DNA from: Methanoplanus limicola DSM 2279
GTDB taxonomy: Archaea; Halobacteriota; Methanomicrobia; Methanomicrobiales; Methanomicrobiaceae
DNA length: 64,000 bases
Assembly (NCBI RefSeq): GCF_000243255.1
Contig: NZ_CM001436.1
Coordinates: 692 to 64,691 of the forward strand
Direction: 5' to 3'
The translations under genes and the position numbers were made by a program. The notes beneath the pieces are model-generated. The model did no database searches, had not been told where the DNA came from, and was given only the letters and a program-made list of their open reading frames with translations. Shown one piece after another: positions 1 to 64,000 of the stretch (positions within the stretch are counted from its first letter, which is position 1; the number at the start of each line of letters is the position of its first letter).

Positions 1-236
1 GAGGTAACAATGTTAGGTTTATTGTTATATAAACACATTGTTTTGCGATTTCTTTGAAAAGCAGAGGAACGCAAAATTCAGCGAATCCACTTTTTGCTTT
101 GCAGTCACCTGTAAAAGAACTTACAGGCTTTCCCGAATCCACAGTTGCAGCCGCCCTGAGGCGTCTGTCACCGGAATACTTCGGCCTTACAATGTTGTAT
201 GCCGCCACATATAAACCCTTCGCGACATAGAAAATT
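1..236. other. No intact gene; Cys-rich coding remnant on minus strand
   Basis: No intact gene is supported here. Read on the minus strand, one frame gives two short Cys-rich stretches separated by a single in-frame TGA: the first contains ICGGIQHCKAEVFR and the second QTPQGGCNCGFGKACKFFYR, ending at a TGA near 113. The density of Cys and Gly resembles a metal-binding protein tail. It may be a decayed gene, and I do not recognise a family. Selenocysteine recoding is unlikely because this order of methanogens is not known to use it. Confidence 0.3.
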
Positions 237-536
237 TCAGACCCACACAACAGAGAACAAAACCGGCACAGCTAAATAACAAGTCTGGAATTCTCCGTCA
301 AAACAATCCAGCAATACCCCATCGCGCAAAATCATCAGGAAACACAGACGGATAAATATCCATTCATATCTTCTCCCGGCAGAGAAACACCATAAATAAA
401 CCAAAGCAGAGAATACAGATATAATAATGAAAAAAAAGCAATTTTCCGATAGAATCTCAAATATATTAAAATCCTGAATCAGATCCATATGACCTTTTTT
501 CTCCGTATAACCCACCCCGCCGGAAACATATTTCAT
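237..536 (-). CDS. Possible small membrane protein (doubtful)
   Basis: A 99-codon frame with a hydrophobic stretch around residues 33-51 and more hydrophobic residues near the C-terminus. An internal ATG at codon 17 follows an AAGGTC sequence that could act as a ribosome binding site. I recognise no family, and the composition is not clearly protein-like. It could be an accidental reading frame in the AT-rich intergenic region ahead of the gene at 558. Listed because nothing else occupies this stretch. Confidence 0.25.
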   Translation of the reverse strand: MKYVSGGVGYTEKKGHMDLIQDFNIFEILSENCFFFIIISVFSALVYLWCFSAGRRYEWIFIRLCFLMILRDGVLLDCFDGEFQTCYLAVPVLFSVVWV

Positions 537-557
537 TCCTAAAAGAGATCATCTATT

Positions 558-1679
558 ATGATTCTTGAAGAGAAAATTTCTTTTTACGATGAAGAGGATG
601 CCTCCATATTTATCGACCACCTTAAAAAAAACGGTTGTAAAGCTCAGAAACAGATAATCAGCGAAGGAGAAACTGAAGAAAGCCTGACAGGGAAAGTAAA
701 TGATATAGTCAGCTGGCTTGAAGAACCTGAAACATCCGGATACTTCTTAATTAACAAAGATTGGAAAGATGCAAAAAAAAGGATGAAAAATATAGAAATA
801 AATATCAACAAAATAATTGAAAAGCATAATACAGGAGATGTTCTCTTTAAAAAAGAAGATATAGAAGAATCAAAGGAATTCTTCTTTGAAACCTTCAGAG
901 AAAAATATGAATCAATACTTAAACAAATCAGCGAGAATTCAGAAGAACCTACTGCGGCGGAAGATATAGCAATAACGGCTGATTCCGAAGGCAATTTCCC
1001 ATCCCGTACAGACGAAGCAGAGGGCAGCAATGAAGAGCAGAGAGAGGCTGAATCAACAGAAGATGAAATATCCCCGGATTCTGAACAGGCAGATGATCCG
1101 CTCGAAGATATAGATATTCCAATGTTTGCATATTATAATATGCTCATAGAACAGGAATTTGTTGAAGAATCCGAAGAAGGATACATCGCAGTAAAAGAAA
1201 TTGATGGAGGGGACGTTCAGGTAAACCTGCCAATGGATAATGTAAACCTTCCGGAAGACTTCCATTATAGAGAAATTATCAGACAGACGCATTACGAACT
1301 TACAAAGAAATACCTTATTAAAATTGATCCTTCTGTCCACCTGTACTGTGATCAAGAAGAACTTATTGATGCAATATGTGAACTGGACTTTGATGAGGAC
1401 GATGCTCTCCAGTTATTCCATAACATCAGCATAAAAAAACCAGTCATATACAGATTACTGGAAATTATATCTGATAATAACGGTATTTCAGCAGGAGAAC
1501 TTACAAAAACAGTAAATGAAATCACAATCGTAAGCAGAAAAGAAAATTCCGGATACGACTTTACACTTGACGAAAGCACAGTTTTAATGATAATATCAGA
1601 ACTCCGGAAAACCGGCATACTGTCCGGCAATGATAAAAAAATCAAACTGGCTGATAAAAATAAGAGGCGGCAGAGATAA
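558..1679 (+). CDS. Acidic hypothetical protein with C-terminal winged-helix-like region
   Basis: A 373-residue soluble protein that I do not recognise. The N-terminal third (about 1-125) is helical and charged. A low-complexity acidic linker rich in Glu, Ser and Asp covers about 125-185. The last 80 residues look like a winged helix: a helix starting PVIYRLLEII, then GISAGELTKTV, then a recognition-type helix ESTVLMIISELRKTGIL. This suggests a DNA- or protein-binding role, but no function can be assigned. No signal peptide or membrane segment is visible. The gene stands alone, with about 157 bp before the acetyltransferase downstream. Confidence 0.7.
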   Translation: MILEEKISFYDEEDASIFIDHLKKNGCKAQKQIISEGETEESLTGKVNDIVSWLEEPETSGYFLINKDWKDAKKRMKNIEININKIIEKHNTGDVLFKKEDIEESKEFFFETFREKYESILKQISENSEEPTAAEDIAITADSEGNFPSRTDEAEGSNEEQREAESTEDEISPDSEQADDPLEDIDIPMFAYYNMLIEQEFVEESEEGYIAVKEIDGGDVQVNLPMDNVNLPEDFHYREIIRQTHYELTKKYLIKIDPSVHLYCDQEELIDAICELDFDEDDALQLFHNISIKKPVIYRLLEIISDNNGISAGELTKTVNEITIVSRKENSGYDFTLDESTVLMIISELRKTGILSGNDKKIKLADKNKRRQR

Positions 1680-1836
1680 AATCAGAGCTTTCCGGCAACC
1701 ATAATTTCTGCAGAGAAATATCAATCCATTATTTTTTATAATCAGAGTTATTCCCAGGTTTTTTTGGAAATTTTCAGATTAAGAAGCATCCCCGCACACA
1801 GATATTACAGAGGATAACAGAATCAGAGGACAATTA

Positions 1837-2415
1837 ATGAAATTTAATGATATACAGACAGAAAGACTCCTTCTTATCCCGGCAACTGCTGAAATATTTG
1901 AATTTGAGCTGGAAAAAAAAGAAATCCCCGATGTTCTGAAAGATATATATATCCCGGAAAACTGGCCACATGAATCAGTCACCAGAGAGGTTCTTGAGTT
2001 ATTTTTTGAACTCGCAAAGCAGGAGAAGATATACACATTTTACTGGACTACAAAAGATATTCCCGGAGATAACAGATTAAAGGCCCATAAAACACTTATT
2101 GGAAGCGGCGGATTCATATCACAGGAAAACGGAAATTATGAGCTCGGATATTCAGTCATTGAACAGTTTCGGAACAGAGGATATGCCACAGAAGCAATAA
2201 GGGCAATGATCAGATGGTTTAAATATTCAGGATTATCAGGGAAAATAATCGCAAATACAGAACCCGGAAACAATTCGTCAATAAAAGTTCTTGAAAAGAA
2301 CGGATTTGTACCATTTGCCAACAAAGCAGATTCAGTGGAAACAAAAAATGCAGAATATACGTCAGATGGAGAAGAAATCCTGAAATTTGTTTATTCTGAT
2401 AAAAGCAGTAAATAA
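1837..2415 (+). CDS. GNAT-family N-acetyltransferase (RimJ/RimL-like)
   Basis: A 192-residue protein of the GNAT fold that transfers an acetyl group from acetyl-CoA to an amine. It opens with the TERLLLIPAT strand typical of RimJ/RimL-like members. The core has NYELGYSVIEQFRNRGYATEA, which holds the acetyl-CoA pyrophosphate-binding R-x-x-G-x-A loop (RNRGYA), followed by a helix and then NSSIKVLEKNGFV, the usual C-terminal motif. The start is supported by AGAGGA a few bases upstream. Substrate unknown: ribosomal protein N-termini, small amines or an antibiotic are all possible. It stands alone. Confidence 0.85.
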   Translation: MKFNDIQTERLLLIPATAEIFEFELEKKEIPDVLKDIYIPENWPHESVTREVLELFFELAKQEKIYTFYWTTKDIPGDNRLKAHKTLIGSGGFISQENGNYELGYSVIEQFRNRGYATEAIRAMIRWFKYSGLSGKIIANTEPGNNSSIKVLEKNGFVPFANKADSVETKNAEYTSDGEEILKFVYSDKSSK

Positions 2416-2452
2416 TCAGATAAACTCTGAGATTCAGGGAGATATAATAATA

Positions 2453-2524
2453 TGCGCCGACCGAGACTCGAACTCGGGTTTAAGCGTTGGCAACGCTTAG
2501 TGATGACCACTACACTATCGGCGC
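2453..2524 (-). tRNA. tRNA-Gly (GCC), copy 1
   Basis: A full cloverleaf on the minus strand, 72 nt. The acceptor stem is GCGCCGA paired with TCGGCGC, with discriminator A. The anticodon arm is AAGCG-TTGCCAA-CGCTT, giving anticodon GCC (glycine). The T arm carries GTTCGAGTC. No intron is present and CCA is not encoded, so the end must be added by CCA-adding enzyme. It is identical to the copy at 2592-2663, and the two are separated by 67 bp. Confidence 0.97.
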
Positions 2525-2591
2525 ACAAAAACTTACAGAATTAAACCCAACTGACAAAACGAAAGATACCGAATTCGGACATATTGTCTGA

Positions 2592-2663
2592 TGCGCCGAC
2601 CGAGACTCGAACTCGGGTTTAAGCGTTGGCAACGCTTAGTGATGACCACTACACTATCGGCGC
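2592..2663 (-). tRNA. tRNA-Gly (GCC), copy 2
   Basis: Identical over all 72 nt to the copy at 2453-2524, on the same strand, with anticodon GCC and no encoded CCA. As the upstream member on the minus strand it is probably transcribed first, perhaps together with the other copy. The upstream DNA holds a TATA-like CCTATATTG (about 2718-2726, minus strand) and a small GCACC/GGTGC hairpin at 2702-2715. Confidence 0.97.
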
Positions 2664-3168
2664 ACAAATTATACCGAAATTATCAGTTGTTTTTGCGCTT
2701 TGCACCTCGTGGTGCTCTACAATATAGGCACGTGAAATTAATAAATCTGTCGAAATCCACTTCGGAATCAGATACACCAGCATGAAGAAAATATGAAATC
2801 AATAAAAACAAAAAAAACACCATTCAACAGACAAATGCCAAAATAAAGAGACATAACAGGCAATTACCAGGAAATTAAAAAATCCGGCAATCATCAGAAC
2901 AGATGAAAACAGGATCAAAAAGTCTCAGAGACAGACCGGAAATTATCAAAAAAACGGAAGAGAAATACCCCCGGCATATTACAGCGCAGAAGATAATACC
3001 CGGAGCATAATCAGCAGTCAGACAAATACCACCGGAAGAAATAATCTGGCAGCAATAAAGATCATAAAAACATCTGTCAAAACCACAATCCGTCCAGTCA
3101 TTATAATTACCACACCTGCGCCGCCAGTAACAGTAAAAAGCGGTAAAAACCTGATAAAATAACAAATA
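2664..3168. other. Intergenic region upstream of tRNA-Gly genes, no gene supported
   Basis: AT-rich DNA without a believable coding region. The open frames on the minus strand are Tyr-, Cys- and Phe-rich translations of simple sequence with no family resemblance. Next to the tRNA genes it contains a perfect GCACC-TCGT-GGTGC hairpin (2702-2715) and a TATA-like sequence on the minus strand that could drive the tRNA pair. Nothing else stands out before the inverted-repeat element at 3169. Confidence 0.6.
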
Positions 3169-3277
3169 CAGGCTGTGACAGAACTAAAATGGCGAAGTCC
3201 ATTTATATATGCACACCTCTGATTGGAGAGCATATTGGGCTTGTTTTTGTAACGATCAGGCATTGTGTCACAGCCTG
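3169..3277. mobile_element. MITE-like element with 12-bp terminal inverted repeats
   Basis: A 109-bp unit bounded by perfect 12-bp inverted repeats, CAGGCTGTGACA (3169-3180) and TGTCACAGCCTG (3266-3277). Both ends are flanked by AATA, which could be a 4-bp target duplication but is weak evidence in AT-rich DNA. Inside are two more hairpins: AAATGG/CCATTT (3187-3192, 3199-3204) and ATATGC/GCATAT (3207-3212, 3230-3235). No transposase is encoded. The same features could instead form a branched RNA; on the minus strand the outer stem is followed by T-rich sequence. Confidence 0.5.
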
Positions 3278-3373
3278 AATAAATTAAAAGACGAGTATAA
3301 CGCAGATTAGTACATACAAAACTCCCGGGAAAGTATGAATAAATTTTAAAGATATCACGATCAAATCATATTT
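3278..3373 (+). promoter_or_regulatory. Promoter of the tetrapyrrole operon
   Basis: A TATA-like AATAAATTTTAAAG (about 3339-3352) is centred roughly 28 bp ahead of the ATG at 3374. No Shine-Dalgarno sequence precedes that ATG. The geometry suggests transcription starts at or next to the start codon, giving a leaderless message, as is common in archaea. Confidence 0.5.
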
Positions 3374-4078
3374 ATGATACCCCTGATCCATGACTTTACC
3401 GGAAAAAGGGTTACAATATTTGGAGGGGGAAAAGTCGGATTCAGAAAAGCCTGCTATTTTTCAGGAGAATCAGATCTGACAATAATAAGCGGAAATTTCC
3501 TACCGGAATTTGGATCAATACAGGCTGAACTTCTGAAAAGAGAACTATCCGGATTAACAGATATTCAGAGTGATTCAAATCCACCGGAGAAATATCAACA
3601 GGATGAAAAATATGCCGCAGAAAAAGAAAAATCCTGTCTAAATATGGAAATCTCAGAAATTATCAGAAATTCTGCTCTGGTCATCGCTGCAACATCAGAT
3701 AAATCAGTAAATAATAAAATTGGGGATATCTGCCGGAATGAAGAGATCCCGTTTAACAATGCAGACGGAATTCCTGGAGACATAATAATTCCGTCGATGA
3801 TTAAAGGCAAAAACTACACAATTGCAGTCACAACCGGAGGAAAAAGTCCAGGCATTTCAAGGCACATCAGGATACTCCTTGAAGAGAACTGCAAAGACCT
3901 TGACGGGATGATCGAAATAACAGAAGAAACAAGAAAACACTTAATAGAGACGATTGAAAACCAGAATGAAAGAAATGAGATAATAAGAGAGATCCTGAGT
4001 GACAGAACCGCCTGGGAATATCTTAAAAAAGACAAAAATTCCGCAAGGGAATATATAAACGGAAAATACCTCGCATGA
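3374..4078 (+). CDS. Precorrin-2 dehydrogenase / sirohydrochlorin-forming enzyme (Met8/SirC-like)
   Basis: A 234-residue NAD-dependent enzyme that oxidises precorrin-2 to sirohydrochlorin, the branch point to siroheme, cobamides and coenzyme F430. The Rossmann motif is FGGGKVGFRKACYF (residues 16-29). The conserved PGDIIIPSMIKGKNYTIAVTTGGKSPGISR block of the CysG-N/Met8 family lies around residues 136-165 and contains the PAFSRHIR-like turn. The 56-95 region is longer and more charged than in most homologues. It is the first gene of the operon and overlaps hemA by 4 nt (ATGA). Chelatase activity cannot be judged from the sequence. Confidence 0.85.
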   Translation: MIPLIHDFTGKRVTIFGGGKVGFRKACYFSGESDLTIISGNFLPEFGSIQAELLKRELSGLTDIQSDSNPPEKYQQDEKYAAEKEKSCLNMEISEIIRNSALVIAATSDKSVNNKIGDICRNEEIPFNNADGIPGDIIIPSMIKGKNYTIAVTTGGKSPGISRHIRILLEENCKDLDGMIEITEETRKHLIETIENQNERNEIIREILSDRTAWEYLKKDKNSAREYINGKYLA

Positions 4079-5355
4079 AATACAAACTGCACACAGATAT
4101 CGCATTCGCAGGAATATCCCATCACAACTCTGACATATCAGAACTGGAAAAATTCCGGTTTGAAGAAGAGACGGAGATTCTTAACGATGCAAGAGAGCAC
4201 TTTAAGGGAGTAGTGCTGCTTCAGACATGCAACAGGATAGAAATATTCGTACAGGGTGATGCAGAGTCACTCAAAAAGTACCTCAAAGAAAAAGGCAGAA
4301 CCGGTTTCTGGATTAAGGAAGGATGCGAAGCGTTAAAGCACCTCCTTTACCTTGCCGCAGGGATGGACTCAATGATAGTCGGTGAGGACCAGATTCTGGG
4401 ACAGTTAAGAAAGGCCCTCGCACTATCACAGGAAAAGGGGACCTCATGCCCTGTCCTTGACCTCTGCATTACAAAGGCAGTCCATGCCGGAATTGAGGTC
4501 AGAAAGAGAACTAACATAAACAATGGTGCAGTCTCAATCGGATCTGCGGCCGTAAAACTTGCCGAAGAGCTTATCGGCACGTTATCAGGAAAACACATCC
4601 TCGTTGTCGGCGGCGGCGAGATGGGAAAACTGGTTGCCCAGGCTCTCTCGGCAAAAGAACTGACTGCCATCTATGTTACAAACCGGACATTCAACCGGGC
4701 AAAACTACTTGCTGAAGAGATCGGTGGAAAAGCCGTAATGATGGATGAGCTTTACCATTATATCTCACTTTCAGACGTAGTCATCTCATGCACAGGAGCT
4801 CCCCATCCGGTTATAAAAGCAGAACCCCTGACAGATGCGCTGGATAAGATCCGCTGGCCACTTGACGAAACAAAAAGGCCGCTAATACTGATAGACATTG
4901 CACAGCCAAGGGATATCGAAGAGAAAGTCAAAGAGATCGAAAGTGTAAAACTCTTCACAATAGATGACCTCAAATCAGTCAGCGATGAGAATATGAAGCT
5001 TAGGAGAAAAGAAGCCGAAAATGCTGAAAAATATCTCCTGGAAGAGCACAGGCAGTTCATATCACTTATAAACCGTGCAGCCGCAAACGAACCTCTCGCC
5101 GACCTGCACACCTGGGCAGAGGCAATAAGAGTAAGGGAGAGAGACAGAGCAGTCTCAAGAATAGGAAAAACACAGTACAGTGTCTCCGAAGTGATAGACG
5201 ACCTGACAAAAGTTCTTGTAAAAAAACTGCTGAGTGATGCAACCATTGCAGTCAGAGGATGTGCAGAATCAGGTGACATCAGATCGGCTGAAAATCTGGT
5301 TCTGGCAATAACAAGAGGAAAAACATGTACCCGCAAAGAAGACTTAGAAGACTGA
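4075..5355 (+). CDS. hemA: Glutamyl-tRNA reductase
   Basis: Catalyses the NADPH-dependent reduction of glutamyl-tRNA(Glu) to glutamate-1-semialdehyde, the first committed step of C5-pathway tetrapyrrole synthesis. The 426-residue length is normal. The catalytic Cys52 sits in VLLQTCNRIEIF. GMDSMIVGEDQILGQ, conserved in the family, follows, then the NADPH-binding HILVVGGGEMGKL near residue 173, and a C-terminal helical dimerisation domain (about 320-426). It overlaps the dehydrogenase upstream by 4 nt and hemB downstream by 31 nt, so translation is probably coupled. Confidence 0.97.
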   Translation: MKYKLHTDIAFAGISHHNSDISELEKFRFEEETEILNDAREHFKGVVLLQTCNRIEIFVQGDAESLKKYLKEKGRTGFWIKEGCEALKHLLYLAAGMDSMIVGEDQILGQLRKALALSQEKGTSCPVLDLCITKAVHAGIEVRKRTNINNGAVSIGSAAVKLAEELIGTLSGKHILVVGGGEMGKLVAQALSAKELTAIYVTNRTFNRAKLLAEEIGGKAVMMDELYHYISLSDVVISCTGAPHPVIKAEPLTDALDKIRWPLDETKRPLILIDIAQPRDIEEKVKEIESVKLFTIDDLKSVSDENMKLRRKEAENAEKYLLEEHRQFISLINRAAANEPLADLHTWAEAIRVRERDRAVSRIGKTQYSVSEVIDDLTKVLVKKLLSDATIAVRGCAESGDIRSAENLVLAITRGKTCTRKEDLED

Positions 5356-6308
5356 GGAAAAGACATATTCAGCCTTTGTTTAAGGAAACAGTTCTTACAA
5401 AGGATGACCTTGTAATGCCGCTTTTCTTCGATGAGACCATTGACGAAAAAAAAGCAATTGAATCAATGCCAGAACAGTACAGATATCCACTGTCATCAGC
5501 AGGTTCTGTGGCAAAGAGGATTCAGTCAGCCGGAATAAGATCTGTAATTCTCTTCGGAATACCTGAAGATAAAGATTCAGAAGGGACTTCCGGCTGGACG
5601 GAAAACGGAGTCATACAAAAAGCTGTCAGGGAGATTAAAAAAGAAGTCCCTGAAATGGTTGTAATTACCGACACCTGCGCCTGCGAATATACAGACCACG
5701 GGCACTGCGGTATAATCGGCGACACACCATGCGGACCTGACCTGTTAAATGACGAATCACTTGAAGTGATGGCAAAGATTGCAGTATCTCAGGCAAAAGC
5801 CGGTGCAGACATCATCGCTCCGTCCTGCATGCTCGACGGAATGGTGGCAAAGATACGGCAGGCCCTTGACTCAGAAGGATTCTCTGACATACCAATTATG
5901 TCGTACTCCACAAAATTCTCAAGTTCTCTTTACGGCCCGTTCAGGGATGCAGCAGACTCCGGCATGTCATTCGGAGACAGATCAACATACCAGATGGCAC
6001 CCGAAAATCCAGGCGAGGCATTCTTGGAGTCCAAAACCGACCTTTATGAGGGTGCCGACATCCTCATGGTAAAACCGGCAGGATTTTACCTTGACATAAT
6101 CTCCTCAGTAAAGACACTCGGTCTCCCGCTTGCCGCCTACCAGGTGAGCGGGGAATATTCAATGATCAAAGCCGCAGCGGCAAACGGATGGCTTGATGAA
6201 AGAAAAGTCGCCCTTGAAAGCCTTACAGCAATCAAAAGGGCAGGGGCTGACCTGATAATAACATATTTTGCAGAAGATGCAGCGAGGTGGCTTGATGAAA
6301 AGCAGTGA
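5325..6308 (+). CDS. hemB: Porphobilinogen synthase (delta-aminolevulinate dehydratase)
   Basis: Condenses two 5-aminolevulinate molecules to porphobilinogen. The 327 residues begin with [13 protein letters not shown], the usual N-terminus, which confirms a start 31 nt inside hemA. The zinc ligands Cys118, Cys120 and Cys128 are in [15 protein letters not shown], so this is the Zn-dependent type. The two active-site lysines are Lys197 (SYSTKFSS) and Lys250 ([10 protein letters not shown]), the latter forming the Schiff base. It overlaps hemL by 14 nt. Confidence 0.97.
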
Positions 6309-7536
6309 ACTATTTGAAGAAGCAAAGAAACTGATTCCGGGCGGAGTCAGCAGTCCGGTAAGGGCAATAAAACCATATCCATTCTATGTGGAAAGTGCAG
6401 AAGGATCAAAATTAAGGACAGCAGACGGCGAAGAATTAACCGACTGCTGCCTTGGATACGGCCCGTTAATTCTAGGTCACGCAAATCCGGTTGTGAAATC
6501 GGCAATAGCAGAACAGATTGAAAAAGGATGGCTGTACGGCACGCCGACACCATCTGAGCTTGATCTCTCCCGGATGATTATAGCAGACCATCCTTCAATT
6601 GATATGTGCAGATTTGTCTCAAGCGGATCTGAGGCAACGATGGCGGCAATCCGCCTTGCCAGGGGTTTTTCCGGCAAAAAAGACATCATAAAAATTGAAG
6701 GCGGATTTCACGGTGCACATGACGGAGTGCTCATAAAAGCCGGATCAGGTGCAACAACGATGGGCGTTCCGGATTCTGCCGGCGTAATAGCAGACATAGT
6801 AAAGCATACCGCCCAGGTCCCCTACAACGACACCGGATCCTTAACAGAGCTGGTTGAGAAGAACAAAGACATCGCTGCATTCATCCTTGAACCTGTAATG
6901 GGAAATGTAGGCCCAATTCTGCCAAAAAAGGATTATCTGAAGGAAGTCAGAAAAATTACGGAAGAGAATGACGTACTGCTCATCTGTGACGAGGTCATCT
7001 GCGGATACCGTCTTGGGATCGGTGGTGCACAGGTAAAATACGGAATCACACCTGATATTACAACACTTGGAAAAGTAGCCGGAGGCGGACTTCCTATTGG
7101 AATATTCGGCGGAAGAAGGGAAATAATGGAGATGGTCGCACCGGCAGGCCCTGTCTATCAGGCAGGCACATTCAGCGGAAACCCGCTCACACTTGCGGCA
7201 GGAAAGGCCGCAGTAGGATATTTACGTGAAAATCCTGAAATCTACGGAAAACTCGAAGAGAATATCAGGACCATAAAAGAGTCCCTTCCGGAAAAATTCC
7301 GGAGCAAATTTGTAAGCGTCGGCTCAATGTTCAAACTCTTCTTCAGGGATACTCCGCCACAGAACTACATAGAGGCAAAGGAGAGCGACACAGAAGCATT
7401 CTCAGCATTCTGGAAGAAGATGCTCAAAGCCGGAATTTTCCTGCCGCCCGCACAGTTTGAGACAAACTTTATCTCAACCGCACATTCGGATGCAGACATT
7501 GAGAAGATTGCCGGAGCTTATTCAGAATGCCTCTGA
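6295..7536 (+). CDS. hemL: Glutamate-1-semialdehyde 2,1-aminomutase
   Basis: A PLP enzyme that converts glutamate-1-semialdehyde to 5-aminolevulinate. The start at 6295 ([10 protein letters not shown]) is chosen over an upstream in-frame ATG at 6268, because GAGGTG lies 4-5 nt before it and homologues begin here; the product is 413 residues. Visible motifs are [10 protein letters not shown], the [15 protein letters not shown] helix, CDEVICGYR, and the PLP lysine Lys260 in [14 protein letters not shown]. It lies inside the operon, overlapping hemB by 14 nt and hemC by 10 nt. Confidence 0.97.
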
Positions 7537-8411
7537 CAGCAGGCACAAGAGGCTCAAAACTTGCACTTGTCCAGACCGAAAAAGTCTGTGCAATGCTCTC
7601 AGAACTGGGCATAGAAACGGAGATAAAGATAATTAAAACAGAAGGGGATGCAAATACAGACGTCCCACTGCATCAGGTAGGCGGGCAGGGAATATTTGTC
7701 CGGGCACTCGATGATGCCATCACAAAGGGTGAGGTCGACTTTGCAGTCCACAGCATGAAGGACATTCCGGCCGCAAGGCCAAAAGGTGTCAGGACATGTG
7801 CAATACTGAAACGTGACTCTCCGGCAGACTTCCTCGTCCACGAATGCCCCCTTGAGGAAATTAAAGTTGTAGGCACATCAAGCACAAGAAGACGTGCCCA
7901 GCTGATGCGTGGAAACCTCAATGCCGAGATTAAAGAACTGCGTGGTAACGTGGATACAAGGCTCAGAAAACTAAAGGAAGGAGAATACGATGCAATAGTC
8001 CTTGCAGAAGCAGGCATGCAGAGGCTTGGACTGGATCTTCCGGGCACAAGGCTTCTTCCCCAGTGGTATGTCCCCTCACCGAATCAGGGGACAATAGCAG
8101 TTGTATGCCGGGAAGACGATGCCCTTGCCGCTCAGTTTGAGCAGATAAACCATAAACCAACAGAGAAGGACACTGCAATCGAAAGGGCAGTGATGGAAGA
8201 GATTGGCGGTGGATGCTATACCCCGCAGGGAGTATACTGTGAGAACGGATTCCTGATAGCAGAAGTCCTCTCACTTGACGGCAGCCGCTATGAAAGAATT
8301 GAGGACGCAGGCGGTTCTGAAGAGGAAGCCCGCTTTATCGGGCAGAAACTGAAAGGTCTGGCCTTTGACCTGATTGAAGAGGCAAAAGAAAGCCTCGGAC
8401 TGAAATATTAA
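7527..8411 (+). CDS. hemC: Hydroxymethylbilane synthase (porphobilinogen deaminase)
   Basis: Polymerises four porphobilinogen units to hydroxymethylbilane. The 294 residues include [10 protein letters not shown] at the N-terminus, [11 protein letters not shown] with the catalytic Asp79, and [12 protein letters not shown], which binds acetate and propionate side chains. Cys230 in [11 protein letters not shown] is the attachment site of the dipyrromethane cofactor. It overlaps hemL by 10 nt. It is followed by a 149-bp gap before cobA; the uroporphyrinogen III synthase gene that often follows is not here. Confidence 0.97.
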
Positions 8412-8560
8412 GAAATAGTCCGGACAAAAATATCCGGCCCGGATATAAACCACAATACAGTCAGAACTGAAAGTACTAAACTCTCAGAACAATAAAGGAT
8501 GCAGACCAGAATATCACAGCCATCCCATAAGATAAAAAAATAACAGAGGATTAGAGTAAA

Positions 8561-9286
8561 ATGACCGGAAAAGTGTATCTTGTAGGATCAGGACCCGGAG
8601 GTCTTGACCTTATGACATTTAAGGCACGTGAGGTAATCGAGAGTGCCGATGTAATACTTTATGACCAGCTGCCCGGAGAAGAGGTCATAAACAGCCTTCC
8701 CGATGTAGAGAAGGTCGATGTCGGTAAATACGGCGGAAAGCACACAAAAGAGCAGGACGAAATAGAAAAACTGATGGCGGATTATGCCCTGAAAGGCAAA
8801 AATGTGGTCCGGCTTAAAGGCGGAGACCCGTTTCTCTTCGGTCGCGGCGGAGAGGAGATGGAGTATCTTCAGGCAAAGGGAATAGAAGTTGAGACAGTGC
8901 CGGGAATTACAAGCGGAATTGCAGTCCCCGAAAATGTCGGCATTCCTGTTACCCACCGGACATTTGCATCCCAGGTAACATTCCTGACAGGTCACGAAGA
9001 CCCGACAAAACCGGAATCAGCGATAAACTGGAGATGGCTTGCCGAATCTCCGGGCACAATTGTAATCCTGATGGGTGTCAGAAACCTGCCCAATATAACA
9101 AAGTCACTTATTGAAAACGGGATGGACAGTGATAAACCGGTAGCGATAATCGAGAGAGGTTTTCGGCCTGACCAGAGGGTGACAACCGGAAAATTATCCC
9201 TGATTGCAGAGACTGCAAAAGAGAGGGGAGTCAGACCTCCGGCAATAATTGTTATAGGCGAAGTTGTAACCCTTTACAGGGAATAA
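8561..9286 (+). CDS. cobA: Uroporphyrinogen-III C-methyltransferase
   Basis: Uses two S-adenosylmethionine molecules to methylate uroporphyrinogen III at C2 and C7, giving precorrin-2. The 241 residues have the family signature VYLVGSGPGGLDLMT near the start, VVRLKGGDPFLFGRGGEE around residues 83-100 (SAM binding), and VTHR at about 130. The ATG at 8561 follows AGAGGAT. The product feeds the dehydrogenase encoded by the first gene of the operon. It is not fused to a CysG or hemD domain. Confidence 0.95.
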   Translation: MTGKVYLVGSGPGGLDLMTFKAREVIESADVILYDQLPGEEVINSLPDVEKVDVGKYGGKHTKEQDEIEKLMADYALKGKNVVRLKGGDPFLFGRGGEEMEYLQAKGIEVETVPGITSGIAVPENVGIPVTHRTFASQVTFLTGHEDPTKPESAINWRWLAESPGTIVILMGVRNLPNITKSLIENGMDSDKPVAIIERGFRPDQRVTTGKLSLIAETAKERGVRPPAIIVIGEVVTLYRE

Positions 9287-9300
9287 ATTTTTTAAATTCA
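9284..9300 (+). terminator. T-tract after cobA
   Basis: A run of six T residues (9288-9293) begins one base after the cobA stop codon, in a 30-bp gap between convergent genes. Oligo-T tracts are the usual archaeal transcription stop. No hairpin is present. Confidence 0.4.
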
Positions 9301-9316
9301 GCAAAATACTGAACTC

Positions 9317-9712
9317 TTATTCATAACCGATCATTTCATTGGATGATTCTTTATCAGAACTTCCTTCATTAAGAATATCATCGGGCAGTTCTTCTTCAAA
9401 TGTATACAGCATAACTCCTCCGAAATATCCGGAGAGCATATTATAGACAATCACAGACAATGCCCCTATACCAAGACCAAACATTCCGGAAAATACTGAA
9501 AAAAGAACAGAATTAGCGATAATATCTGCAACGGTCCATTCAGATCCGCTTAAAGTAACAAAAAATGAAGGCGGCAGAATTATTCCAAGGAAAGTAAATA
9601 TTCCGATTATAAGGCTTATAATAAAACCCATGATTAATGAGATAAGCAGGCATATTTTTGACAACTGCCATACATCAAAACCAAGCAGTTCAACTTCCTT
9701 TATTACAGTCAT
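9317..9712 (-). CDS. Membrane protein, DUF3566-like
   Basis: A 131-residue integral membrane protein. After a short N-terminus with FDVWQLSKICLL, which resembles the VDPWSVLK-type entry of DUF3566 proteins, there is a first transmembrane segment (about 20-47). A Gly-rich second one (about 68-100) ends in VIVYNMLSGYFGG, also like that family. The C-terminal tail is acidic and probably cytoplasmic. The function of the family is unknown. It faces cobA tail to tail and has its own promoter region in the AT-rich DNA to its right. Confidence 0.65.
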   Translation of the reverse strand: MTVIKEVELLGFDVWQLSKICLLISLIMGFIISLIIGIFTFLGIILPPSFFVTLSGSEWTVADIIANSVLFSVFSGMFGLGIGALSVIVYNMLSGYFGGVMLYTFEEELPDDILNEGSSDKESSNEMIGYE

Positions 9713-9904
9713 CTTAAGTCTCCGGATTACAAAATTATTAAGGACATTAAATATTAACTCTACCTATACAGGCGGAGGACAAATATATACAGAATCTCCA
9801 CTATATTATCAGTCACAACAATAATTAGTTATTAACTGCCTGAATATTTAATTACTGACAACCTGCTGAGACAATAACTTATGTTTCAGCTGAACCCAAA
9901 TAGA

Positions 9905-9959
9905 TCAGTAATAAAAAAGAGAAGATGTGAATATTTCCCGGAATTCTTCAATATTCCGG
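9905..9959 (-). terminator. Hairpin plus T-tract after carbonic anhydrase gene
   Basis: Just past the stop codon at 9961 is a perfect 7-bp stem, CCGGAAT/ATTCCGG (9938-9944 and 9953-9959), with an 8-nt loop. Reading on the minus strand it is followed by TCTCTTTTTTATT. This is a good terminator for the carbonic anhydrase message. Confidence 0.6.
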
Positions 9960-9960
9960 A

Positions 9961-10536
9961 TTAAAAGATCTTTGAGAGATCTCCGGTCTCCAGATCAAAG
10001 TACAGACCGTGAAGTTCAACTTTTCCCATCTTTTCAGCCCATTTTACAATCGGATATACCCTCAGGTGTTCCAGCTGAAGTCTGACATTTTCATATTCGA
10101 CCTTTCTTCTCCATTCCTTCTCACCCTCGGGAGTGCCCGGCTTTTCTCCGGCCCTTTCCATTGCCGGTTTTGCATTATCCAGCCATAACGGGATATATGC
10201 ATCATCGCCGGCCTTTCCGGAGAGTGCTTTAATTGCTCCGCAGTCTGAATGACCGCAGACAACAATATCATCCACCTTAAGGTGACGTATAGCATACTCC
10301 AGCACTGTTGCAAAGTTCCAGTCACTTACAGGAACAATATTGCCGATATTCCGGTGAACAAAAATCTCTCCTGATTTTGCACCTGTGACCCTCTCAGGGG
10401 CAACACGTGAATCAGAGCATCCGATCCAGAGTACAGAAGGACTCTGACTCTGGGAAAGCTGGTCGTAATGTTCTTTATCCTGCTCAAAATCTTCTGCAAT
10501 AAAACGTTTATTGCCTTCAATAAATTTATCAATCAT
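9961..10536 (-). CDS. Beta-class carbonic anhydrase
   Basis: Interconverts CO2 and bicarbonate, useful to a methanogen that fixes CO2 and makes carbamoyl phosphate. The 191-residue protein has the complete zinc site: Cys40 and Asp42 in WIGCSDSRVAPE (with Arg44 in the Asp-Arg dyad), and His96 and Cys99 in VVCGHSDCGAIKAL. It is cytoplasmic, with no signal peptide. It ends with a hairpin terminator, and its promoter region carries a 7-bp inverted repeat (10590-10609). Confidence 0.95.
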   Translation of the reverse strand: MIDKFIEGNKRFIAEDFEQDKEHYDQLSQSQSPSVLWIGCSDSRVAPERVTGAKSGEIFVHRNIGNIVPVSDWNFATVLEYAIRHLKVDDIVVCGHSDCGAIKALSGKAGDDAYIPLWLDNAKPAMERAGEKPGTPEGEKEWRRKVEYENVRLQLEHLRVYPIVKWAEKMGKVELHGLYFDLETGDLSKIF

Positions 10537-10844
10537 GTTATCTGTTCCATTTTTGCCTGATCTCAGTAATGCAGTAACAGGCAGCTGATATTACAAAATA
10601 AATTGTAATTCCATTAATAAATTATCATTTCAAACATACACAGCGTTTCAGCCATTTCACAAAAATAAGCCCAAATTGCAGGAAAAAAGACTAAAACAAA
10701 AGACTAATACAAATTTTCTGAAAAGATGACGTGGCATCTGCATGCGCTCACATAACAGGTGCCGAAAAAATCAAAAACCAAATGGGCAGAAATAATCAGA
10801 TTAATTCCGGGAAATTATCTGATAATCCATTGTTACTCCTCAGC
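10537..10844. promoter_or_regulatory. Carbonic anhydrase promoter region with operator-like inverted repeat
   Basis: There is no gene in this 308-bp stretch. An exact inverted repeat ATTACAA-AATAAA-TTGTAAT (10590-10609) overlaps a TATA-like TTTATTTT on the minus strand, about 60 bp upstream of the carbonic anhydrase start. The overlap with the box A position suggests that a regulator could block or assist transcription. The rest is AT-rich with no clear signal. Confidence 0.45.
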
Positions 10845-11183
10845 TCAGAGATATTTTGCAATCTCTTCCCTGATTAACGGAAGTGATATCCTTCCAAGAG
10901 GTGTCAGATTCCCGTTCACCATTACAATCGGGATCGGCGGATGATTCTCCTCAATCATCATTAAAATATCTTCAGGTATGCCGTCATCAAGAAGTGTCAG
11001 CTTCATTGTAACATTTTCGCCATAGATATGTTCAATTCTTTCCTTAAGAGCCTCATATGCCTTTACGAGATTCTCAGACGGTGCGCACTTCTCAAGCTCA
11101 CATGTCCGGTCACCATCGCACGGAAAAGGCCCGCATGAAGAATCCGAGAAACCTATAATCTCAATATTAACTGCTCCAGTCAT
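10845..11183 (-). CDS. Cys-rich thioredoxin-fold-like protein
   Basis: A 112-residue soluble protein. The start at 11183 (MTGAVNIEIIGF) is chosen because the 37 codons upstream of it are not protein-like. The first strand runs into CGPFPCDGDRTCELEKC (Cys17, Cys22, Cys28 and Cys33). The C-terminal half has PPIPIVMVNGNLTPLG, which resembles the cis-Pro strand of thioredoxin-fold proteins. A redox or metal-binding role is plausible, but the CGPFPC spacing is not the classical CxxC. It is probably monocistronic. Confidence 0.65.
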   Translation of the reverse strand: MTGAVNIEIIGFSDSSCGPFPCDGDRTCELEKCAPSENLVKAYEALKERIEHIYGENVTMKLTLLDDGIPEDILMMIEENHPPIPIVMVNGNLTPLGRISLPLIREEIAKYL

Positions 11184-11423
11184 GAATAATTGTTTAAACT
11201 GCAATATAAATAGAAATTTGTTTTGGTGACCAATTCTGAAACACTTTTTCCGGAAGATAGGAACAATACCAAAAATAAGCGACAGATACATCATATGCAG
11301 ATTAAAACAGTCTTTTTTTCTGCAGGATATTAAAAATAAACCACAACATTTTATTTCCGGGAGATGGAAGTCTATATCCCCAGTTATTAATACATGCCAC
11401 CACCAAAGTATAATGATTAACAG

Positions 11424-12479
11424 ATGAAAGCAGTTTTGGGTCTGGAAAACGGAGAATATATTGTCGGGAACGGTTTTGGTGCCGAAGGTTCCTGCACCGG
11501 TGAACTCGTATTTACGACCCAGATGAGTGGTTACATGGAATCACTGACTGACCCCAGTTATGCGGGTCAGATTCTCATGTTTACATATCCGCTCATTGGT
11601 AATTACGGAGTGGACGAGCAGAACTTTCAGAGTCCGAAAGTCAATGCCCATGGATGCGTCGTCCATGAGGTATGCAAAAGACCGGCAGCGAATAAACCTC
11701 TGGAAACTTTTTTTGAAGAGAACAACCTTTTGGGAATCTCAGGTGTTGATACCAGAAAACTTACAATAAAAACAAGAATTGAAGGTTCACTGAGAGCCGC
11801 ACTGGTAACGGGAGATAACAGTCCGGAATACGCAGTCGAACTTGCAAGGGCTGCAAAGCCAATTTCCGAAATTGACCTCCTGCCGCAGGTGTCAATAAAA
11901 GAGCCATACCACATAAAAGGCAAAGGCAAAAGAATTGCAGTAATTGACCTTGGAATAAAGAAAAATATCGCGATATCATTCAGAAAACGCGGGGCTGATC
12001 TCCATCTCTTCCCGTACAATGCAAAACCCTCAGAGGTTGAAGCATGCAAACCTGAAGCAATATTTTTCACAAACGGACCGGGAGATCCGGCCTTTGCAAC
12101 CGATGCAGTGGAGTGTGCAAAACACTTCATGGGAGAGATCCCGGTACTTGGCATTTGCATGGGCAACCAGATTCTTGCCCGCGCTTTCGGTGCTGAAACA
12201 TACAAGATGAAATTCGGCCACAGGGGTTCAAACCAGCCTGTGAGGCATAAAGACGGGTCAATATATATTACAACCCAGAACCACGGCTTCGCCGTTGACA
12301 GAGATACACTGCCCAGTGACTGCGGAGTATTATTTGAGAATGTAAATGACAGTTCAGTTGAAGGCATCTACTCAGATGACCTTGATGTCTATGCAGTCCA
12401 GTTCCACCCGGAGGCTTTCGGAGGCCCCCGTGATACTGAAGGTCCGGTATTTGATATGATGTACAGGAGGATTCCCTGA
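11424..12479 (+). CDS. carA: Carbamoyl-phosphate synthase small (glutaminase) subunit
   Basis: Hydrolyses glutamine and channels ammonia to the large subunit for arginine and pyrimidine synthesis. The N-terminal CPSase_sm domain begins KAVLGLENGEYIVG and contains GISGVDTRKLT. The class I glutaminase domain (from about 168) has Cys245 in LGICMGNQILA, and His328 and Glu330 in VQFHPEAFGGP, so the triad is complete. At 351 residues it is typical of archaea. carB starts 2 bp downstream. Confidence 0.97.
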   Translation: MKAVLGLENGEYIVGNGFGAEGSCTGELVFTTQMSGYMESLTDPSYAGQILMFTYPLIGNYGVDEQNFQSPKVNAHGCVVHEVCKRPAANKPLETFFEENNLLGISGVDTRKLTIKTRIEGSLRAALVTGDNSPEYAVELARAAKPISEIDLLPQVSIKEPYHIKGKGKRIAVIDLGIKKNIAISFRKRGADLHLFPYNAKPSEVEACKPEAIFFTNGPGDPAFATDAVECAKHFMGEIPVLGICMGNQILARAFGAETYKMKFGHRGSNQPVRHKDGSIYITTQNHGFAVDRDTLPSDCGVLFENVNDSSVEGIYSDDLDVYAVQFHPEAFGGPRDTEGPVFDMMYRRIP

Positions 12480-12481
12480 AT

Positions 12482-15400
12482 ATGCCGCTAAGAGCTGATA
12501 TTAAAAAAGTGATCCTCATTGGATCAGGCCCGATTCAGATCGGACAGGCTGCTGAATTTGACTTCTCAGGGTCACAGGCCTGCCGTGCTCTGAGGGAAGA
12601 AGGAATTGAAGTAGTCCTCGTAAACTCAAATCCTGCAACCATCCAGACAGATCCTGACATGGCGGATGTGATATATGTTGAGCCTTTAAGGGCCGATGTA
12701 ATCGCAAAAATAATTGAGAAGGAGAAGCCGGACGGAATTCTGAGCGGAATGGGTGGTCAGACAGGCCTCAACATGACCGCTGAATTAGCCGAGATGGGTG
12801 CACTTGAAGATGTTGAAATTCTCGGCACCCCCCTTGAAGCCATATACCGTGGTGAGGACCGTGAACAGTTCAGGGACCTGATGAATGAGATCGGTGAACC
12901 TGTACCAAAAAGCATGATCCTTGAGTCGATGAGCCAGCTTGATGAAGCCCTGGAAACAGTCGGGCTTCCTGCAATAATAAGGCCGGCATACACCCTTGGA
13001 GGCGCAGGCGGTGGAATTGCCAACAGTCCTGAGGAGCTCAGGAGAATTGTCGAGCTTGGTCTTCAGAAATCAAGGATTCATCAGGTACTGATTGAAGAGA
13101 GTGTCATTGGATGGAAAGAGATTGAATTTGAGGTAATGCGTGACGCAGCAGACACATGCATAATAATCTGCGGTATGGAAAACGTCGATGCAATGGGCGT
13201 CCACACCGGAGAAAGTGTCGTTGTTGCACCAATCCTTACACTAAGGGATGACGAATTCCAGAAGTTAAGGACAGCCTCAATTAAAATAATCCGGGCACTT
13301 GACGTACAGGGCGGATGCAATGTACAGCTTGCATATAAAGACGGTGACTACAGAGTAATCGAAGTGAACCCGCGTGTATCAAGATCATCTGCACTTGCAT
13401 CAAAGGCAACCGGATACCCTATTGCCCGCGTTGCATCAAAGATTGCAATAGGACTTCGCCTGGACGAGATCACAAATACCGTGACCGGATGCACTGCCGC
13501 ATCTTTTGAACCTGCAATTGACTATGTTGTTGTAAAGGTTCCCAGATGGCCGTTTGACAAATTCAAGGGCGCAGACCGGACACTCACAACCGCAATGAAG
13601 AGCACAGGAGAGGTCATGGCAATAGGCCGGACTCTTGAAGAGGCTTTCATGAAATCCCTCAGGTCACTTGATACTGACATCAATGTGCACACCGATCACT
13701 CTGAGATAAGGATGCTTCTCAAAAACCCGACAGACGAACGTTTCGGGTGCCTCTTTGATGCCTTCAGACAGGGTTTTTCAGTTGAAGAAGTTGCTGAACT
13801 TACAATGATTGATGCTTTCTTCCTACAAAAGATTGCAAATATCATTGAAACCGAAACCAGGCTCAGGTCTGGCAGCCCGTCAGATGCAGAGATCATAAAG
13901 GCAGTTGATTATGGATTTACACCGGAAGATATCGCAGAGATAACCGGCCTTGATAAAGCAGCCATCACAGAGATAGCCGGAGATCCGGTCTATAAAATGG
14001 TTGACACCTGTGCAGCTGAATTTCCGGCGAGGACACCGTATTATTACTCAACCCGCGGTCTTGATTGTGAGATTGAGAAGAACGGAAAGGATAAGGTTCT
14101 GATTCTCGGATCAGGTCCAATCAGAATCGGGCAGGGAATCGAATTTGATTACTGCACCGTCCATGCCGTAATGGCCTTAAGAGAGGAAGGAACCGAGGTT
14201 CATATCGTAAACAACAACCCTGAAACTGTCTCAACAGATTTTGACACCTCAGACCGTCTCTTCTTTGAACCTATGAAACTCGGGGATATTATGAATATTC
14301 TCAGAAAGGATGACTATGCCGGAGTTATGGTCCAGTTCGGAGGGCAGAATTCAGTCAACCTTGCAATGCCTATTGAGAAGGCCATTCAGGAGGAGGGCCT
14401 CAGTACAAAGATCCTGGGTACAACTCCGGCAGCTATGGATATGGCAGAGGACAGGGACAGGTTCAGCCAGCTCCTCGATGAACTGAAGATCCCGTCTCCG
14501 GCAAATGATTCAGCATACTCTGAAGAGGAAGCATTTGAGATAGCAAAGAGAATCGGCTACCCGCTCTTGGTAAGGCCTTCATATGTCCTCGGCGGAAGGG
14601 CGATGGAACTTGTTCATGACGACATAGAACTTCAGAATTACATCAAAGAGGCCGTCAGGGTATCAAAGAAACACCCGGTACTCCTGGACTCATTCCTCCA
14701 GAATGCAATTGAGATTGATGTCGATGCAGTCTGTGACGGAAAAGATGTACTCATCGGCGGAATTATGGAGCATATTGAGGAAGCCGGTGTGCACAGCGGA
14801 GATTCAGCCTGTGTTATACCTCCTCAGTCCCTCAGTGATGACGTAATTGAGACAGTAAGGGATTATACAAAAAAACTAGCTCTCGGTATAGGTGTCTGCG
14901 GACTTATCAACATCCAGTATGCTGTAAAAGACGGTGTTGTATATGTCCTTGAGGCTAACCCCAGGGCAAGCAGAACAGTGCCGTTTGTATCGAAGGCTAC
15001 CGGAATTCCGCTGGCAAAAATTGCAGCAAAGGCAATGGCCGGCATAAGTCTCGCTGAAACCGGATTTGAAGAGAAGAAGATCAACCACGTTGCAGTAAAA
15101 GAAGTCCTTCTTCCGTTTAACAAACTGCCAGGTGTCGATGCGGTGCTTGGCCCTGAGATGAAGAGCACAGGCGAAGTCATGGGCATCGACTATGACTTCG
15201 GGCGTGCCTACTATAAGGCATGTATCGCAGCCGACAATGAACTTCCGCTTGAAGGAACGGTATTTATCTCCGGAGGAGATGAACATAAAGACGAACTTCT
15301 TGAGGTTGCCTTAAAACTAAAAGAACTCGGACTTAATATCCTTGCAACCAAAGGAACAGTGGATTTCTTCTCAAAGAACGGACTCGAGGCAAATCTCGTC

Positions 15401-15652
15401 AGAAAGGTTCAGGAAGGCTCACCAAATATCATTGACATGATGAGAAAAGGGGAAGCCAAATTAATAATCAATACTCCGTCTGACAAGTATTCCAGGCAGG
15501 ATCATATGCAGATAATGAGATCTGCCCTGGATTATGGCATCCCGTATATCACAACCGTACAGGCAGCCAAGGCAGCGGCACTCGCAATAAAAGCCATTAA
15601 AATGGAAGAGGTCACAATCGAGCCGCTGAGCCACTACCACAACATGATATAA
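12482..15652 (+). CDS. carB: Carbamoyl-phosphate synthase large subunit
   Basis: Makes carbamoyl phosphate from bicarbonate, ammonia and two ATP. The single 1056-residue chain has two homologous ATP-grasp halves, which open with LIGSGPIQIGQAAEFD (about 12-27) and LILGSGPIRIGQGIEFDY (about 540-557). VIEVNPRVSRSSALASKATG and VLEANPRASRTVPFVSKATG mark the metal-binding strands. A C-terminal MGS-like allosteric domain (about 925-1056) ends the protein. Some methanogens have the halves split, but here they are joined. It follows carA by 2 bp. Confidence 0.97.
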   Translation: MPLRADIKKVILIGSGPIQIGQAAEFDFSGSQACRALREEGIEVVLVNSNPATIQTDPDMADVIYVEPLRADVIAKIIEKEKPDGILSGMGGQTGLNMTAELAEMGALEDVEILGTPLEAIYRGEDREQFRDLMNEIGEPVPKSMILESMSQLDEALETVGLPAIIRPAYTLGGAGGGIANSPEELRRIVELGLQKSRIHQVLIEESVIGWKEIEFEVMRDAADTCIIICGMENVDAMGVHTGESVVVAPILTLRDDEFQKLRTASIKIIRALDVQGGCNVQLAYKDGDYRVIEVNPRVSRSSALASKATGYPIARVASKIAIGLRLDEITNTVTGCTAASFEPAIDYVVVKVPRWPFDKFKGADRTLTTAMKSTGEVMAIGRTLEEAFMKSLRSLDTDINVHTDHSEIRMLLKNPTDERFGCLFDAFRQGFSVEEVAELTMIDAFFLQKIANIIETETRLRSGSPSDAEIIKAVDYGFTPEDIAEITGLDKAAITEIAGDPVYKMVDTCAAEFPARTPYYYSTRGLDCEIEKNGKDKVLILGSGPIRIGQGIEFDYCTVHAVMALREEGTEVHIVNNNPETVSTDFDTSDRLFFEPMKLGDIMNILRKDDYAGVMVQFGGQNSVNLAMPIEKAIQEEGLSTKILGTTPAAMDMAEDRDRFSQLLDELKIPSPANDSAYSEEEAFEIAKRIGYPLLVRPSYVLGGRAMELVHDDIELQNYIKEAVRVSKKHPVLLDSFLQNAIEIDVDAVCDGKDVLIGGIMEHIEEAGVHSGDSACVIPPQSLSDDVIETVRDYTKKLALGIGVCGLINIQYAVKDGVVYVLEANPRASRTVPFVSKATGIPLAKIAAKAMAGISLAETGFEEKKINHVAVKEVLLPFNKLPGVDAVLGPEMKSTGEVMGIDYDFGRAYYKACIAADNELPLEGTVFISGGDEHKDELLEVALKLKELGLNILATKGTVDFFSKNGLEANLVRKVQEGSPNIIDMMRKGEAKLIINTPSDKYSRQDHMQIMRSALDYGIPYITTVQAAKAAALAIKAIKMEEVTIEPLSHYHNMI

Positions 15653-15659
15653 ACAGCAA

Positions 15660-15690
15660 AATAATTTAAATTTTAACTTTTTTCATTCCT
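15660..15690 (+). terminator. T-rich stop after carB
   Basis: A TTTTAACTTTTTTC tract (15671-15684) lies about 20 bp after the carB stop codon, in a short gap between convergent genes. There is no hairpin, so this is an oligo-T archaeal-type stop. Confidence 0.45.
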
Positions 15691-15753
15691 TATCGGAACA
15701 GAGTATTTTCCCTGAAAATTCCGCCTTACATTAAAAAAGAGGTCTGCCCTCAG

Positions 15754-16584
15754 TTATTTCTTCCATAAATCCTTCTTTGTCACTTCCTGTTTGCAGTGGG
15801 GACAGAGATATACCTCCTCATCCTCGCGAGCACGATGCGCACTCTCAATCTCCCTTGAAAATCCGGATGCCAGAATACCGGCAGGCAAAGCAAACAACCC
15901 GATTCCAATCAGTGCAATAATACTTCCAAGAAGTTTTCCGGCTACGGTTATGGGCACAACATCACCATATCCGATTGTCGCAAGGGTGATAACTCCCCAC
16001 CACATTCCATCCGGAATACTGGCAAATTTTTCAGGCTGAGCCGAACCTTCAACCTGGTACATCAATGTCCCGGCAACGAGAAGAACCATAATTAAGGCAG
16101 CATATGTTGTAAAAAGGGTTTTTCTCTCATTTTTTATAACTTTCACAACAAGAGAGAGTGAATCTGAATATTTAATAACCTTAAGAAGCCTGAAAATTCT
16201 CAGAATAACAAGGGCTGTCAAATCCACACCAAAGAGAAGAAATGCAAAATAAGGCAGTATTACAAGCAGATCAATAAGAGCGAAAGGAGTCAGTGCCCAG
16301 CGGATTCTGCCTTTTAAAGGCTCAGAATATCTGGGATCAGATGTGCATGACCATATCCGGAGGACATATTCAATGATAAATATGATCATTGTGAAAAGGG
16401 ATATAAGAAGAAAGATCAGCCAGTACTTTTCAAGAACTGACCTGATGCTTCCGAGAATCAGGACCGCGATATTTAAAACAATCACGGAGAATATAAAGAT
16501 GTCAAACGCCAGGCTGACATAATCACCATCTTCTGCAACATTAAGGATCTCAAATACCCTTTTTTTAACTGATGACAGACTCAT
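15754..16584 (-). CDS. Voltage-gated potassium channel (Kv type)
   Basis: A 276-residue six-helix cation channel. The S4 segment is ALVILRIFRLLKVIKYSDSL, with spaced Arg and Lys residues. The pore loop carries the K+ filter TLATIGYGDVVP. S6 (ALIGIGLFALPAGILASGF) leads to a short tail with a lone CPHC. The start at 16584 (MSLSSVKKRV) is preferred to one at 16770, because the longer form would leave 11 bp for two divergent promoters and its extra N-terminus is not channel-like. No cyclic-nucleotide or RCK domain is present. Confidence 0.9.
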   Translation of the reverse strand: MSLSSVKKRVFEILNVAEDGDYVSLAFDIFIFSVIVLNIAVLILGSIRSVLEKYWLIFLLISLFTMIIFIIEYVLRIWSCTSDPRYSEPLKGRIRWALTPFALIDLLVILPYFAFLLFGVDLTALVILRIFRLLKVIKYSDSLSLVVKVIKNERKTLFTTYAALIMVLLVAGTLMYQVEGSAQPEKFASIPDGMWWGVITLATIGYGDVVPITVAGKLLGSIIALIGIGLFALPAGILASGFSREIESAHRAREDEEVYLCPHCKQEVTKKDLWKK

Positions 16585-16781
16585 CACCAACAGAATTGTA
16601 AGAGAGAAATAAATATGTTTTCGCTTTAAGCACGGAATTTTTGTTTTCCCGGAAAATATTATGTTCAGTAAGGCCAGCAGAGTTAGATCACAGAGCCCCG
16701 GGATATCCAGAAACAAATTACCCTGGCCGGCAGATACTTCGATTCCATACATATATAATTTAAAAGACACAATAAACGGAT

Positions 16782-17942
16782 ATGGAAAATATCAGCGGTT
16801 ATTACGAAAATATTTTCGAATATGCCGGTGCAGGACTCATTTTAAGCAACAGTAATGAAGATGTCATTCTTTCAAACAGAGCCTTTTCAGAAATATCCGG
16901 TTACAGTCGGGATGAGATAGAAAACAATATGAAATGGCCCGAGTTCATACACCCGGACGATCTAAAACCACTTTATGACAAATACAGACGTTTTTCTGAA
17001 GATAAAGCAGGATTTTCACGAATATTTGAATTCAGACTGAAGAAAAAAGACGGTTCTGAGAGATATGTAGCTGCCACTGTTACACATATAATAAAAAATA
17101 ATACTTTTGTTGCGACATTTCTTGACATTACTGAAAAAAAAGAGATGAATCAGAGCCTCAGAAGGCGTGATAAAATACTTGAGGCAATAGGAAGGCATTC
17201 ACAGTTATTCCTGGAATCAGTCTCATGGAAGGGGAATATCAAAGCATTCCTTTCAGATCTCGGAGAGGCTACAGGAGTTTCCAGAATATACCTCTTTGAA
17301 AATACTGCCGGTCCTCTTTCCGGCGAAATAATGATGAACGAAATATCTGAGTGGACAGCAGAAGGTTTTGAAGGGCAGATTAAAAATCCAGAAATGCAGA
17401 AATTAACATATGAGAAAGCCGGTGTGCCAAGATGGAAGAGGGTGCTGAGTAAAAAAGAGACCATATACGCCGATATCAGCAGTGTTGATGAAGCAGAGAG
17501 GGCAAATATGGAAAAACTTGGTGTAAAATCAATGATTATAGCGCCGGTTTTCATAATTGACCGGTGGTGGGGCTTTATAGGTTTTGACGAATCGGAAGAA
17601 GAGAGAAAATGGACAAAAGCCGAGATCGACACCCTCGGTGCTGCTGCCGGAATAATCGGCTCTTCAATATACCGCCAGGAGAGTTATGAAGAGATGCTCT
17701 CATATATGAATGAATCAGCACTGAGACTTAAAAATCCAACTTCCATAGTAAACGACAATCTTGCAGAGATTATCACTGATCTTCAGTCGAGAGATATAAA
17801 TACAGAGATAATAATATCCAAACTCATAATTCAGATGAAAAATATTGAGCAGATCAACAATAACCTGAATGAACTTAATAGATCAATAGTTGAGAGAAGA
17901 AATGAAATTCCGGACTATTTCAGACGGTTTATTACAGGATAG
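16782..17942 (+). CDS. PAS-GAF sensor protein without kinase domain
   Basis: A 386-residue cytoplasmic sensor. A PAS domain (about 5-120; IFEYAGAGLILSNSNEDVIL, FIHPDD, VATFLDITEKKE) is followed by a GAF domain (about 130-305) with WWGFIGFDE near its end. The last 75 residues form a helical region (LRLKNPTSIVNDNLAEII) where a kinase might be expected, but neither an H-box nor an ATPase domain is present. Six bp downstream is a RecA/KaiC-like protein, so the signal is probably passed by protein contact. Confidence 0.85.
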   Translation: MENISGYYENIFEYAGAGLILSNSNEDVILSNRAFSEISGYSRDEIENNMKWPEFIHPDDLKPLYDKYRRFSEDKAGFSRIFEFRLKKKDGSERYVAATVTHIIKNNTFVATFLDITEKKEMNQSLRRRDKILEAIGRHSQLFLESVSWKGNIKAFLSDLGEATGVSRIYLFENTAGPLSGEIMMNEISEWTAEGFEGQIKNPEMQKLTYEKAGVPRWKRVLSKKETIYADISSVDEAERANMEKLGVKSMIIAPVFIIDRWWGFIGFDESEEERKWTKAEIDTLGAAAGIIGSSIYRQESYEEMLSYMNESALRLKNPTSIVNDNLAEIITDLQSRDINTEIIISKLIIQMKNIEQINNNLNELNRSIVERRNEIPDYFRRFITG

Positions 17943-17948
17943 ATAACG

Positions 17949-18506
17949 ATGGATATTTTTGAAACAGATCCTGATGAAGGCCGGATATACCTTATTCTCT
18001 CTGAGGCGTCACATATAAAAAAGAACAATGTGGCCCTGATAAAGGAGCTTACAGACAAGAACCACAGAATTATAGTGATAACAATTAATGAGCCGGCAAG
18101 TTACCTCTATGAATTATATAAAAAAGGAGATGTAAGGCTTGACAAAGTTTCATTCATTGATGCAATATCAAAATTTGCGATGGGTAAAAAACCCGAAGGA
18201 GTACCTAACGCCGTCTTTGTCAATAACCCGTCAGACCTTACAGGACTTTCGATTGCAGTCTCAAATGAACTTGCAAATGTGACTGAGGAAAAAACATATG
18301 TTCTTATAGATTCAGTTAATGCCATGCTGATATACCTCTCATCTGAAAATCTTGCAAAGTTTATGCACTTTGTATCAAGCAAACTTAAAATCCTGAACAT
18401 ATCGGGGATATTCCTCGCCATTGAGCGGGGGCTTGACCCGATTATAATATCCCAGCTTACAAGTTTCTCAGATGATGTCATTGATATGAATGGTGGTGAG
18501 AGGTAA
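17949..18506 (+). CDS. RecA/KaiC-like protein lacking the P-loop
   Basis: A 185-residue protein with alternating beta-alpha units. A RIIVITINEPASYLYE segment is followed by SFIDAIS, a TYVLIDSVNAMLIYL strand resembling a Walker B/core strand of RecA-superfamily ATPases, and a helix starting FMHFVSSKLKILN. No Walker A GxxxxGK is present. Archaeal proteins of this type (DUF7504/DUF835-like) occur beside PAS or GAF sensors, as here, and are thought to be signalling partners; the assignment is inferred. Its stop codon directly abuts the ATG of the PEGA protein. Confidence 0.6.
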   Translation: MDIFETDPDEGRIYLILSEASHIKKNNVALIKELTDKNHRIIVITINEPASYLYELYKKGDVRLDKVSFIDAISKFAMGKKPEGVPNAVFVNNPSDLTGLSIAVSNELANVTEEKTYVLIDSVNAMLIYLSSENLAKFMHFVSSKLKILNISGIFLAIERGLDPIIISQLTSFSDDVIDMNGGER

Positions 18507-19844
18507 ATGAAAACTGGATATAAGATTATTCGGGCCATACTGAAACCGGCCTTTATTCTGACCATTCTCTGTTTGCTGTTTATAATTCCGGTATCAGCCG
18601 GAGAAACGGCAACCCTGCTGTGGACGTTTGAAAAGCAGACAAATTTTCCTGACACAGAGATATCACCCGACGGAAGTTACATCATCGCTGGCGGTGTAAA
18701 TTCCGGATTATACCTCTTAAACAGCAATGGAAAACTTATCTGGGAGAAGAAGCTGCCATCGGCCGTAAACGGAGTTGATCTCGCAGATAATGCTGAAATA
18801 TGTGCCGCAGCAGCAAGAAACGGAATCCTTTATGTCTATAACAGGGAAGGAGAGTATCTCTGGAGTAAACAGGCGGGGGAGAACATGTACGATGTCTCAG
18901 TATCAAAAACAGGCGGGTATATAGCCGCCGGATCAGATGACGGATACCTTTACCTCTTCACAGGAACAGGCGACCTTGTATGGTCAAAGCAGCCGGGAGG
19001 AAATGCCTACGGCGGCGACATATGCTCAGTTTCAGTATCGGAAGACGGAGAATATATTGCTGCCGGAAAGAGGCTCTTTGGGCTATACCTGTACAGACTC
19101 CCGGGTGATATGGAATGGTACCGGCAGATCTCAGAGCAGGTAAATGATGTCGCCGTATCTCCTGACGGGAAATATACAGGAGTCTGTGGATCAGGCGGGA
19201 CAACCACCATATACCGGATCTCCGGAGAGGAAGCAGAGAGAAGGACAAACATTCAGCCGGTAAACAGCCTCTCAATATCACGTGAAAGCCGATTCTTCGC
19301 TACCGGATGCCAGGATAATTATGCAAGGCTTTTCAGGGGAGGAAACAGCGAAATCCTGAGCTACAGGACATCAGGCAATGTAAGGGGAGTATCACTCTCA
19401 CCTGACGGGACAAGAATGGCTATTGCCTCAAATGACGGCAAAATATATTTTCTGGCACTGCCGATAACCGATCCTGCCATGCCCGAACCGGCTCAGCCCT
19501 GCGTTCCGGATGAAGAACCTGCCGCCACTATCAGTATATATTCCAGCCCTCCCGGTGCAGAGATTCTGATCGACAACAGATTCTCTGGAACCACACCGGC
19601 AGATGGTATCAGTGTCAGGAACGGATATCACAATATAACCCTCATTATGGACGGATATACAGATTTCAGTTCTGAAATATCAGTTGAGAACGGAGGAAAT
19701 CTAAAATTAAATGCAGAACTGACCAAAAACGAAATGCTCTCCGGAGGTGTCCTCTCTGCTGCATTAATGATTATCGCTGCACTGCTGGCAGGAACTGCCG
19801 GCTTTATTCTCGGGAGAAGAGAGAAAAAGAAATTCCGGATGTGA
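18507..19844 (+). CDS. Exported beta-propeller protein with PEGA domain and C-terminal anchor
   Basis: A 445-residue surface protein. A signal peptide (about 1-32, ending VSAG) is followed by six or seven propeller blades with repeats such as ISPDGSYIIAGG, VSPDGKYTGVCG and LSPDGTRMAIAS (about 40-320), similar to WD40/PQQ-like proteins. A PEGA domain (about 343-405; SIYSSPPGAEILIDNRFSG) is followed by a transmembrane helix (about 411-433) and a basic tail. The ATG abuts the upstream stop, preceded by GAGAGGT. It is likely to act outside the membrane, in surface binding or envelope sensing. Confidence 0.85.
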   Translation: MKTGYKIIRAILKPAFILTILCLLFIIPVSAGETATLLWTFEKQTNFPDTEISPDGSYIIAGGVNSGLYLLNSNGKLIWEKKLPSAVNGVDLADNAEICAAAARNGILYVYNREGEYLWSKQAGENMYDVSVSKTGGYIAAGSDDGYLYLFTGTGDLVWSKQPGGNAYGGDICSVSVSEDGEYIAAGKRLFGLYLYRLPGDMEWYRQISEQVNDVAVSPDGKYTGVCGSGGTTTIYRISGEEAERRTNIQPVNSLSISRESRFFATGCQDNYARLFRGGNSEILSYRTSGNVRGVSLSPDGTRMAIASNDGKIYFLALPITDPAMPEPAQPCVPDEEPAATISIYSSPPGAEILIDNRFSGTTPADGISVRNGYHNITLIMDGYTDFSSEISVENGGNLKLNAELTKNEMLSGGVLSAALMIIAALLAGTAGFILGRREKKKFRM

Positions 19845-19903
19845 AATAACATCCAAAAGATCAGGTATTGTTCGGGGACCAGTTATCCGGTCATCTCTTT
19901 TCA

Positions 19904-19935
19904 GACTGTATAACTTTCAGTCCGGCTTTTTTTTT
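19904..19935 (+). terminator. Hairpin and T9 tract
   Basis: GACTG (19904-19908) pairs with CAGTC (19918-19922), and a run of nine T residues (19927-19935) follows four bases later. It is the terminator of the sensor/PEGA operon, in the gap before the convergent pyrophosphatase gene. Confidence 0.65.
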
Positions 19936-20002
19936 GGAAATTACATCCGGGGCATATGCACTCAAAATCAGAAATATTTTTCCGGGCAAAACATTTCATT
20001 AT

Positions 20003-21619
20003 CTAAAACTCTTTTAAGATCTTTCCAAACCACGGGAGAAAATCATTTTTCCTTGACATAACGCCCTTAAGCATCAGTGGCTGATCTTTTGCCCCGGAGA
20101 TTAAGAGAATATGCTCGTCTGCGGATAAGAAAAGCAGACTTCCGTCATCAAATACAGATGTAAACATCGCACCATAGACATCCACATTGCGGACAGACCT
20201 TAGGTCATTTATCTCTTTCAGGATCTCATCTTTATTCTCTTCCGCAAATTCAAATGTCGGTATCATCACCTGTGAGATGACGACATCACGGCCAAACAGT
20301 TCATACCTCTTAACATCCCTGAGAAGAAGTCCGTTTAATGAATCGCCTTCAACCTGCATACCCCTCTTTATAAGTTCAGTGCCAAATTCAACAGGGTCAA
20401 CCTCTGCAATGCCTGCAAGATAGTCCACCATTGCTCTGTCCTTATCAGAAGTTGTCGACAGACGCAGAACCATTGTATCTGACAAAATTCCGGATAAGAG
20501 AATACCTGCAATATTTTTCTCAGGAGTCATGCCGGATTCATAATATTTTCCGGTAATAATGGTTGCGGTAGAACCGACAGGTTCATTCAAGAAACTTATC
20601 GGCTTTAATGTGGTAACTGCCCCGATTCTGTGGTGATCAATTATTTCAAGGATTTCCGCGGATTCAATGCCATCAACTGCCTGTGTAAATTCATTATGGT
20701 CCAGAAGAATTACCTGCTTCTGAACCTCATCAAGAAAAGTATTCCTTGAGATCATGCCCAGCAGTTTTTTATCCTCATCAACAACACAGGCAGTTCTGTA
20801 CCTTGAACTTGAAACGATCTGTTTTGCATATTCAATCGAGTCTTCCTTCCTGAGAATCTCAACATCGGTGGCCATAATTTCACCGGCAGGCAGTGAGAGG
20901 TTAATCATCTTCCCGACACCAAAAGCATCAAGTTTTGTTGCAAGAAGTGCAACCTGATTCTTTTTTGCCTCGTTAATGGTTCTCTCACCCACAGGTGCCC
21001 CGTCAGCAATAATCAATGCAGCAATCCCGGCAGAGATGAGTGCAAGCTGGGCAGGTTCATTATCTCCGACAATCGCGACATCATTTTCAGTCAGTCTGGA
21101 AAGAGTCACATGGAGCGCATCAATGGCAATGTAAACCTTGCCCTCAAATAAGTCCCTTGTCGGAACGATCAGATCAGCCTGAAGGATTCTTCCCAGCGTT
21201 TCAAGCTTTATCGGCGTTATTGAGAGCTGTTCAATCTTCTGTCTGCCGATGTATGCCTGAGCAAGCCCGTGCTCACTCATAAGCCCTTTAAGCCGCCCTT
21301 CTGAATCGGTTACAGGAAGATTTCGTACATTATTCTCATCCATCATCTCTATGATGTCAATTGTAGGAACATCCTCACGTGCGCTAATTGAATAAATAAA
21401 AGAGAGATCTGAAATATTCGGCTCAACACTGTCGATTAATTCAGGAGCAGGAAGGCCGAATTTCTCAAGCGCAAATTCTGTTTCATTATTAATTTCCCCG
21501 CATCTGACCGGCAGATACTTCCCCGGGGATTTCCGGTTTAAAAAACTGGAATAACCAATTACACTCGAAATTGAGTCGGTATCGGGGTTTTTGTGCCCGA
21601 TTACATAAACATGATTCAT
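20003..21619 (-). CDS. ppaC: CBS-domain manganese-dependent inorganic pyrophosphatase (family II)
   Basis: Hydrolyses pyrophosphate to two phosphates. The 538 residues hold a split DHH catalytic domain: His9, Asp13 and Asp15 in IGHKNPDTDSISS at the N-terminus, and IIDHHRIGAV around 320. A CBS pair interrupted by a DRTGG-like segment (about 70-300) is inserted between them. CBS-PPases of this layout are regulated by adenine nucleotides. A DHHA2 domain ends the protein. The enzyme fits the phosphate theme of the nearby island but is a separate unit. Confidence 0.95.
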   Translation of the reverse strand: MNHVYVIGHKNPDTDSISSVIGYSSFLNRKSPGKYLPVRCGEINNETEFALEKFGLPAPELIDSVEPNISDLSFIYSISAREDVPTIDIIEMMDENNVRNLPVTDSEGRLKGLMSEHGLAQAYIGRQKIEQLSITPIKLETLGRILQADLIVPTRDLFEGKVYIAIDALHVTLSRLTENDVAIVGDNEPAQLALISAGIAALIIADGAPVGERTINEAKKNQVALLATKLDAFGVGKMINLSLPAGEIMATDVEILRKEDSIEYAKQIVSSSRYRTACVVDEDKKLLGMISRNTFLDEVQKQVILLDHNEFTQAVDGIESAEILEIIDHHRIGAVTTLKPISFLNEPVGSTATIITGKYYESGMTPEKNIAGILLSGILSDTMVLRLSTTSDKDRAMVDYLAGIAEVDPVEFGTELIKRGMQVEGDSLNGLLLRDVKRYELFGRDVVISQVMIPTFEFAEENKDEILKEINDLRSVRNVDVYGAMFTSVFDDGSLLFLSADEHILLISGAKDQPLMLKGVMSRKNDFLPWFGKILKEF

Positions 21620-21914
21620 ATAAATCTCCGGCAGTTTCTGATTCAGATAAATTGGTTTATATCAATAAGATAATTTGGGTATTAGTGACAGATTATAGCC
21701 GGAGAGATAAATAGATCTATATATATTATAATAAAATCTCAGAGATGAACCGGTTACAACTGAAACTTCTTTCCCGCATAACCTGTACATAAAAATAAGC
21801 TGAATATTAACCCTAAAAAGCAACACATTATATATAAAATATAAATAAATGAAAAAATCAATTGGAAAAATATATACCTGAGAAAAATGAAGACTGCTTA
21901 ACGGAGTGATTATT
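21620..21914. promoter_or_regulatory. Divergent promoter region with strong AT-rich box A
   Basis: The 295-bp gap between the pyrophosphatase and the PNPOx-like gene is very AT-rich. TTATATATAAAATATAAATA (21829-21848) is a likely box A for the plus-strand gene. Several TATA-like sequences also read toward the pyrophosphatase, so exact starts cannot be assigned. No gene is supported. Confidence 0.45.
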
Positions 21915-22391
21915 TTGGATATAGTCAAGATTCCAAAGATGGAAAAAGAAGAATATGACAGGTTAATCTCAGAAGGATTTATCTGCCGCATTGCATTTCA
22001 GGGGGAGAAATATCCATACCTGGCACCATTTTTATATGTATTTGACGGAAAATTCCTATATTTCCTGTCCACAAAATATGGCCGCAAGAATGATCTGTAT
22101 AAACAAAACCCGCATGTCTCTGTTGAGGTTGAGAGATATACAAAAGATCTCTCGTGTTATACCTTTGTGACTATGCAGGGTTATATCGTCCAGGAAGAGG
22201 ACTCAATCACAAAAAAAGAGGTCAGAGACATGTTTGTTAATATGATCAGGAAGAACAACCTCTCACAGAATATTCTCGCCGCGCTTGGACATAACCCGTC
22301 TGACGAACTTGAATCCATTGCAGCAGAGGAGAGATCAAACATCTGGAAACTAACAGGTGTAACAGATATCGTCGCACTTAAAAACATCTGA
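21915..22391 (+). CDS. Pyridoxamine-phosphate-oxidase-like flavin-binding protein
   Basis: A 158-residue protein of the PNPOx-like split-barrel fold, which usually binds FMN, F420 or heme. Typical features are ISEGFICRIAFQGEKYPYLAPFLYVFDG, then FLSTKYGRKNDLYKQNPHVSVEVE, and a central SCYTFVTMQGYI strand. The start is the TTG at 21915, because GGAG (21903-21906) is spaced 8 nt from it; a GTG at 21906 would overlap that ribosome binding site. Related small proteins are often annotated as nitroimidazole-resistance or flavin-nucleotide-binding proteins. Substrate unknown. Confidence 0.8.
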   Translation: MDIVKIPKMEKEEYDRLISEGFICRIAFQGEKYPYLAPFLYVFDGKFLYFLSTKYGRKNDLYKQNPHVSVEVERYTKDLSCYTFVTMQGYIVQEEDSITKKEVRDMFVNMIRKNNLSQNILAALGHNPSDELESIAAEERSNIWKLTGVTDIVALKNI

Positions 22392-22736
22392 AGATGAAAA
22401 TTCAGAATAGTCCTGAATTGGCAGAACCCTTCAGAAACAAAAAACCAACTTTTTTCAGAATTATTCAGCTCTCAAGGAGAAGCAGAATGAGAACATCCGG
22501 AAATGTAAATTAAAACCCGGATAAAAATAGTAGTCTCAACCGGAAATATCATGATTTGTTCTCCACCGCTCCCCGGTATAATTCAACATAATCGGGGTGA
22601 ACTTTATTATTCCGGATACCAATATCACAGATTATACTGACAGCACAGGCTGAGACAGAGAGGAATAATATAAGAGTAAACTGACAGCCAGTGTTGATTC
22701 AGAAAAGGGATTATCCAAAAAACAGGAGGTTTGGAG
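22392..22736. other. Intergenic region ahead of thioredoxin-like gene
   Basis: 345 bp without a convincing gene. A CCCCG/CGGGG stem (22571-22575 and 22593-22597) has an AT-rich 17-nt loop. An eight-codon frame (ATG at 22488) preceded by AAGGAG is too short to support. A TATA-like GATAAAAATAG lies near 22520. Confidence 0.4.
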
Positions 22737-23129
22737 ATGACCGGAGAGAGAATACAGGAACTGGATGACAAAAACTGGGAAAAAATGGTAGAAAATAGCA
22801 AAAAACCGGCTATTGTAATGTTTTATAGTGAAACATGCTCACACTGCCGGACAATGAAACCATATTTTGAAAAATTTGCCGGAGAATACGGGGACAGAAT
22901 AATCTTCGGGATGCTTGACGTAGTAGAATCACCATGGATTAGGGAGAGATACGCCATCATGTCAACACCTACTTTCAAGTATTTCTGCGGAGGAAAACCT
23001 GTATCAGACCTAATAGGGGCAGTATATCCAAAAGTTCTTGAAAATATGATTAAGGATATGTTAAACCACGGGAAAGAATGTGCAGAAAAATCGTCAGATA
23101 TAGATTATGAGATAACCGGATATGCATGA
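22737..23129 (+). CDS. Thioredoxin-like protein
   Basis: A 130-residue thioredoxin-fold protein. The redox centre is ETCSHCRTMKPYF (CSHC, where classical thioredoxin has CGPC), and the cis-Pro segment is IMSTPTFKYFCGG with an extra Cys. The start at 22737 is set by AGGAGGT (22724-22730) six bases upstream, rather than the TTG at 22731. A disulfide reductase or peroxidase-partner role is likely. It precedes the RNase III-like gene by 26 bp and may be cotranscribed with it. Confidence 0.88.
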   Translation: MTGERIQELDDKNWEKMVENSKKPAIVMFYSETCSHCRTMKPYFEKFAGEYGDRIIFGMLDVVESPWIRERYAIMSTPTFKYFCGGKPVSDLIGAVYPKVLENMIKDMLNHGKECAEKSSDIDYEITGYA

Positions 23130-23155
23130 AGAGCCAAATATTATCCTGATTATTT

Positions 23156-23626
23156 ATGATATATTCTGAGAAGAGGTCTGATATTCTTGAAGAGAAGACA
23201 GGATACAGGTTTGTCAACCGGAATTTACTGGAAAAGGCACTCACAAGGTTTGCATTCGGAAAGGAGAACAACCTCCCGGAGGGGTGGAATATGGATCACC
23301 TGGCAACACTTGGTGACGCGGCAATCGATCTGGTGGTAATAGAACATCTTATAAACTCAGGAATAACTGAAAAAGGAAAGATCTCAGTTACAAAGACCAA
23401 TATCGTAAACATGAGCGTTCTTAGAAAACTTGCAGAAGAACTTGAACTGAAGGACTTTGTATTATGGGGCAAGGGAGAAGAGATCCAGCATGTCTGGACA
23501 TCAGGAAGAGTACTTGCGGAATGTATGGAGGCGTTTGCCGGTGCAGTCTATCTTGACGGTGGGATTGAAAGTTTAAAAAAATTTCTCAAAAATTCCGGAC
23601 TATACGAGATATACAGCCCGGTTTAA
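23156..23626 (+). CDS. Small RNase III-like protein
   Basis: A 156-residue single RNase III domain with no dsRNA-binding domain. The signature helix reads HLATLGDAAIDLVV, where E. coli RNase III has ERLEFLGD, and the second metal segment reads CMEAFAGAVYLDGG. Aligning these by eye, the Asp of GD and the Glu of MEA are kept, Asp114 becomes Glu, but Glu41 becomes Ala, so one metal ligand is missing. It may cleave with altered chemistry, or bind RNA only. Related proteins exist in other methanogens. Confidence 0.8.
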   Translation: MIYSEKRSDILEEKTGYRFVNRNLLEKALTRFAFGKENNLPEGWNMDHLATLGDAAIDLVVIEHLINSGITEKGKISVTKTNIVNMSVLRKLAEELELKDFVLWGKGEEIQHVWTSGRVLAECMEAFAGAVYLDGGIESLKKFLKNSGLYEIYSPV

Positions 23627-23711
23627 CTTTACGGGCAGAAAGTCACGTGAACTCCATATTCAGCTCAAAAGTAGCAGTGACTCAGGCCGGTCCGGAACAT
23701 ACGGCAGTCAG

Positions 23712-25328
23712 TCATTGCTTATTTGAGAGACGGTCAGCAGCAATGAAAATTTCACGCCCAAAAGCCTTTTTAAGATTCTTCATATCATTTTTAATCAGCT
23801 GAATTTCAGAATTACAGTCCTTCTCAGGGCTTATCCTGATCATCGGGCATTTATCATCCGGGATTACAAATTCACAGATCCTCTCCCTCTCATCATGGCT
23901 CCTTTCGAGGAATTCCGCAATTCTGAGCAGACCTGAAAGAAAGGTCACCTTCTTCTGATCTTTGAGGTTTAGAGAAGAAAAACCCTCATCAGATCTCTTA
24001 GGCATTCTCTTCCTGTGGTATCCGGCAATAAGCCCGATAATAATTATCTCCTTCTGATCAAATCCCAGAAGCTGCGACCTTGTAATCACATAATATGAAT
24101 GGTTCTGATGACCTGAAAAAGATAAAAACTGCCCTATATCATGGAGATATGAGGCATATTCAAGGTACTCCCGCTCTTTAGGACTATAATTATGAATGCC
24201 TGCCATAATTCCGGAATCGAAGAGCGAAAGGGCATGACCGGAGACCTTCATCGCATGCCTTTCATCAATTCTGCACGATCTTCCAAGCTGCCTGACGCTT
24301 CTCTTACGGACGGGCATATTCTCCGCATGAGGAAAACCCGGAATCTTAGAGAGATAATCCACAAGCATTCCGTCCCTGAGGCTTCTCTCAGATGCAGTAA
24401 TTTTCTCAATTCCGCATTCTTTCATTACAGTGTAAAGTATTGCAGTACCGGCAAGGATAATATCCGCCCTTTCGGGGCTTATGCCCGGAATTTTTTTCTT
24501 TTCATCGTTGGGTATTGTTCTTAAATGATCCAGCAGAAGATAAATCTCCTCAATACCGGCAGAATAGCTGCAGCTGCCATCATAATCCATATCAGAAGCT
24601 CCATTGCCATTCTCACTGATGCAGGCATCGGAAATCTTCCTTGCAGCAGTAATCACTGAAATAATCGTTCCTGAACTCCCATAAGCTTCAGAGATATTAT
24701 ATTGCCGGGTCTCCCTTGCAACATGATGCACCTTATCCCTGAGACTCCTGCATAAATTATCAAAATCACGGTCAGACAGAATGCCGTTATCTGTATCAAG
24801 TCCAAACCTCCCTGTCGTTCTTATCGCTCCAAGCTTAAGACTTCGGAGATAATTGTAGCCGGACTGATCGCCGACAATAACTTCCGTGCTTCCTCCGCCG
24901 ATATCAAAGAAAAAATACTTCTTTTCACCGATCTCAATCCCGCTCGATATACCAAGGTAGATGAGGCGTGCCTCTTCATCTCCGGAGATCACATTAAGTT
25001 CGGCTCCGGCACATTCTGACATACGCCTTATCAGTTCATCACGGTTTTTAGCTTCCCTTGTCGCGGAGGTTGCAACAGCTATAACCTCTTCGGCACCAAA
25101 ATTACGGGATATATCCACATACTGACGGCATGCAGAAACTGCCCTGTCCATAGCAGCTTCAGAGAGGATATTCTTCTCAAATTCACCATCTCCCAGGCGA
25201 ATAGTATCCTTCTGCCTGCGGAGAATTTTATAGGAATAATTCCGGTTAATCCTCACAACCAGAAGCCTGACCGAATTTGTTCCAAGGTCGATAAATGAAA
25301 CGACCTTCTCCTCTAACCTGTCTCCCAC
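23712..25328 (-). CDS. ppx: Exopolyphosphatase / pppGpp phosphatase (Ppx/GppA family)
   Basis: Hydrolyses inorganic polyphosphate from the chain end. The 538 residues include an actin-like ASKHA fold with VSFIDLGTNSVRLLVV at the N-terminus and FFFDIGGGSTEVIVGD near 140, the two phosphate-binding loops. A C-terminal HD domain (about 325-500) carries YLHDIGQFLSFSGHQNHS. It is the last gene of the island's second minus-strand operon and overlaps the HD gene by 16 nt. In an archaeon without (p)ppGpp signalling, polyphosphate is the more likely substrate. Confidence 0.93.
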   Translation of the reverse strand: MGDRLEEKVVSFIDLGTNSVRLLVVRINRNYSYKILRRQKDTIRLGDGEFEKNILSEAAMDRAVSACRQYVDISRNFGAEEVIAVATSATREAKNRDELIRRMSECAGAELNVISGDEEARLIYLGISSGIEIGEKKYFFFDIGGGSTEVIVGDQSGYNYLRSLKLGAIRTTGRFGLDTDNGILSDRDFDNLCRSLRDKVHHVARETRQYNISEAYGSSGTIISVITAARKISDACISENGNGASDMDYDGSCSYSAGIEEIYLLLDHLRTIPNDEKKKIPGISPERADIILAGTAILYTVMKECGIEKITASERSLRDGMLVDYLSKIPGFPHAENMPVRKRSVRQLGRSCRIDERHAMKVSGHALSLFDSGIMAGIHNYSPKEREYLEYASYLHDIGQFLSFSGHQNHSYYVITRSQLLGFDQKEIIIIGLIAGYHRKRMPKRSDEGFSSLNLKDQKKVTFLSGLLRIAEFLERSHDERERICEFVIPDDKCPMIRISPEKDCNSEIQLIKNDMKNLKKAFGREIFIAADRLSNKQ

Positions 25329-25903
25329 TCGATAATCACCTTATGTTCAAAAATATTCTCAAATAGATCACTCTTCTTAAGCGCCGCCTCTTCATCAAAT
25401 CTGGAATGGTAATCCGAATAGCACCTGATCCAGACATATTTATCTGAAATTCTGCATGAAAGCCTGTATATCAGGGACATATGCGTCCTGTCAAGTCCGT
25501 CTCCAATACGCAGAATGGCGGAGAGAACCTCCACAATATGCCTCTCCTCAGCGGACAGGCCCATAAATTCATTATGGGAAACCTTTGGTCCGGCCTTTCT
25601 GTGATATCTTGCAGTATTGGCAACTACAGCCCTCTCCTCATTTGTCAGACTGAGAGTTTTATCAGACATTATCAGGTCATAAGAATTTTTATGGTGGCCT
25701 TTTTCAGAGACTGAAATCCCAATGTCATGAAGCATTGAACTATAATAAAGTAAGCGTAATTCATCCTCTCCAAGTTTGTGAAGTCCGGAAAGTTCACTGA
25801 ATAAAGCATTGCTGAGTTTTGAAACCTGACAGGCGTGATCGATGTCGGCGTTGGCAGATTCAAGCAGGGCAAAAATATCCCTCACTTCAGATTCGGTTAT
25901 CAA
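25313..25903 (-). CDS. Stand-alone HD-domain protein related to the Ppx C-terminus
   Basis: A 196-residue protein that is almost entirely an HD domain: HACQVSKLSNALFSEL, then SSMLHDIGISVSEKGHHKNSYDLI, then AVVANTARYHRKAGP. These match, in order, the HD segment of the neighbouring Ppx (YLHDIGQ, GHQNHSYYVI, AGYHRKRMP), so the two are paralogous. It lacks the ASKHA domain. It overlaps the CHAD gene by 4 nt and the ppx gene by 16 nt. It might regulate or pair with Ppx, or act as a separate phosphohydrolase. Confidence 0.85.
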   Translation of the reverse strand: MITESEVRDIFALLESANADIDHACQVSKLSNALFSELSGLHKLGEDELRLLYYSSMLHDIGISVSEKGHHKNSYDLIMSDKTLSLTNEERAVVANTARYHRKAGPKVSHNEFMGLSAEERHIVEVLSAILRIGDGLDRTHMSLIYRLSCRISDKYVWIRCYSDYHSRFDEEAALKKSDLFENIFEHKVIIEWETG

Positions 25904-27951
25904 TCTTCATCACCGCCTGAGTGCCGGATAATATCAACCGGATTTCCTTCCCTGTATATTCGTGCATAGGACTCTGAAAGCCTGTCCTCATAGATGGCAT
26001 CAACTGATCTCCGGAAATCATAAGGCACACGGATATGATATAATGAAAACGGATTCAGTGTCAGAAGGGCATATGAAGCCCTTGGATCGCCGTCCTTTGG
26101 CATACCTACGCTTCCGGTATTGATAAACCACCTGCCGTCAGTTTCCCTGGCAAAGGGCTTATGTGAATGTCCGGTTACGATGACATCGGCCTTTGTAAGT
26201 TTATATGCCTCAAGAAGCTCAGCCTTTGTGGTATTTTCCGTAAATGCCTTAACCGGTGATTTTTTATCACCATGCGAGATATGAATCTTCCTGCCTCCGA
26301 ATACAAGGTCAAGTGTCTTTGGAAGTGTCCGGAGAAACTTTCTGTTGGATGAAGAGAGGCTGTTGTAAATCTTATTGTGTTTTTTCAGCTCATATCTCTT
26401 CCTTTTTTTCCTGTCACTCAAACTTCCGGCTTTCAGAACCGCCAGATCGTAATTTCCGGAGATATTGATGAGATGGTTCTCCCTCAGAAGTGTGATCACC
26501 TCATCCGGAAATGCGCCGTAACCCACAATATCACCGGCATTTATCACAATGGAGGCGCCCCTCTCCTTAATGTCGGCAAGTGTTGCCTCAAGTGCCGGAA
26601 GGTTTGCATGGATATCACCAATCAGTGCAATCTTTAACTCCTTCACATCACAGGATGCAGCCATATTTGAAAAGACATTCTGGAGCGGCAGTGATATTTC
26701 AGACCTGAGTTCATCCCAGAATTTTTCCTTTTCAAGTTCATTCCAGTAATCCACAAGTCCGGAATGGAGTTCTTTTCTCTTCCCAATCCTGTCATCACAG
26801 AGATAATCAATTCCGGGAGTCAGAATCTTAAAAAAACTGTCATTGCCAAAATATTCAACAGACCTCTTCTCCTCTTCCGCCTTAAATTCCGGCAGGAAAT
26901 CAGACCATACGTCACAGTCATGGATATCACCAAGGAAATCCTGGAGTTTCTTAATAGCTTTAATCTGCGGCTTTAACCCGTCAGGATAGAGATCGCCGTA
27001 TGCCTCCATTGTGTAGCGGAGTTTTTTGGCGTAAATTCTCATCATATGGTGCTCCTCAGTCCTGTCAGGATCAAAGAGATGCTTCTCATGCCAGAAGAGA
27101 TCCTCAAGCCTCAGCGATATATTGAAAAATGCCTGTTCATAAGAGTACGGAGAATGAATGTCATGTCCGTACATCTGTCCCTGAACTGAAATTTCATGGA
27201 AATAATCCTTCATCTCCTCAAGAACTCCGGACTCTTCAAACTTCTCCATTGATTCAATAACGTGGGGCTGAATAGACTCCCTCTTCTGGCAGATCCTTGT
27301 CTTAAGACACTCAAGTCCCGGGAGGTAAGAGTACCCGGTTCTTTCAAAATCAAAACTGACAGGATATTTATTGGCAAAATCGCTCTCAGGTCCGGTATTC
27401 TTATTCACCGGCAAAGTGATCTCCTTTGAAGGTGAAAACTTCCTGAAAAATTTCCTGATTCTCCCGCCAAAAGTCATCCCCGGAATTTCAGGGGCTTTAT
27501 GAACCCCGGAATTATCCTGAACTCCGGATATAGCAGTACTTTCAGGACTGCTGACGGAGACCGGACTGTAATCCTCAGCAGACTCAATTTCCGGTGTGAA
27601 AAGTGTACGGTGATCACCTCCTCTGAAATTATGCTCACTGATAAATCCTTCAAGAAAATCAGCCTGTACATCTGCATCCCTGGCTTCACCAAGGGATTTG
27701 GTTACATCCCTTATCCCGGATTTCCATTTTCTGAACTCTTTTTGCGGGATACAGTCACGATATATGGGAAGAGCCGCACGGATACGTCTTGATGCAACCC
27801 TGCATCTGTGGACATATTCTATGTCATCCGCAATTTTGACACCATCTGTTTCTGATTCAAGCTGTGAAATTAAAGGCAGAATGGACTGTGCGCCAAAGAG
27901 GCAGTATCCTGCATCGACCTGATTTCTGCCGGAATCTCTCTTATTTGTCAT
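25900..27951 (-). CDS. CHAD-domain / metallophosphoesterase fusion
   Basis: A 683-residue fusion. The CHAD domain (about 10-375) has HRCRVASRRIRAALPIY and a second half with MMRIYAKKLRYTMEAYG; CHAD domains bind polyphosphate through such basic residues. A disordered insert covers about 105-200. The C-terminal calcineurin-like phosphoesterase (about 435-620) shows IGDIHANLPALEAT, NAGDIVGYG, ISGNYDLAV and VTGHSHKPFA. The usual GNHD is GNYD here. It lies 4 bp after the PPK2 gene. A role in binding and trimming polyphosphate or a nucleotide product is inferred. Confidence 0.88.
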   Translation of the reverse strand: MTNKRDSGRNQVDAGYCLFGAQSILPLISQLESETDGVKIADDIEYVHRCRVASRRIRAALPIYRDCIPQKEFRKWKSGIRDVTKSLGEARDADVQADFLEGFISEHNFRGGDHRTLFTPEIESAEDYSPVSVSSPESTAISGVQDNSGVHKAPEIPGMTFGGRIRKFFRKFSPSKEITLPVNKNTGPESDFANKYPVSFDFERTGYSYLPGLECLKTRICQKRESIQPHVIESMEKFEESGVLEEMKDYFHEISVQGQMYGHDIHSPYSYEQAFFNISLRLEDLFWHEKHLFDPDRTEEHHMMRIYAKKLRYTMEAYGDLYPDGLKPQIKAIKKLQDFLGDIHDCDVWSDFLPEFKAEEEKRSVEYFGNDSFFKILTPGIDYLCDDRIGKRKELHSGLVDYWNELEKEKFWDELRSEISLPLQNVFSNMAASCDVKELKIALIGDIHANLPALEATLADIKERGASIVINAGDIVGYGAFPDEVITLLRENHLINISGNYDLAVLKAGSLSDRKKRKRYELKKHNKIYNSLSSSNRKFLRTLPKTLDLVFGGRKIHISHGDKKSPVKAFTENTTKAELLEAYKLTKADVIVTGHSHKPFARETDGRWFINTGSVGMPKDGDPRASYALLTLNPFSLYHIRVPYDFRRSVDAIYEDRLSESYARIYREGNPVDIIRHSGGDED

Positions 27952-27955
27952 TTTA

Positions 27956-29431
27956 TCACTTAAATAAATTCAGCTTCTTTTCCACAGCTGCAATTACAGC
28001 TTCAAAAGTCTGAATCCTTGCACTGTATTTGTCGTTTCCACTGACTATGGTCCATGGGCAGCAGGGTGTATGGGTAAGTGAGATCATATCACATACTGCT
28101 TCTTCATACTGGTCCCATTTCTCACGGTTTCGCCAGTCTTCAGGCGTGATCTTCCATACTTTGTCAGGATCAGCTTCCCTGGCCCTGAAACGGTCAAGCT
28201 GTTCCTCATTACTGATATGAATCCAGAATTTAACAATAACTCCGCCCCATTCATCAATAAAATGCTCAAATTCGGTGATCTCAGTGTATGCCCTCTTCCA
28301 GTCATAATCAGAACATAATCCTTCAACCCTCTCAACAAGCACCCTGCCATACCATGTACGGTCAAAGATAACAATCCTTCCCGGGCGGGGCAGCCTTTTG
28401 TAGAACCTCCAGAGGTAACCCATCTTTTTCTCTTTAACATCCGGCGGCCCGATTGGCTCAATCCTGTAGCCTCTGGGGTTGAGATATCTTGTGAATCTTG
28501 TAATAGCACCGCCCTTTCCGGAAGCATCCCAGCCTTCATATAAAATAACAAGTGGAATTTTATTCCTGTAAAGCTCAACCTGAAGCTCAGACAGTCTCTT
28601 TCCAAGTTCCTTCTTCTTAGTTTTATATTCCTTTCTGTCAAGGACTCTTGGTGCATGCGGTTCAGGAAGGCAGTAGCCGGAGGAGAGGATGGGGCATTCA
28701 TGGCATATAGTCTCCACGCCCTTTAACTTATCTGAAACTGCAGCCTTCAGACGGTTTATTACTGTATCATAAACCCGGTAAACAGCATAATCAAGATTTT
28801 CAGCCGGAATTACTTCCCACGGAGAATTTGGTGTATTTGTTCTGAAGAGTATTTCATCAATGACACTGAAATATTCCGGATATTCTTTCTTAGGATTCCA
28901 GTCAACGTTTTTAAGATAAAAAGAACGGCATGGATCAGAATCAGCCTCTTTAAACCGCTTTTTCTGCTCCTTATGTGAGATATGGAGAAATATTTTTATC
29001 AAAACCCCGCCGTCATCACAGAAATGCCTCTCAAATGCTTTTATATCTTCAACCTTAATTCTAAAAACATCTTTAAGATTTTCTTTGTTCTCAACAATCA
29101 TGCGGCTGTACCATGCACGATCAAAAATGGCAAACTTTCCCTCCTCAGGAGCGGCAAGGGCAAAACGCCAGAGGAAAGGCATCTCGGCTTCAGACTCCTT
29201 CGGACGGCCCACAGGATACAGGCGATAGCTCCTGGGATCAAGATACCTGATAAGTTTATTGCATATGTCAGATATGCCTGAAGCATCCCAGCCTTCGATG
29301 ATAATCATAACCGGAATATTTAGGTCCAGAATTTCCCTCTGGAGATGGCCGATTTCAGCCTGAAACGGACTGATTAACTTCCCATAATCCACATCAGGAT
29401 CGGGATATTTCATTAATACATCATCAAGCAT
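27956..29431 (-). CDS. Two-domain PPK2-family polyphosphate:nucleotide phosphotransferase
   Basis: Uses polyphosphate to phosphorylate nucleotides, or runs in reverse. The 491 residues contain two PPK2 domains. The C-terminal one is intact, with Walker A GWDASGKGGAITR and the lid IVIFDRTWYGRVLVERVEG. The N-terminal one reads GWDASGISDICNK, so the P-loop Lys is lost, though IFDRAWYSRMIV is kept. This matches polyphosphate:AMP phosphotransferases, in which only the C-terminal domain is active. GGAGG precedes the ATG. It is the first gene of the second island operon. Confidence 0.93.
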   Translation of the reverse strand: MLDDVLMKYPDPDVDYGKLISPFQAEIGHLQREILDLNIPVMIIIEGWDASGISDICNKLIRYLDPRSYRLYPVGRPKESEAEMPFLWRFALAAPEEGKFAIFDRAWYSRMIVENKENLKDVFRIKVEDIKAFERHFCDDGGVLIKIFLHISHKEQKKRFKEADSDPCRSFYLKNVDWNPKKEYPEYFSVIDEILFRTNTPNSPWEVIPAENLDYAVYRVYDTVINRLKAAVSDKLKGVETICHECPILSSGYCLPEPHAPRVLDRKEYKTKKKELGKRLSELQVELYRNKIPLVILYEGWDASGKGGAITRFTRYLNPRGYRIEPIGPPDVKEKKMGYLWRFYKRLPRPGRIVIFDRTWYGRVLVERVEGLCSDYDWKRAYTEITEFEHFIDEWGGVIVKFWIHISNEEQLDRFRAREADPDKVWKITPEDWRNREKWDQYEEAVCDMISLTHTPCCPWTIVSGNDKYSARIQTFEAVIAAVEKKLNLFK

Positions 29432-29758
29432 GACTCCTCCGTTTTTCAGGATATTTCATCAACTGATAATCTGATATAATTCAGACATCCTTTCAGAACT
29501 TCCCATTGATATATTACCAAATATGACTCAGACATCTTTTCAGGGCAAACCATATGTGCATCATCAGGCATACTTTCGGAATAGTCTGATCTGTTCCGGA
29601 ATAACTCATTTAACAATGTATTTTTGAATATATAACATTTTCATGGCGAAAGCAAAAAAATCTTAAATTTTTCACCCGGAAGATTCAATGCTCAGCCAGC
29701 TGTTTATCTTTATATAATCATACACAGACAACTCTCATCTTACAGACAGACGAAAATA
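29432..29758 (-). promoter_or_regulatory. Promoter of the polyphosphate operon with three 16-bp repeats
   Basis: This 327-bp gap has no gene. On the minus strand CTGAAAGGATGTCTGA (29481-29496) directly abuts a TATA-like ATTATATCAG (29471-29480). Two related copies lie further upstream: CTGAAAAGATGTCTGA (29528-29543) and CCGAAAGTATGCCTGA (29564-29579). Consensus by eye is CYGAAARKATGYCTGA, with copy starts 47 and 36 bp apart. The arrangement looks like an activator or repressor site array that controls the PPK2-CHAD-HD-Ppx operon. Confidence 0.55.
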
Positions 29759-31873
29759 TCAGGGGTGACCTTCATTCCATTCTCCCCTGTGCTCAGTCAT
29801 CCAGATCTGGGCATTGCATGGCTCATCATCTTTTCCAGGCAAAATACGTCCATATTTGCCATCCGGCAGAAGCCTTCTTGCATTGACGTTATCTGCCAGA
29901 TGAACCTTAAGGATTTTTTTAAGGGACTCCCTTATAGAGGGGTTCTTTACAATACCTAAAACCTCAACACGCCTGCTGAGATTTCTCGGCATCATATCCG
30001 CACTTCCGGTAAGGACAATCTCGTCACCGCCGTTTCTGAAGTAGAGAATTCTGGAATGCTCCAGAAATCTGCCGACAATTGACGTACAGGTAATATTCTC
30101 ACTTACACCCTTTATTCCGGGCCGGAGTGCACATATACCCCTTACATTGAGATCTATTTTCACCCCGGCGGATGATGCGCGGTACAGGGCGGTGATCACG
30201 TCCGGATCTGTGAGCTGATTGAGCTTAAATACAATATAACCATTACCGCCAGCTTTATGCACTTCTGCCTCATTGTTGATCAGATCGACTATATTCTTCC
30301 TCATATGTCCGCTTTTACCATATGAGACCAGCAGTGAATCATATTCCCTTTTATTGGAATGACCGGTGAGGGCATTGAAGAGATCAGTTACACTTGAAGC
30401 AATCTCATGATCACAGGTCAGGATGCCGATGTCTGTATATAACCGTGCAGTACCGGGATTGTAATTGCCTGTTCCGAAATGGACATATGTCCTGATGCCT
30501 TCCTTTTCCCTTCTGACAACCATGCAGAGTTTTGCATGCACCTTGGTTCCTACTATGCCATAGACGACATGTACCCCGGCCTCCTCAAGCTGCCTTGCCC
30601 ATACGATATTGTTCTCCTCGTCAAAGCGTGCCTTCAGTTCAACAATGACTGAGACCTGCTTTCCGTTTTCTCTGGCTTTTTTTAGCGCCTCTACAACAGG
30701 AGACTTTGAACCAACCCGGTACAATGTCTGTTTTATTGCAATTACACCCGGATCTTCTGCTGCCTGTTTAATGAAGTTCACAATAGGTGTGAAACTGTCA
30801 TAAGGATGGTAAAAGAGAATATCCCCTTCACGTACCTTTGAGAATATATCCAGACTTTCATCTTCAAGTCCGCAGGGATATGCCGGAATGAAAGGTTTAT
30901 CCTTTAAGTCAGGCCTGTCAATGCTTAAAAGTTCCATCAGGTCGGATTTCCTGAGCGGATCGTCTATCGTATAAACTCCCCCGGAGCTCAGGTCAAGCTT
31001 TTTGGCAAGAATTGCCCTCACCCATTTCGGCATAGACCTGTTTACATCGAGACGTATAGGATGACCGACCCTTCTCTGTTCGACGCTCTCCTCTATCGCA
31101 GTTAAGAGATCAGAGGCCTCGTCCACCTCTATTTCAATATCAGCATCCCGAGTGACAACAAAAGGATAGCTGTTGACAACGTTCATCTCCGGAAATAAAA
31201 GGTCGATATTTGACGAGACGAGATCCTCAATGAATACAAAATGAAATTCCTTACCTGATTTTTTATCAGAATCATGAATCTTTTCATCCATCGGCACTTC
31301 GATAAATCTCGGAAAGATGTCCCTTGGGATTTTAAGCCTGGAAAATACCATACCCTTCTGTGAATCATCAATAATTACAGCAAGATTGAGACTCAGATTT
31401 GATATAAAAGGAAAAGGCCTGCCGACATCAAAGGACATAGGCGTCAGTGCAGGAAAGATCTCTCTTTCAAAGTAATCTCTAAGTAATTTCTTCTGCTTCT
31501 TTCCTAAATCTCTGCACCTGTGGATGTGGATGCCCTCTTTATTAAGTGCAGGTAGCAGGTCGTCCCTGAAACAGCTGTCTGCCATGTGAATCTGCTCTTT
31601 TAACTCCTTCCGTATGGCAATCAGCTGTTCCGTAGGTGTCATTCCGTCAGGAGGGATTTCAAGAACGCCGCACTTAATCTGCCTCCTAAGTCCGGAGACT
31701 CTGATCATCATAAATTCATCAAGATTGCTTGAAAAAATTGAGAGGAATTTAACCCGTTCAAGAAGAGGATGTCTATTATCAAAGGCTTCCTCAAGGACCT
31801 TTCTGTTAAATTCTACCCATGAGACTTCCCTGTTGGTAAAATATTCCGGATTTTCGGGATTTGTCGCCTTCAT
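29759..31873 (-). CDS. ppk1: Polyphosphate kinase 1
   Basis: Polymerises the gamma-phosphate of ATP into polyphosphate. The 704 residues follow the PPK1 layout: an N-terminal helical domain (YFTNREVSWVEFNRKVLEEA, SNLDEFMMIRVSGL), a head domain, and two phospholipase-D-like domains with ELKARFDEENNIVWARQLEEAG and the phospho-acceptor His in GTKVHAKLCMVVRR. The start at 31873 is favoured by AGGTG upstream and by homologue length. An in-frame ATG at 31924, 6 bp after the phoU stop, would add 17 residues. It is downstream of pstCA-pstB-phoU. Confidence 0.95.
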   Translation of the reverse strand: MKATNPENPEYFTNREVSWVEFNRKVLEEAFDNRHPLLERVKFLSIFSSNLDEFMMIRVSGLRRQIKCGVLEIPPDGMTPTEQLIAIRKELKEQIHMADSCFRDDLLPALNKEGIHIHRCRDLGKKQKKLLRDYFEREIFPALTPMSFDVGRPFPFISNLSLNLAVIIDDSQKGMVFSRLKIPRDIFPRFIEVPMDEKIHDSDKKSGKEFHFVFIEDLVSSNIDLLFPEMNVVNSYPFVVTRDADIEIEVDEASDLLTAIEESVEQRRVGHPIRLDVNRSMPKWVRAILAKKLDLSSGGVYTIDDPLRKSDLMELLSIDRPDLKDKPFIPAYPCGLEDESLDIFSKVREGDILFYHPYDSFTPIVNFIKQAAEDPGVIAIKQTLYRVGSKSPVVEALKKARENGKQVSVIVELKARFDEENNIVWARQLEEAGVHVVYGIVGTKVHAKLCMVVRREKEGIRTYVHFGTGNYNPGTARLYTDIGILTCDHEIASSVTDLFNALTGHSNKREYDSLLVSYGKSGHMRKNIVDLINNEAEVHKAGGNGYIVFKLNQLTDPDVITALYRASSAGVKIDLNVRGICALRPGIKGVSENITCTSIVGRFLEHSRILYFRNGGDEIVLTGSADMMPRNLSRRVEVLGIVKNPSIRESLKKILKVHLADNVNARRLLPDGKYGRILPGKDDEPCNAQIWMTEHRGEWNEGHP

Positions 31874-31930
31874 AAAAAAACACCTGAACTTATAATGAAA
31901 ATCTGAACCTTCAGCAATTTTCATTTCAGC

Positions 31931-32581
31931 TTAGTTTATTTCAAGTTTTTCGCCTTCAATCATATAATAAACCTTCTCACCCATCAGGCATGCATGGTCA
32001 CCCATTCTCTCAAGATATCTTGAGACCATGACATATTCGATACAACGTGATATATTACGGTTATCCTCCATCATATATGTGAGGCTCTCCCTGAAGATCG
32101 AACCCTGCATATTGTCAACATCATCGTCCCGGCGGAGGAGGTTGGTTAGTTTTGCGGAATCTCCCGAACTGTACGCATCAAGAACATCCCTGTGCATAGA
32201 AATTACACATTCAGCCATATGGCTGAGACTCTTAATTATACCGAGATGTGGCGACTCAGGGAGAATCATGACAAGACGGGCAATTTCACGCCCGTTTCTT
32301 CCCAGACGGTACAGGGTGGTATTCATCTGTATAATACAGAATATTGCCCTGATGTCATCGGCAACCGGCTGATAAAGAGTCAGAATTCTCATGGTCCTCT
32401 CTTCTATATCATCACTGAATTCAGAGAGCCTGACCTTTTTGGCATCAACTTTTTCTGCAAGATCTCTGTCAAGTTTCTTCAGTGCGTCAAGGGATTCTGA
32501 GAACATCCCTAAAGAGAATTCACCCATTTCAATAATATCATTTCTTAGTTTTCCAAGCTCAGAGTGTAGTTTATCAGACAT
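31931..32581 (-). CDS. phoU: PhoU-family phosphate signalling protein
   Basis: A 216-residue helical protein of two PhoU repeats, each a three-helix bundle: MGEFSLGMFSESLDALKKLD and EISRLV-type contacts in the first, and ISRCIEYVMVSRYLERMGDHACLMGEKVYYM in the second. The E-R-M-G-D-H motif is the metal-binding signature. It restrains the Pst transporter and signals phosphate status. It is 11 bp downstream of pstB and upstream of ppk1, which links uptake control with storage. Confidence 0.95.
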   Translation of the reverse strand: MSDKLHSELGKLRNDIIEMGEFSLGMFSESLDALKKLDRDLAEKVDAKKVRLSEFSDDIEERTMRILTLYQPVADDIRAIFCIIQMNTTLYRLGRNGREIARLVMILPESPHLGIIKSLSHMAECVISMHRDVLDAYSSGDSAKLTNLLRRDDDVDNMQGSIFRESLTYMMEDNRNISRCIEYVMVSRYLERMGDHACLMGEKVYYMIEGEKLEIN

Positions 32582-32592
32582 TTAAAATCCTC

Positions 32593-33357
32593 CTATCCAA
32601 ATCTTCCGGTAATATAGTTGTTAGTCAGTTCTTCATCCGGGCTTGTAAAGATCTTCTCGGTATCTCCGTATTCTATGAGCTTTCCAAGGTACATAAATCC
32701 GGTAAAATCACTAACTCTTGATGCCTGTGACATGCTGTGTGTGACAATAATTACAGTGTAATTCTTTTTAAGGTCATCAATCAGTGACTCAATCTTTGAT
32801 GTCGCAATCGGATCCAGTGCCGAACATGGTTCATCCATCAGAATTACTTCCGGTTCCACGGCAAGGGTTCTGGCAATGCAGAGCCTCTGCTGCTGCCCTC
32901 CGGAAAGTCCCATTGCAGGGTCGTCAAGCCTGTCATGGACCTCATCCCAGAGTGCAGCGTTTTTCAGGCTTGCCTCTACGATTTCATCAAGCTTTTTTCT
33001 GTCCTTAAGCCCGTGAACTGTCGGCCCGTACGCAACATTGTCATATATTGTCTTTGGAAACGGGTTTGGCTGCTGAAAGACCATGCCAATCTTCTTTCTC
33101 ATCGCGACCACATCATTTCCAGGCCGGAAGATGTCCCCATCATGATATAGGATTTTGCCGGTAATCCGGCAGTTGTCCACAAGGTCATTCATTCTGTTGA
33201 AGCAGCGGAGCAGGGTTGATTTGCCGCATCCTGAAGGGCCGATAAGTGCAGTCACTTTATTTTTTGCTATGGGGATATTTACATCTGAAAGTGCCTGTTT
33301 TTCCCCGTAATAGAGGTCAAGGTTCTTTGTCTCAAGAATTTTATCGTTATTTTCCAT
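32593..33357 (-). CDS. pstB: Phosphate ABC transporter ATP-binding protein
   Basis: The 254-residue ATPase that powers high-affinity phosphate import. Walker A is GPSGCGKST, followed by the Q-loop region VFQQPNPFP, the ABC signature [13 protein letters not shown] and Walker [26 protein letters not shown] gives the H-loop. The PstB-typical [12 protein letters not shown] is also present. It works with the fused PstC-PstA permease encoded 3 bp upstream, and phoU follows. Confidence 0.97.
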
Positions 33358-33360
33358 TTA

Positions 33361-35346
33361 TTACCACCTGACTGATTTCTGGTAATGATTTCTGATGAAT
33401 ATTGCAAACAGGTAGATCACTGCCACAATTGTGACGAGAACGACCGCTGTGCCGTACTGGTTTTCTGTCGCACCGGGGACATTGGTTGAGAGAATGTAGA
33501 GATGATATGGCAGTGCCATTACTGGGTCAAACTCCGATGACGGGAGGAATCTTGACGAGAAGACCACTGCCGTAAATAAAATCGGGGCAGTCTCTCCGGC
33601 AGCTCTTCCTATTGACAGAATTGTTCCGGTGATGATTCCCGGTATCGCAGGCGGAATTACCACCTTATATATTGTCTGCCATTTCGTTGAACCAAGAGCA
33701 AGACTGCCATGCCTGACTGACTGCGGGACGCTCTTCAGTGCCTCTTCAGTTGTCCTGATAATAGTCGGAAGCACCATTAACGCAAGGGTTATCTGACCGG
33801 CTATCAGGCTGACACCGAAGTTCAGAAAGAGAACAAGGAATGAGAAGCCAAAGAGACCGAATACAATAGACGGTGTTCCGTTTAAGAGATCAATTCCTGT
33901 ACGTATGATCTCCGTTAAACGCCCCTCTTTTGTATATTCAGTCATGTAAATCGCCGCACCAATGCCTATTGGAAGAGCCATCGCAATCGCTCCTGCAACA
34001 AGATAGAGTGTGCCCACTATAGCAGGGAATATTCCGCCTTCACGCCCGAGATTTCTCGGAGATTCGGTGAGGAACTCCCAGGATATGGCAGGAAGTCCTT
34101 TAGAGAATATATCAAAGAGAATGACTGCAAGAGTCAGTATAATAATACCTACTGCGGCATACAGAAGGCTGTAGGCGATAACCTGAGAGTGTTTCGGGGA
34201 TAATCTGTCAGAGATAAAATTAGCGCATGCAACCAGAACTGCAAGTATCACCGCCGGAATTATGCCTGCAACTAAGAAGGTTAACAGTACCAGCAGCCCC
34301 GCAGTTATCAGGTTTTTACTGCCCCTGAACTTCTTTGTGAGGTGATGATCCTTTGGAAGAGAGATTAAAAGGAGTTTCTTTTCTTTCTTACTACCCGTAC
34401 CTGCATGCTTCTCATTAATCTTTTTCAGTATCTTCTGCGCAGAGAGATTAACTACAAGAGTGATCACCAGAAGAATCACCGCTACACCAAAAAGAGCATG
34501 ATAGTGATCACTTCCAACCGCAACTTCGCCCATCTCGATACCGATTGTACCTGTAAGTGTCCTGACAGGGGAGAGCAGGTCCGTAATTGGAGAAGGGATT
34601 ATTGCCGCATTTCCGGTGACCATCATCACCGCCATCGTCTCGCCGATTGCACGCCCCATCCCAAGAATTACAGCCGCTGTAATACCCGATAGAGCTGAAG
34701 GGACGAGTACCCGGCTTATAGTCTGCCAGTTTGTCGCACCAACTGCCAGAGATCCATGCTTAAAGCTCTTTGGAACCGCACTTATGGCATCCTCAGACAC
34801 ACTGACGATAGTCGGAAGTGCCATTATACCAAGCAGTATTGAACCTGCAAGCCAGGACTCACCGGAAGGAACATCAAATGTAACCCTCAGCCAGTCTGTA
34901 AGAACAATAAGCCCAAAAAAACCGAATACTACCGAAGGTATGCCTGCAAGAAGTTCTATGGCGGGTTTTACAACATTCTTAACCTTTGGGTGGGCGATCT
35001 CTGAGATGTATATTGCTCCGGCAACACCAAGCGGTGCTGCAATAACCATTGCACCGATGGTGACAAGGATGGTATCCACCCAGAGCGGCAGTGTGCCATA
35101 TACGGGGACAGCGCCGGCAGGATTCCAGGAAGGGCCGAAGAGGAAGTCAATAAGCCCGAATTTGTAAAACGCAGAAACACCATCTTTCAAAAGGAACAGC
35201 AGGATGAAGAATACTGTAAGCACTCCGAAGATCGCTGCAACAAAAAGGACTCCTTTTACAGTTCTGTCCCAGAATTTCCTCATGCTGTTTCCGGACGGAA
35301 ATCTGCCCTCTCCGGATGAACCGTTAAGATCAAAAGAGAGAGACAT
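33361..35346 (-). CDS. pstCA: Phosphate ABC transporter permease, PstC-PstA fusion
   Basis: One 661-residue chain replaces the two usual permeases. The N-terminal half is PstC-like: GIPSVVFGFFGLIVL, then VGATNWQTISRVLVPSALSG and GMGRAIGETMAVMM. The C-terminal half is PstA-like: GTPSIVFGLFGFSFL, then LGSTKWQTIYKVVIPPAIPG and GRAAGETAPILFTA. A linker with a KKEKK cluster and three or four extra membrane segments (about 345-420) joins them. Both EAA loops that contact PstB are intact. No phosphate-binding PstS is encoded beside it, so that subunit must be elsewhere. Confidence 0.93.
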   Translation of the reverse strand: MSLSFDLNGSSGEGRFPSGNSMRKFWDRTVKGVLFVAAIFGVLTVFFILLFLLKDGVSAFYKFGLIDFLFGPSWNPAGAVPVYGTLPLWVDTILVTIGAMVIAAPLGVAGAIYISEIAHPKVKNVVKPAIELLAGIPSVVFGFFGLIVLTDWLRVTFDVPSGESWLAGSILLGIMALPTIVSVSEDAISAVPKSFKHGSLAVGATNWQTISRVLVPSALSGITAAVILGMGRAIGETMAVMMVTGNAAIIPSPITDLLSPVRTLTGTIGIEMGEVAVGSDHYHALFGVAVILLVITLVVNLSAQKILKKINEKHAGTGSKKEKKLLLISLPKDHHLTKKFRGSKNLITAGLLVLLTFLVAGIIPAVILAVLVACANFISDRLSPKHSQVIAYSLLYAAVGIIILTLAVILFDIFSKGLPAISWEFLTESPRNLGREGGIFPAIVGTLYLVAGAIAMALPIGIGAAIYMTEYTKEGRLTEIIRTGIDLLNGTPSIVFGLFGFSFLVLFLNFGVSLIAGQITLALMVLPTIIRTTEEALKSVPQSVRHGSLALGSTKWQTIYKVVIPPAIPGIITGTILSIGRAAGETAPILFTAVVFSSRFLPSSEFDPVMALPYHLYILSTNVPGATENQYGTAVVLVTIVAVIYLFAIFIRNHYQKSVRW

Positions 35347-35632
35347 TGAATAAACCCTTTAAATCCGGACGGGGAATACCGCCATCAGTTTTTTCTGAGA
35401 TATTACACAGAATTATCCGAACAGAAGAAGATCTGTTAACAATTATGATTGTGAATATATTTTTCCGGAATTTAACACAATCAAAAATCCAATCCATTAT
35501 TTTCATATCAGCACTATAAATACCACAGACAGATTATAAAGGGATGATCGAAATAAAATATATTGGCTACCCACACACATATTCAGATATTGATCAAACA
35601 GATTATATATTCTAAAATAGATAAATACATAT
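35347..35632. promoter_or_regulatory. Divergent control region between pst operon and AbrB-PhoU regulator
   Basis: For the plus-strand gene, TTATATAT (35603-35610) sits about 25 bp before the ATG at 35633, implying a leaderless message. Toward pstCA a TTTATAGT-like box lies near 35517, giving a long leader. ACAGATTATA occurs twice on the plus strand, at 35529-35538 and 35598-35607, 69 bp apart; the second copy overlaps the plus-strand TATA box. It is a plausible site for the encoded regulator to act on both directions. Confidence 0.5.
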
Positions 35633-36628
35633 ATGGACATCAGAAAGGTTCAGATGAGCGGGGGTTCCTCCTACATCGTATCCCTTCCAAAAGACTGGAT
35701 AATAAAGAGCCGGATAAAAAAGAACGATCCTGTCGGTCTGATTGAGCAGGATGACGGAACAATACTCATTACCCCAAATACAAGCGGAGAGCAGATCCGG
35801 AAAACGTGGGAGTTTGAAGTCGCTGCATCAACCGATGAGACCTATTTTTTAAGGTGCATGATCGGAGCCTACATCTCCGGATATACAGTTATGAAAATAT
35901 GGGCACATGGCAGGCTTCCTGCGTTTGCGAGTGTAAAGGTGCGTGAATTTACATCAATGGCTATCGGGCAGGAGGTTGTGGATGAGACTGACACAACAAT
36001 AGAGATTAAAGACCTCCTCAATCCCTCCGAGATGCCGCTTAACAATACACTCTCAAGAATGTCAGTCATTGTAATGAAGATGCACCAGGATGCCATGGAG
36101 GCATTCAAAAATAATGACCGCAGTCTTGCAGACAATGTGGTACTGAGAGACAATGACGTTGACAGGCTCCACTGGCTGATTGCAAGACAGTCCAATCTGC
36201 TGTTAAATGATATAAATCTTGGAAGAAAGATGGAGATTTCAAATGATCTGGCTGTAAGCTACTTCCTTACAAGCAGAATCATTGAAAGAGTTGGGGATCA
36301 TGCAAGCAGGATTGCAAAAAATTCAAAATATCTTGATTCGGGAGAGCTTTCACCCGAACTTATAGAGCAGATATCAAAAACGGGCATTAATGCGAACAAT
36401 GTCTTCAGAAAAAGCGTAGATTCATTCTTTAACGGAGATATTAAAGCAGCTAATGAGCTGATCGATATGACCGGATATAATGCCGAGGTGTGCAGGGAGA
36501 TTAACGATATTGCACTGACCTACGATGCCTCAGTGGCAACTCACCTGGTGAGTATCTCAGACAGTATAAGAAGAGTTGTCGATTATTCGGCTGACATCTG
36601 TGAGAATGTGATAAATCATCATATCTGA
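35633..36628 (+). CDS. AbrB-domain PhoU-family phosphate regulator
   Basis: A 331-residue archaeal regulator. The N-terminal swapped-hairpin AbrB/SpoVT-like DNA-binding domain (about 1-50) reads RKVQMSGGSSYIVSLPKDWI. Two PhoU repeats follow (about 115-205 and 225-330), with LTSRIIERVGDHASRIAKN and VDYSADICENV. It is probably a DNA-binding phosphate sensor that controls the divergent pst-ppk genes. Its predicted TATA box leaves almost no leader. It is separate from the plain PhoU at 31931. Confidence 0.92.
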   Translation: MDIRKVQMSGGSSYIVSLPKDWIIKSRIKKNDPVGLIEQDDGTILITPNTSGEQIRKTWEFEVAASTDETYFLRCMIGAYISGYTVMKIWAHGRLPAFASVKVREFTSMAIGQEVVDETDTTIEIKDLLNPSEMPLNNTLSRMSVIVMKMHQDAMEAFKNNDRSLADNVVLRDNDVDRLHWLIARQSNLLLNDINLGRKMEISNDLAVSYFLTSRIIERVGDHASRIAKNSKYLDSGELSPELIEQISKTGINANNVFRKSVDSFFNGDIKAANELIDMTGYNAEVCREINDIALTYDASVATHLVSISDSIRRVVDYSADICENVINHHI

Positions 36629-36715
36629 ACACTCATTCAGCCCCGGCTATGTTTTGCCTGAAAATATCCCGGTCAATGAGATGAATATATTTATACGGAC
36701 ACCCGGATTCTAAAA

Positions 36716-36757
36716 ACAGAATAAAATCAGGATTTTAATCTGATTTTAAAATTCTGT
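36716..36757. terminator. Bidirectional terminator stem
   Basis: A long imperfect hairpin lies between convergent genes. ACAGAAT plus AAAATCAG (36716-36730) pairs with CTGATTTT, a 3-nt AAA bulge, and ATTCTGT (36740-36757), making 15 base pairs around a 9-nt loop. It covers the end of the metallophosphoesterase gene and can stop transcription from both sides. Confidence 0.6.
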
Positions 36758-38094
36758 CACTCCTTCTTCAGGACATCCTTACTCATGCAGGCAGACTCAT
36801 ATGACATAATTCTCTCAGGACATCTCTCCGGGTGGCTGATTATACTGACAATATCGTCAAATAAAACAGGACGGTAAGATATAACCTCACAGCTGACATT
36901 TATCGTCCGTGACTTAAAATTAATAAAAGGGTACTCACACATCCGGCTGTTGTGTGTATGACCGTGAATGATCCACCCGTCGTAGTCTTCCGGTGCATGG
37001 CCGGGATTGTGAATCATGAGAAATTTATGCCCACCATATGAATATTCTAAAAAATCCTCTGCATTTTGGACAGACTGGTCATGGTTGCCCCTGATAAAGA
37101 CAATTTTTCCGCTTAGTTGGCTGAGAAGGTATTCTACAGATTCCGGGCTTTTATTATATGTCAGATCACCAAGGAAGAAGACTTCATCACCGGGTTTTAC
37201 AGCAAGATTCCAGTTTTCAGTCAGTATTTTATCCATCTCAGAAGGATTTTTTGGATCAAAGGGCCTTGCAGTTTTTGGTATCATATCATAATGCCCGATA
37301 TGAAGATCACCTATAAGCCATTTTGAAGAAATTTTTCCGGACGAAGCAGGCAGAGATTCATAGCCTTTAATTCTGCGGTAATTTTTAAGTGTTTCTCCCC
37401 ATCCGGACGGTCCGGGATATTTAATCCATCCCTTTGAGGTGAGATCATATTCCAGGTCTTTTTTCCCGTTCTTCTCCACCGCAATTCTGACCACGTCAAA
37501 AGAAAAACAAAAATTCCTGATTTTGTACTTCGGCCCTCGGCCCTTCTTCCAGAAAGTTCTCAGAAGAATTTCATCTAAAATGCTGATCTTAAATCCGGTA
37601 TGTTTTCTAATCTTCAGAAATTCTTTCCTTCTTAGGCCTTCTGTCAGGGTTATGCAGGGAGATTCTGTGACACTCAGGTCTTTTATACCGGAAATTTCTG
37701 ACAGAAGGCATTCACTTAATTTTTCAGGAAATGAGATCTGAATATTCTTATTATCCTGACTTCCTCCGGGTGCATCTTTCTCTGATCTTCTCTGAATGAA
37801 TGCTCCCTGACTGAATATTACCGGAAAATTAACTGAGAATGATCCGCCCTTAACAAAATATCCAAAACCTGTGATTTCACATCCGATAAAATTATAATCA
37901 CAGAATATTTTTTCAACAGTATCCTTAATCTCTTTTCTTCCGTAATTTTTTCCGGTTTCAAACTCTGCGATGCATATTTCAGGATTATTATGAACTTTGA
38001 AATCAGGAAGTGCGTTCTGAATTTCTGAAAGGCGATCTCTGAGTTTATCTTCTGCCGCAGACGGATGGAGCAGTATTCTGTAGCTGTCAGGCAA
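36757..38094 (-). CDS. Metallophosphoesterase with N-terminal 2H-phosphoesterase-like domain
   Basis: A 445-residue two-part protein. The N-terminal ~210 residues resemble the 2'-5' RNA ligase/2H fold (RILLHPSAAEDKLRDRL, ICIAEFETG, LLRTFWKKGRGPKYKIRNFCFSFDVVRIAV), but the paired HxT/S motifs are not clearly present, so it may be inactive. The C-terminal calcineurin-like domain (about 255-420) is complete: WLIGDLHIGHYDMI, GDLTY, IRGNHDQ, MIHNPGH and IIHGHTHNSRM. A nucleic-acid or cyclic-phosphate substrate is a guess from the 2H link. The 63-residue gene upstream is probably in the same operon. Confidence 0.82.
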   Translation of the reverse strand: MPDSYRILLHPSAAEDKLRDRLSEIQNALPDFKVHNNPEICIAEFETGKNYGRKEIKDTVEKIFCDYNFIGCEITGFGYFVKGGSFSVNFPVIFSQGAFIQRRSEKDAPGGSQDNKNIQISFPEKLSECLLSEISGIKDLSVTESPCITLTEGLRRKEFLKIRKHTGFKISILDEILLRTFWKKGRGPKYKIRNFCFSFDVVRIAVEKNGKKDLEYDLTSKGWIKYPGPSGWGETLKNYRRIKGYESLPASSGKISSKWLIGDLHIGHYDMIPKTARPFDPKNPSEMDKILTENWNLAVKPGDEVFFLGDLTYNKSPESVEYLLSQLSGKIVFIRGNHDQSVQNAEDFLEYSYGGHKFLMIHNPGHAPEDYDGWIIHGHTHNSRMCEYPFINFKSRTINVSCEVISYRPVLFDDIVSIISHPERCPERIMSYESACMSKDVLKKE

Positions 38095-38108
38095 CCTCTA
38101 CCTCACAA

Positions 38109-38300
38109 TCAGTAGCGCCCGATGCTGTCGAGTTCTTCACGCACAACAATCCGGACGGCTTCTATATCAAAACCGCCCTTCTTATCCTTCTCTTTTAAGA
38201 GTTTCTCCATGGTTCTGATACCTTCGCTGATGCTGTTGCCATATCTGAGTGCAGTCTCAAGTGCATCCAGCTGCACCCTTACAACCTTTGAGTCGGCCAT
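38109..38300 (-). CDS. Small helical conserved-looking protein
   Basis: A 63-residue protein with no Cys and no membrane segment, predicted to be mostly helix: VRVQLDALETALRYGNSISEGIRTMEKLL, then a KEKDKKGG turn and DIEAVRIVVREELDSIGRY. The first lines resemble a ribbon-helix-helix start (VVRVQLDALETAL), but it is too short to be sure. It lies 14 bp ahead of the metallophosphoesterase gene on the same strand, so the two are probably cotranscribed. I do not recognise a family. Confidence 0.6.
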   Translation of the reverse strand: MADSKVVRVQLDALETALRYGNSISEGIRTMEKLLKEKDKKGGFDIEAVRIVVREELDSIGRY

Positions 38301-38395
38301 GATTAATATTTTAAAACAATTGCAGATAAATGTTACATAATGCTACACCTGGACCATCTCCGCAAAAAAAGCAAAAAAATGAGAGAAAAACAGAT
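38301..38395. other. Leader region of small helical gene; T-tracts
   Basis: No gene. On the minus strand this stretch holds several oligo-T tracts (for example at 38366-38372 and 38374-38380) that follow the candidate RNA at 38396-38645. They would stop its transcription before the protein gene at 38300. Confidence 0.45.
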
Positions 38396-38645
38396 AAAAA
38401 GAGAGGTTTCCTGTAAGTTCTGTCTTCAGACAGGGTAAACAGGAGATCTATGAAAGAGTTTTGAGGTATCTGACATCTCGATGTGGAGGTTACATTTATG
38501 CAGTAAAAAGATGCCCCTCTTCTGTGTTAGGAGCACAGTATGGACATTCTTCTACTTTGCCGGAGATCACAGCAGTGCAGAGAGTTTATCCTTAGATGTC
38601 AGATAAGGAACACTGAATTCTGCCCTGCTCACTCACGACAATTAT
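38396..38645 (-). ncRNA. Candidate structured small RNA with its own promoter and terminator
   Basis: An intergenic unit on the minus strand. A TATA box TTTATATC (38663-38670) predicts a start near 38640. A perfect 12-bp inverted repeat, TATCTGACATCT (38467-38478) with AGATGTCAGATA (38594-38605), closes a 115-nt domain that contains a CTGTG/CACAG hairpin (38522-38538). Near the 3' end a nested stem, CTGTC-TTCA-GACAG (38420-38433) inside CCTGT/ACAGG (38411-38415 and 38438-38442 by eye), is followed on the minus strand by repeated T-tracts. It matches no RNA I know (not SRP, RNase P or tRNA). It also contains a 24-codon frame with CPYC. Confidence 0.5.
38496..38570 (-). CDS. Possible CxxC microprotein (very uncertain)
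   Basis: A 24-codon frame starting at GTG and ending at TAA, encoding VEECPYCAPNTEEGHLFTA as its C-terminal part. The CPYC pair is typical of small zinc proteins, but such proteins normally have two pairs and only one is here. No clear ribosome binding site is seen. It lies inside the candidate structured RNA, so it may be a chance frame or the coding part of a dual-function RNA. Confidence 0.15.
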   Translation of the reverse strand: MISGKVEECPYCAPNTEEGHLFTA

Positions 38646-38662
38646 GTGGTAGTACCGAATCA

Positions 38663-38702
38663 GATATAAATTCATGCCGCGTGGGGTGAAAGTAAAAACT
38701 CT
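38663..38702 (-). promoter_or_regulatory. Promoter of candidate RNA: 20-nt element shared with uvrA, plus TATA box
   Basis: On the minus strand AGAGTTTTTACTTTCACCCC (38683-38702) is identical to 54698-54717 upstream of uvrA. It is followed 12 bp later by TTTATATC (38663-38670). The element stands upstream of the TATA box, the usual place for an archaeal activator site. No other copy was found in the window by eye. Confidence 0.65.
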
Positions 38703-38965
38703 ACACAGATTAGATTAAATTCAATATAATAGACATATAAAGCATTAATTTTCTGAGTGCATCTCAGACTGAGGTAAATGCCGCAGAAAAAACGTGCATC
38801 AGAATGAGAAAAATCTGAACCCTGAAGGCGTGTACAACTGACTTAATCCCGAAAGATGATGGGGTACGGAGATGTGAGGGTTTGGAGGATTTCCGGGAAA
38901 TTTATTATTCTGTCCGACTGACATATTAACCGGAATTAGATTACAATTACAATTAAAGGCTGATT
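38703..38965. other. Intergenic region, no gene seen
   Basis: AT-rich sequence with no supported coding region. A TATA-like AATATAATAGACATATAAAG lies at about 38722-38741. GATTACAATTACAATTAAAGG precedes the pentapeptide gene and holds a short ATTACA repeat close to its start codon. Confidence 0.4.
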
Positions 38966-39538
38966 ATGGCAGACAATTTACATCTCAATGAACTATCTGA
39001 AAAGCTGGATTATTCAGGCAAATCCCTCTGCGGGGGTGAATATGATTCATGCACCTTCAGAGACTGTAATTATGAAAACGCCGATTTATCTGAGAATGAA
39101 TTCAGGGACTGTCTCTTTGAAAGATGTAATCTGAGTGCGGCACTCTTAAAAAATACCGGGCTGAAATCGGTAAATTTTAGAAACTGCAAAATAATGGGCG
39201 TGGATTTCACCTATTGCAAAGATTTTCTCTTTGAGGTGAACTTTGAAGACTGCATACTCGATTATTCCATTTTTTTAAGGAATGAACTGGAGAATACAGG
39301 TTTTAAAGAGTGCAGTGTAAAAGAAGCCGAATTCGCAGAATGTGGACTTACGGGGGCAATATTTTATAACTGTGACCTGTCAGGTACTCTCTTCAGCCGA
39401 TGCAGTTTAGAGAAGGCAGATTTCAGAACAGCAGTGAATTACTCATTAGACCCCGAGATAAACCGGCTTAAGGGCGCAAAATTTTCATATCCGGAAGTCA
39501 CCGGACTGCTGGAAAAATATGGGATTATAATTGATTAA
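38966..39538 (+). CDS. Pentapeptide-repeat protein
   Basis: A 190-residue right-handed quadrilateral beta-helix protein. Repeats of the A(D/N)LXX type run through about residues 20-160, for example CTFRDCNYENADLSENEF, CLFERCNLSAALL and CDLSGTLFSRCSLEKADF. There are many Cys residues at the repeat corners. A C-terminal helix (PEVTGLLEKYGIIID) could form the dimer contact, as in Qnr/MfpA-like DNA mimics. No signal peptide. The role is unknown; DNA gyrase protection is one possibility known in the family. Confidence 0.9.
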   Translation: MADNLHLNELSEKLDYSGKSLCGGEYDSCTFRDCNYENADLSENEFRDCLFERCNLSAALLKNTGLKSVNFRNCKIMGVDFTYCKDFLFEVNFEDCILDYSIFLRNELENTGFKECSVKEAEFAECGLTGAIFYNCDLSGTLFSRCSLEKADFRTAVNYSLDPEINRLKGAKFSYPEVTGLLEKYGIIID

Positions 39539-39568
39539 GTGACGGAAATATTACGGAAATATTCAGGA

Positions 39569-40582
39569 TTATCCTGATTTCACAAATGTCATCAGTGTTT
39601 TTCCGTCATCATCCCTGAAAGTGAGTGATTTCCCGTTAAAATAATATCTGCTGACAGATTCAAGATTTTTAAGATATGACGACTCATACACCATTATATC
39701 CTCATCACAGTACATCTTTGTTGAACCTATGGCACTGAATTCAATCCCAAAATCTTCGTCAATAGCGTAAGCAGAGAAATAATTGTTGCAGCCCGCATTT
39801 CCTGAGGCTTTCTCATCCGAAAATTCAAGTGTGATCCCGATATTCTCAGGAAGAGATACGACAGCTCCCTTACCATTGTTCATTGAAGTAAGCTCCCATG
39901 AACCACCCTCAAGTGTAAATGGCAAGAGGGTAAGAATCACATTGCCGTCTTCATCTGAGATTACAAGATTGTCAGCCGAAATTTCAATAGAACTGCCATT
40001 CTGAAGAAGTTCAAGGTAATCATTCTCAAACTGCATTGTCGCATCTGTGCAGTACATCTCTGTTAAAGCTATAATTCCGGTTTTAAATTCTCCGTCATTT
40101 GAATTATAATCTGCCGAATAACTGTTGCAACCGGAATTACCGCCAAGAATGCTCTCATTTACAAATGTGAGTGTTGCATCAATCCCTTCCGGAACTTCAT
40201 TCAGCCCGCTGCCGACTCCCATATATGAAGTAACGAGCCATTCTGTGCCGGATAGTTCATCACCGGATACTGCTGTGGAATTTTCCGAGCTATTATCTGT
40301 GCCTGTAATATTGCCGGAATAATCTGTGGCATTAGTGCCATTGACAGCAGTTTTGTTTATAATATCAGGAGTTATATTATCTGAAATATCACCTGAACTG
40401 CTGCCTGTGCATCCGGCTGTCATGATAACTGCCAGAATCATCGCGGCTGAAAGAAATATCAGGGATAAACTGCCCGGAATGAAGCCCGTTCTGCCGGAAT
40501 GATCATTAAAATGCTCATTAGAATGCTCATTATTTTTACGGAGATCTGAATCCGGATTTTTATGTCGGTTGTTTTTGCTCAT
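39569..40582 (-). CDS. Lipoprotein with two META domains
   Basis: A 337-residue exported protein. A long hydrophilic N-terminus (1-33, Asn/His-rich) precedes a hydrophobic segment ending in a lipobox-like TAGC (about 34-58), then a Ser/Thr/Asn-rich linker. Two META (HslJ-like) repeats follow: LSGTEWLVTSYMG...GNSGCNSYSADY...ALTEMYCTD, and EGGSWELTSMNNG...GNAGCNNYFSAY...GSTKMYCDED. A later start would give a more usual signal peptide. HslJ-type proteins are surface or periplasmic; their role is not known. Confidence 0.85.
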   Translation of the reverse strand: MSKNNRHKNPDSDLRKNNEHSNEHFNDHSGRTGFIPGSLSLIFLSAAMILAVIMTAGCTGSSSGDISDNITPDIINKTAVNGTNATDYSGNITGTDNSSENSTAVSGDELSGTEWLVTSYMGVGSGLNEVPEGIDATLTFVNESILGGNSGCNSYSADYNSNDGEFKTGIIALTEMYCTDATMQFENDYLELLQNGSSIEISADNLVISDEDGNVILTLLPFTLEGGSWELTSMNNGKGAVVSLPENIGITLEFSDEKASGNAGCNNYFSAYAIDEDFGIEFSAIGSTKMYCDEDIMVYESSYLKNLESVSRYYFNGKSLTFRDDDGKTLMTFVKSG

Positions 40583-40899
40583 GATTTACCAGAATAAAAT
40601 GGATTTTTTATACATATACTGATATGCATGACTTCTAAAATATTCGAAGTTAAAATTACTGTGATCTTTTACAGTATGAATGGAAAGATTCATCTGTCCT
40701 TTTTCAGCAAAACAAAAAAAGTAATCCATGAATCAGCTGGTCCACAGATAATGAATGAGACAGTGCACTGTTTCATAGGAGATGAACTGATTCATAAAAT
40801 TCACAGAATATAATCTTCTGGCATCTTACGGTCCAGGCATAATAATCATGGATACTGTTATCCCATATCCGGACATTATATCAGTTATTGGTGGAAATT
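40583..40899. other. Intergenic region before cupin gene
   Basis: No supported gene. A 61-codon frame at 40628-40813 lacks a ribosome binding site and family resemblance. Promoters for the META lipoprotein (minus) and the cupin (plus) must lie here; TATA-like sequences are frequent, so neither can be fixed. Confidence 0.4.
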
Positions 40900-41238
40900 A
40901 TGGAAATCAAAAAACTATCTGAACTTCCGGTAAGCCCGAACCCTCACAAAGTGGAGGCAAAACAGGTATATGACACAGAAAATGCAACTGCTGTTGTGAT
41001 TACCCTGAAAAAGGGAGAATCATTAAAGCGGCATAAAACACCGGTAGATGTATTCTTCTATGTCCTTAAAGGTGAAGGAATGGTTGAGATCGGTGACGAG
41101 CAGAAAGAAGTATCGGAGGATATGATCATCGACAGCCCAAAGGATATCCCGCACCGCCTGATAAACAATGACAGTGATATTTTCAGGGTTCTCGTTGTAA
41201 AAGTGCCTAAACCAACAACCCAGACAAAACTGCTCTGA
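40900..41238 (+). CDS. Cupin-domain protein
   Basis: A 112-residue single cupin barrel. The motifs are LKKGESLKRHKTPVDVFFYVLKGEGMVEIGDEQKEV and MIIDSPKDIPHRLINNDSD. In the first motif the metal-ligand positions are only partly kept (RHKTPVDVF), while the second keeps PHR. The start at 40900 follows GGTGG with a 5-nt spacer; an in-frame TTG twelve bases earlier lacks a site. Function may be metal or small-ligand binding; no partner is adjacent. Confidence 0.88.
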   Translation: MEIKKLSELPVSPNPHKVEAKQVYDTENATAVVITLKKGESLKRHKTPVDVFFYVLKGEGMVEIGDEQKEVSEDMIIDSPKDIPHRLINNDSDIFRVLVVKVPKPTTQTKLL

Positions 41239-41283
41239 TAAATAATAAACGAACAGAAAATACCGGAGGAAAAGAATCTGTAA

Positions 41284-41745
41284 TCAGTCCCACCTGTAAA
41301 ACGGATGCCTCTTCTCAACCCATTTTTCCGGCCCGTAAATTTTAATCAGTTCAAGATTTTTAACATTTGATTCGCCGCAGAATTTCCTGATAACATCAAA
41401 TTTATCACAGTCCCTGAAATTCTCACACTCCCAGCAGCCGGAATATCCCTTCTCCTGACAGCATCTGACTACAGGGCATGGTTCACCACCGGAATAAATG
41501 CAGCTCCCGACTTTCCGGCAGCCATAACGGCACTGATGGGCAATCAGCCTGTCAAGCACTGCAATAAACTTATCAAAGTCCTCATATTCAGGTACAGGAT
41601 GAGACCTGACGGACGAATACTTAAAGAAATCAGCCCGCCCAAGCTCTTTTTTAAGCTGATAGGCAACAGGACTGTGATTATTTCTGAAATGTATGCAGTC
41701 CGGACAGTAAAGCCCGCAGTATGATGTAAATTCGCTGTCTTTCAT
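41284..41745 (-). CDS. DUF3795 Cys-rich protein
   Basis: A 153-residue soluble protein with the DUF3795 pattern: SYCGLYCPDCIHF at the N-terminus, then CRYGCRKVGSCIYSGGEPCPVVRCCQEKGYSGCWEC in the middle, and CDKF. At least twelve Cys residues suggest binding of zinc or an iron-sulfur cluster. The C-terminal IYGPEKWVEKRHPFYRW is also common in the family. The function is unknown. It faces the cupin gene tail to tail. Confidence 0.85.
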   Translation of the reverse strand: MKDSEFTSYCGLYCPDCIHFRNNHSPVAYQLKKELGRADFFKYSSVRSHPVPEYEDFDKFIAVLDRLIAHQCRYGCRKVGSCIYSGGEPCPVVRCCQEKGYSGCWECENFRDCDKFDVIRKFCGESNVKNLELIKIYGPEKWVEKRHPFYRWD

Positions 41746-41778
41746 TCAGATCACTAAAAAATCCGGATTATATTTCTG

Positions 41779-44118
41779 TTATAGATCTACTTCATATTTT
41801 CCGGATCTCTCCGGCAGAACTTTCTCTTCGGAATAACGCCATCTCTCCGAAGGTACAAGGATCTCAAAACGTGCACCTTCTCCATATACACCATTTTCAT
41901 GGATTGAAATTCCTGACAGTTCAAGTATTTCACGTGCCAGGAAAAGACCAAAACCGGTATTAGATCCATATCCGGCATCAAAGATCCTTATTTTCTTCTC
42001 AGGAGGAATTCCTCCGCCGTCATCCCCGACAAATATCAGTAGTTCCTTCTCAAAAAGTTCGTACCTGACACTAATTGAAGTTAAATCAGTACCATGCCTT
42101 ACAGAATTATCAATGAGGGTATAAAATACTCTCCCAAGCATCCGGTCAGCATAGATCTCAATGTTACTGTCCAAAACATCAACAAGTCCGGGAGGGAAAA
42201 ATTCCTTCTCTATAACCTCAGATATGGTACCGGAGACATTCTGCCATTCAGGCGCATCTACCCCAATCTCCTGGTAATACTTGGTGAACTGAATCTGTCC
42301 TGAGATCTTTTCGGTTGCGACACTGGCCTTCTTCAGATATTTCAGGGCATCATCAGTTCTGTTCATCTCTATTGACTCATGAACAAGTTGCTCATATGCA
42401 GACAGGACAGTGATCTGATTGAGAATATCATGCCTGGTAATACTGCTCAGAAGATTCAGTTTTTTATTTGCAAGTTCTTTTGATTCAGATAAAAGCCTGA
42501 ACTCCTCAGCCTTCATCTCAAGACTTCTCTCAAGTTCCTTCTGTTTTGTAATGTCATTTAAGAGAAGCATCACTGCCGGTTTTTTATCAAACTCAATGAG
42601 CCGTCCTTTAATATTGACTATAATCACATCTCCGGCAGCCGAAATCACCCTGATCTCATATTCATCCTTCAGAGAATCTGAAAGCCTGAGATTTAACATC
42701 TTTTTTGCCAGACCGCGATCATCCGGGTGTATGAAATCCGTCATACTTCTGCCGGTAAGATCCTTCTCCGCATATCCGATGGCTTTTGATCCGGAAGGAT
42801 TTACATAGATTATCTCTCCGTTAATGTCATAAATTACAATGTAATCCGGAAGATTTCTTATGAGATCCTTATTGAACCTCTCACTCTCGGCAAGCGCTCT
42901 TTCCGCAGAAATACGTTCACCAATATCGATCAATGAAATTAATATCTGGTCTGTACCGGGCATATAAGAAAGACTGGCGTGAGTATAAACTTTTTTGCCT
43001 TCTTTTGACCTTAATATCAGATCATGATTTGACTGAGCTAAAGGGGAATGGGATTTCATCCTCAGTTTATATTCCGCAATCATTTCCCTCTCAGAATCAT
43101 CAGCAATATCTTCAACAGACATTTTTCCGTCAACCTCTTCAGAAGAATATCCAATCATACTGAGGAGATGAGAATTAGAGAGTTTTATTTTGAGATCAGC
43201 ATCAGCAACAATCAGACCGGTACCCGCATTCTCAAATATTGCCTGATATTTCTTTCTTGCAATTTCAAGTTTCCCGCGGGTCTCCCACAGATCGCTGATA
43301 TCCCTGATTGCCACAAGCATATGCGCACAATTATTGATATAATAAAGTGAACCCGAGATCAGAATATTAAGCGTTCTTCCTTCCCTGGTAAGAAAGTCCG
43401 CATAATAATTCTCTGCCAGGCCATCCTTAAGTATAAAGGATATAAATTCTGCCCTTTTTTCAGAATCTCTCCACAGCATGTCTTCTGTAAAATCAGGACT
43501 TCCTCTTCCATTTAAACTGTACCCAAATAAGCCCCCGAATGAATTGTTAAAGTCAATGATTTTACCGTCTTCAAGGCGTGAGATCAGAACCGGATCTGGT
43601 ATTATTCTGAATACTTTCTCAAATTTTTCCTCACCGGTCTTTATTATGGCTTCTTTGTCCCGTAATTCTGTGATGTCTTTTAGTATCCCGATAATACCCA
43701 CCGGATTTCTCTCATTATCGGTGAATGTGGATCTGAAAATAATTACATCGTGATCCTTTCCATCCGGAAATCTGAGTTTAGTCTCATATTCCCTTGTACC
43801 GGGATTTTTTATGAGAGATTTATCAACAGCATTACATGCAGATGCAAAGTCCTTCTCAAAAAATTCATACACCGGGTGCCCTATTACTTCATCACGTGGT
43901 TTTCCGATGAAACTGAAAAACCTGCTGTTGCCTCCGGTATAGATGCCGCAACAGTCCTTGATAAAGAGCGGGTACGGTATTGAATTCAGCAGGAGATTCA
44001 GAAAATGTCTCTCATTATAAGAACCATCTCCGGCAGGAAATGATTTTATAATCTCAAGTAATTCAGGCGATATCCCTGCTTTCATTCCTCTCATTTCTGA
44101 TTTCTCCTTTTTTGACAT
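41779..44118 (-). CDS. Multi-PAS histidine kinase
   Basis: A 779-residue cytoplasmic kinase with no membrane segments. Four PAS domains cover about 35-155, 160-280, 285-405 and 410-535, each ending in a PAC-like GILKDITEL or LLNDITKQKE segment. The phospho-acceptor region is SSITRHDILNQITVLSAY, a form typical of methanogen kinases. The ATPase domain has the N box DNSVRHG, G1 DDGGGIP and G2 GFGLFLA. No response regulator is next to it, so it is an orphan kinase. Several PAS domains could sense redox or ligands. Confidence 0.93.
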   Translation of the reverse strand: MSKKEKSEMRGMKAGISPELLEIIKSFPAGDGSYNERHFLNLLLNSIPYPLFIKDCCGIYTGGNSRFFSFIGKPRDEVIGHPVYEFFEKDFASACNAVDKSLIKNPGTREYETKLRFPDGKDHDVIIFRSTFTDNERNPVGIIGILKDITELRDKEAIIKTGEEKFEKVFRIIPDPVLISRLEDGKIIDFNNSFGGLFGYSLNGRGSPDFTEDMLWRDSEKRAEFISFILKDGLAENYYADFLTREGRTLNILISGSLYYINNCAHMLVAIRDISDLWETRGKLEIARKKYQAIFENAGTGLIVADADLKIKLSNSHLLSMIGYSSEEVDGKMSVEDIADDSEREMIAEYKLRMKSHSPLAQSNHDLILRSKEGKKVYTHASLSYMPGTDQILISLIDIGERISAERALAESERFNKDLIRNLPDYIVIYDINGEIIYVNPSGSKAIGYAEKDLTGRSMTDFIHPDDRGLAKKMLNLRLSDSLKDEYEIRVISAAGDVIIVNIKGRLIEFDKKPAVMLLLNDITKQKELERSLEMKAEEFRLLSESKELANKKLNLLSSITRHDILNQITVLSAYEQLVHESIEMNRTDDALKYLKKASVATEKISGQIQFTKYYQEIGVDAPEWQNVSGTISEVIEKEFFPPGLVDVLDSNIEIYADRMLGRVFYTLIDNSVRHGTDLTSISVRYELFEKELLIFVGDDGGGIPPEKKIRIFDAGYGSNTGFGLFLAREILELSGISIHENGVYGEGARFEILVPSERWRYSEEKVLPERSGKYEVDL

Positions 44119-44335
44119 TGTTCATGACCGGATAAAACTGGTGAAATGACTATAAACCTGCAAAACTATAAAAGAATCCTTTCAGGATAAAGATTATTAG
44201 AAATAAATATAATATACCACACAATAATATTGTATAATACACACTATCATAGCTATCACAGATTCAGAGCTTTTCTTCCATCCAGGCAAAAATCCAGGAA
44301 AAATGTGGTTCTCTGCAAAAAAATTGCTGCACTCC

Positions 44336-44821
44336 CTACTCAAGGTCACATCCGGAAGTAAGATCCTCATTAATCATCAATACAGGCATCCTGGCCTGTT
44401 TCAGCACTCTCTCTGATGTTGTGCCAAGTATTATTTCTTTCAGGTTATCACTGCTGTGCCTTCCCATGACAATAACCGATGCCCTCTCTCTCTGTGCGCA
44501 TGACAGAATCTCTTTATCAACAACGCCTTTTACAATAATAATCCGGGCATTAATTCCGGATTCAAGAAGAGTATTTTTCATACCCTCAGCCTTCTGCCGT
44601 GCATTCTCCTTCATCTTGGATTCAATCGCAGAGTCATACTCCGCCATCTTCTCCGAATTAATCCACCCGATTCCGGTCTTGACAAGATCAACCTCGTACT
44701 CATCAAGGACATGAAGTATAATAACCTCCTCTGTTCCAGCCTTCCTGAAACTTTTAACACAGTCAAAAGCCCGGAATGAACTCTCCGAAAAATCGGTAGG
44801 GAATAAGATTCTCCTGAACAT
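44336..44821 (-). CDS. Universal stress protein (UspA family)
   Basis: A 161-residue Usp-fold protein. It begins MFRRILFPTDFSESSFRAF, and this start (44821) is preferred because the 19 codons before it are not Usp-like. The ATP-binding motif is visible as VMGRHSSDNLKEIILGTTSERVLKQARMPVLMI, matching the G-x2-G-x9-G-S/T type with HSSDN in the first loop. It is likely an ATP-binding stress or signalling protein. It stands between the PAS kinase and panE without being in an operon with them. Confidence 0.9.
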   Translation of the reverse strand: MFRRILFPTDFSESSFRAFDCVKSFRKAGTEEVIILHVLDEYEVDLVKTGIGWINSEKMAEYDSAIESKMKENARQKAEGMKNTLLESGINARIIIVKGVVDKEILSCAQRERASVIVMGRHSSDNLKEIILGTTSERVLKQARMPVLMINEDLTSGCDLE

Positions 44822-45002
44822 AACAGACACCAAACTAGAATAATAAGATGAGATTGATTTTATCTGATAAATAACCATTTATTTGTCCTTTTCTTACGCC
44901 ATGAAAGACCGGAAAAATCTCTGAAAACGATAAATTCCCGGATGTGAACAGAGAAAATATCCTGCAAATGTTTAAGCAGGATAAAAGATAACCGTAACTC
45001 AG

Positions 45003-45965
45003 ATGCCGGAGAAGCGCCCTTCTGTATTGATTCTTGGTGCAGGGGCAGTTGGTTTATCCTTTGCGGCTGTATTATCAGCCCATTCTGAGGTCTCTGTCGT
45101 ATGCAGGGAAAAATATGCAAAAGCCATCTATGAGAAAGGGCTTGAACTTTCAGGGATATGGGGAGAGCATCTAATCAGAGAGATCATATGTTATACATCT
45201 CCTGATATGCCGGCAGGAAAAAATTATGACTATACCATAATCACTGCAAAAGGAACAGATACTGAAAATATCTGTAATGAATATGTTAAAGTTCTCAGAA
45301 ATACCACAGCAGTGAGCTTTCAGAACGGAATTGGCAATGAGGATATAATTCAAAGATACGCACCCCTCGTTATAGGCGGCACTGTCAGCACAAATTTTGG
45401 GTTTATATCTGACAGACATCTGATCATAAACAGCCAGAGTGACCCTGTAAAAGCAGGTATATATCCTGACAGTCACTGCAGCAGCAAAGAAGCAGATATA
45501 CTCACATCATTCATCACAATGTTTAGTAAATGCGGAATAGAGGTCATAGAATCGAAGGACATCAGATCAGAAATCTGGTCAAAATCACTGCTGAATGTTG
45601 CAGTAAATCCACTGGCTGCCATATTAAAAGCTCCGATTAAAAAGCTTGGAGATGATGATCTGAAAGAGACAATTTCCGGTCTGATTAATGAAACATTCCT
45701 TGTTGCAGAGGCTGAAGGAATAGATCTGCCATGGGAAAGTCCCGATTCATACGCCAGTTACCTGAGAAATTACCAGTTAAATGCATTCGGAGAAGTATAT
45801 CCTTCGATGTATTATGACATCATAAACGCAAAGAGAACAGAAATTGATCTTCTAAACGGATATATTGCAAAAACCGGCAGAAAATATGGCATAGAAACGC
45901 CTTATAATACCTGCATAACAAATCTGATACACTGTTTTGAAAAGAGCAGAAGAATTCTTTTTTAA
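45003..45965 (+). CDS. panE: 2-dehydropantoate 2-reductase
   Basis: Reduces ketopantoate to pantoate with NADPH, in coenzyme A synthesis. The 320 residues have the dinucleotide fold ILGAGAVGLSFAAVLS at the N-terminus, then ITAKGTDTENICNEY, and the conserved SFQNGIGNEDII. The catalytic Lys is probably in IWSKSLLNVAVNPLAAI, and AKRTEIDLLNGYI is the C-terminal signature. No Shine-Dalgarno site is evident before the ATG. Related short reductases occur, so specificity is not proved. Confidence 0.9.
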   Translation: MPEKRPSVLILGAGAVGLSFAAVLSAHSEVSVVCREKYAKAIYEKGLELSGIWGEHLIREIICYTSPDMPAGKNYDYTIITAKGTDTENICNEYVKVLRNTTAVSFQNGIGNEDIIQRYAPLVIGGTVSTNFGFISDRHLIINSQSDPVKAGIYPDSHCSSKEADILTSFITMFSKCGIEVIESKDIRSEIWSKSLLNVAVNPLAAILKAPIKKLGDDDLKETISGLINETFLVAEAEGIDLPWESPDSYASYLRNYQLNAFGEVYPSMYYDIINAKRTEIDLLNGYIAKTGRKYGIETPYNTCITNLIHCFEKSRRILF

Positions 45966-46052
45966 CATACTGTTACGGATATATGAGTCATAACCGGAAA
46001 ATACAGACAGGATCAGCACCGGATCCGGCATTGAAATATAAATTTTGAGGGA

Positions 46053-46265
46053 TTAATAATCATCCTCAAAATACCTGATTCCTAAAGGGGCATGCTTTTT
46101 TAATTCCATAAAAAAGTAGGTACCCATATCGGAATCAGAGTCCTTAATCGACTGGTTAATCGTTTTAATCAGCCAGTTTGGCAGACTCTCATCTTTATCA
46201 AGAGTGTTCATAACTGTCACAACCGCTTCATCAACATCAATTTTATTTTTCCATCTGTATCCCAT
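46053..46265 (-). CDS. Small conserved-looking protein
   Basis: A 70-residue soluble protein: MGYRWKNKIDVDEAVVTVMNTLDKDESLPNWLIKTINQ and an acidic C-terminus ending RYFEDDY. The start at 46265 follows AAGGGGGT. A longer version from 46451 would add 62 residues unlike protein. No Cys and no known family. It is flanked by large intergenic regions and stands alone. Confidence 0.55.
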   Translation of the reverse strand: MGYRWKNKIDVDEAVVTVMNTLDKDESLPNWLIKTINQSIKDSDSDMGTYFFMELKKHAPLGIRYFEDDY

Positions 46266-47046
46266 TGATAATACCCCCTTAGGGTTAAAACGATAATATA
46301 ACTGCATAATATTTAATACTGGTGACAGAATGTCAGTAAAATTGAGACACAGAAACACCAAGATTATCCGCATCAACATGAATTCAGCCATAAATCCGGA
46401 TAAATCAGTCAGAATACATAAATCATAGTGAATTGTCCGGGAATCACCCATAATTTGTAAATAAGAGATAATTCTGGCCTTTCGCCCATTTCAAAAGGCA
46501 AATGATCAAATTGAACCTTAAATAATCAGATTTGGGATTATATTATAAATTAAGGCCATATGTGCCAGATTGTAGATGGAATTATTATTCATGAGAGAGT
46601 AAGATGATATTCTGGTTTTACTCCTCACCTCTGGAAATCTGAGATGTTTTTTGGGTGAAATGTGTGGCAAATTAGGACATTTGTATTAATCTCTGATTTA
46701 GGATATCGGATCAGCGAAAGGGCAGTAATTGTCAGAAAATCAAATCACCCTACAAATATAATAACCAACACATTATGATGTCAGCACAGAGAGAAAACAC
46801 AGGCTGAAAAAGGCAGGAATGAACCCCAATCACCCAATAAACAGACATTATGATCATGACCAGCATTCAGGCCCTTAAACAGACCAAAATCCAATATAAC
46901 CGCAGGATTACACCGAAATAGAAGCACACAGGAAGGCCTGAAATCCACAGATACTTTACACTGCCGGCACTATGAAAAACGGTCCTGCGTGAAGATATAA
47001 AGGTTACACATAAAGGCGAATTTGACCCAAAATCATCCAGACACAG
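46266..47046. other. Long intergenic region, no gene supported
   Basis: About 780 bp of AT-rich DNA. It contains a perfect GCCTTT/AAAGGC hairpin (46477-46482 and 46494-46499) upstream of the small protein and an ACATTATGAT repeat at 46770-46779 and 46845-46854. The plus-strand reading at 46857-46976 contains stops and resembles nothing. It may hold decayed insertion material, but no terminal repeats are visible. Confidence 0.4.
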
Positions 47047-48129
47047 TCATTTATGCTCATGACGGTGATGAATATCAGGAGTGTGATGGTGATCATGGCA
47101 CAGTTTCCCATGCTCATGAAGATGCGAATGATCACCAGAGGGTGACAAGGGAGGGTCATCAGGACTGTGCTCATGATCATGATGGAGATCATCATGCCTG
47201 TGCCTGTGCTCATGAATTTCTGCACAATGGGTGTGAGGATGGGAATGCTTCTCTGTCAAAAGAAGGTATGCTCCGGCTGCCATCACCGGAAGTGAGATGT
47301 AAAACATCTGACCCGGTATTTCGGTGAAGAGCAGAAATGAACCAGCCACCCCAAAAAACGGCGATACAGCAAGAAGAGCACCGGTTCTTGAAGTGCCTAT
47401 GCCCCTTAAGGCCAGCAGAAAAAGCACGCTTGTAAGGCCACCATAACTGAGGAAACCAAAAACAAGTGCTGCCACAATATCAGTCGTCCCGGGCATAGGC
47501 TCGCCGATAGCAATTGCAATCATAAAGGATATAATTCCGGCTAAAACACCCTTTGCCGCTACGATCGGAATTGGATCTTTAGAAGAAATAACCCTTGAAA
47601 AATTATTGTCGCATGCCCAGAAAGTACAGGCAAGGAGGATTCCGAATGTAGCCAGCGAAAAACCGAAGGCGGACTCCGGATCATAGGAGAGGAGAATACA
47701 TGAGAATGTTATAAGGCCGAGCGCTGCCCAGATCCTTTTGCCCACCGCTTCCCTGAAGAGAAAAACGGCTACCATAGTCGTGGCAACGGACTCAAAGTTA
47801 AGAAGAAGGGCCGCTGTTGCTGCAGGTGTGGCATCAAGGCTGAACATCAGAGTAACAGGTGCAAGGACACCACCGAATACTGTAACTGCAATTACCCACG
47901 GGTAATCCTCCCGTTTAAGAGCAGCCTCCTTAACATGCCTCTTCTTTCCGGCAAGGCGGCAGATCAGGAGATATAGATAAAGACCGATACCACTCCCCAT
48001 GTAAAGATAAGCGGCAAGAATTGCAGGGCTTATATTCTCAAGCAGGACCTTCGCAACCGGAGCACACCCGCCAAAGAGCACGGCCGCCATAAAAGCATAA
48101 AAAAGTGATAACTGATGTCCGGATTTCAT
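47047..48129 (-). CDS. EamA/DMT-family transporter with His-rich C-terminal tail
   Basis: A 360-residue, ten-helix drug/metabolite transporter of the EamA type, with two homologous five-helix halves (LFGGCAPVAKVLL in the first, GTSRTGALLAVSPFFGV in the second). After the last helix (about 290) comes a 66-residue cytoplasmic tail that holds 24 His residues, with many Asp and Glu residues and HxH repeats, plus two Cys. Such tails bind Ni, Zn or Cu, so metal transport or metal-dependent gating is inferred. No metal regulator or partner gene is adjacent. Confidence 0.9.
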   Translation of the reverse strand: MKSGHQLSLFYAFMAAVLFGGCAPVAKVLLENISPAILAAYLYMGSGIGLYLYLLICRLAGKKRHVKEAALKREDYPWVIAVTVFGGVLAPVTLMFSLDATPAATAALLLNFESVATTMVAVFLFREAVGKRIWAALGLITFSCILLSYDPESAFGFSLATFGILLACTFWACDNNFSRVISSKDPIPIVAAKGVLAGIISFMIAIAIGEPMPGTTDIVAALVFGFLSYGGLTSVLFLLALRGIGTSRTGALLAVSPFFGVAGSFLLFTEIPGQMFYISLPVMAAGAYLLLTEKHSHPHTHCAEIHEHRHRHDDLHHDHEHSPDDPPLSPSGDHSHLHEHGKLCHDHHHTPDIHHRHEHK

Positions 48130-48366
48130 ATTAAAAACTTCATTATTATCCAGGAATATCTCATGCCGGAAGATTTAGTCATAATCAGATCCTTAAAGCC
48201 GTTACATATTGATGAGAAAAGAGGATATAAGTTTAGATCCTGATTCTTTCAGGATTATATTTTAGTCCGGAACAGAAATAGCAAACGGACAGTAAATATC
48301 TACCCCCTCAACTCCTCCACATCAGCACAGGCGTTTGTGGGGCCGGGCGGTCCGGTAACAGCCTGT
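48130..48366. other. Intergenic region, start of GC-rich segment
   Basis: From about 48300 the base composition changes to GC-rich, continuing through the hydrolase gene. No gene is supported in this gap. Confidence 0.4.
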
Positions 48367-49731
48367 CTATCCGTCCATTCCCATCGTATCATCAAGCCAG
48401 TCGAACTTGGCGCCAAAAGACTGTGCAAATGCTCCGAGCTGGCAGTGCGACCCGGCACCGTACTCGTCGGAGAAGACCATGAGTTTACGTTCACAGGTGA
48501 GGTTGTCGTAGAGTGCCTGTGCCTGCACCCCGTCCGGATCGAAGTGGTCAGCCGCACCGGCACAGACCAGCGTTGGGCACTGTATCTTTCCGGCAGTTCC
48601 TACAAGTGAAAAATCCATCCATTTCGCCCAGAACTGTGCCGGAGAGCCGGCACTGAAGACGAACATACCATTCTCGTTCAGCCAGCGGGTGCCGGTATCG
48701 TCTGCCATTGCTTTTCGGATAGCGTCGTTGAACTCAGCAGGATCCGTCCGCAGCCATTCCCTCAGGTCTTCTTTGGTCATGTTCGCAGCCGCTCCCCCGC
48801 CCTCCTGCAGGTTCCGCAGGAGATTCTCTCCGACGTCGTAGGTGCCCGGGTCCGTGACCAGCGCTGCAATCCCCGGCTCATATGCAGCACCGCGGGGTGC
48901 GAGGTAGCCCCCAAGGGAAATTCCCCAGAGCGCAATACGGTCTTCATCGACTTCCGGCCGGCTCACCGCATAGTCCACAACAGGTTTAATAACATTCTCC
49001 CAGTCGGAACGGAATGGAATATTCTGAACCCGTATCACTTCGCCCTGGCCCGGCCCTTCGAATGTCAGGACATTGTATCCGCGTTTTACCCCTTCCACTG
49101 CATATGGATGAAGTTCTTCCTGGCAACCGTCAAAGCCGGTCTGGACGATGAGGAGCGTACGTGATTTCCCGGAATTATCGACCATATAGAAGTAACCCGG
49201 CAGCGTTGTATTCTCATAAGGTATGCTGACAATCTCGTACGGGACAGCATCGAGTGCAAGTGCATCGCAGAATGTTTCCCGGCTCTTTCCCCAGGTCTCA
49301 ACGATGCGGGGATCTGTGGAATTACCATGCAGGAAGAACTCGGCTGTGCGGTAATACGTTGCAGCCCGGTAGTATGCTTCCATTGCGGTACGCCTGTGCC
49401 CGGCTGCGAGGCTCTTGTCACCCGCAGTCCTGAAGGTGTCTGCGGTATTTTTCCATTCGCTGTACCAACTCTCAAAGTCTCCTTCTTTGATCCGGGACGC
49501 AGTGGCAAGGCACTCACCGATATCAGCCTCTCCCGAATACGAGGCGCCAACTGTCCTCAGGAACTGGAAAGAAAATTCCTGATCTTTAAATACTGCCGGA
49601 GGAGATTCCACCACATTGACGGCAGATGAAGCCGGAGATTGCTGAACAGGGCTGATACAGCCTGCTGAAACTGTCAAAATAATTATGAGCAGGAGGGTGA
49701 TCGTGAATATACAGGTAATCCCGGGTTTCAT
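48367..49731 (-). CDS. Exported lipoprotein alpha/beta-hydrolase
   Basis: A 454-residue secreted hydrolase. A signal peptide ends in the lipobox SAGC (about 21-24). The helical segment (about 60-150) precedes an alpha/beta-hydrolase domain. The nucleophile Ser is in LWGISLGGYLAPRG, the Asp is probably in VCAGAADHFDPDG, and the His in GAGSHCQLGAF. TFEGPGQGEV is the usual oxyanion-side motif of DUF1100/FrsA-like proteins. The gene is clearly richer in G and C than its neighbours, suggesting horizontal acquisition. Substrate unknown. Confidence 0.88.
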   Translation of the reverse strand: MKPGITCIFTITLLLIIILTVSAGCISPVQQSPASSAVNVVESPPAVFKDQEFSFQFLRTVGASYSGEADIGECLATASRIKEGDFESWYSEWKNTADTFRTAGDKSLAAGHRRTAMEAYYRAATYYRTAEFFLHGNSTDPRIVETWGKSRETFCDALALDAVPYEIVSIPYENTTLPGYFYMVDNSGKSRTLLIVQTGFDGCQEELHPYAVEGVKRGYNVLTFEGPGQGEVIRVQNIPFRSDWENVIKPVVDYAVSRPEVDEDRIALWGISLGGYLAPRGAAYEPGIAALVTDPGTYDVGENLLRNLQEGGGAAANMTKEDLREWLRTDPAEFNDAIRKAMADDTGTRWLNENGMFVFSAGSPAQFWAKWMDFSLVGTAGKIQCPTLVCAGAADHFDPDGVQAQALYDNLTCERKLMVFSDEYGAGSHCQLGAFAQSFGAKFDWLDDTMGMDG

Positions 49732-49988
49732 AATTGACCATGGAATGATAGCATAACATTGATGATAACAGTTACGAAAATTCTGGCTCTGTAGAAAACC
49801 TGACTTTATCAGAGGGTTGCATTATGAACCTGAGTTACTGTACTACCGGCATTTAGACCTCTGTTTCCCAGAAGAACCTCAGCAGGGCCTGAAAATCAGT
49901 AAAAGAAATCACTCATGAAGCGCCACACAAAAATATTTATCCCCATACGGTAATTACAGGTCTGATTTGACCACAGGGGGGCATAATT

Positions 49989-51488
49989 ATGAGATATTCG
50001 GGAATATGTGCTTTAATCATTATAATGACAGCTTTATCAGCAGCTATATGCGGATGCACAGCAGAAGATTCTTCTTCGGCACCAATAGCAACGGAAAAAT
50101 CTGTTTCTGAATCCGACCTGCGTATAATGACCGAAGAATTTCCGCCTTTCAGCTATATGGAGAAAAACGGCGGGATCACAGGACAGTCAACTGAAATAGT
50201 GGAAGAAATATTATCAAGGCTCAACAAGAAAGCAGCAATAGAACTCCTATCCTGGTCAAAAGGCTATAATGCAGCACTGACAGAACCAAATGCCGTATTA
50301 TACTCAATGGGAATTAATGAAGAGAGGAGACCGCTTTTCAAATGGGCAGGCCCGATTGGATCATTTGATTACGTGCTTTACGCAAAGTCAGGCTCCGGAA
50401 TTGAGATAAACAGCCTGGATGCCGCAAAAAAAGCAGGCAAAATCGGGGTTGTAAAGGATGACGCCCGCCAGCAGTTCCTTTCAGACAGTGATTTCCAAAA
50501 CCTTGCCATTCTTGCAGATGACGAAACCTGTATTAAAGAGCTAATGAAAGGAGAAATTGATCTCTGGTTTGGGAGCAGTCAGAACGCCGAATATCTCGCA
50601 GAAAAAGCAGGATATTCATCAGGGGATATTATTCCGGTATATCCGGTCAGGAGCAATGAACTCTATATTGCATTTAACCCGGAAATTCCGGAAGATACCG
50701 TTGAAAAATGGCAGAACGCCATTAATTCTATGAAAGCAGACGGGACATATGACGCGATTCTTGATAAATATGGCAATGTTGGAGAATATCCGGTCAAATC
50801 TCCGGATATAATAAGTTCAGAGACTGATCCAACACTTACTGCCGTAATTTCAGTAACAGAAGGTCAGATAAAAAGCATTCTTCGCCCCTTTGAAGTGCTC
50901 GCTATGACTGATGAAGTCCGCTCAGGAGAATGGGAGAAGATTAAACCTCTGTTAATAACTCTTGAAGAGAAAGAACCGGATGCCAGACTGTGGTATGCCA
51001 ATACCGACGGCTCATATTACACTGTTGTGGATGACCTTGCAGATTCAAACCTTAAGGAGAGATCATATTTCCCGGTTGTGCTATCCGGAGAAGAGTCAGT
51101 AGGGACAGTCGTAATTAGTCACTCCACCGGAAAAAATGCCGCTATTGTTGCTGTACCTGTAATTTTGAACGGAGAAGTGACCGGTATCCTGGGGGCATCG
51201 GTATATGCTGACAGCGTAGCTGAAACACTCAATGAAAAACTTCCTGCTTCAGCAGTCTATTATGCAATAGACAATGAAGGTAAATTCGCACTAAGTTCAG
51301 GGAAAGGAGAGATTTTACAGAGCATATCACAGATAACCGAAAATAATTCCTTTGAAAGAGCGGTTGATAAAATGCTTTCAGAAGAGAGCGGAACTGTGGA
51401 ATATGAGAAAGATGGCAGAATGTGGACCGCCATATTCAGGAGATCACAGCTTACAGGATGGCATTTTGCAGTTGCAAAAGTCAAATGA
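49989..51488 (+). CDS. Extracellular solute-binding (family 3) and Cache-like fusion lipoprotein
   Basis: A 499-residue exported protein. The signal ends in the lipobox AICGC. A family 3 solute-binding domain (about 42-265) begins LRIMTEEFPPFSYME and has GKIGVVKDDARQQFL. The second part (about 285-499) looks like a Cache sensor domain: RLWYANTDGSYYTVVDD and VPVILNGEVTGILGASVYAD. There is no membrane-spanning kinase or chemoreceptor part, so it may work with a separate receptor, or bind ligand for uptake. No ABC transporter genes are nearby. TTTATCC-like sequences precede the start. Confidence 0.8.
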   Translation: MRYSGICALIIIMTALSAAICGCTAEDSSSAPIATEKSVSESDLRIMTEEFPPFSYMEKNGGITGQSTEIVEEILSRLNKKAAIELLSWSKGYNAALTEPNAVLYSMGINEERRPLFKWAGPIGSFDYVLYAKSGSGIEINSLDAAKKAGKIGVVKDDARQQFLSDSDFQNLAILADDETCIKELMKGEIDLWFGSSQNAEYLAEKAGYSSGDIIPVYPVRSNELYIAFNPEIPEDTVEKWQNAINSMKADGTYDAILDKYGNVGEYPVKSPDIISSETDPTLTAVISVTEGQIKSILRPFEVLAMTDEVRSGEWEKIKPLLITLEEKEPDARLWYANTDGSYYTVVDDLADSNLKERSYFPVVLSGEESVGTVVISHSTGKNAAIVAVPVILNGEVTGILGASVYADSVAETLNEKLPASAVYYAIDNEGKFALSSGKGEILQSISQITENNSFERAVDKMLSEESGTVEYEKDGRMWTAIFRRSQLTGWHFAVAKVK

Positions 51489-51609
51489 TATGAAGAACGG
51501 GCATTATTGTATCCCAAAAATTATAATAACTCAGATATGAGAGAACAAATGGGATTTTAGAGGAGAAATCCTTCCAAAATCCGGACCCGGATTATTTCAG
51601 GCAGTAAGA

Positions 51610-52083
51610 TTAACCTGAAATTAATTTAACTTTTTCAAGAACGGCTTCAGCATGCCCTTTTACTCTAACCTTACGCCAGATATTTCTGATTTTTCCTTCC
51701 GGATCTATCAGGAAAGTGCTTCTCTCAACACCCAGAAATGAGTTGCCAAACATCTTCTTCTGCTTCCAGACACCATATTTTTCAAGCACTTCATGCCCGG
51801 GATCAGAAAGCAGCAGAATGGAAAGCGAATGCTTCTCAGCAAATTTCCTGTGACTCTCGCAGGAATCGGGACTGATTCCAACAATAACCGTATTAAGTGA
51901 ACGGAATTCATCCTCCATAGCCGTAAATGTCTCAGCTTCCATTGAACAGCCGGGTGTGTTGTCCTTCGGATAGAAATATAAGACCACCCACTTTCCCTTA
52001 AATACAGGCAGGCAGACTTCCATCTCCTTCATATCCTTCAGACAGAATTCGGGAGCATTATCACCATCTTTCAAATCAGCCAT
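51610..52083 (-). CDS. bcp: Peroxiredoxin, Bcp type
   Basis: A 157-residue thiol peroxidase that reduces hydrogen and organic peroxides. The N-terminus GDNAPEFCLKD is followed by YFYPKDNTPGCSMEA with the peroxidatic Cys46, and a possible resolving Cys in SPDSCESHRKF. The remaining family motifs, FGNSFLGVERSTFLIDPEGKI, are intact. It is cytoplasmic. It is divergent from the PAS gene at 52479, with a 395-bp region between. Confidence 0.93.
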   Translation of the reverse strand: MADLKDGDNAPEFCLKDMKEMEVCLPVFKGKWVVLYFYPKDNTPGCSMEAETFTAMEDEFRSLNTVIVGISPDSCESHRKFAEKHSLSILLLSDPGHEVLEKYGVWKQKKMFGNSFLGVERSTFLIDPEGKIRNIWRKVRVKGHAEAVLEKVKLISG

Positions 52084-52478
52084 AATTTATAACACCTGAT
52101 TAGCAGGGTTGTCTTCAGAGGATATAATATTTAGCAGGAATTTTTAGAATTGATAAAATTTCCGGAACAAAATAACATTACTGCCAAATCTGAATCATTC
52201 CTGACCTGACTGACCGCATTATGCTTTGGATCAGATATGAAATACACAGTATAGCCGGAATATACGGGTAGATATTCTATATAACCATATTGTGAAAACC
52301 TCAAATAAACATAAAATTAATTGTAAAACAGTACATCTGTCACCCCATAAATAGTCAGAATAATGAATTTATCCGGATAAATATGAGCCTGAAAATCACA
52401 GACTCTCCGGTAAATAAGAAAAATTATGACACAACAGAGACATTCTGAGATTCACAGAATAACCCGGGAGAAACTGCA
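52084..52478. promoter_or_regulatory. Divergent region between bcp and PAS gene with 14-bp palindrome
   Basis: No gene. An exact 14-bp palindrome TTTATCCGGATAAA (52368-52381) lies about 100 bp upstream of the PAS gene. GGGAG precedes its ATG. Several TATA-like sequences read both ways, for example GATATAATATTTA near bcp. Confidence 0.45.
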
Positions 52479-53909
52479 ATGAACAGACAGAACTATTTCA
52501 CATCGGAAAACAGCCTGATGAAGGATATAATAGATAAATCCCCATACAAATTTATAATTACAGATAAATCCGGAAAAATAATCTATCTAAATAAAAAGGC
52601 AGAAAATATCTCCGGAATGACCCTTAATCAACCCTTCAGGCTCGAAGAAATTAGATTGCCAACCGGAAAAAAGGTCAGTGACTTTGAAGAACTCCGTCTG
52701 ATGCTTGAAAAATGGAATGAAGAACCGGTTAGAAGCAGAGGTGAAAGCAGCAGTAATGACGATACATTCTCCTTTGAATCCTGGTTTAAACACGAAAATA
52801 AAGGGAATTATCCTGTTAAAATAACTGCAAAAATACTTAAAGAAAGTAAAATCTCATCCGAATGTCAGGGCTGCATCTGTTTTTATGCAGAAGACATCTC
52901 CGGCAGAAAAAAGACGGAAGAAGCACTGTTAAAATCCGAGAAGGATAAAACAACAATATTAAACGCCATACATGAAAACCTTGTATATTATAATACAGAT
53001 TTTGAAATTATCTGGGCAAATCAGGATCCTGCCGACTCCCTGGGGATGAAACCGGAGGACCTCACAGGAAAAGTCTGCTACAGACTGTGGTACAACAGGG
53101 ACAGCCCCTGTGAAAACTGTACTGTCAAAAAAGCGATCGAAAGCAAAGAACCGGTCATTGAGGAGAAACTCAATTATAATAAAACTGATGTAAAAGTCCT
53201 TGCATACCCTGTATTTGACGACAATGGTGAAGTGATAGGGGCAGTTGAGTCGTCACTTAACATAACAAAGAGAAAAAATGCTGAAAAAGCTCTACAAATA
53301 AGTGAAATGGAGTATAAAGAACTCTTTTCAACAATGACAAACGGATTTGTACTCCATGAGCTGATAACAGATGATAATGGTGAACCTGCGGACTACAGAT
53401 TTCTCAAAGTGAATAAAGCCTTTGAAAATATGACGGGACTTTCAGCTGAGCAGATCAAAGGCAGAACAATGCTTGAAATATTCCCGGATTCAGGGAAATA
53501 CCTGATAAAAAGATACGGCAGAGTAGCTCTGACCGGAATTCCGGATGAGTTCGACAATTATAATCCATATTTGAACAGATATTACCATGTCTATTCATAC
53601 TGCCCGAAAATCGGTCAGTTTGCTGCAATATTTACTGAAATTACCGAGCTGATGGAGCTTAAAAAGCAGCAGAAAAACAGTCTGGAACAGATTGAAAAAA
53701 ATCTTGAGGACCTGGCGATACTGAACGATGAGATCAGAAATCCCCTTCAGGCAATTATCGGTTACGTTACACTTGAAGAGAGAGAATATACTGACAGAAT
53801 TCTTTCACAGGCAAAAGTTATAGACAGACTTGTAAACCGGCTTGACAAAGGATGGCTCGAATCTGAAAAGATCAGAGACTTTCTGAGAAAGCATTACAGC
53901 TTCAGTTAA
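52479..53909 (+). CDS. Triple-PAS protein with degenerate kinase-like end
   Basis: A 476-residue cytoplasmic protein. Three PAS domains lie at about 15-135, 140-265 and 270-390; the middle one has CYRLWYNRDSPCENC, a Cys-rich loop that could bind a cofactor. The C-terminal 70 residues resemble a HisKA helix pair (LEDLAILNDEIRNPLQAIIGYVTLE), but the acceptor His position is occupied by Asn-Asp-Glu and there is no ATPase domain. It probably signals by protein contact, not phosphorylation. No response regulator is adjacent. Confidence 0.87.
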   Translation: MNRQNYFTSENSLMKDIIDKSPYKFIITDKSGKIIYLNKKAENISGMTLNQPFRLEEIRLPTGKKVSDFEELRLMLEKWNEEPVRSRGESSSNDDTFSFESWFKHENKGNYPVKITAKILKESKISSECQGCICFYAEDISGRKKTEEALLKSEKDKTTILNAIHENLVYYNTDFEIIWANQDPADSLGMKPEDLTGKVCYRLWYNRDSPCENCTVKKAIESKEPVIEEKLNYNKTDVKVLAYPVFDDNGEVIGAVESSLNITKRKNAEKALQISEMEYKELFSTMTNGFVLHELITDDNGEPADYRFLKVNKAFENMTGLSAEQIKGRTMLEIFPDSGKYLIKRYGRVALTGIPDEFDNYNPYLNRYYHVYSYCPKIGQFAAIFTEITELMELKKQQKNSLEQIEKNLEDLAILNDEIRNPLQAIIGYVTLEEREYTDRILSQAKVIDRLVNRLDKGWLESEKIRDFLRKHYSFS

Positions 53910-53974
53910 CCTCACAGCCCGTATATCACGGTTTCTGATGAAACACTATAAATATCGCCCGATATGAGAAAAAA

Positions 53975-54517
53975 TTATACTCTTTTAAGCCAGTTTCCAA
54001 CAATTCTCCACTCATCAAGTTTATCTTCAAACGAAAACAGAGCATTTGCAGGACTTGTAGATGGTAAAATCCTGACAGTAAGATCATCACGTGAAAGAAT
54101 ATCTTTCTGTGTCCTGTAAAACCACCTTCCTGCACCTGTTTTACCATTAAGGGCAATATATTTCACAGAAGGATTTTCTTCAAGAAATCCGGATATGTTA
54201 TTTGGCACAGCAGATGATATCCTGCTGTCACTGCTCTTCTCCCTGCTGCATCCGTATAAGACATCCCATAAAGCAATACGCTCTGATATGATAGCCTTAA
54301 TTCTTTCATCATAAGACAATGATGAATCAATGCCAAGAATCTCCTCCATTAACTTCCAGAAATGGTTTCTCCGGTTACCATAATATTCACATACCTGAAG
54401 TGACACATCGCCCGGATAACTTCCAAGAATAAGGATAAGCGGATCACTTCCGGATACAGGTGCAAGCCCGCCGGAGTGTATAGTATTGCAGACTGGTGCG
54501 GAGTTATCAGATGCCAT
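53975..54517 (-). CDS. Hypoxanthine-DNA glycosylase-like (UDG superfamily)
   Basis: A 180-residue protein of the HDG branch of the uracil-DNA glycosylase superfamily, which excises deaminated adenine (hypoxanthine) from DNA. It has LILGSYPGDVSLQVCEYYGNRRNHFWKLM (motif 1 and the NHFW helix), IALWDVLYGCSREKSSDS, and motif 2 LPSTSPANALFSF. The usual Asn of this family is in RRNHFW. It is divergent from uvrA, separated by 254 bp, in a repair neighbourhood. The real substrate is not proved. Confidence 0.85.
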   Translation of the reverse strand: MASDNSAPVCNTIHSGGLAPVSGSDPLILILGSYPGDVSLQVCEYYGNRRNHFWKLMEEILGIDSSLSYDERIKAIISERIALWDVLYGCSREKSSDSRISSAVPNNISGFLEENPSVKYIALNGKTGAGRWFYRTQKDILSRDDLTVRILPSTSPANALFSFEDKLDEWRIVGNWLKRV

Positions 54518-54697
54518 AATTAAAAACCTGTGATTATTTGTATCTCCCGGAAAAATATCTCATTATCTTTCAGGGCATAAACAGAAATATCATCTTTATC
54601 AACACAGCATAATACAACTCAGAAGAGAACCAAAATTAATCCCTGAGCAGTTCTAAACCCAATATATGCCGCAATCGAAATATTATATAAGATATAC

Positions 54698-54743
54698 AGA
54701 GTTTTTACTTTCACCCCGCATGCCTGAATCCTCATTTATAATA
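54698..54743 (+). promoter_or_regulatory. uvrA promoter: 20-nt upstream element and TATA box
   Basis: AGAGTTTTTACTTTCACCCC (54698-54717) is followed by TTTATAATA (54735-54743), which lies 28 bp ahead of the ATG at 54772, so the message has a very short leader. The identical 20-nt element precedes the TATA box of the candidate RNA at 38.6 kb. It is probably a regulatory site, perhaps for DNA damage control. Confidence 0.7.
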
Positions 54744-54771
54744 AGATCCAAAACTCTTCTGATACAGGGAA

Positions 54772-57705
54772 ATGAAAAACATTACAATAAAGGGAGCAAG
54801 GGAGCACAACCTGAAAAATATCAGTGTTGAAATTCCGCGTGACAAATTTGTTGTCATAACCGGAGTTTCAGGCTCCGGCAAATCCACCCTTGCTTTTGAT
54901 ACAATATATGCAGAAGGGCAGAGAAGATATGTTGAATCACTCTCCGCCTATGCAAGACAGTTCTTAGGCTTAATGAACAAGCCGGACGTGGACTCAATAG
55001 ACGGTCTGTCCCCCGCAATATCAATAGAGCAGAAGACGACATCAAAAAACCCGAGAAGTACTGTCGGAACAGTCACCGAGATATACGATTATTTAAGGCT
55101 GTTATTTGCGAGAATCGGAATACCCTACTGTCCGGAGCATGACATCAGGATTGAGTCAAGAACACCTGAAAAAATATCAGATGCGATATCCGAGGACTTC
55201 AGAGGAATGGTCACTGTCCTTGCTCCGGTTGTCAGGCAGAAGAAAGGGACATATCAGCAGCTGTTAAAGGATCTCGACTCAGAGGGCTTCACCAGGGTTC
55301 GGGTTGACGGTGAGATCATCAGGACTGATGAGGAGATCACACTTGAGCGGTATGTAAAGCATGACATAGAAATTGTCATTGACCGGATTGACCCTTCAGA
55401 AGAGAGAGCAAGGCTTGTCGAGGCAGTTGAAACTGCAATAAAAAAATCTGACGGACTGGTTTTCGTCACCGGAATTCCGGCTGAGAATAATCCCACAGCC
55501 GGAAAAGATTCTGGTAGAGATTACTGTTCAGAAGAGAATCATGACGAAACCGGAATCTCAGGCGGAGATTTTGGAGATGATAATTCAGAAGAGAGAATTC
55601 AGGAAGAAATCAGAGAGACGATCTACTCCTCAAAGATGGCATGTCCGGTATGCGGGTTCTCATTTGAGGAACTTCAGCCGAGAATGTTCTCATTTAACAG
55701 CCCGTTTGGAGCCTGCGAGGAATGCAACGGACTTGGGATAAAGATGGACTTTGACCCTGACCTCATAATTCCGGATAAGAACAGATCAATAGCCGACGGT
55801 GCGGTTGCGACATACAGAAACTTCCTTGACGGTTACAGAAGCCAGTACCTCGCTGCTGTTGCAGGGCATTACGGCTTTGATGTATTCACTCCGATAAAGG
55901 ACCTCACTGATAAGCAGTACAAAGCTCTCATGTATGGATCAAATGAGAAGATCAGGTTTGATATGAAGATGAAAGGGGGAGAAGCACACTGGTCACACAA
56001 CGGCTCATGGGAAGGCCTTCTGCCACAGGCTGAGAGGCTGTACTCACAGACAAAATCGGAGTACCGCAGAAAAGAGCTTGAGAAGTTCATGAAGATCTCA
56101 AAATGCCCGAAATGTGACGGTAAGAGGCTTAAGCCCTCGGTTCTTGCTGTCCGGACGGGCGGCAGGACAATTGCGGAGGTGACCGATCTCTCGATAAGCC
56201 GTGCAGCTGAATTTTTCAGCGGGCTTGAACTGACCGCTAAAGAGCAGGAGATTGCAAAACAGGTCTTAAAAGAGATCAATTCACGCCTCCGCTTTCTGGA
56301 ACAGGTCGGCCTGGGATACCTCACACTATCAAGAAATGCAGGCACACTCTCCGGCGGAGAGGCACAGAGGATCCGTCTTGCAACCCAGATCGGATCAAAC
56401 CTTACCGGAGTTCTGTACGTCCTTGATGAACCTTCAATCGGCCTTCACCAGCGGGACAACCATAAACTGATAGAGACCCTGCACAGGTTACGTGATCTCG
56501 GCAACACTCTTGTTGTAGTTGAGCATGATGAGGATACAATCAGAAATGCGGATTATGTCATAGATATGGGACCGGGTGCAGGAGTTCATGGCGGAGATGT
56601 CATCGCAAAAGGAACTCCGGCAGAGATTGAAAATAATCCGGAGTCCCTTACCGGGCTGTACCTGTCAGGAAAAGAGAAGATAGAAACGCCGGTTAAGAGA
56701 AGAAAAGCAGAACATTTCATCCGGATTAAAGGTTGCAGACAGAACAATCTCAAAGATGTCGATGCCGCCATACCCGCAGGACTGCTGACTGTTGTAACCG
56801 GAGTATCGGGTTCAGGCAAATCAACCCTGATATATGACACCCTTTACAGGGCGCTGATGAAGGATGTCTATAAATCAAAGACAAATCCCGGAGATTACGG
56901 GAGCATGGAGTCTGACATTCCGGTTGACAAAGTAATAGTTATAGACCAGAGCCCGATTGGAAGAACACCAAGGTCAAATCCGGCGACCTACACCAAGGTA
57001 TTTGATGAGATCAGAAAGATCTTTGCAGAAACAAAAGAGGCAAAGATCAGGGGATATAAACCGGGAAGATTCTCCTTTAATGTAAAAGGTGGAAGATGTG
57101 AGGCCTGTGGCGGGGAAGGCCTTATTAAAATCGAGATGAATTTCCTGCCAGATGTGTATGTTGAATGTGAGGAGTGCAAAGGCAAAAGGTTCAATGCGGA
57201 GACACTTGAAGTTAAATATAAAGGTAAGTCAATTGCAGATGTTCTTGATATGACTGTTGAGGAGGCATACTATATCTTTGAGAATGTCCCGACAGTCAGG
57301 TCAAAGCTTGAAACCCTGTGCAGAGTTGGACTTGGATATATCAAACTCGGCCAGAGTTCAACCACACTCTCCGGCGGTGAGGCGCAGAGGATTAAGCTTA
57401 CAAGGGAACTGTCAAAGAAGGCCACCGGGAATACGGTCTATCTTCTTGATGAACCGACAACAGGGCTTCATTTCCATGATGTAAAAAAACTGATATCTGT
57501 TCTTGACAGTCTTGTCGGGAAGGGCAATACTGTCGTTGTTATTGAGCACAATCTCGATGTCATCAAATCAGCAGATCATATAATAGATCTCGGCCCTGAA
57601 GGCGGTGAGAAGGGTGGTGAGATCATAGCCTCCGGAACTCCGGAAGAGGTTGCTGCATCTCCGGCAAGCTACACAGGACAGTTCCTTGCAAAGATGCTCA
57701 ACTGA
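54772..57705 (+). CDS. uvrA: UvrABC excision nuclease subunit A
   Basis: A DNA-damage recognition ATPase of nucleotide excision repair. Its 977 residues hold two ABC ATPase halves: Walker [15 protein letters not shown] near 32 and [14 protein letters not shown] near 685, and signature [14 protein letters not shown] and [14 protein letters not shown]. Zinc modules are [18 protein letters not shown]...CEEC and [16 protein letters not shown]...CEECKG. An acidic insert (about 245-285) rich in Glu, Asp and Gly lies ahead of the first zinc module and is not typical. Archaea use the bacterial system here, presumably acquired in the past. Confidence 0.97.
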
Positions 57706-57806
57706 CAGCAATGCTGAAAAAATCAGAAGAAGATATGAAAAAGAACAATATATAATATAAAAATAATTCCCACACAGAGCAGGATATACATAAAACAGAG
57801 AATATT

Positions 57807-59378
57807 ATGGACACCACCACTCTTCCGGAAGATCCCGGATGCTACATGTACAAAGACACAGACGGAAATGTCGTATATGTAGGTAAGGCAAAGAACCTGA
57901 AGAAGAGGGTATCCTCATATTTTTCCAAAAGCCGGCATGACCCTAAGACTGAAGCAATGCTTAAGGTTGCCGAGGATTTTGATTATATCGTTACCGGAAC
58001 TGAAGTTGAGGCACTGATTCTTGAGAATAACCTCATCAAGAGATATAAACCAAAATACAATATTGACCTGAGGGACTCGAAGAATTACGCATATATCCGG
58101 ATAAGTGGTGATAAATTCCCATTAATAGGAATCGCAAGGAATAAAGGCGGAAAAGGAGAATATTTTGGCCCTTTTGTATCTGCAAGAGAAAGAGACTATG
58201 TCCTTTCAGCACTAAGAAAAATTTTCGGCCTGAGGTCATGCAGGAGAATGCCGAAACGGCCATGTCTGAGATATCATATCGGATCATGCAGTGCACCATG
58301 TACAGGTGCAATATCTGAAGAGGAATACCTTGACAGAATCAGAAATGCAGAATCAATCCTGAGAGGGCATACAAAAGAGGTGCTCCTTAAGCTTAAAGAG
58401 AAGATGAGAACACATTCTCAGAATCAGGAGTTTGAGAGGGCACTTGAGATCAGGGATACCATCCATGCGATAGAAAATCTCTCAGAGAAGCAGTTTGCTG
58501 ACCGGAAAAAGGACTCGGATGAGGACGTAATAAATTACACATTAAGGGAAGGTGTGATTTATATCATGCTCTTTTCAGTTTTTAAAGGGACACTTGGGGA
58601 CAAGAAGGAATTTATCTTTGACGGGAATAAAGAGACATTTGAAGAATTTATTGTGCAGTATTATTCCGAGAATGAAATTCCGTCTGAGATTATTCTGCCG
58701 GAAATTTCAGACCCTTCACTTGAGGATTTTCTCTCAGAGATGCGGGGAAAAAAGGTAAAACTGACAGTCCCGCAGAGAGGAGATAAGAAAAATCTCCTTG
58801 ACCTTGTGGCAAAGAATATTGAGTCAGTCTTTTTCAGGGGAGAGAAGAATGTTGAGGCACTGAAAAAACGCCTTCACCTGCCTGAAAATCCAAATGTCAT
58901 CGAATGCTTTGATATCTCACACCTATCCGGCACTGCTATGACAGGGTCAATGGTGCAGTTCCGTTACGGCAGGCCTGATAAGAGAAATTACAGGCGTTTT
59001 AAAATTAAGACGGTGGAAGGCATTGACGACTTCGCAGCAATTGCTGAAGTTGTGAGGAGGAGATATTCAAGGTTAAAGAAGGAAAGCAGCGGGAAAGAAG
59101 ATAATACCCTGATGCCCGATCTTATAATAATTGACGGCGGTAAGGGCCAGCTGGCCTATGCGGCAGCGGTTCTCAAAGACCTGAACCTGAAAATACCCAT
59201 AATTTCGGTTGCAAAACGTGAAGAGGAGATATTCATACCCGGATTATCAGCTCCGCTTCCGGTTAAAAAGAATGATCCGGCTTCATTTCTCATTCAGGAG
59301 ATCAGGGACGAGGCACACAGGTTTGCGATAGAATACAACCGGCTCCTGAGGAAAAAAGAAGCATTCGGAGACGCCTGA
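57807..59378 (+). CDS. uvrC: UvrABC excision nuclease subunit C (short form)
   Basis: The nuclease of excision repair. The GIY-YIG domain is visible as DPGCYMYKDTDGNVVYVGKAKNLKKRVSSYFSKSR, and the RNase H-like domain as ECFDISHLSGTAMTGSMVQF...IIDGGKGQLAYAAAVL. A UVR-like helix lies around 205-230 (FERALEIRDTIHAIENL). At 523 residues it is about 85-90 shorter than typical bacterial UvrC, and it ends at FAIEYNRLLRKK without the helix-hairpin-helix pair. It follows uvrA by 101 bp and may be cotranscribed. Confidence 0.95.
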   Translation: MDTTTLPEDPGCYMYKDTDGNVVYVGKAKNLKKRVSSYFSKSRHDPKTEAMLKVAEDFDYIVTGTEVEALILENNLIKRYKPKYNIDLRDSKNYAYIRISGDKFPLIGIARNKGGKGEYFGPFVSARERDYVLSALRKIFGLRSCRRMPKRPCLRYHIGSCSAPCTGAISEEEYLDRIRNAESILRGHTKEVLLKLKEKMRTHSQNQEFERALEIRDTIHAIENLSEKQFADRKKDSDEDVINYTLREGVIYIMLFSVFKGTLGDKKEFIFDGNKETFEEFIVQYYSENEIPSEIILPEISDPSLEDFLSEMRGKKVKLTVPQRGDKKNLLDLVAKNIESVFFRGEKNVEALKKRLHLPENPNVIECFDISHLSGTAMTGSMVQFRYGRPDKRNYRRFKIKTVEGIDDFAAIAEVVRRRYSRLKKESSGKEDNTLMPDLIIIDGGKGQLAYAAAVLKDLNLKIPIISVAKREEEIFIPGLSAPLPVKKNDPASFLIQEIRDEAHRFAIEYNRLLRKKEAFGDA

Positions 59379-59494
59379 CCCAACAAAACAAGCATAAAAG
59401 ATACCCAGTACGGTCTGCAATTAAGACGCCCGGCACAACAGGGAGAGGTAAATACTTTTAATGAAAGCCGGCAATAACCCATATAAGAACAACT

Positions 59495-59818
59495 ATGACC
59501 AAAACAGATGAACCTCAGGCACTGCCGGACAGAGATGAGATAATCTCAATATTAAAAAAAGAGATGACTTACCTTAAAGAGGAATTTAAAATATCTGAAA
59601 TAGGTCTCTTTGGGTCATATGTACGTGGGGAAGAAGACAATGAAAGTGACATTGATATCCTGGTATCATTTTCAGAGACTCCCGGATTTATTAAATTCCT
59701 GAGGCTTGAAGATAATCTGTCACACTGCCTCTATGGAATAAAGGTGGATCTGGTCGTGAAAAACTCACTGAAACCTAATATCGGAGAAGAGGTACTAAGC
59801 GAGACGATCTTTGCATGA
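59495..59818 (+). CDS. MNT-type minimal nucleotidyltransferase (antitoxin of MNT/HEPN pair)
   Basis: A 107-residue nucleotidyltransferase of the MNT family, with GLFGSYVRGEEDNESDIDILVSF (the GSxRG and D-x-D catalytic motif) and a later Asp in GIKVDLVVK. In MNT/HEPN systems such proteins modify the HEPN toxin, usually by adenylylating a Tyr next to its active site. It overlaps the HEPN gene by 4 nt. It stands between uvrC and uvrB. Confidence 0.9.
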   Translation: MTKTDEPQALPDRDEIISILKKEMTYLKEEFKISEIGLFGSYVRGEEDNESDIDILVSFSETPGFIKFLRLEDNLSHCLYGIKVDLVVKNSLKPNIGEEVLSETIFA

Positions 59819-60148
59819 GAAGAAACAGAATCGCTGACGACTATTTTAATGATATCGTAACAACAATTGAGAAGATCGAATCATTTGTAGAGGACACAAC
59901 AGAGGGTGACTTTGCCCTTGACGAAAAGACACAGTTTGCTGTAATAAGAGGATCTGAAATAATCGTTGAGGCCGTTAAAAAAAATACCACCGGAAAAAAA
60001 GGAAAAATACCCAAAAATCCTCTGGAAAGAACTGGCAGGTATGCGGGATAAACTCATTCATGCTTATTTTGGAGTCAATATCGAAATTGTCCGGTTAACA
60101 GTCAAAGAAGACCTTCCGGAAATAAAAAAACTAATCTCTGAAAAATAA
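59815..60148 (+). pseudogene. HEPN toxin gene (HepT-like) with frameshift
   Basis: The gene starts at ATG 59815 and reads correctly up to about 59976 (DYFNDIVTTIEKIESFV, DEKTQFAVIRGSEIIVEAVKK). It should continue IPPEKKEKYPKILWKELAGMRDKLIHAYFG, which is the next frame. The change falls in a run of eight A residues at 59977-59984, so one extra A has shifted the frame; without it a normal HepT of about 110 residues results. The second part keeps the Rx4H motif (RDKLIH). It may be a pseudogene, a phase-variable tract or a sequencing error. Confidence 0.85.
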
Positions 60149-60312
60149 CCAAAAACAGGAAACCTCTCACAATACCCAATTCAGCACAAAATCCAAAACC
60201 CCGCCCGGCAGACGGAGTAGCACCTCACATGACTCCCAAACCATCCCGTAAACCGTAATCCCAATCATCTCAGTGCAATAAAATGACATAATTATACAGA
60301 GGTATGCCGCAT
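60149..60312 (+). promoter_or_regulatory. uvrB upstream region and ribosome binding site
   Basis: GAGGT (60299-60303) directly touches the ATG at 60304 but is 9 nt from the ATG at 60313, so the latter is the better start. The gap otherwise has a T-poor, C-rich stretch (about 60155-60260) and no copy of the 20-nt uvrA element. Confidence 0.5.
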
Positions 60313-62262
60313 ATGACAAAACAGAAGGATAAATTCAAACTTGTTTCGGATTACAAACCCGCAGGTTCACAGCCGGAAGCTATCAATAAATTAACTGAAG
60401 GCATTGACAAAAAAGAGAGATGTCAGACCCTCCTTGGGGTAACAGGCTCAGGAAAGACCTTCACCATCGCAAATGTGATTGAAAAAGTGCAGAAGCCAAC
60501 CCTTGTATTTGCACACAACAAGACACTTGCAGCACAGTTATATAACGAATTTAAGGAATTTTTCCCGGAGAACCGGGTGGAATATTTCGTATCATATTAC
60601 GATTATTACCAGCCGGAATCGTACATCCCGAAGAAAGACCAGTATATCGAGAAGGACGCACAGATCAACCCAAAAATAGAGCAGATGAGGCTTGCGGCAA
60701 CGGCATCCCTCCTCTCAAGGGATGATGTCATAGTCGTTGCATCGGTTTCATGTATCTATGGTCTTGGTAATCCGGAAAATTTCCAGAAACTCGGTTTTGA
60801 GATCAAAACCGGGGACCGTATCAGGAGAAACGAACTTCTCGGCAGCCTTGTGGACATACTCTATGAAAGAAATGACACTGAACTGGCTCCGGGACGGTTC
60901 AGGGTCAGGGGAGATACAATCGATCTCATCCCCGGATATTTCAACAATATAATCAGGATAGAATTTTTCGGAGATGTTATCGACAGAATATCTGAGATTG
61001 ACAAAAACACAGGTGAAAAAACAGAATCAATGAAGTATTTCTTCATCTATCCTGCAAGGCATTATGTCATTCCCCAAGAAGAAAAAGAGGATGCCCTGGT
61101 AAAGATAAGGGCAGAACTTGAAGAACAGCTCCCCAAACTCGGCGCAATTGAAGCACACCGCTTAAAGCAGAGAACCCTCTTTGATATTGAAATGATCGAA
61201 GAGACAGGGTCATGCAAAGGCATTGAAAATTATTCAAGGTTTTTTGATAACAGAAATCCCGGCGAGAAACCATTCTGCCTCCTGGACTATTTTCCGGATG
61301 ACTTCCTGATGATCATTGACGAGAGCCACCAGACCCTGCCGCAGGTGAGAGGCATGTACAACGGCGACCGGTCAAGAAAAGTGCCGCTTGTGGACTACGG
61401 ATTCAGGCTTCCTTCTGCTTTTGACAACCGGCCGCTCGTGTTCAGTGAATTCGAAGAGTACATGAGAAATGTCATCTTTGTATCCGCAACTCCGGGTGAA
61501 TACGAAAAAGAGCACTCATCTGATATTGTGGAGCAGATCATCAGGCCGACAGGCCTTACAGACCCTGAAGTTGAGATAAGGCCAATTGAAGGTCAGATGA
61601 ATGATCTCCTCTCTGAGATCAAAAAGACCATTGAAAAGGGTGACCGGGTGCTCATCACAACGCTCACAAAAAGACTTGCTGAAGAACTCTCCGAATTCCT
61701 GGCATCAAAAGGCATTAAAACGAGATACCTTCATTCAGACATAAATACCATTGAGAGAACCGAGATCATCAGGCAGCTGCGCCTCGGACGCTTTGATGTC
61801 CTTGTAGGAATAAACCTCCTCAGAGAAGGTCTTGACATTCCGGAAGTCGGATTTATCGGGATACTTGACGCTGACAAGGAAGGATTTTTACGTGATGCAA
61901 GAAGCCTGATTCAGATAATCGGACGTGCGGCGAGGAATGTCAATGCCCATGTTGTCCTGTACGCCGATAAATTAACGGACTCAATGAAAAAGGCAGTCGA
62001 TGAGACAAAGAGAAGAAGAAGTATGCAGATTGCATTCAATAAAACACATGGGATCACACCAAAAACTATCATAAAACCTGTAAAAGAGAAAGAGACAGAG
62101 ATCACGGATATAAAACATATACCAAATTCAGACATACCAAATGTCATCATCGAACTTGAAGCCGACATGAATATTGCAGCGGAATCACTGGAATTCGAGC
62201 GTGCGATACTTCTGAGGGATAAAATAACAGCACTCAGAAAGAAGCTTGAAGGTGGACAGTGA
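60313..62262 (+). CDS. uvrB: UvrABC excision nuclease subunit B
   Basis: The helicase-like subunit that verifies damage and recruits UvrC. Its 649 residues (652 with the upstream ATG) open with KLVSDYKPAGSQPEAINKL and Walker A LLGVTGSGKTFTIANVI, followed by the beta-hairpin region YFVSYYDYYQPESYIPKKD. Helicase motifs IIDESHQTLPQV and QIIGRAARNVN are intact, and the C-terminal UVR domain is FERAILLRDKITALRKKL. It is separated from uvrAC by a toxin-antitoxin pair, unlike a single operon. Confidence 0.97.
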   Translation: MTKQKDKFKLVSDYKPAGSQPEAINKLTEGIDKKERCQTLLGVTGSGKTFTIANVIEKVQKPTLVFAHNKTLAAQLYNEFKEFFPENRVEYFVSYYDYYQPESYIPKKDQYIEKDAQINPKIEQMRLAATASLLSRDDVIVVASVSCIYGLGNPENFQKLGFEIKTGDRIRRNELLGSLVDILYERNDTELAPGRFRVRGDTIDLIPGYFNNIIRIEFFGDVIDRISEIDKNTGEKTESMKYFFIYPARHYVIPQEEKEDALVKIRAELEEQLPKLGAIEAHRLKQRTLFDIEMIEETGSCKGIENYSRFFDNRNPGEKPFCLLDYFPDDFLMIIDESHQTLPQVRGMYNGDRSRKVPLVDYGFRLPSAFDNRPLVFSEFEEYMRNVIFVSATPGEYEKEHSSDIVEQIIRPTGLTDPEVEIRPIEGQMNDLLSEIKKTIEKGDRVLITTLTKRLAEELSEFLASKGIKTRYLHSDINTIERTEIIRQLRLGRFDVLVGINLLREGLDIPEVGFIGILDADKEGFLRDARSLIQIIGRAARNVNAHVVLYADKLTDSMKKAVDETKRRRSMQIAFNKTHGITPKTIIKPVKEKETEITDIKHIPNSDIPNVIIELEADMNIAAESLEFERAILLRDKITALRKKLEGGQ

Positions 62263-62292
62263 TCTCTTCAGGACCCGGATTTTTGGAGATTA

Positions 62293-62934
62293 CTACAACA
62301 GGTCACTATAAACCTCATCCCTGACCATCTTCAGCCCGTCCCTGAATTCATCAATATACTCCTGCATTGAAAGGCTCCCTTCCGGAAAAGGACAGTCAAT
62401 GTCATACATTTTGTCAATCATCGGATCAGACGGCAGGAGGTGCATCTCAGTTCCGGAAATCCGGCAGGCTTCAGCCATTGCCTTTCTGAAAGGGCCTATG
62501 CAGTATGCAATCCTTATCCGGTAAGTCTCCTTCGTCTTCCCAAAATATTCCAGAAGTTTTCCAACCTCAATCTCATGAAAGTCCTGCTTCACCTTATCAT
62601 CTGTGCACTTTCCGAGCATATAATGATAATTGGCAAAAGGGTACATCAGTTCAAGTTCTGACGGGACAACCCCGCATGTACCAAAGATAACCTTATGATA
62701 CTGCTCCGGCTGTAAAACACCGTCAATAATACCCTGAAAAAGCCTGTGACTCGGGCTTTCGCTGTATGGTTTTCTGAGGGCGCAGGGGATAAATATCGCA
62801 ATATCCTTATTAGCCACATCATATTCATCAATAATATACCTGTGGGCTTCATTAAATTCCGGTCTGTAAAAGGGAGGATCATAGATCTCAAACTTTCTCC
62901 CTTTCCGGTCTGTGACATATTCTTTCTCCGGCAT
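62293..62934 (-). CDS. DUF5591 protein related to archaeosine synthase ArcS
   Basis: A 213-residue protein resembling the catalytic domain of ArcS, which adds lysine to preQ0 in tRNA on the way to archaeosine. The signature PCALRKPYSESPSHRLF matches PCSxxKPYSxSxSH of that family, with Ala in place of Ser. Other shared stretches are VIFGTCGVVPSELELMYPFANYHYML and IAYCIGPFRKAMAEAC. No TGT-like or PUA domain is present, so it is a stand-alone domain. The exact activity is not proved. It is convergent with uvrB. Confidence 0.75.
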   Translation of the reverse strand: MPEKEYVTDRKGRKFEIYDPPFYRPEFNEAHRYIIDEYDVANKDIAIFIPCALRKPYSESPSHRLFQGIIDGVLQPEQYHKVIFGTCGVVPSELELMYPFANYHYMLGKCTDDKVKQDFHEIEVGKLLEYFGKTKETYRIRIAYCIGPFRKAMAEACRISGTEMHLLPSDPMIDKMYDIDCPFPEGSLSMQEYIDEFRDGLKMVRDEVYSDLL

Positions 62935-63099
62935 ATTATTCAGTCAGTCTGTTAATATTTGGTTCCAAAAACTGATAAAGATAGATAAATTATACCACCT
63001 GAAACAGTATTATTATGTATTGTCCCATATACCTTCCTGAAAACTAAAAACCAGAAGAAGAGGAAAACTCCGGATTCCAGCCTTCATTCTCAGAAATTC

Positions 63100-63543
63100 T
63101 TAGATCTTCTCATCCGGAAGGATATCCACAAGAATAATCTCGTACTCCATATCCTCACCGGCCATCGGATGGTTGCCATCTACCTTAAGGTATTTTCCGG
63201 ACGACTCAACAACTTCCACAAGCGCCTTTTTGCCGTTTGGGAGAGTAATATTCACCATATCTCCTTTTTCAGGATCACCCACAAGGTTAAGATGCTTCTT
63301 CTTCATCCGGAAGACAAGCCTGCTGCTGTAACTGCCATAAGCCTTCTCAGCCGGAAGACTAACTGTTTTCTTATCTCCGGGTTTCATGCCTGCAAGAGCC
63401 TCCTCAAATACAGGATTTATTTTGCCCTCACCAAGACGCACCTCCTGTGGATCGCCCTCAAGAGATGATTCAAATACTTCGCCTTCCGATGTCCTGCTCG
63501 TAAAATGAACAAGTAAAAGGTCTCCTTTCTCTGCCCCTGACAT
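63100..63543 (-). CDS. FKBP-type peptidyl-prolyl cis-trans isomerase (SlyD-like)
   Basis: A 147-residue prolyl isomerase and chaperone. The N-terminal FKBP strand GDLLLVHFTSRTSEGEVFESS is followed by KINPVFEEALAGMKPGDKKTVSLPAEKAYG. The insert-in-flap region VFRMKKKHLNLVGDPEKGDMV lies in the middle, and HPMAGEDMEYEIILVDIL closes the fold, as in SlyD and archaeal short FKBPs. There is no His-rich metal tail. It is cytoplasmic and monocistronic. Confidence 0.93.
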   Translation of the reverse strand: MSGAEKGDLLLVHFTSRTSEGEVFESSLEGDPQEVRLGEGKINPVFEEALAGMKPGDKKTVSLPAEKAYGSYSSRLVFRMKKKHLNLVGDPEKGDMVNITLPNGKKALVEVVESSGKYLKVDGNHPMAGEDMEYEIILVDILPDEKI

Positions 63544-63729
63544 CCCACTATCTTAGGACAGTCAGATATATAACAGAAACGGCTGAGGAAAAACGCTGAA
63601 AAAAAAAGAAAATAATAATCACTCATTACGCATTTTAGAGATTAAGGACAAATTAAGAAGAATATATGGCGCAGAACTGTAAATCACCACAAATCCACGT
63701 CAGAAAAAATGATAAATGAATAAATAAAT
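63544..63729. other. Promoter region of FKBP gene, no gene seen
   Basis: AT-rich DNA with no supported coding region; TATA-like sequences for the minus-strand FKBP gene lie close to its start codon. It leads into the tandem array. Confidence 0.4.
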
Positions 63730-63730
63730 A

Positions 63731-63940
63731 TAATTTAAATATAACTCAAACATAATTTAAATATAACTCAAACATAATTTAAATATAACTCAAACATAAT
63801 TTAAATATAACTCAAACATAATTTAAATATAACTCAAACATAATTTAAATATAACTCAAACATAATTTAAATATAACTCAAACATAATTTAAATATAACT
63901 CAAACATAATTTAAATATAACTCAAACATAATTTAAATAT
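63731..63940. repeat. 22-bp tandem repeat array, nine copies
   Basis: Nine exact copies of TAACTCAAACATAATTTAAATA run from 63742 to 63939, preceded by a partial copy (TAATTTAAATA, 63731-63741) and followed by the diverging TAATTTAATTATAATTATC. Each unit has the palindromic core ATTTAAAT, so the cores recur about every two helical turns. There are no spacers, so it is not CRISPR. Function unknown: a protein-binding iteron, a curved or easily melted site, or slippage. Confidence 0.9.
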
Positions 63941-64000
63941 AATTTAATTATAATTATCTCTCAACTGAAGCAAGTGTAATCTCAAAAGTCAGATTTTTGC

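Follow-up and report, generated by a model that had tools for sequence, protein, structure and literature searches.

A predicted structured small RNA behind a DNA-repair-type promoter in Methanoplanus limicola

In bacteria, SOS-controlled small RNAs are driven by the regulatory sequence that DNA-repair genes use, and the SOS-induced type I toxins are short peptides made from mRNAs of that regulon. We know of no LexA-type control in archaea, and how repair genes are coordinated in euryarchaea without LexA is largely an open field. In the Sulfolobales, the DNA damage response element ANTTTC is bound by Orc1-2 (PMC9738581). Among methanogens, Methanosarcina mazei sRNA162 is described as a trans-acting archaeal small RNA that masks a ribosome-binding site with an unstructured single-stranded segment (PMC3510493).

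The locus studied here lies in a window of 64,000 nucleotides of the M. limicola DSM 2279 genome (NZ_CM001436.1). Its minus strand, read from about 38700 to 38364, carries in order an upstream promoter element, TTTACTTTCACCCCACGCGG (38677–38696); a TATA box, TTTATATC (38663–38670), that is identical in the same-genus genome; about 250 nt without a convincing reading frame; and four T-tracts of 5, 5, 7, and 6 residues (38400–38396, 38390–38386, 38379–38373, and 38369–38364) that form an archaeal-type termination region (38364–38400). Transcription would run leftwards, from approximately 38641, as judged from TATA box spacing, to approximately 38390, as judged from the T-tracts, yielding a predicted small RNA of about 250 nt (38390–38641). 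The TATA box, long stem, hairpins, and T-tracts named in the original prediction were thus all recovered on this strand, in the right order for such a transcript. The gene for a 63-amino-acid protein (38109–38300, minus strand) lies downstream and is not part of the RNA; its product is 98% identical between the two species and has no Pfam match.

Within the predicted RNA, a 12-bp closing stem, TATCTGACATCT/AGATGTCAGATA, is formed by fully (100%) complementary arms at 38594–38605 (5' arm) and 38467–38478 (3' arm) that together span 139 nt, with pair probabilities of 0.73 to 0.85 here and 0.67 to 0.94 in the relative. The stem encloses a small hairpin, TGCTGTGATCTCCGGCA (38558–38574), which holds GATCTCC in its loop, is identical in both species, and appears in the consensus fold. 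The C-rich CUCCUAAC (38526–38533), a possible seed, lies within an invariant block of the otherwise variable apical region, and GCUCCUAAC in the same block has a mean unpaired probability of 0.56 here and 0.95 in the relative. A conserved and mostly unpaired stretch, AUACCUCAAAACUCUUU (38453–38469), lies between the closing stem and a nested terminal hairpin (38409–38444) that is indicated by the consensus fold and pair probabilities and whose stem letters are identical in both species. No compensatory pairs were present between the two homologues, which are the only two sequences available for this comparison. A seemingly covarying helix (AUGUCC/GGGGCAU versus AUGCCU/AGGCAU) was not counted, since its probability was only 0.1 in the window's own RNA.

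Structure by itself exceeds chance only weakly. Perfect inverted repeats of at least 12 bp spanning no more than 300 nt number four in the window versus zero to three in shuffled sequences, and the minus-strand fold has a z score of −2.16 (4 of 200 shuffles as good). The plus strand folds less well (z = −1.43) and has no promoter of the repair-gene kind, and a plus-strand reading was dropped on these grounds. Conservation and the promoter element are what goes beyond chance. In the sole same-genus genome of our set (G001), the block is found at the corresponding position, flanked by the same genes. Over 246 aligned positions the two RNA sequences share 82% identity, compared with 67% (162 of 243) at fourfold degenerate sites of four neighboring genes and 49% in adjoining intergenic DNA beyond the promoter; the first two T-tracts fall inside the conserved block. 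By self-search and covariance model, the block is single copy in both genomes of the genus. Outside the genus, a covariance model of the RNA (R1) returned only chance matches among 199 genomes, the best of which (G061, 22.3 bits) lay inside protein genes, and the exact stem pattern was absent from the genome contigs searched, from which near-own records were possibly left out.

Known RNA families do not account for the locus. Covariance models for archaeal RNase P RNA (RF00373) and archaeal SRP RNA (RF01857) gave no match here and placed the genome's own copies at 2740797 and 1215085, which bears out the original view that the RNA is neither of these. No Rfam 15 family reached its gathering score at the locus; the one match, to SCARNA7, was a chance match at 11.9 of 65 bits. 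Elsewhere in the window, two tRNA genes on the minus strand (2453–2524 and 2592–2663), of equal score and 67 nt apart, are probably a tandem duplicate. Taken together, conservation, promoter, and terminator-like end make an undescribed structured RNA gene at this locus a well-supported prediction. That core of the original proposal stands, while its suggested CxxC peptide and inserted element do not.

The main point beyond the original prediction is that the promoter, by its sequence, belongs to the radA/rpa/uvrA set. When the region was searched against its own genome, the upstream element alone was dispersed to any degree, and its other copies face uvrA, a gene for an RPA-type OB-fold protein, and radA. 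The strongest single result came from a weight matrix trained on radA promoters from 28 genomes that belong to other genera: among all positions of the window, the candidate RNA promoter ranked first (27.3 bits) and the uvrA promoter second (27.0 bits), with every other position at or below 10.4 bits. The site is kept in the same-genus genome (26.1 bits). The uvrA element lies at 54704–54723 on the plus strand, and its gene, recognized by its frame and a Pfam UvrA_inter match, begins near 54772. Across the order, the element was found upstream of radA in all 30 genomes scored, drawn from five families and part of a sixth, with ACTTTC invariant and only 0 to 8 of 300 shuffles as good. Pattern searches across the family found it, in several genera, before radA and before RPA-type genes; it also precedes an Mre11-like gene, and the pattern was about three times commoner than its reversed control in 27 family genomes. 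Neither this element nor a DNA damage small RNA in methanogens was described in the open-access literature covered by a nonexhaustive search.

Because its promoter carries the element of the radA, RPA-type, and uvrA promoters, in the correct placement and orientation, the RNA probably belongs to a RadA/RPA/UvrA DNA-repair regulon. Control of the element by DNA damage is suggested by the genes that stand behind it. The genome's two Orc1/Cdc6 genes have no such element upstream, and the idea that they are autoregulated members was dropped for that reason. Two protein families of unrecognized function recur under the element, one of about 60 amino acids (MSQTFYLLAERA-type) and one of about 139 amino acids (MLKKAGYVQ-type); their loci are L076, L085, L090, L067, and L095, and L049, L064, L079, L092, L245, L262, L266, and L269. 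A further copy of the element (L039/L056; near 2328057 in G000 and 771136 in G001) is followed by about 200 nt that are nearly identical in both species and hold no long gene, making it a candidate for another RNA or a very small protein of the same regulon.

Two element loci with no gene directly behind them (L045 and L046) led to a parallel RNA in Methanoculleus. A covariance model (R2) found this RNA in 32 of 35 genomes of the genus (E < 1e-11) and gave no convincing match outside it among 232 genomes of the order; ten of its loci had no Rfam match at an E value of 0.5. It is about 95 nt long: a hairpin leads into AUACCUCC(U/G)AAC, in many cases with another ACCUCCU after it, and a T-tract comes last. 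All 32 sequences form the hairpin, three pairs of which show compensatory changes, and anti-Shine-Dalgarno words number 157 versus 40 in shuffled sequences, a fourfold excess that none of 300 shuffles equaled. The RNA (L148–L207) lies upstream of a phage integrase family (XerC-like) gene. It shares with the candidate the radA-type element, the arrangement and spacing of the TATA box, a T-tract end, CUCCUAAC, and AUACCUC, but it is shorter, has a single covarying hairpin, and carries tandem anti-Shine-Dalgarno motifs, unlike the candidate. Since the R2 model found no match at the candidate locus and homology is not detectable, we describe the two RNAs as similarly arranged rather than as a single family.

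On balance, we favor a separate small RNA, about 250 nt long, transcribed from the minus strand behind a repair-type promoter, made together with repair genes, and acting by base pairing. Given the common element before radA, the RPA-type OB-fold gene, and uvrA, the RNA would be expected whenever those genes are induced. Its C-rich, at least partly unpaired segments, namely CUCCUAAC, AUACCUC, and the loop GAUCUCC, could then cover the ribosome-binding sites of target mRNAs during repair. Such pairing is the most likely mode of action, though unproved, and it is the weakest step of the proposal; for the candidate it leans mainly on the Methanoculleus RNA under the same element. The candidate itself contains six anti-Shine-Dalgarno words versus 3.0 expected (116 of 1,000 shuffles as high; not significant; 64 of 1,000 for the RNA of the relative), so we treat the base-pairing step as a working hypothesis. 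It also counts against the proposal that Shine-Dalgarno-like words precede only 13 of the 37 long open reading frames of the window, where the background is 15%.

Other explanations of the locus were weighed against this one. The region could act like a riboswitch or attenuator, as a structured 5' leader to the genes for the 63-amino-acid protein and the metallophosphoesterase, its terminal hairpin and T-tracts forming a conditional terminator. The RNA and the 63-amino-acid gene do share a strand, the RNA lying upstream at a distance of 90 nt, and the 5' arm of the stem can pair otherwise as a local hairpin (5 to 15% in the ensemble). However, four T-tracts precede that gene, which has a conserved upstream block of its own, GTAGCATTATGTAACATTTATC, in the two species behind a spacer of varying length, and the promoter is of the type seen at repair genes while the 63-amino-acid product belongs to no recognized family; we therefore regard a leader as unlikely. 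Alternatively, the transcript may be a small mRNA of the regulon that encodes a short peptide, much like the SOS-induced type I toxins, and whose untranslated parts are structured. The small proteins of 60 and 139 amino acids encoded at other element loci would fit such a reading, as would frames of 16 and 21 codons present in both species, but 16 to 21 codons is short, and in the 16-codon frame almost every difference, judged by eye, alters the amino acid. A CxxC microframe (ECPYC, minus strand), from which a dual function had been proposed, does exist here but is broken in the relative, and the RNA body differs by one indel of 8 nt and another of 1 nt, neither a multiple of three, which speak against an ordinary coding frame. 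A peptide mRNA is accordingly somewhat harder still to credit.

That only the promoter is conserved and the downstream structure incidental would agree with a stem and folding energy close to chance, yet the 246 aligned downstream positions are more conserved than fourfold sites, and this conservation extends through the first T-tract, which makes a promoter-only explanation very improbable. The 12-bp inverted repeat is bordered by AGG at each outer edge, which had also raised the prospect of an inserted element, such as a MITE with terminal inverted repeats. The AGG flanks are indeed present, but both species keep them at the equivalent locus, conservation runs past the repeat on both sides, and the RNA is absent from viral contigs. 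Dispersed copies with target duplications were not found in either genome, each of which has one copy at the same locus. With the block single copy in both genomes, the insertion idea falls, and we give it scarcely any weight.

A broader and decidedly more tentative proposal, which we would place well short of an even chance, is that Methanomicrobiales possess an SOS-like damage regulon defined by YACTTTCRC-N3-6-CRCGG before radA, RPA, and uvrA, to which several lineages added an anti-Shine-Dalgarno small RNA (about 250 nt here and about 95 nt in Methanoculleus) that may switch off the translation of selected genes while repair is under way. An element common to radA, RPA, uvrA, and noncoding RNAs offers a concrete, testable regulon with an RNA arm.

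Compared with the bacterial SOS small RNAs, the likeness is that a control sequence of repair genes would drive an RNA, and the difference is that the host here is an archaeon. The Sulfolobales element ANTTTC fits the core ACTTTC found here, and both occur in repair-gene promoters (PMC9738581). A fit of six letters with one free position is a lead and not a test; the element described here is longer, with a conserved CRCGG part, and the genome's two Orc1/Cdc6 genes do not carry it. With sRNA162 the candidate shares a methanogen host and, if the proposed action is right, the same kind of action; the two differ in promoter class, and nothing in the description consulted ties sRNA162 to a repair regulon (PMC3510493).

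Follow-up and report, generated by a model that had tools for sequence, protein, structure and literature searches.

A directional promoter element upstream of radA, rpa and uvrA in Methanomicrobiales as the probable operator of an archaeal DNA-damage regulon

A 20-nt element occurs twice in the window, the whole stretch of 64,000 nucleotides from Methanoplanus limicola analyzed in the present study, once upstream of uvrA and once upstream of a promoter at 38.7 kb, and it is also present upstream of radA in essentially all of the 56 Methanomicrobiales genomes examined. Based on its sequence, placement and conservation, the element is very probably the operator of a DNA-damage and recombination regulon. 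The box, TTYACTTTCRCNCYRCGCRSG with the core ACTTTC, is non-palindromic and lies immediately before BRE/TATA; a sequence-specific factor bound to it would, from this fixed distance, control the recruitment of TBP and TFB, most likely as an activator upon DNA damage or stalled replication. The core targets in Methanomicrobiales would be radA and rpa, to which uvrA and a structured RNA would have been added in this lineage, and the regulator itself may be an Orc1-2 type paralogue of Orc1/Cdc6 that controls its own gene through an inverted copy of the box.

Regarding the window, the sequence-only reading had reported two exact copies of AGAGTTTTTACTTTCACCCC, one on each strand, 17 nt (uvrA) and 12 nt (38.7 kb) from a TATA box. 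Both were recovered at the same places and on the same strands with 0 mismatches, and the distances were the same when the coordinates were re-read (Table 1). At up to 3 mismatches, AGAGTTTTTACTTTCACCCC matched nowhere else in the window, and the next best site of the 64 kb after these two copies scored 8.1 bits with a position matrix trained on radA promoters. Elsewhere in the window, two near-identical tRNA genes are arranged in tandem on the minus strand (2453-2663), and a tandem array of approximately 21 units of an 11-bp repeat occupies its end (63660-64000).

Table 1. Positions of the element copies and associated features in the 64-kb window.
Feature	Position	Strand	Remarks
Element copy 1, upstream of uvrA	54698-54717	+	Exact AGAGTTTTTACTTTCACCCC; 25.8 bits with the radA-trained matrix, top + strand site in the window
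Core ACTTTC of copy 1 (uvrA)	54707-54712	+	
TATA box TTTATAATAA of uvrA	54735-54744	+	Read from the sequence; 22 nt after ACTTTC
uvrA, excinuclease ABC subunit A, 977 aa	54772-57705	+	NCBIfam NF001503/TIGR00630 above cut-off; Pfam UvrA domains
Element copy 2, 38.7-kb promoter	38683-38702	-	Exact AGAGTTTTTACTTTCACCCC; 29.7 bits with the radA-trained matrix, top - strand site in the window
Core ACTTTC of copy 2	38688-38693	-	
TATA box TTTATAT of the 38.7-kb promoter	38664-38670	-	Read from the sequence; 17 nt after ACTTTC; kept in the sister genome G001
Predicted RNA, ~256 nt	38387-38642	-	Starts ~26 nt after the TATA box; probably non-coding
63-aa ORF (MADSKVVRVQL...)	38109-38300	-	Downstream of the predicted RNA; near-identical in G001

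In the 3.2-Mb genome (one contig), AGAGTTTTTACTTTCACCCC was found three times exactly, once with 1 mismatch and once with 2 mismatches, and the reversed control gave 0 matches; the third exact copy is located directly upstream of rpa, which encodes a 420-aa OB-fold protein. The relaxed core YACTTTCRCNCYNC matched 11 sites versus 2 for the reversed pattern. Ten of the 11 possess the same promoter anatomy, in which the box, usually with a GC-rich RCGCRSG behind it, is followed by TATA at a distance of 17-22 nt; the eleventh (3,115,561) has no TATA context and is probably a chance match. Since 100 dinucleotide shuffles contained no match to the 20-mer and the reversed pattern was far rarer genome-wide, chance was rejected as an explanation for the pair, as the sequence-only reading had anticipated, and the whole-genome search that it had called for yielded about ten promoter-placed copies, so that the element is neither common nor randomly placed. 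The genes behind the sites are uvrA, rpa, radA (767 kb) and those for a 138-aa protein of an unnamed family, a member of a 60-aa protein family and a 94-aa protein, and four sites (39, 299, 579 and 2328 kb) precede a long leader or RNA before any clear ORF.

A profile of these sites found matches in all 60 genomes of the order that were searched. In the radA upstream regions, the 18-mer consensus was present with no more than 4 mismatches at a near-constant distance in 50 of 56 genomes, versus 0 of 112 controls (reversed and reverse-complemented patterns, which never fell below 5 mismatches). Every position of ACTTTC was conserved in 55 or 56 of the 56 radA sites, many of which contain TTCACTTTCA. 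The matrix, for which radA promoters alone had served as the training set, was then tested on 30 rpa promoters held out from training. In 29 of them the score exceeded the 99% shuffled null, with the site mostly approximately 70-90 nt before the start; the thirtieth locus, which is cut off by the end of its contig, has a variant copy at 72 nt, so that all 30 rpa loci carry the element upstream. The site is directional and non-palindromic, and TATA followed ACTTTC after a gap of 17-20 nt in 37 of the 48 radA promoters and 16 of the 19 rpa promoters that were scored. Among the 30 uvrA loci read, a copy was found in genera g1, g2, g3 and g8 and in part of g11, and was absent elsewhere; the uvrA copy is therefore specific to certain lineages and supplements the radA/rpa core, which is conserved. 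This comparison of related genomes and the listing of their downstream genes, in which repair and recombination genes were enriched, bear on the earlier proposal of a common regulator for excision repair and an uncharacterized transcript: the rarity of the element, its placement in promoters, its orientation toward the start and its conservation over the order at radA and rpa give good support to such a regulator, although uvrA is not a core member of the regulon.

An element of this kind was previously described in haloarchaea. The UV-B-induced Halobacterium genes radA1, top6B, vng17 and vng280 carry TTTCACTTTCA approximately 50 nt before the start and upstream of TATA, and npa, also UV-B-induced, carries the variant TTTTACTTTCA (Boubriak et al., 2008; PMC2556686). 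The same study detected TTTCACTTTCA at radA of other haloarchaea and of Methanospirillum hungatei, proposed a regulator without identifying the factor, and found that the rpa-type gene rfa3 was weakly raised, and at high doses or short-wave UV only (PMC2556686). The behavior of rfa3 counts against the regulon proposed here. No later identification of this regulator was found in the literature searched, which included few subscription papers. Both window copies contain TTTTACTTTCA exactly, and the motif was already reported at radA in 2008; therefore, the kind of element is already known. The core, the position upstream of TATA and the occurrence at radA are shared, and the element at uvrA, with its haloarchaeal-type 11-mer approximately 59-69 nt before the ATG and upstream of TATA, fits the distance of approximately 50-70 nt from the start codon in haloarchaea. 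Unlike the haloarchaeal motif, the present element has an extended right half, CYCYRCGCRSG, is conserved order-wide, and is predicted to act also on RNA leaders and on rpa, uvrA and Orc1 paralogues. New in the present analysis are how far the regulon extends, the longer consensus, the predicted uvrA, rpa and ncRNA targets and the candidate regulator.

On a wider scale, the pattern TTYACTTTCACYCYGCGC occurred in 38 of 393 genomes of the phylum, and its reversed match in none. A longer pattern searched against 84,980 species gave 27 loci, comprising 20 in Methanomicrobiales, 6 in haloarchaea and 1 on a contig labelled Bacteroidetes. The element is located 53-57 nt before the rpa start in 14 of 25 genomes of one haloarchaeal family, and was not seen in the few other haloarchaeal families sampled. 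Viral contigs gave 14 matches, most of which had no TATA in the right place and several of which represented one repeated coding context; one viral locus (L382) had a TATA-like sequence.

In Sulfolobales, UV-inducible promoters need an ANTTTC hexamer upstream of BRE/TATA (PMC5817253), which is bound by Sulfolobus Orc1-2, including at its own promoter (PMC9738581). This DNA damage response element (DDRE) resembles the present box, the ACTTTC of which fits ANTTTC, in being non-palindromic, directional and upstream of BRE/TATA, and perhaps also in the presence, here in part of the genomes, of the element in the promoter of an Orc1/Cdc6 gene. However, the site described here is longer and stands approximately 10 bp, or about one helical turn, further from TATA: the Sulfolobus hexamer lies at -39 to -44 from the TSS, whereas ACTTTC would fall outside that position at approximately -48 to -53, as estimated from the TATA gap. 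The predicted targets radA, rpa and uvrA have also not been reported as such for Sulfolobus.

Considering these similarities, one of the Orc1/Cdc6 paralogues, that of the Orc1-2 type, is the best candidate for the regulator, and the genomic evidence for it is suggestive. A full-length homologue of this protein, assigned to the ORC1-type by NCBIfam, is clear in nearly all of the 60 genomes, and in approximately 10 of 30 its promoter contains an inverted element at a constant 63-65 nt before the start, beside TATA, which points to autoregulation; the element in direct orientation also precedes at least 12 Orc1/Cdc6 paralogue loci. One Orc1-2 type protein (L251:520-1659) has the Walker B motif LICLDDAN, with Asp for the usual Glu, and the paralogues are similar. 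We consider the chances evenly balanced that the regulator is instead an unrelated factor shared with haloarchaea, with the Orc1-2 type gene being a mere target, a question of the identity of the factor and not of the regulon. The absence of an element directly upstream of the Orc1-2 type gene in M. limicola and its sister of the same genus, the spacing unlike that of Sulfolobus, and the conserved unnamed proteins among the targets argue for an unrelated factor, against which stand the precedent of Sulfolobus Orc1-2 and the apparent autoregulation of the Orc1-2 type gene in many genomes. The Orc1-1 gene of M. limicola has no element.

Other readings of the box itself appear improbable. Its position always just upstream of BRE/TATA at a fixed spacing is what a general core-promoter element of many unrelated genes, such as an extended BRE or an upstream activating sequence, would show; however, only approximately ten promoters per 3.2-Mb genome possess it, and recombination and repair genes are, across genera, strongly overrepresented among them, which makes such a role very unlikely. 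We attach equally little credence to an origin-recognition-like Orc1/Cdc6 site serving replication rather than transcription, which the G-rich reverse strand (GGGGTGAAAGT) and the Orc1 paralogues among the linked genes might suggest, because the copies are single, lack a dyad, and are directional at a fixed distance from the TATA of repair genes. A dispersed mobile repeat, despite some related sites preceding an ArdC-type gene cluster or a TnpB gene, was rejected as next to impossible, since the flanks outside the box are unrelated and orthologous genes throughout the order have kept the site.

Regarding the putative transcript at 38.7 kb, it is probably a structured non-coding RNA of approximately 256 nt that is separate from the 63-aa ORF. 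From the expected start (approximately 38642) to the T-runs near 38390, M. limicola and its sister genome G001 share conserved blocks with 80% identity, and the lengths of the indels are not divisible by 3. The fold of 38301-38645 had a z of -2.5, and the predicted RNA contains a long-range helix of 12 bp (38594-38606 with 38467-38478) and a hairpin (38410-38442) followed by T-runs (38383-38401). The helix and hairpin are retained in G001 with 43 pairs unchanged and 3 altered; since the alterations affect only one side of a pair, they provide no compensatory support for the structure. A 21-codon GTG frame at the 5' end is conserved in length and may be coding. A search of the window with Rfam returned two tRNAs alone and no known family at 38.4-38.6 kb. 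The 63-aa ORF, which had no match in Pfam or NCBIfam, may have its own promoter. At 2328 kb (G000:C1:2328043; also in G001), the element is followed by an almost perfectly conserved non-coding stretch of approximately 80 nt, and this stretch or leader is likely a second RNA of the regulon.

The other genes behind the element, each taken as the first good ORF and mostly named from family matches of N-terminal parts, include an unnamed 135-aa family, Orc1/Cdc6 paralogues, DNA methyltransferases, a XerA-type recombinase, the helix-hairpin-helix protein Cdd1, and a radical-SAM protein that matches TIGR03916 (putative DNA modification/repair). Single loci comprise an Mre11-like nuclease, an HNH endonuclease, a DinG/XPD-like helicase and TnpB, the latter two names being read from the sequence only. 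The Orc1/Cdc6 paralogues, the radical-SAM gene and the Mre11-like and DinG/XPD-like loci were seen in lineages other than those with the uvrA copy. The unnamed family of approximately 135 aa is the commonest gene behind the element in several genera (L004:1579-1995; G000:C1 at approximately 1.217 Mb). It consists of two similar strand-strand-helix units in a good AlphaFold model (pLDDT 81), with no usable Pfam or NCBIfam match and no convincing fold relative in the PDB, and a search of genome contigs with one member found nothing. In Methanoregula and relatives (L343, L346, L350, L367), a diverged member and the element lie beside an ArdC-like gene on what seems to be a mobile element using the damage box of its host. 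A family of 57-61 aa, MS(Q/D/E)TF...RAK, follows the element in several genera (G000:C1:844065; L056, L288, L297) and is possibly a damage-induced microprotein. In Halorubrum (L344, L345, L347, L366), the element precedes a conserved protein of approximately 60 aa ending in ...EVHLERRGGRTFLVT.

It is tempting to speculate that the DNA-damage responses of Methanomicrobiales, Sulfolobales and some haloarchaea go back to a single ancestral system, with a protein of the Orc1/Cdc6 type, derived from the replication initiator, serving as the transcription factor on the ACTTTC box and, in methanogens, having as its targets recombination and excision-repair genes together with a damage-regulated structured RNA; we advance this proposal tentatively, as somewhat less probable than its contrary. 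To our knowledge, archaea have no LexA-based SOS system. The target functions resemble those of bacterial LexA/SOS (recombinase, single-strand-binding protein and uvrA) by analogy of function only, and the LexA/SOS operator is palindromic whereas the present box is not. A probable order-wide operator at radA and rpa, together with uvrA and a probable RNA gene, provides a defined list of targets and a concrete candidate regulator, by which damage signaling in euryarchaea would become directly testable.
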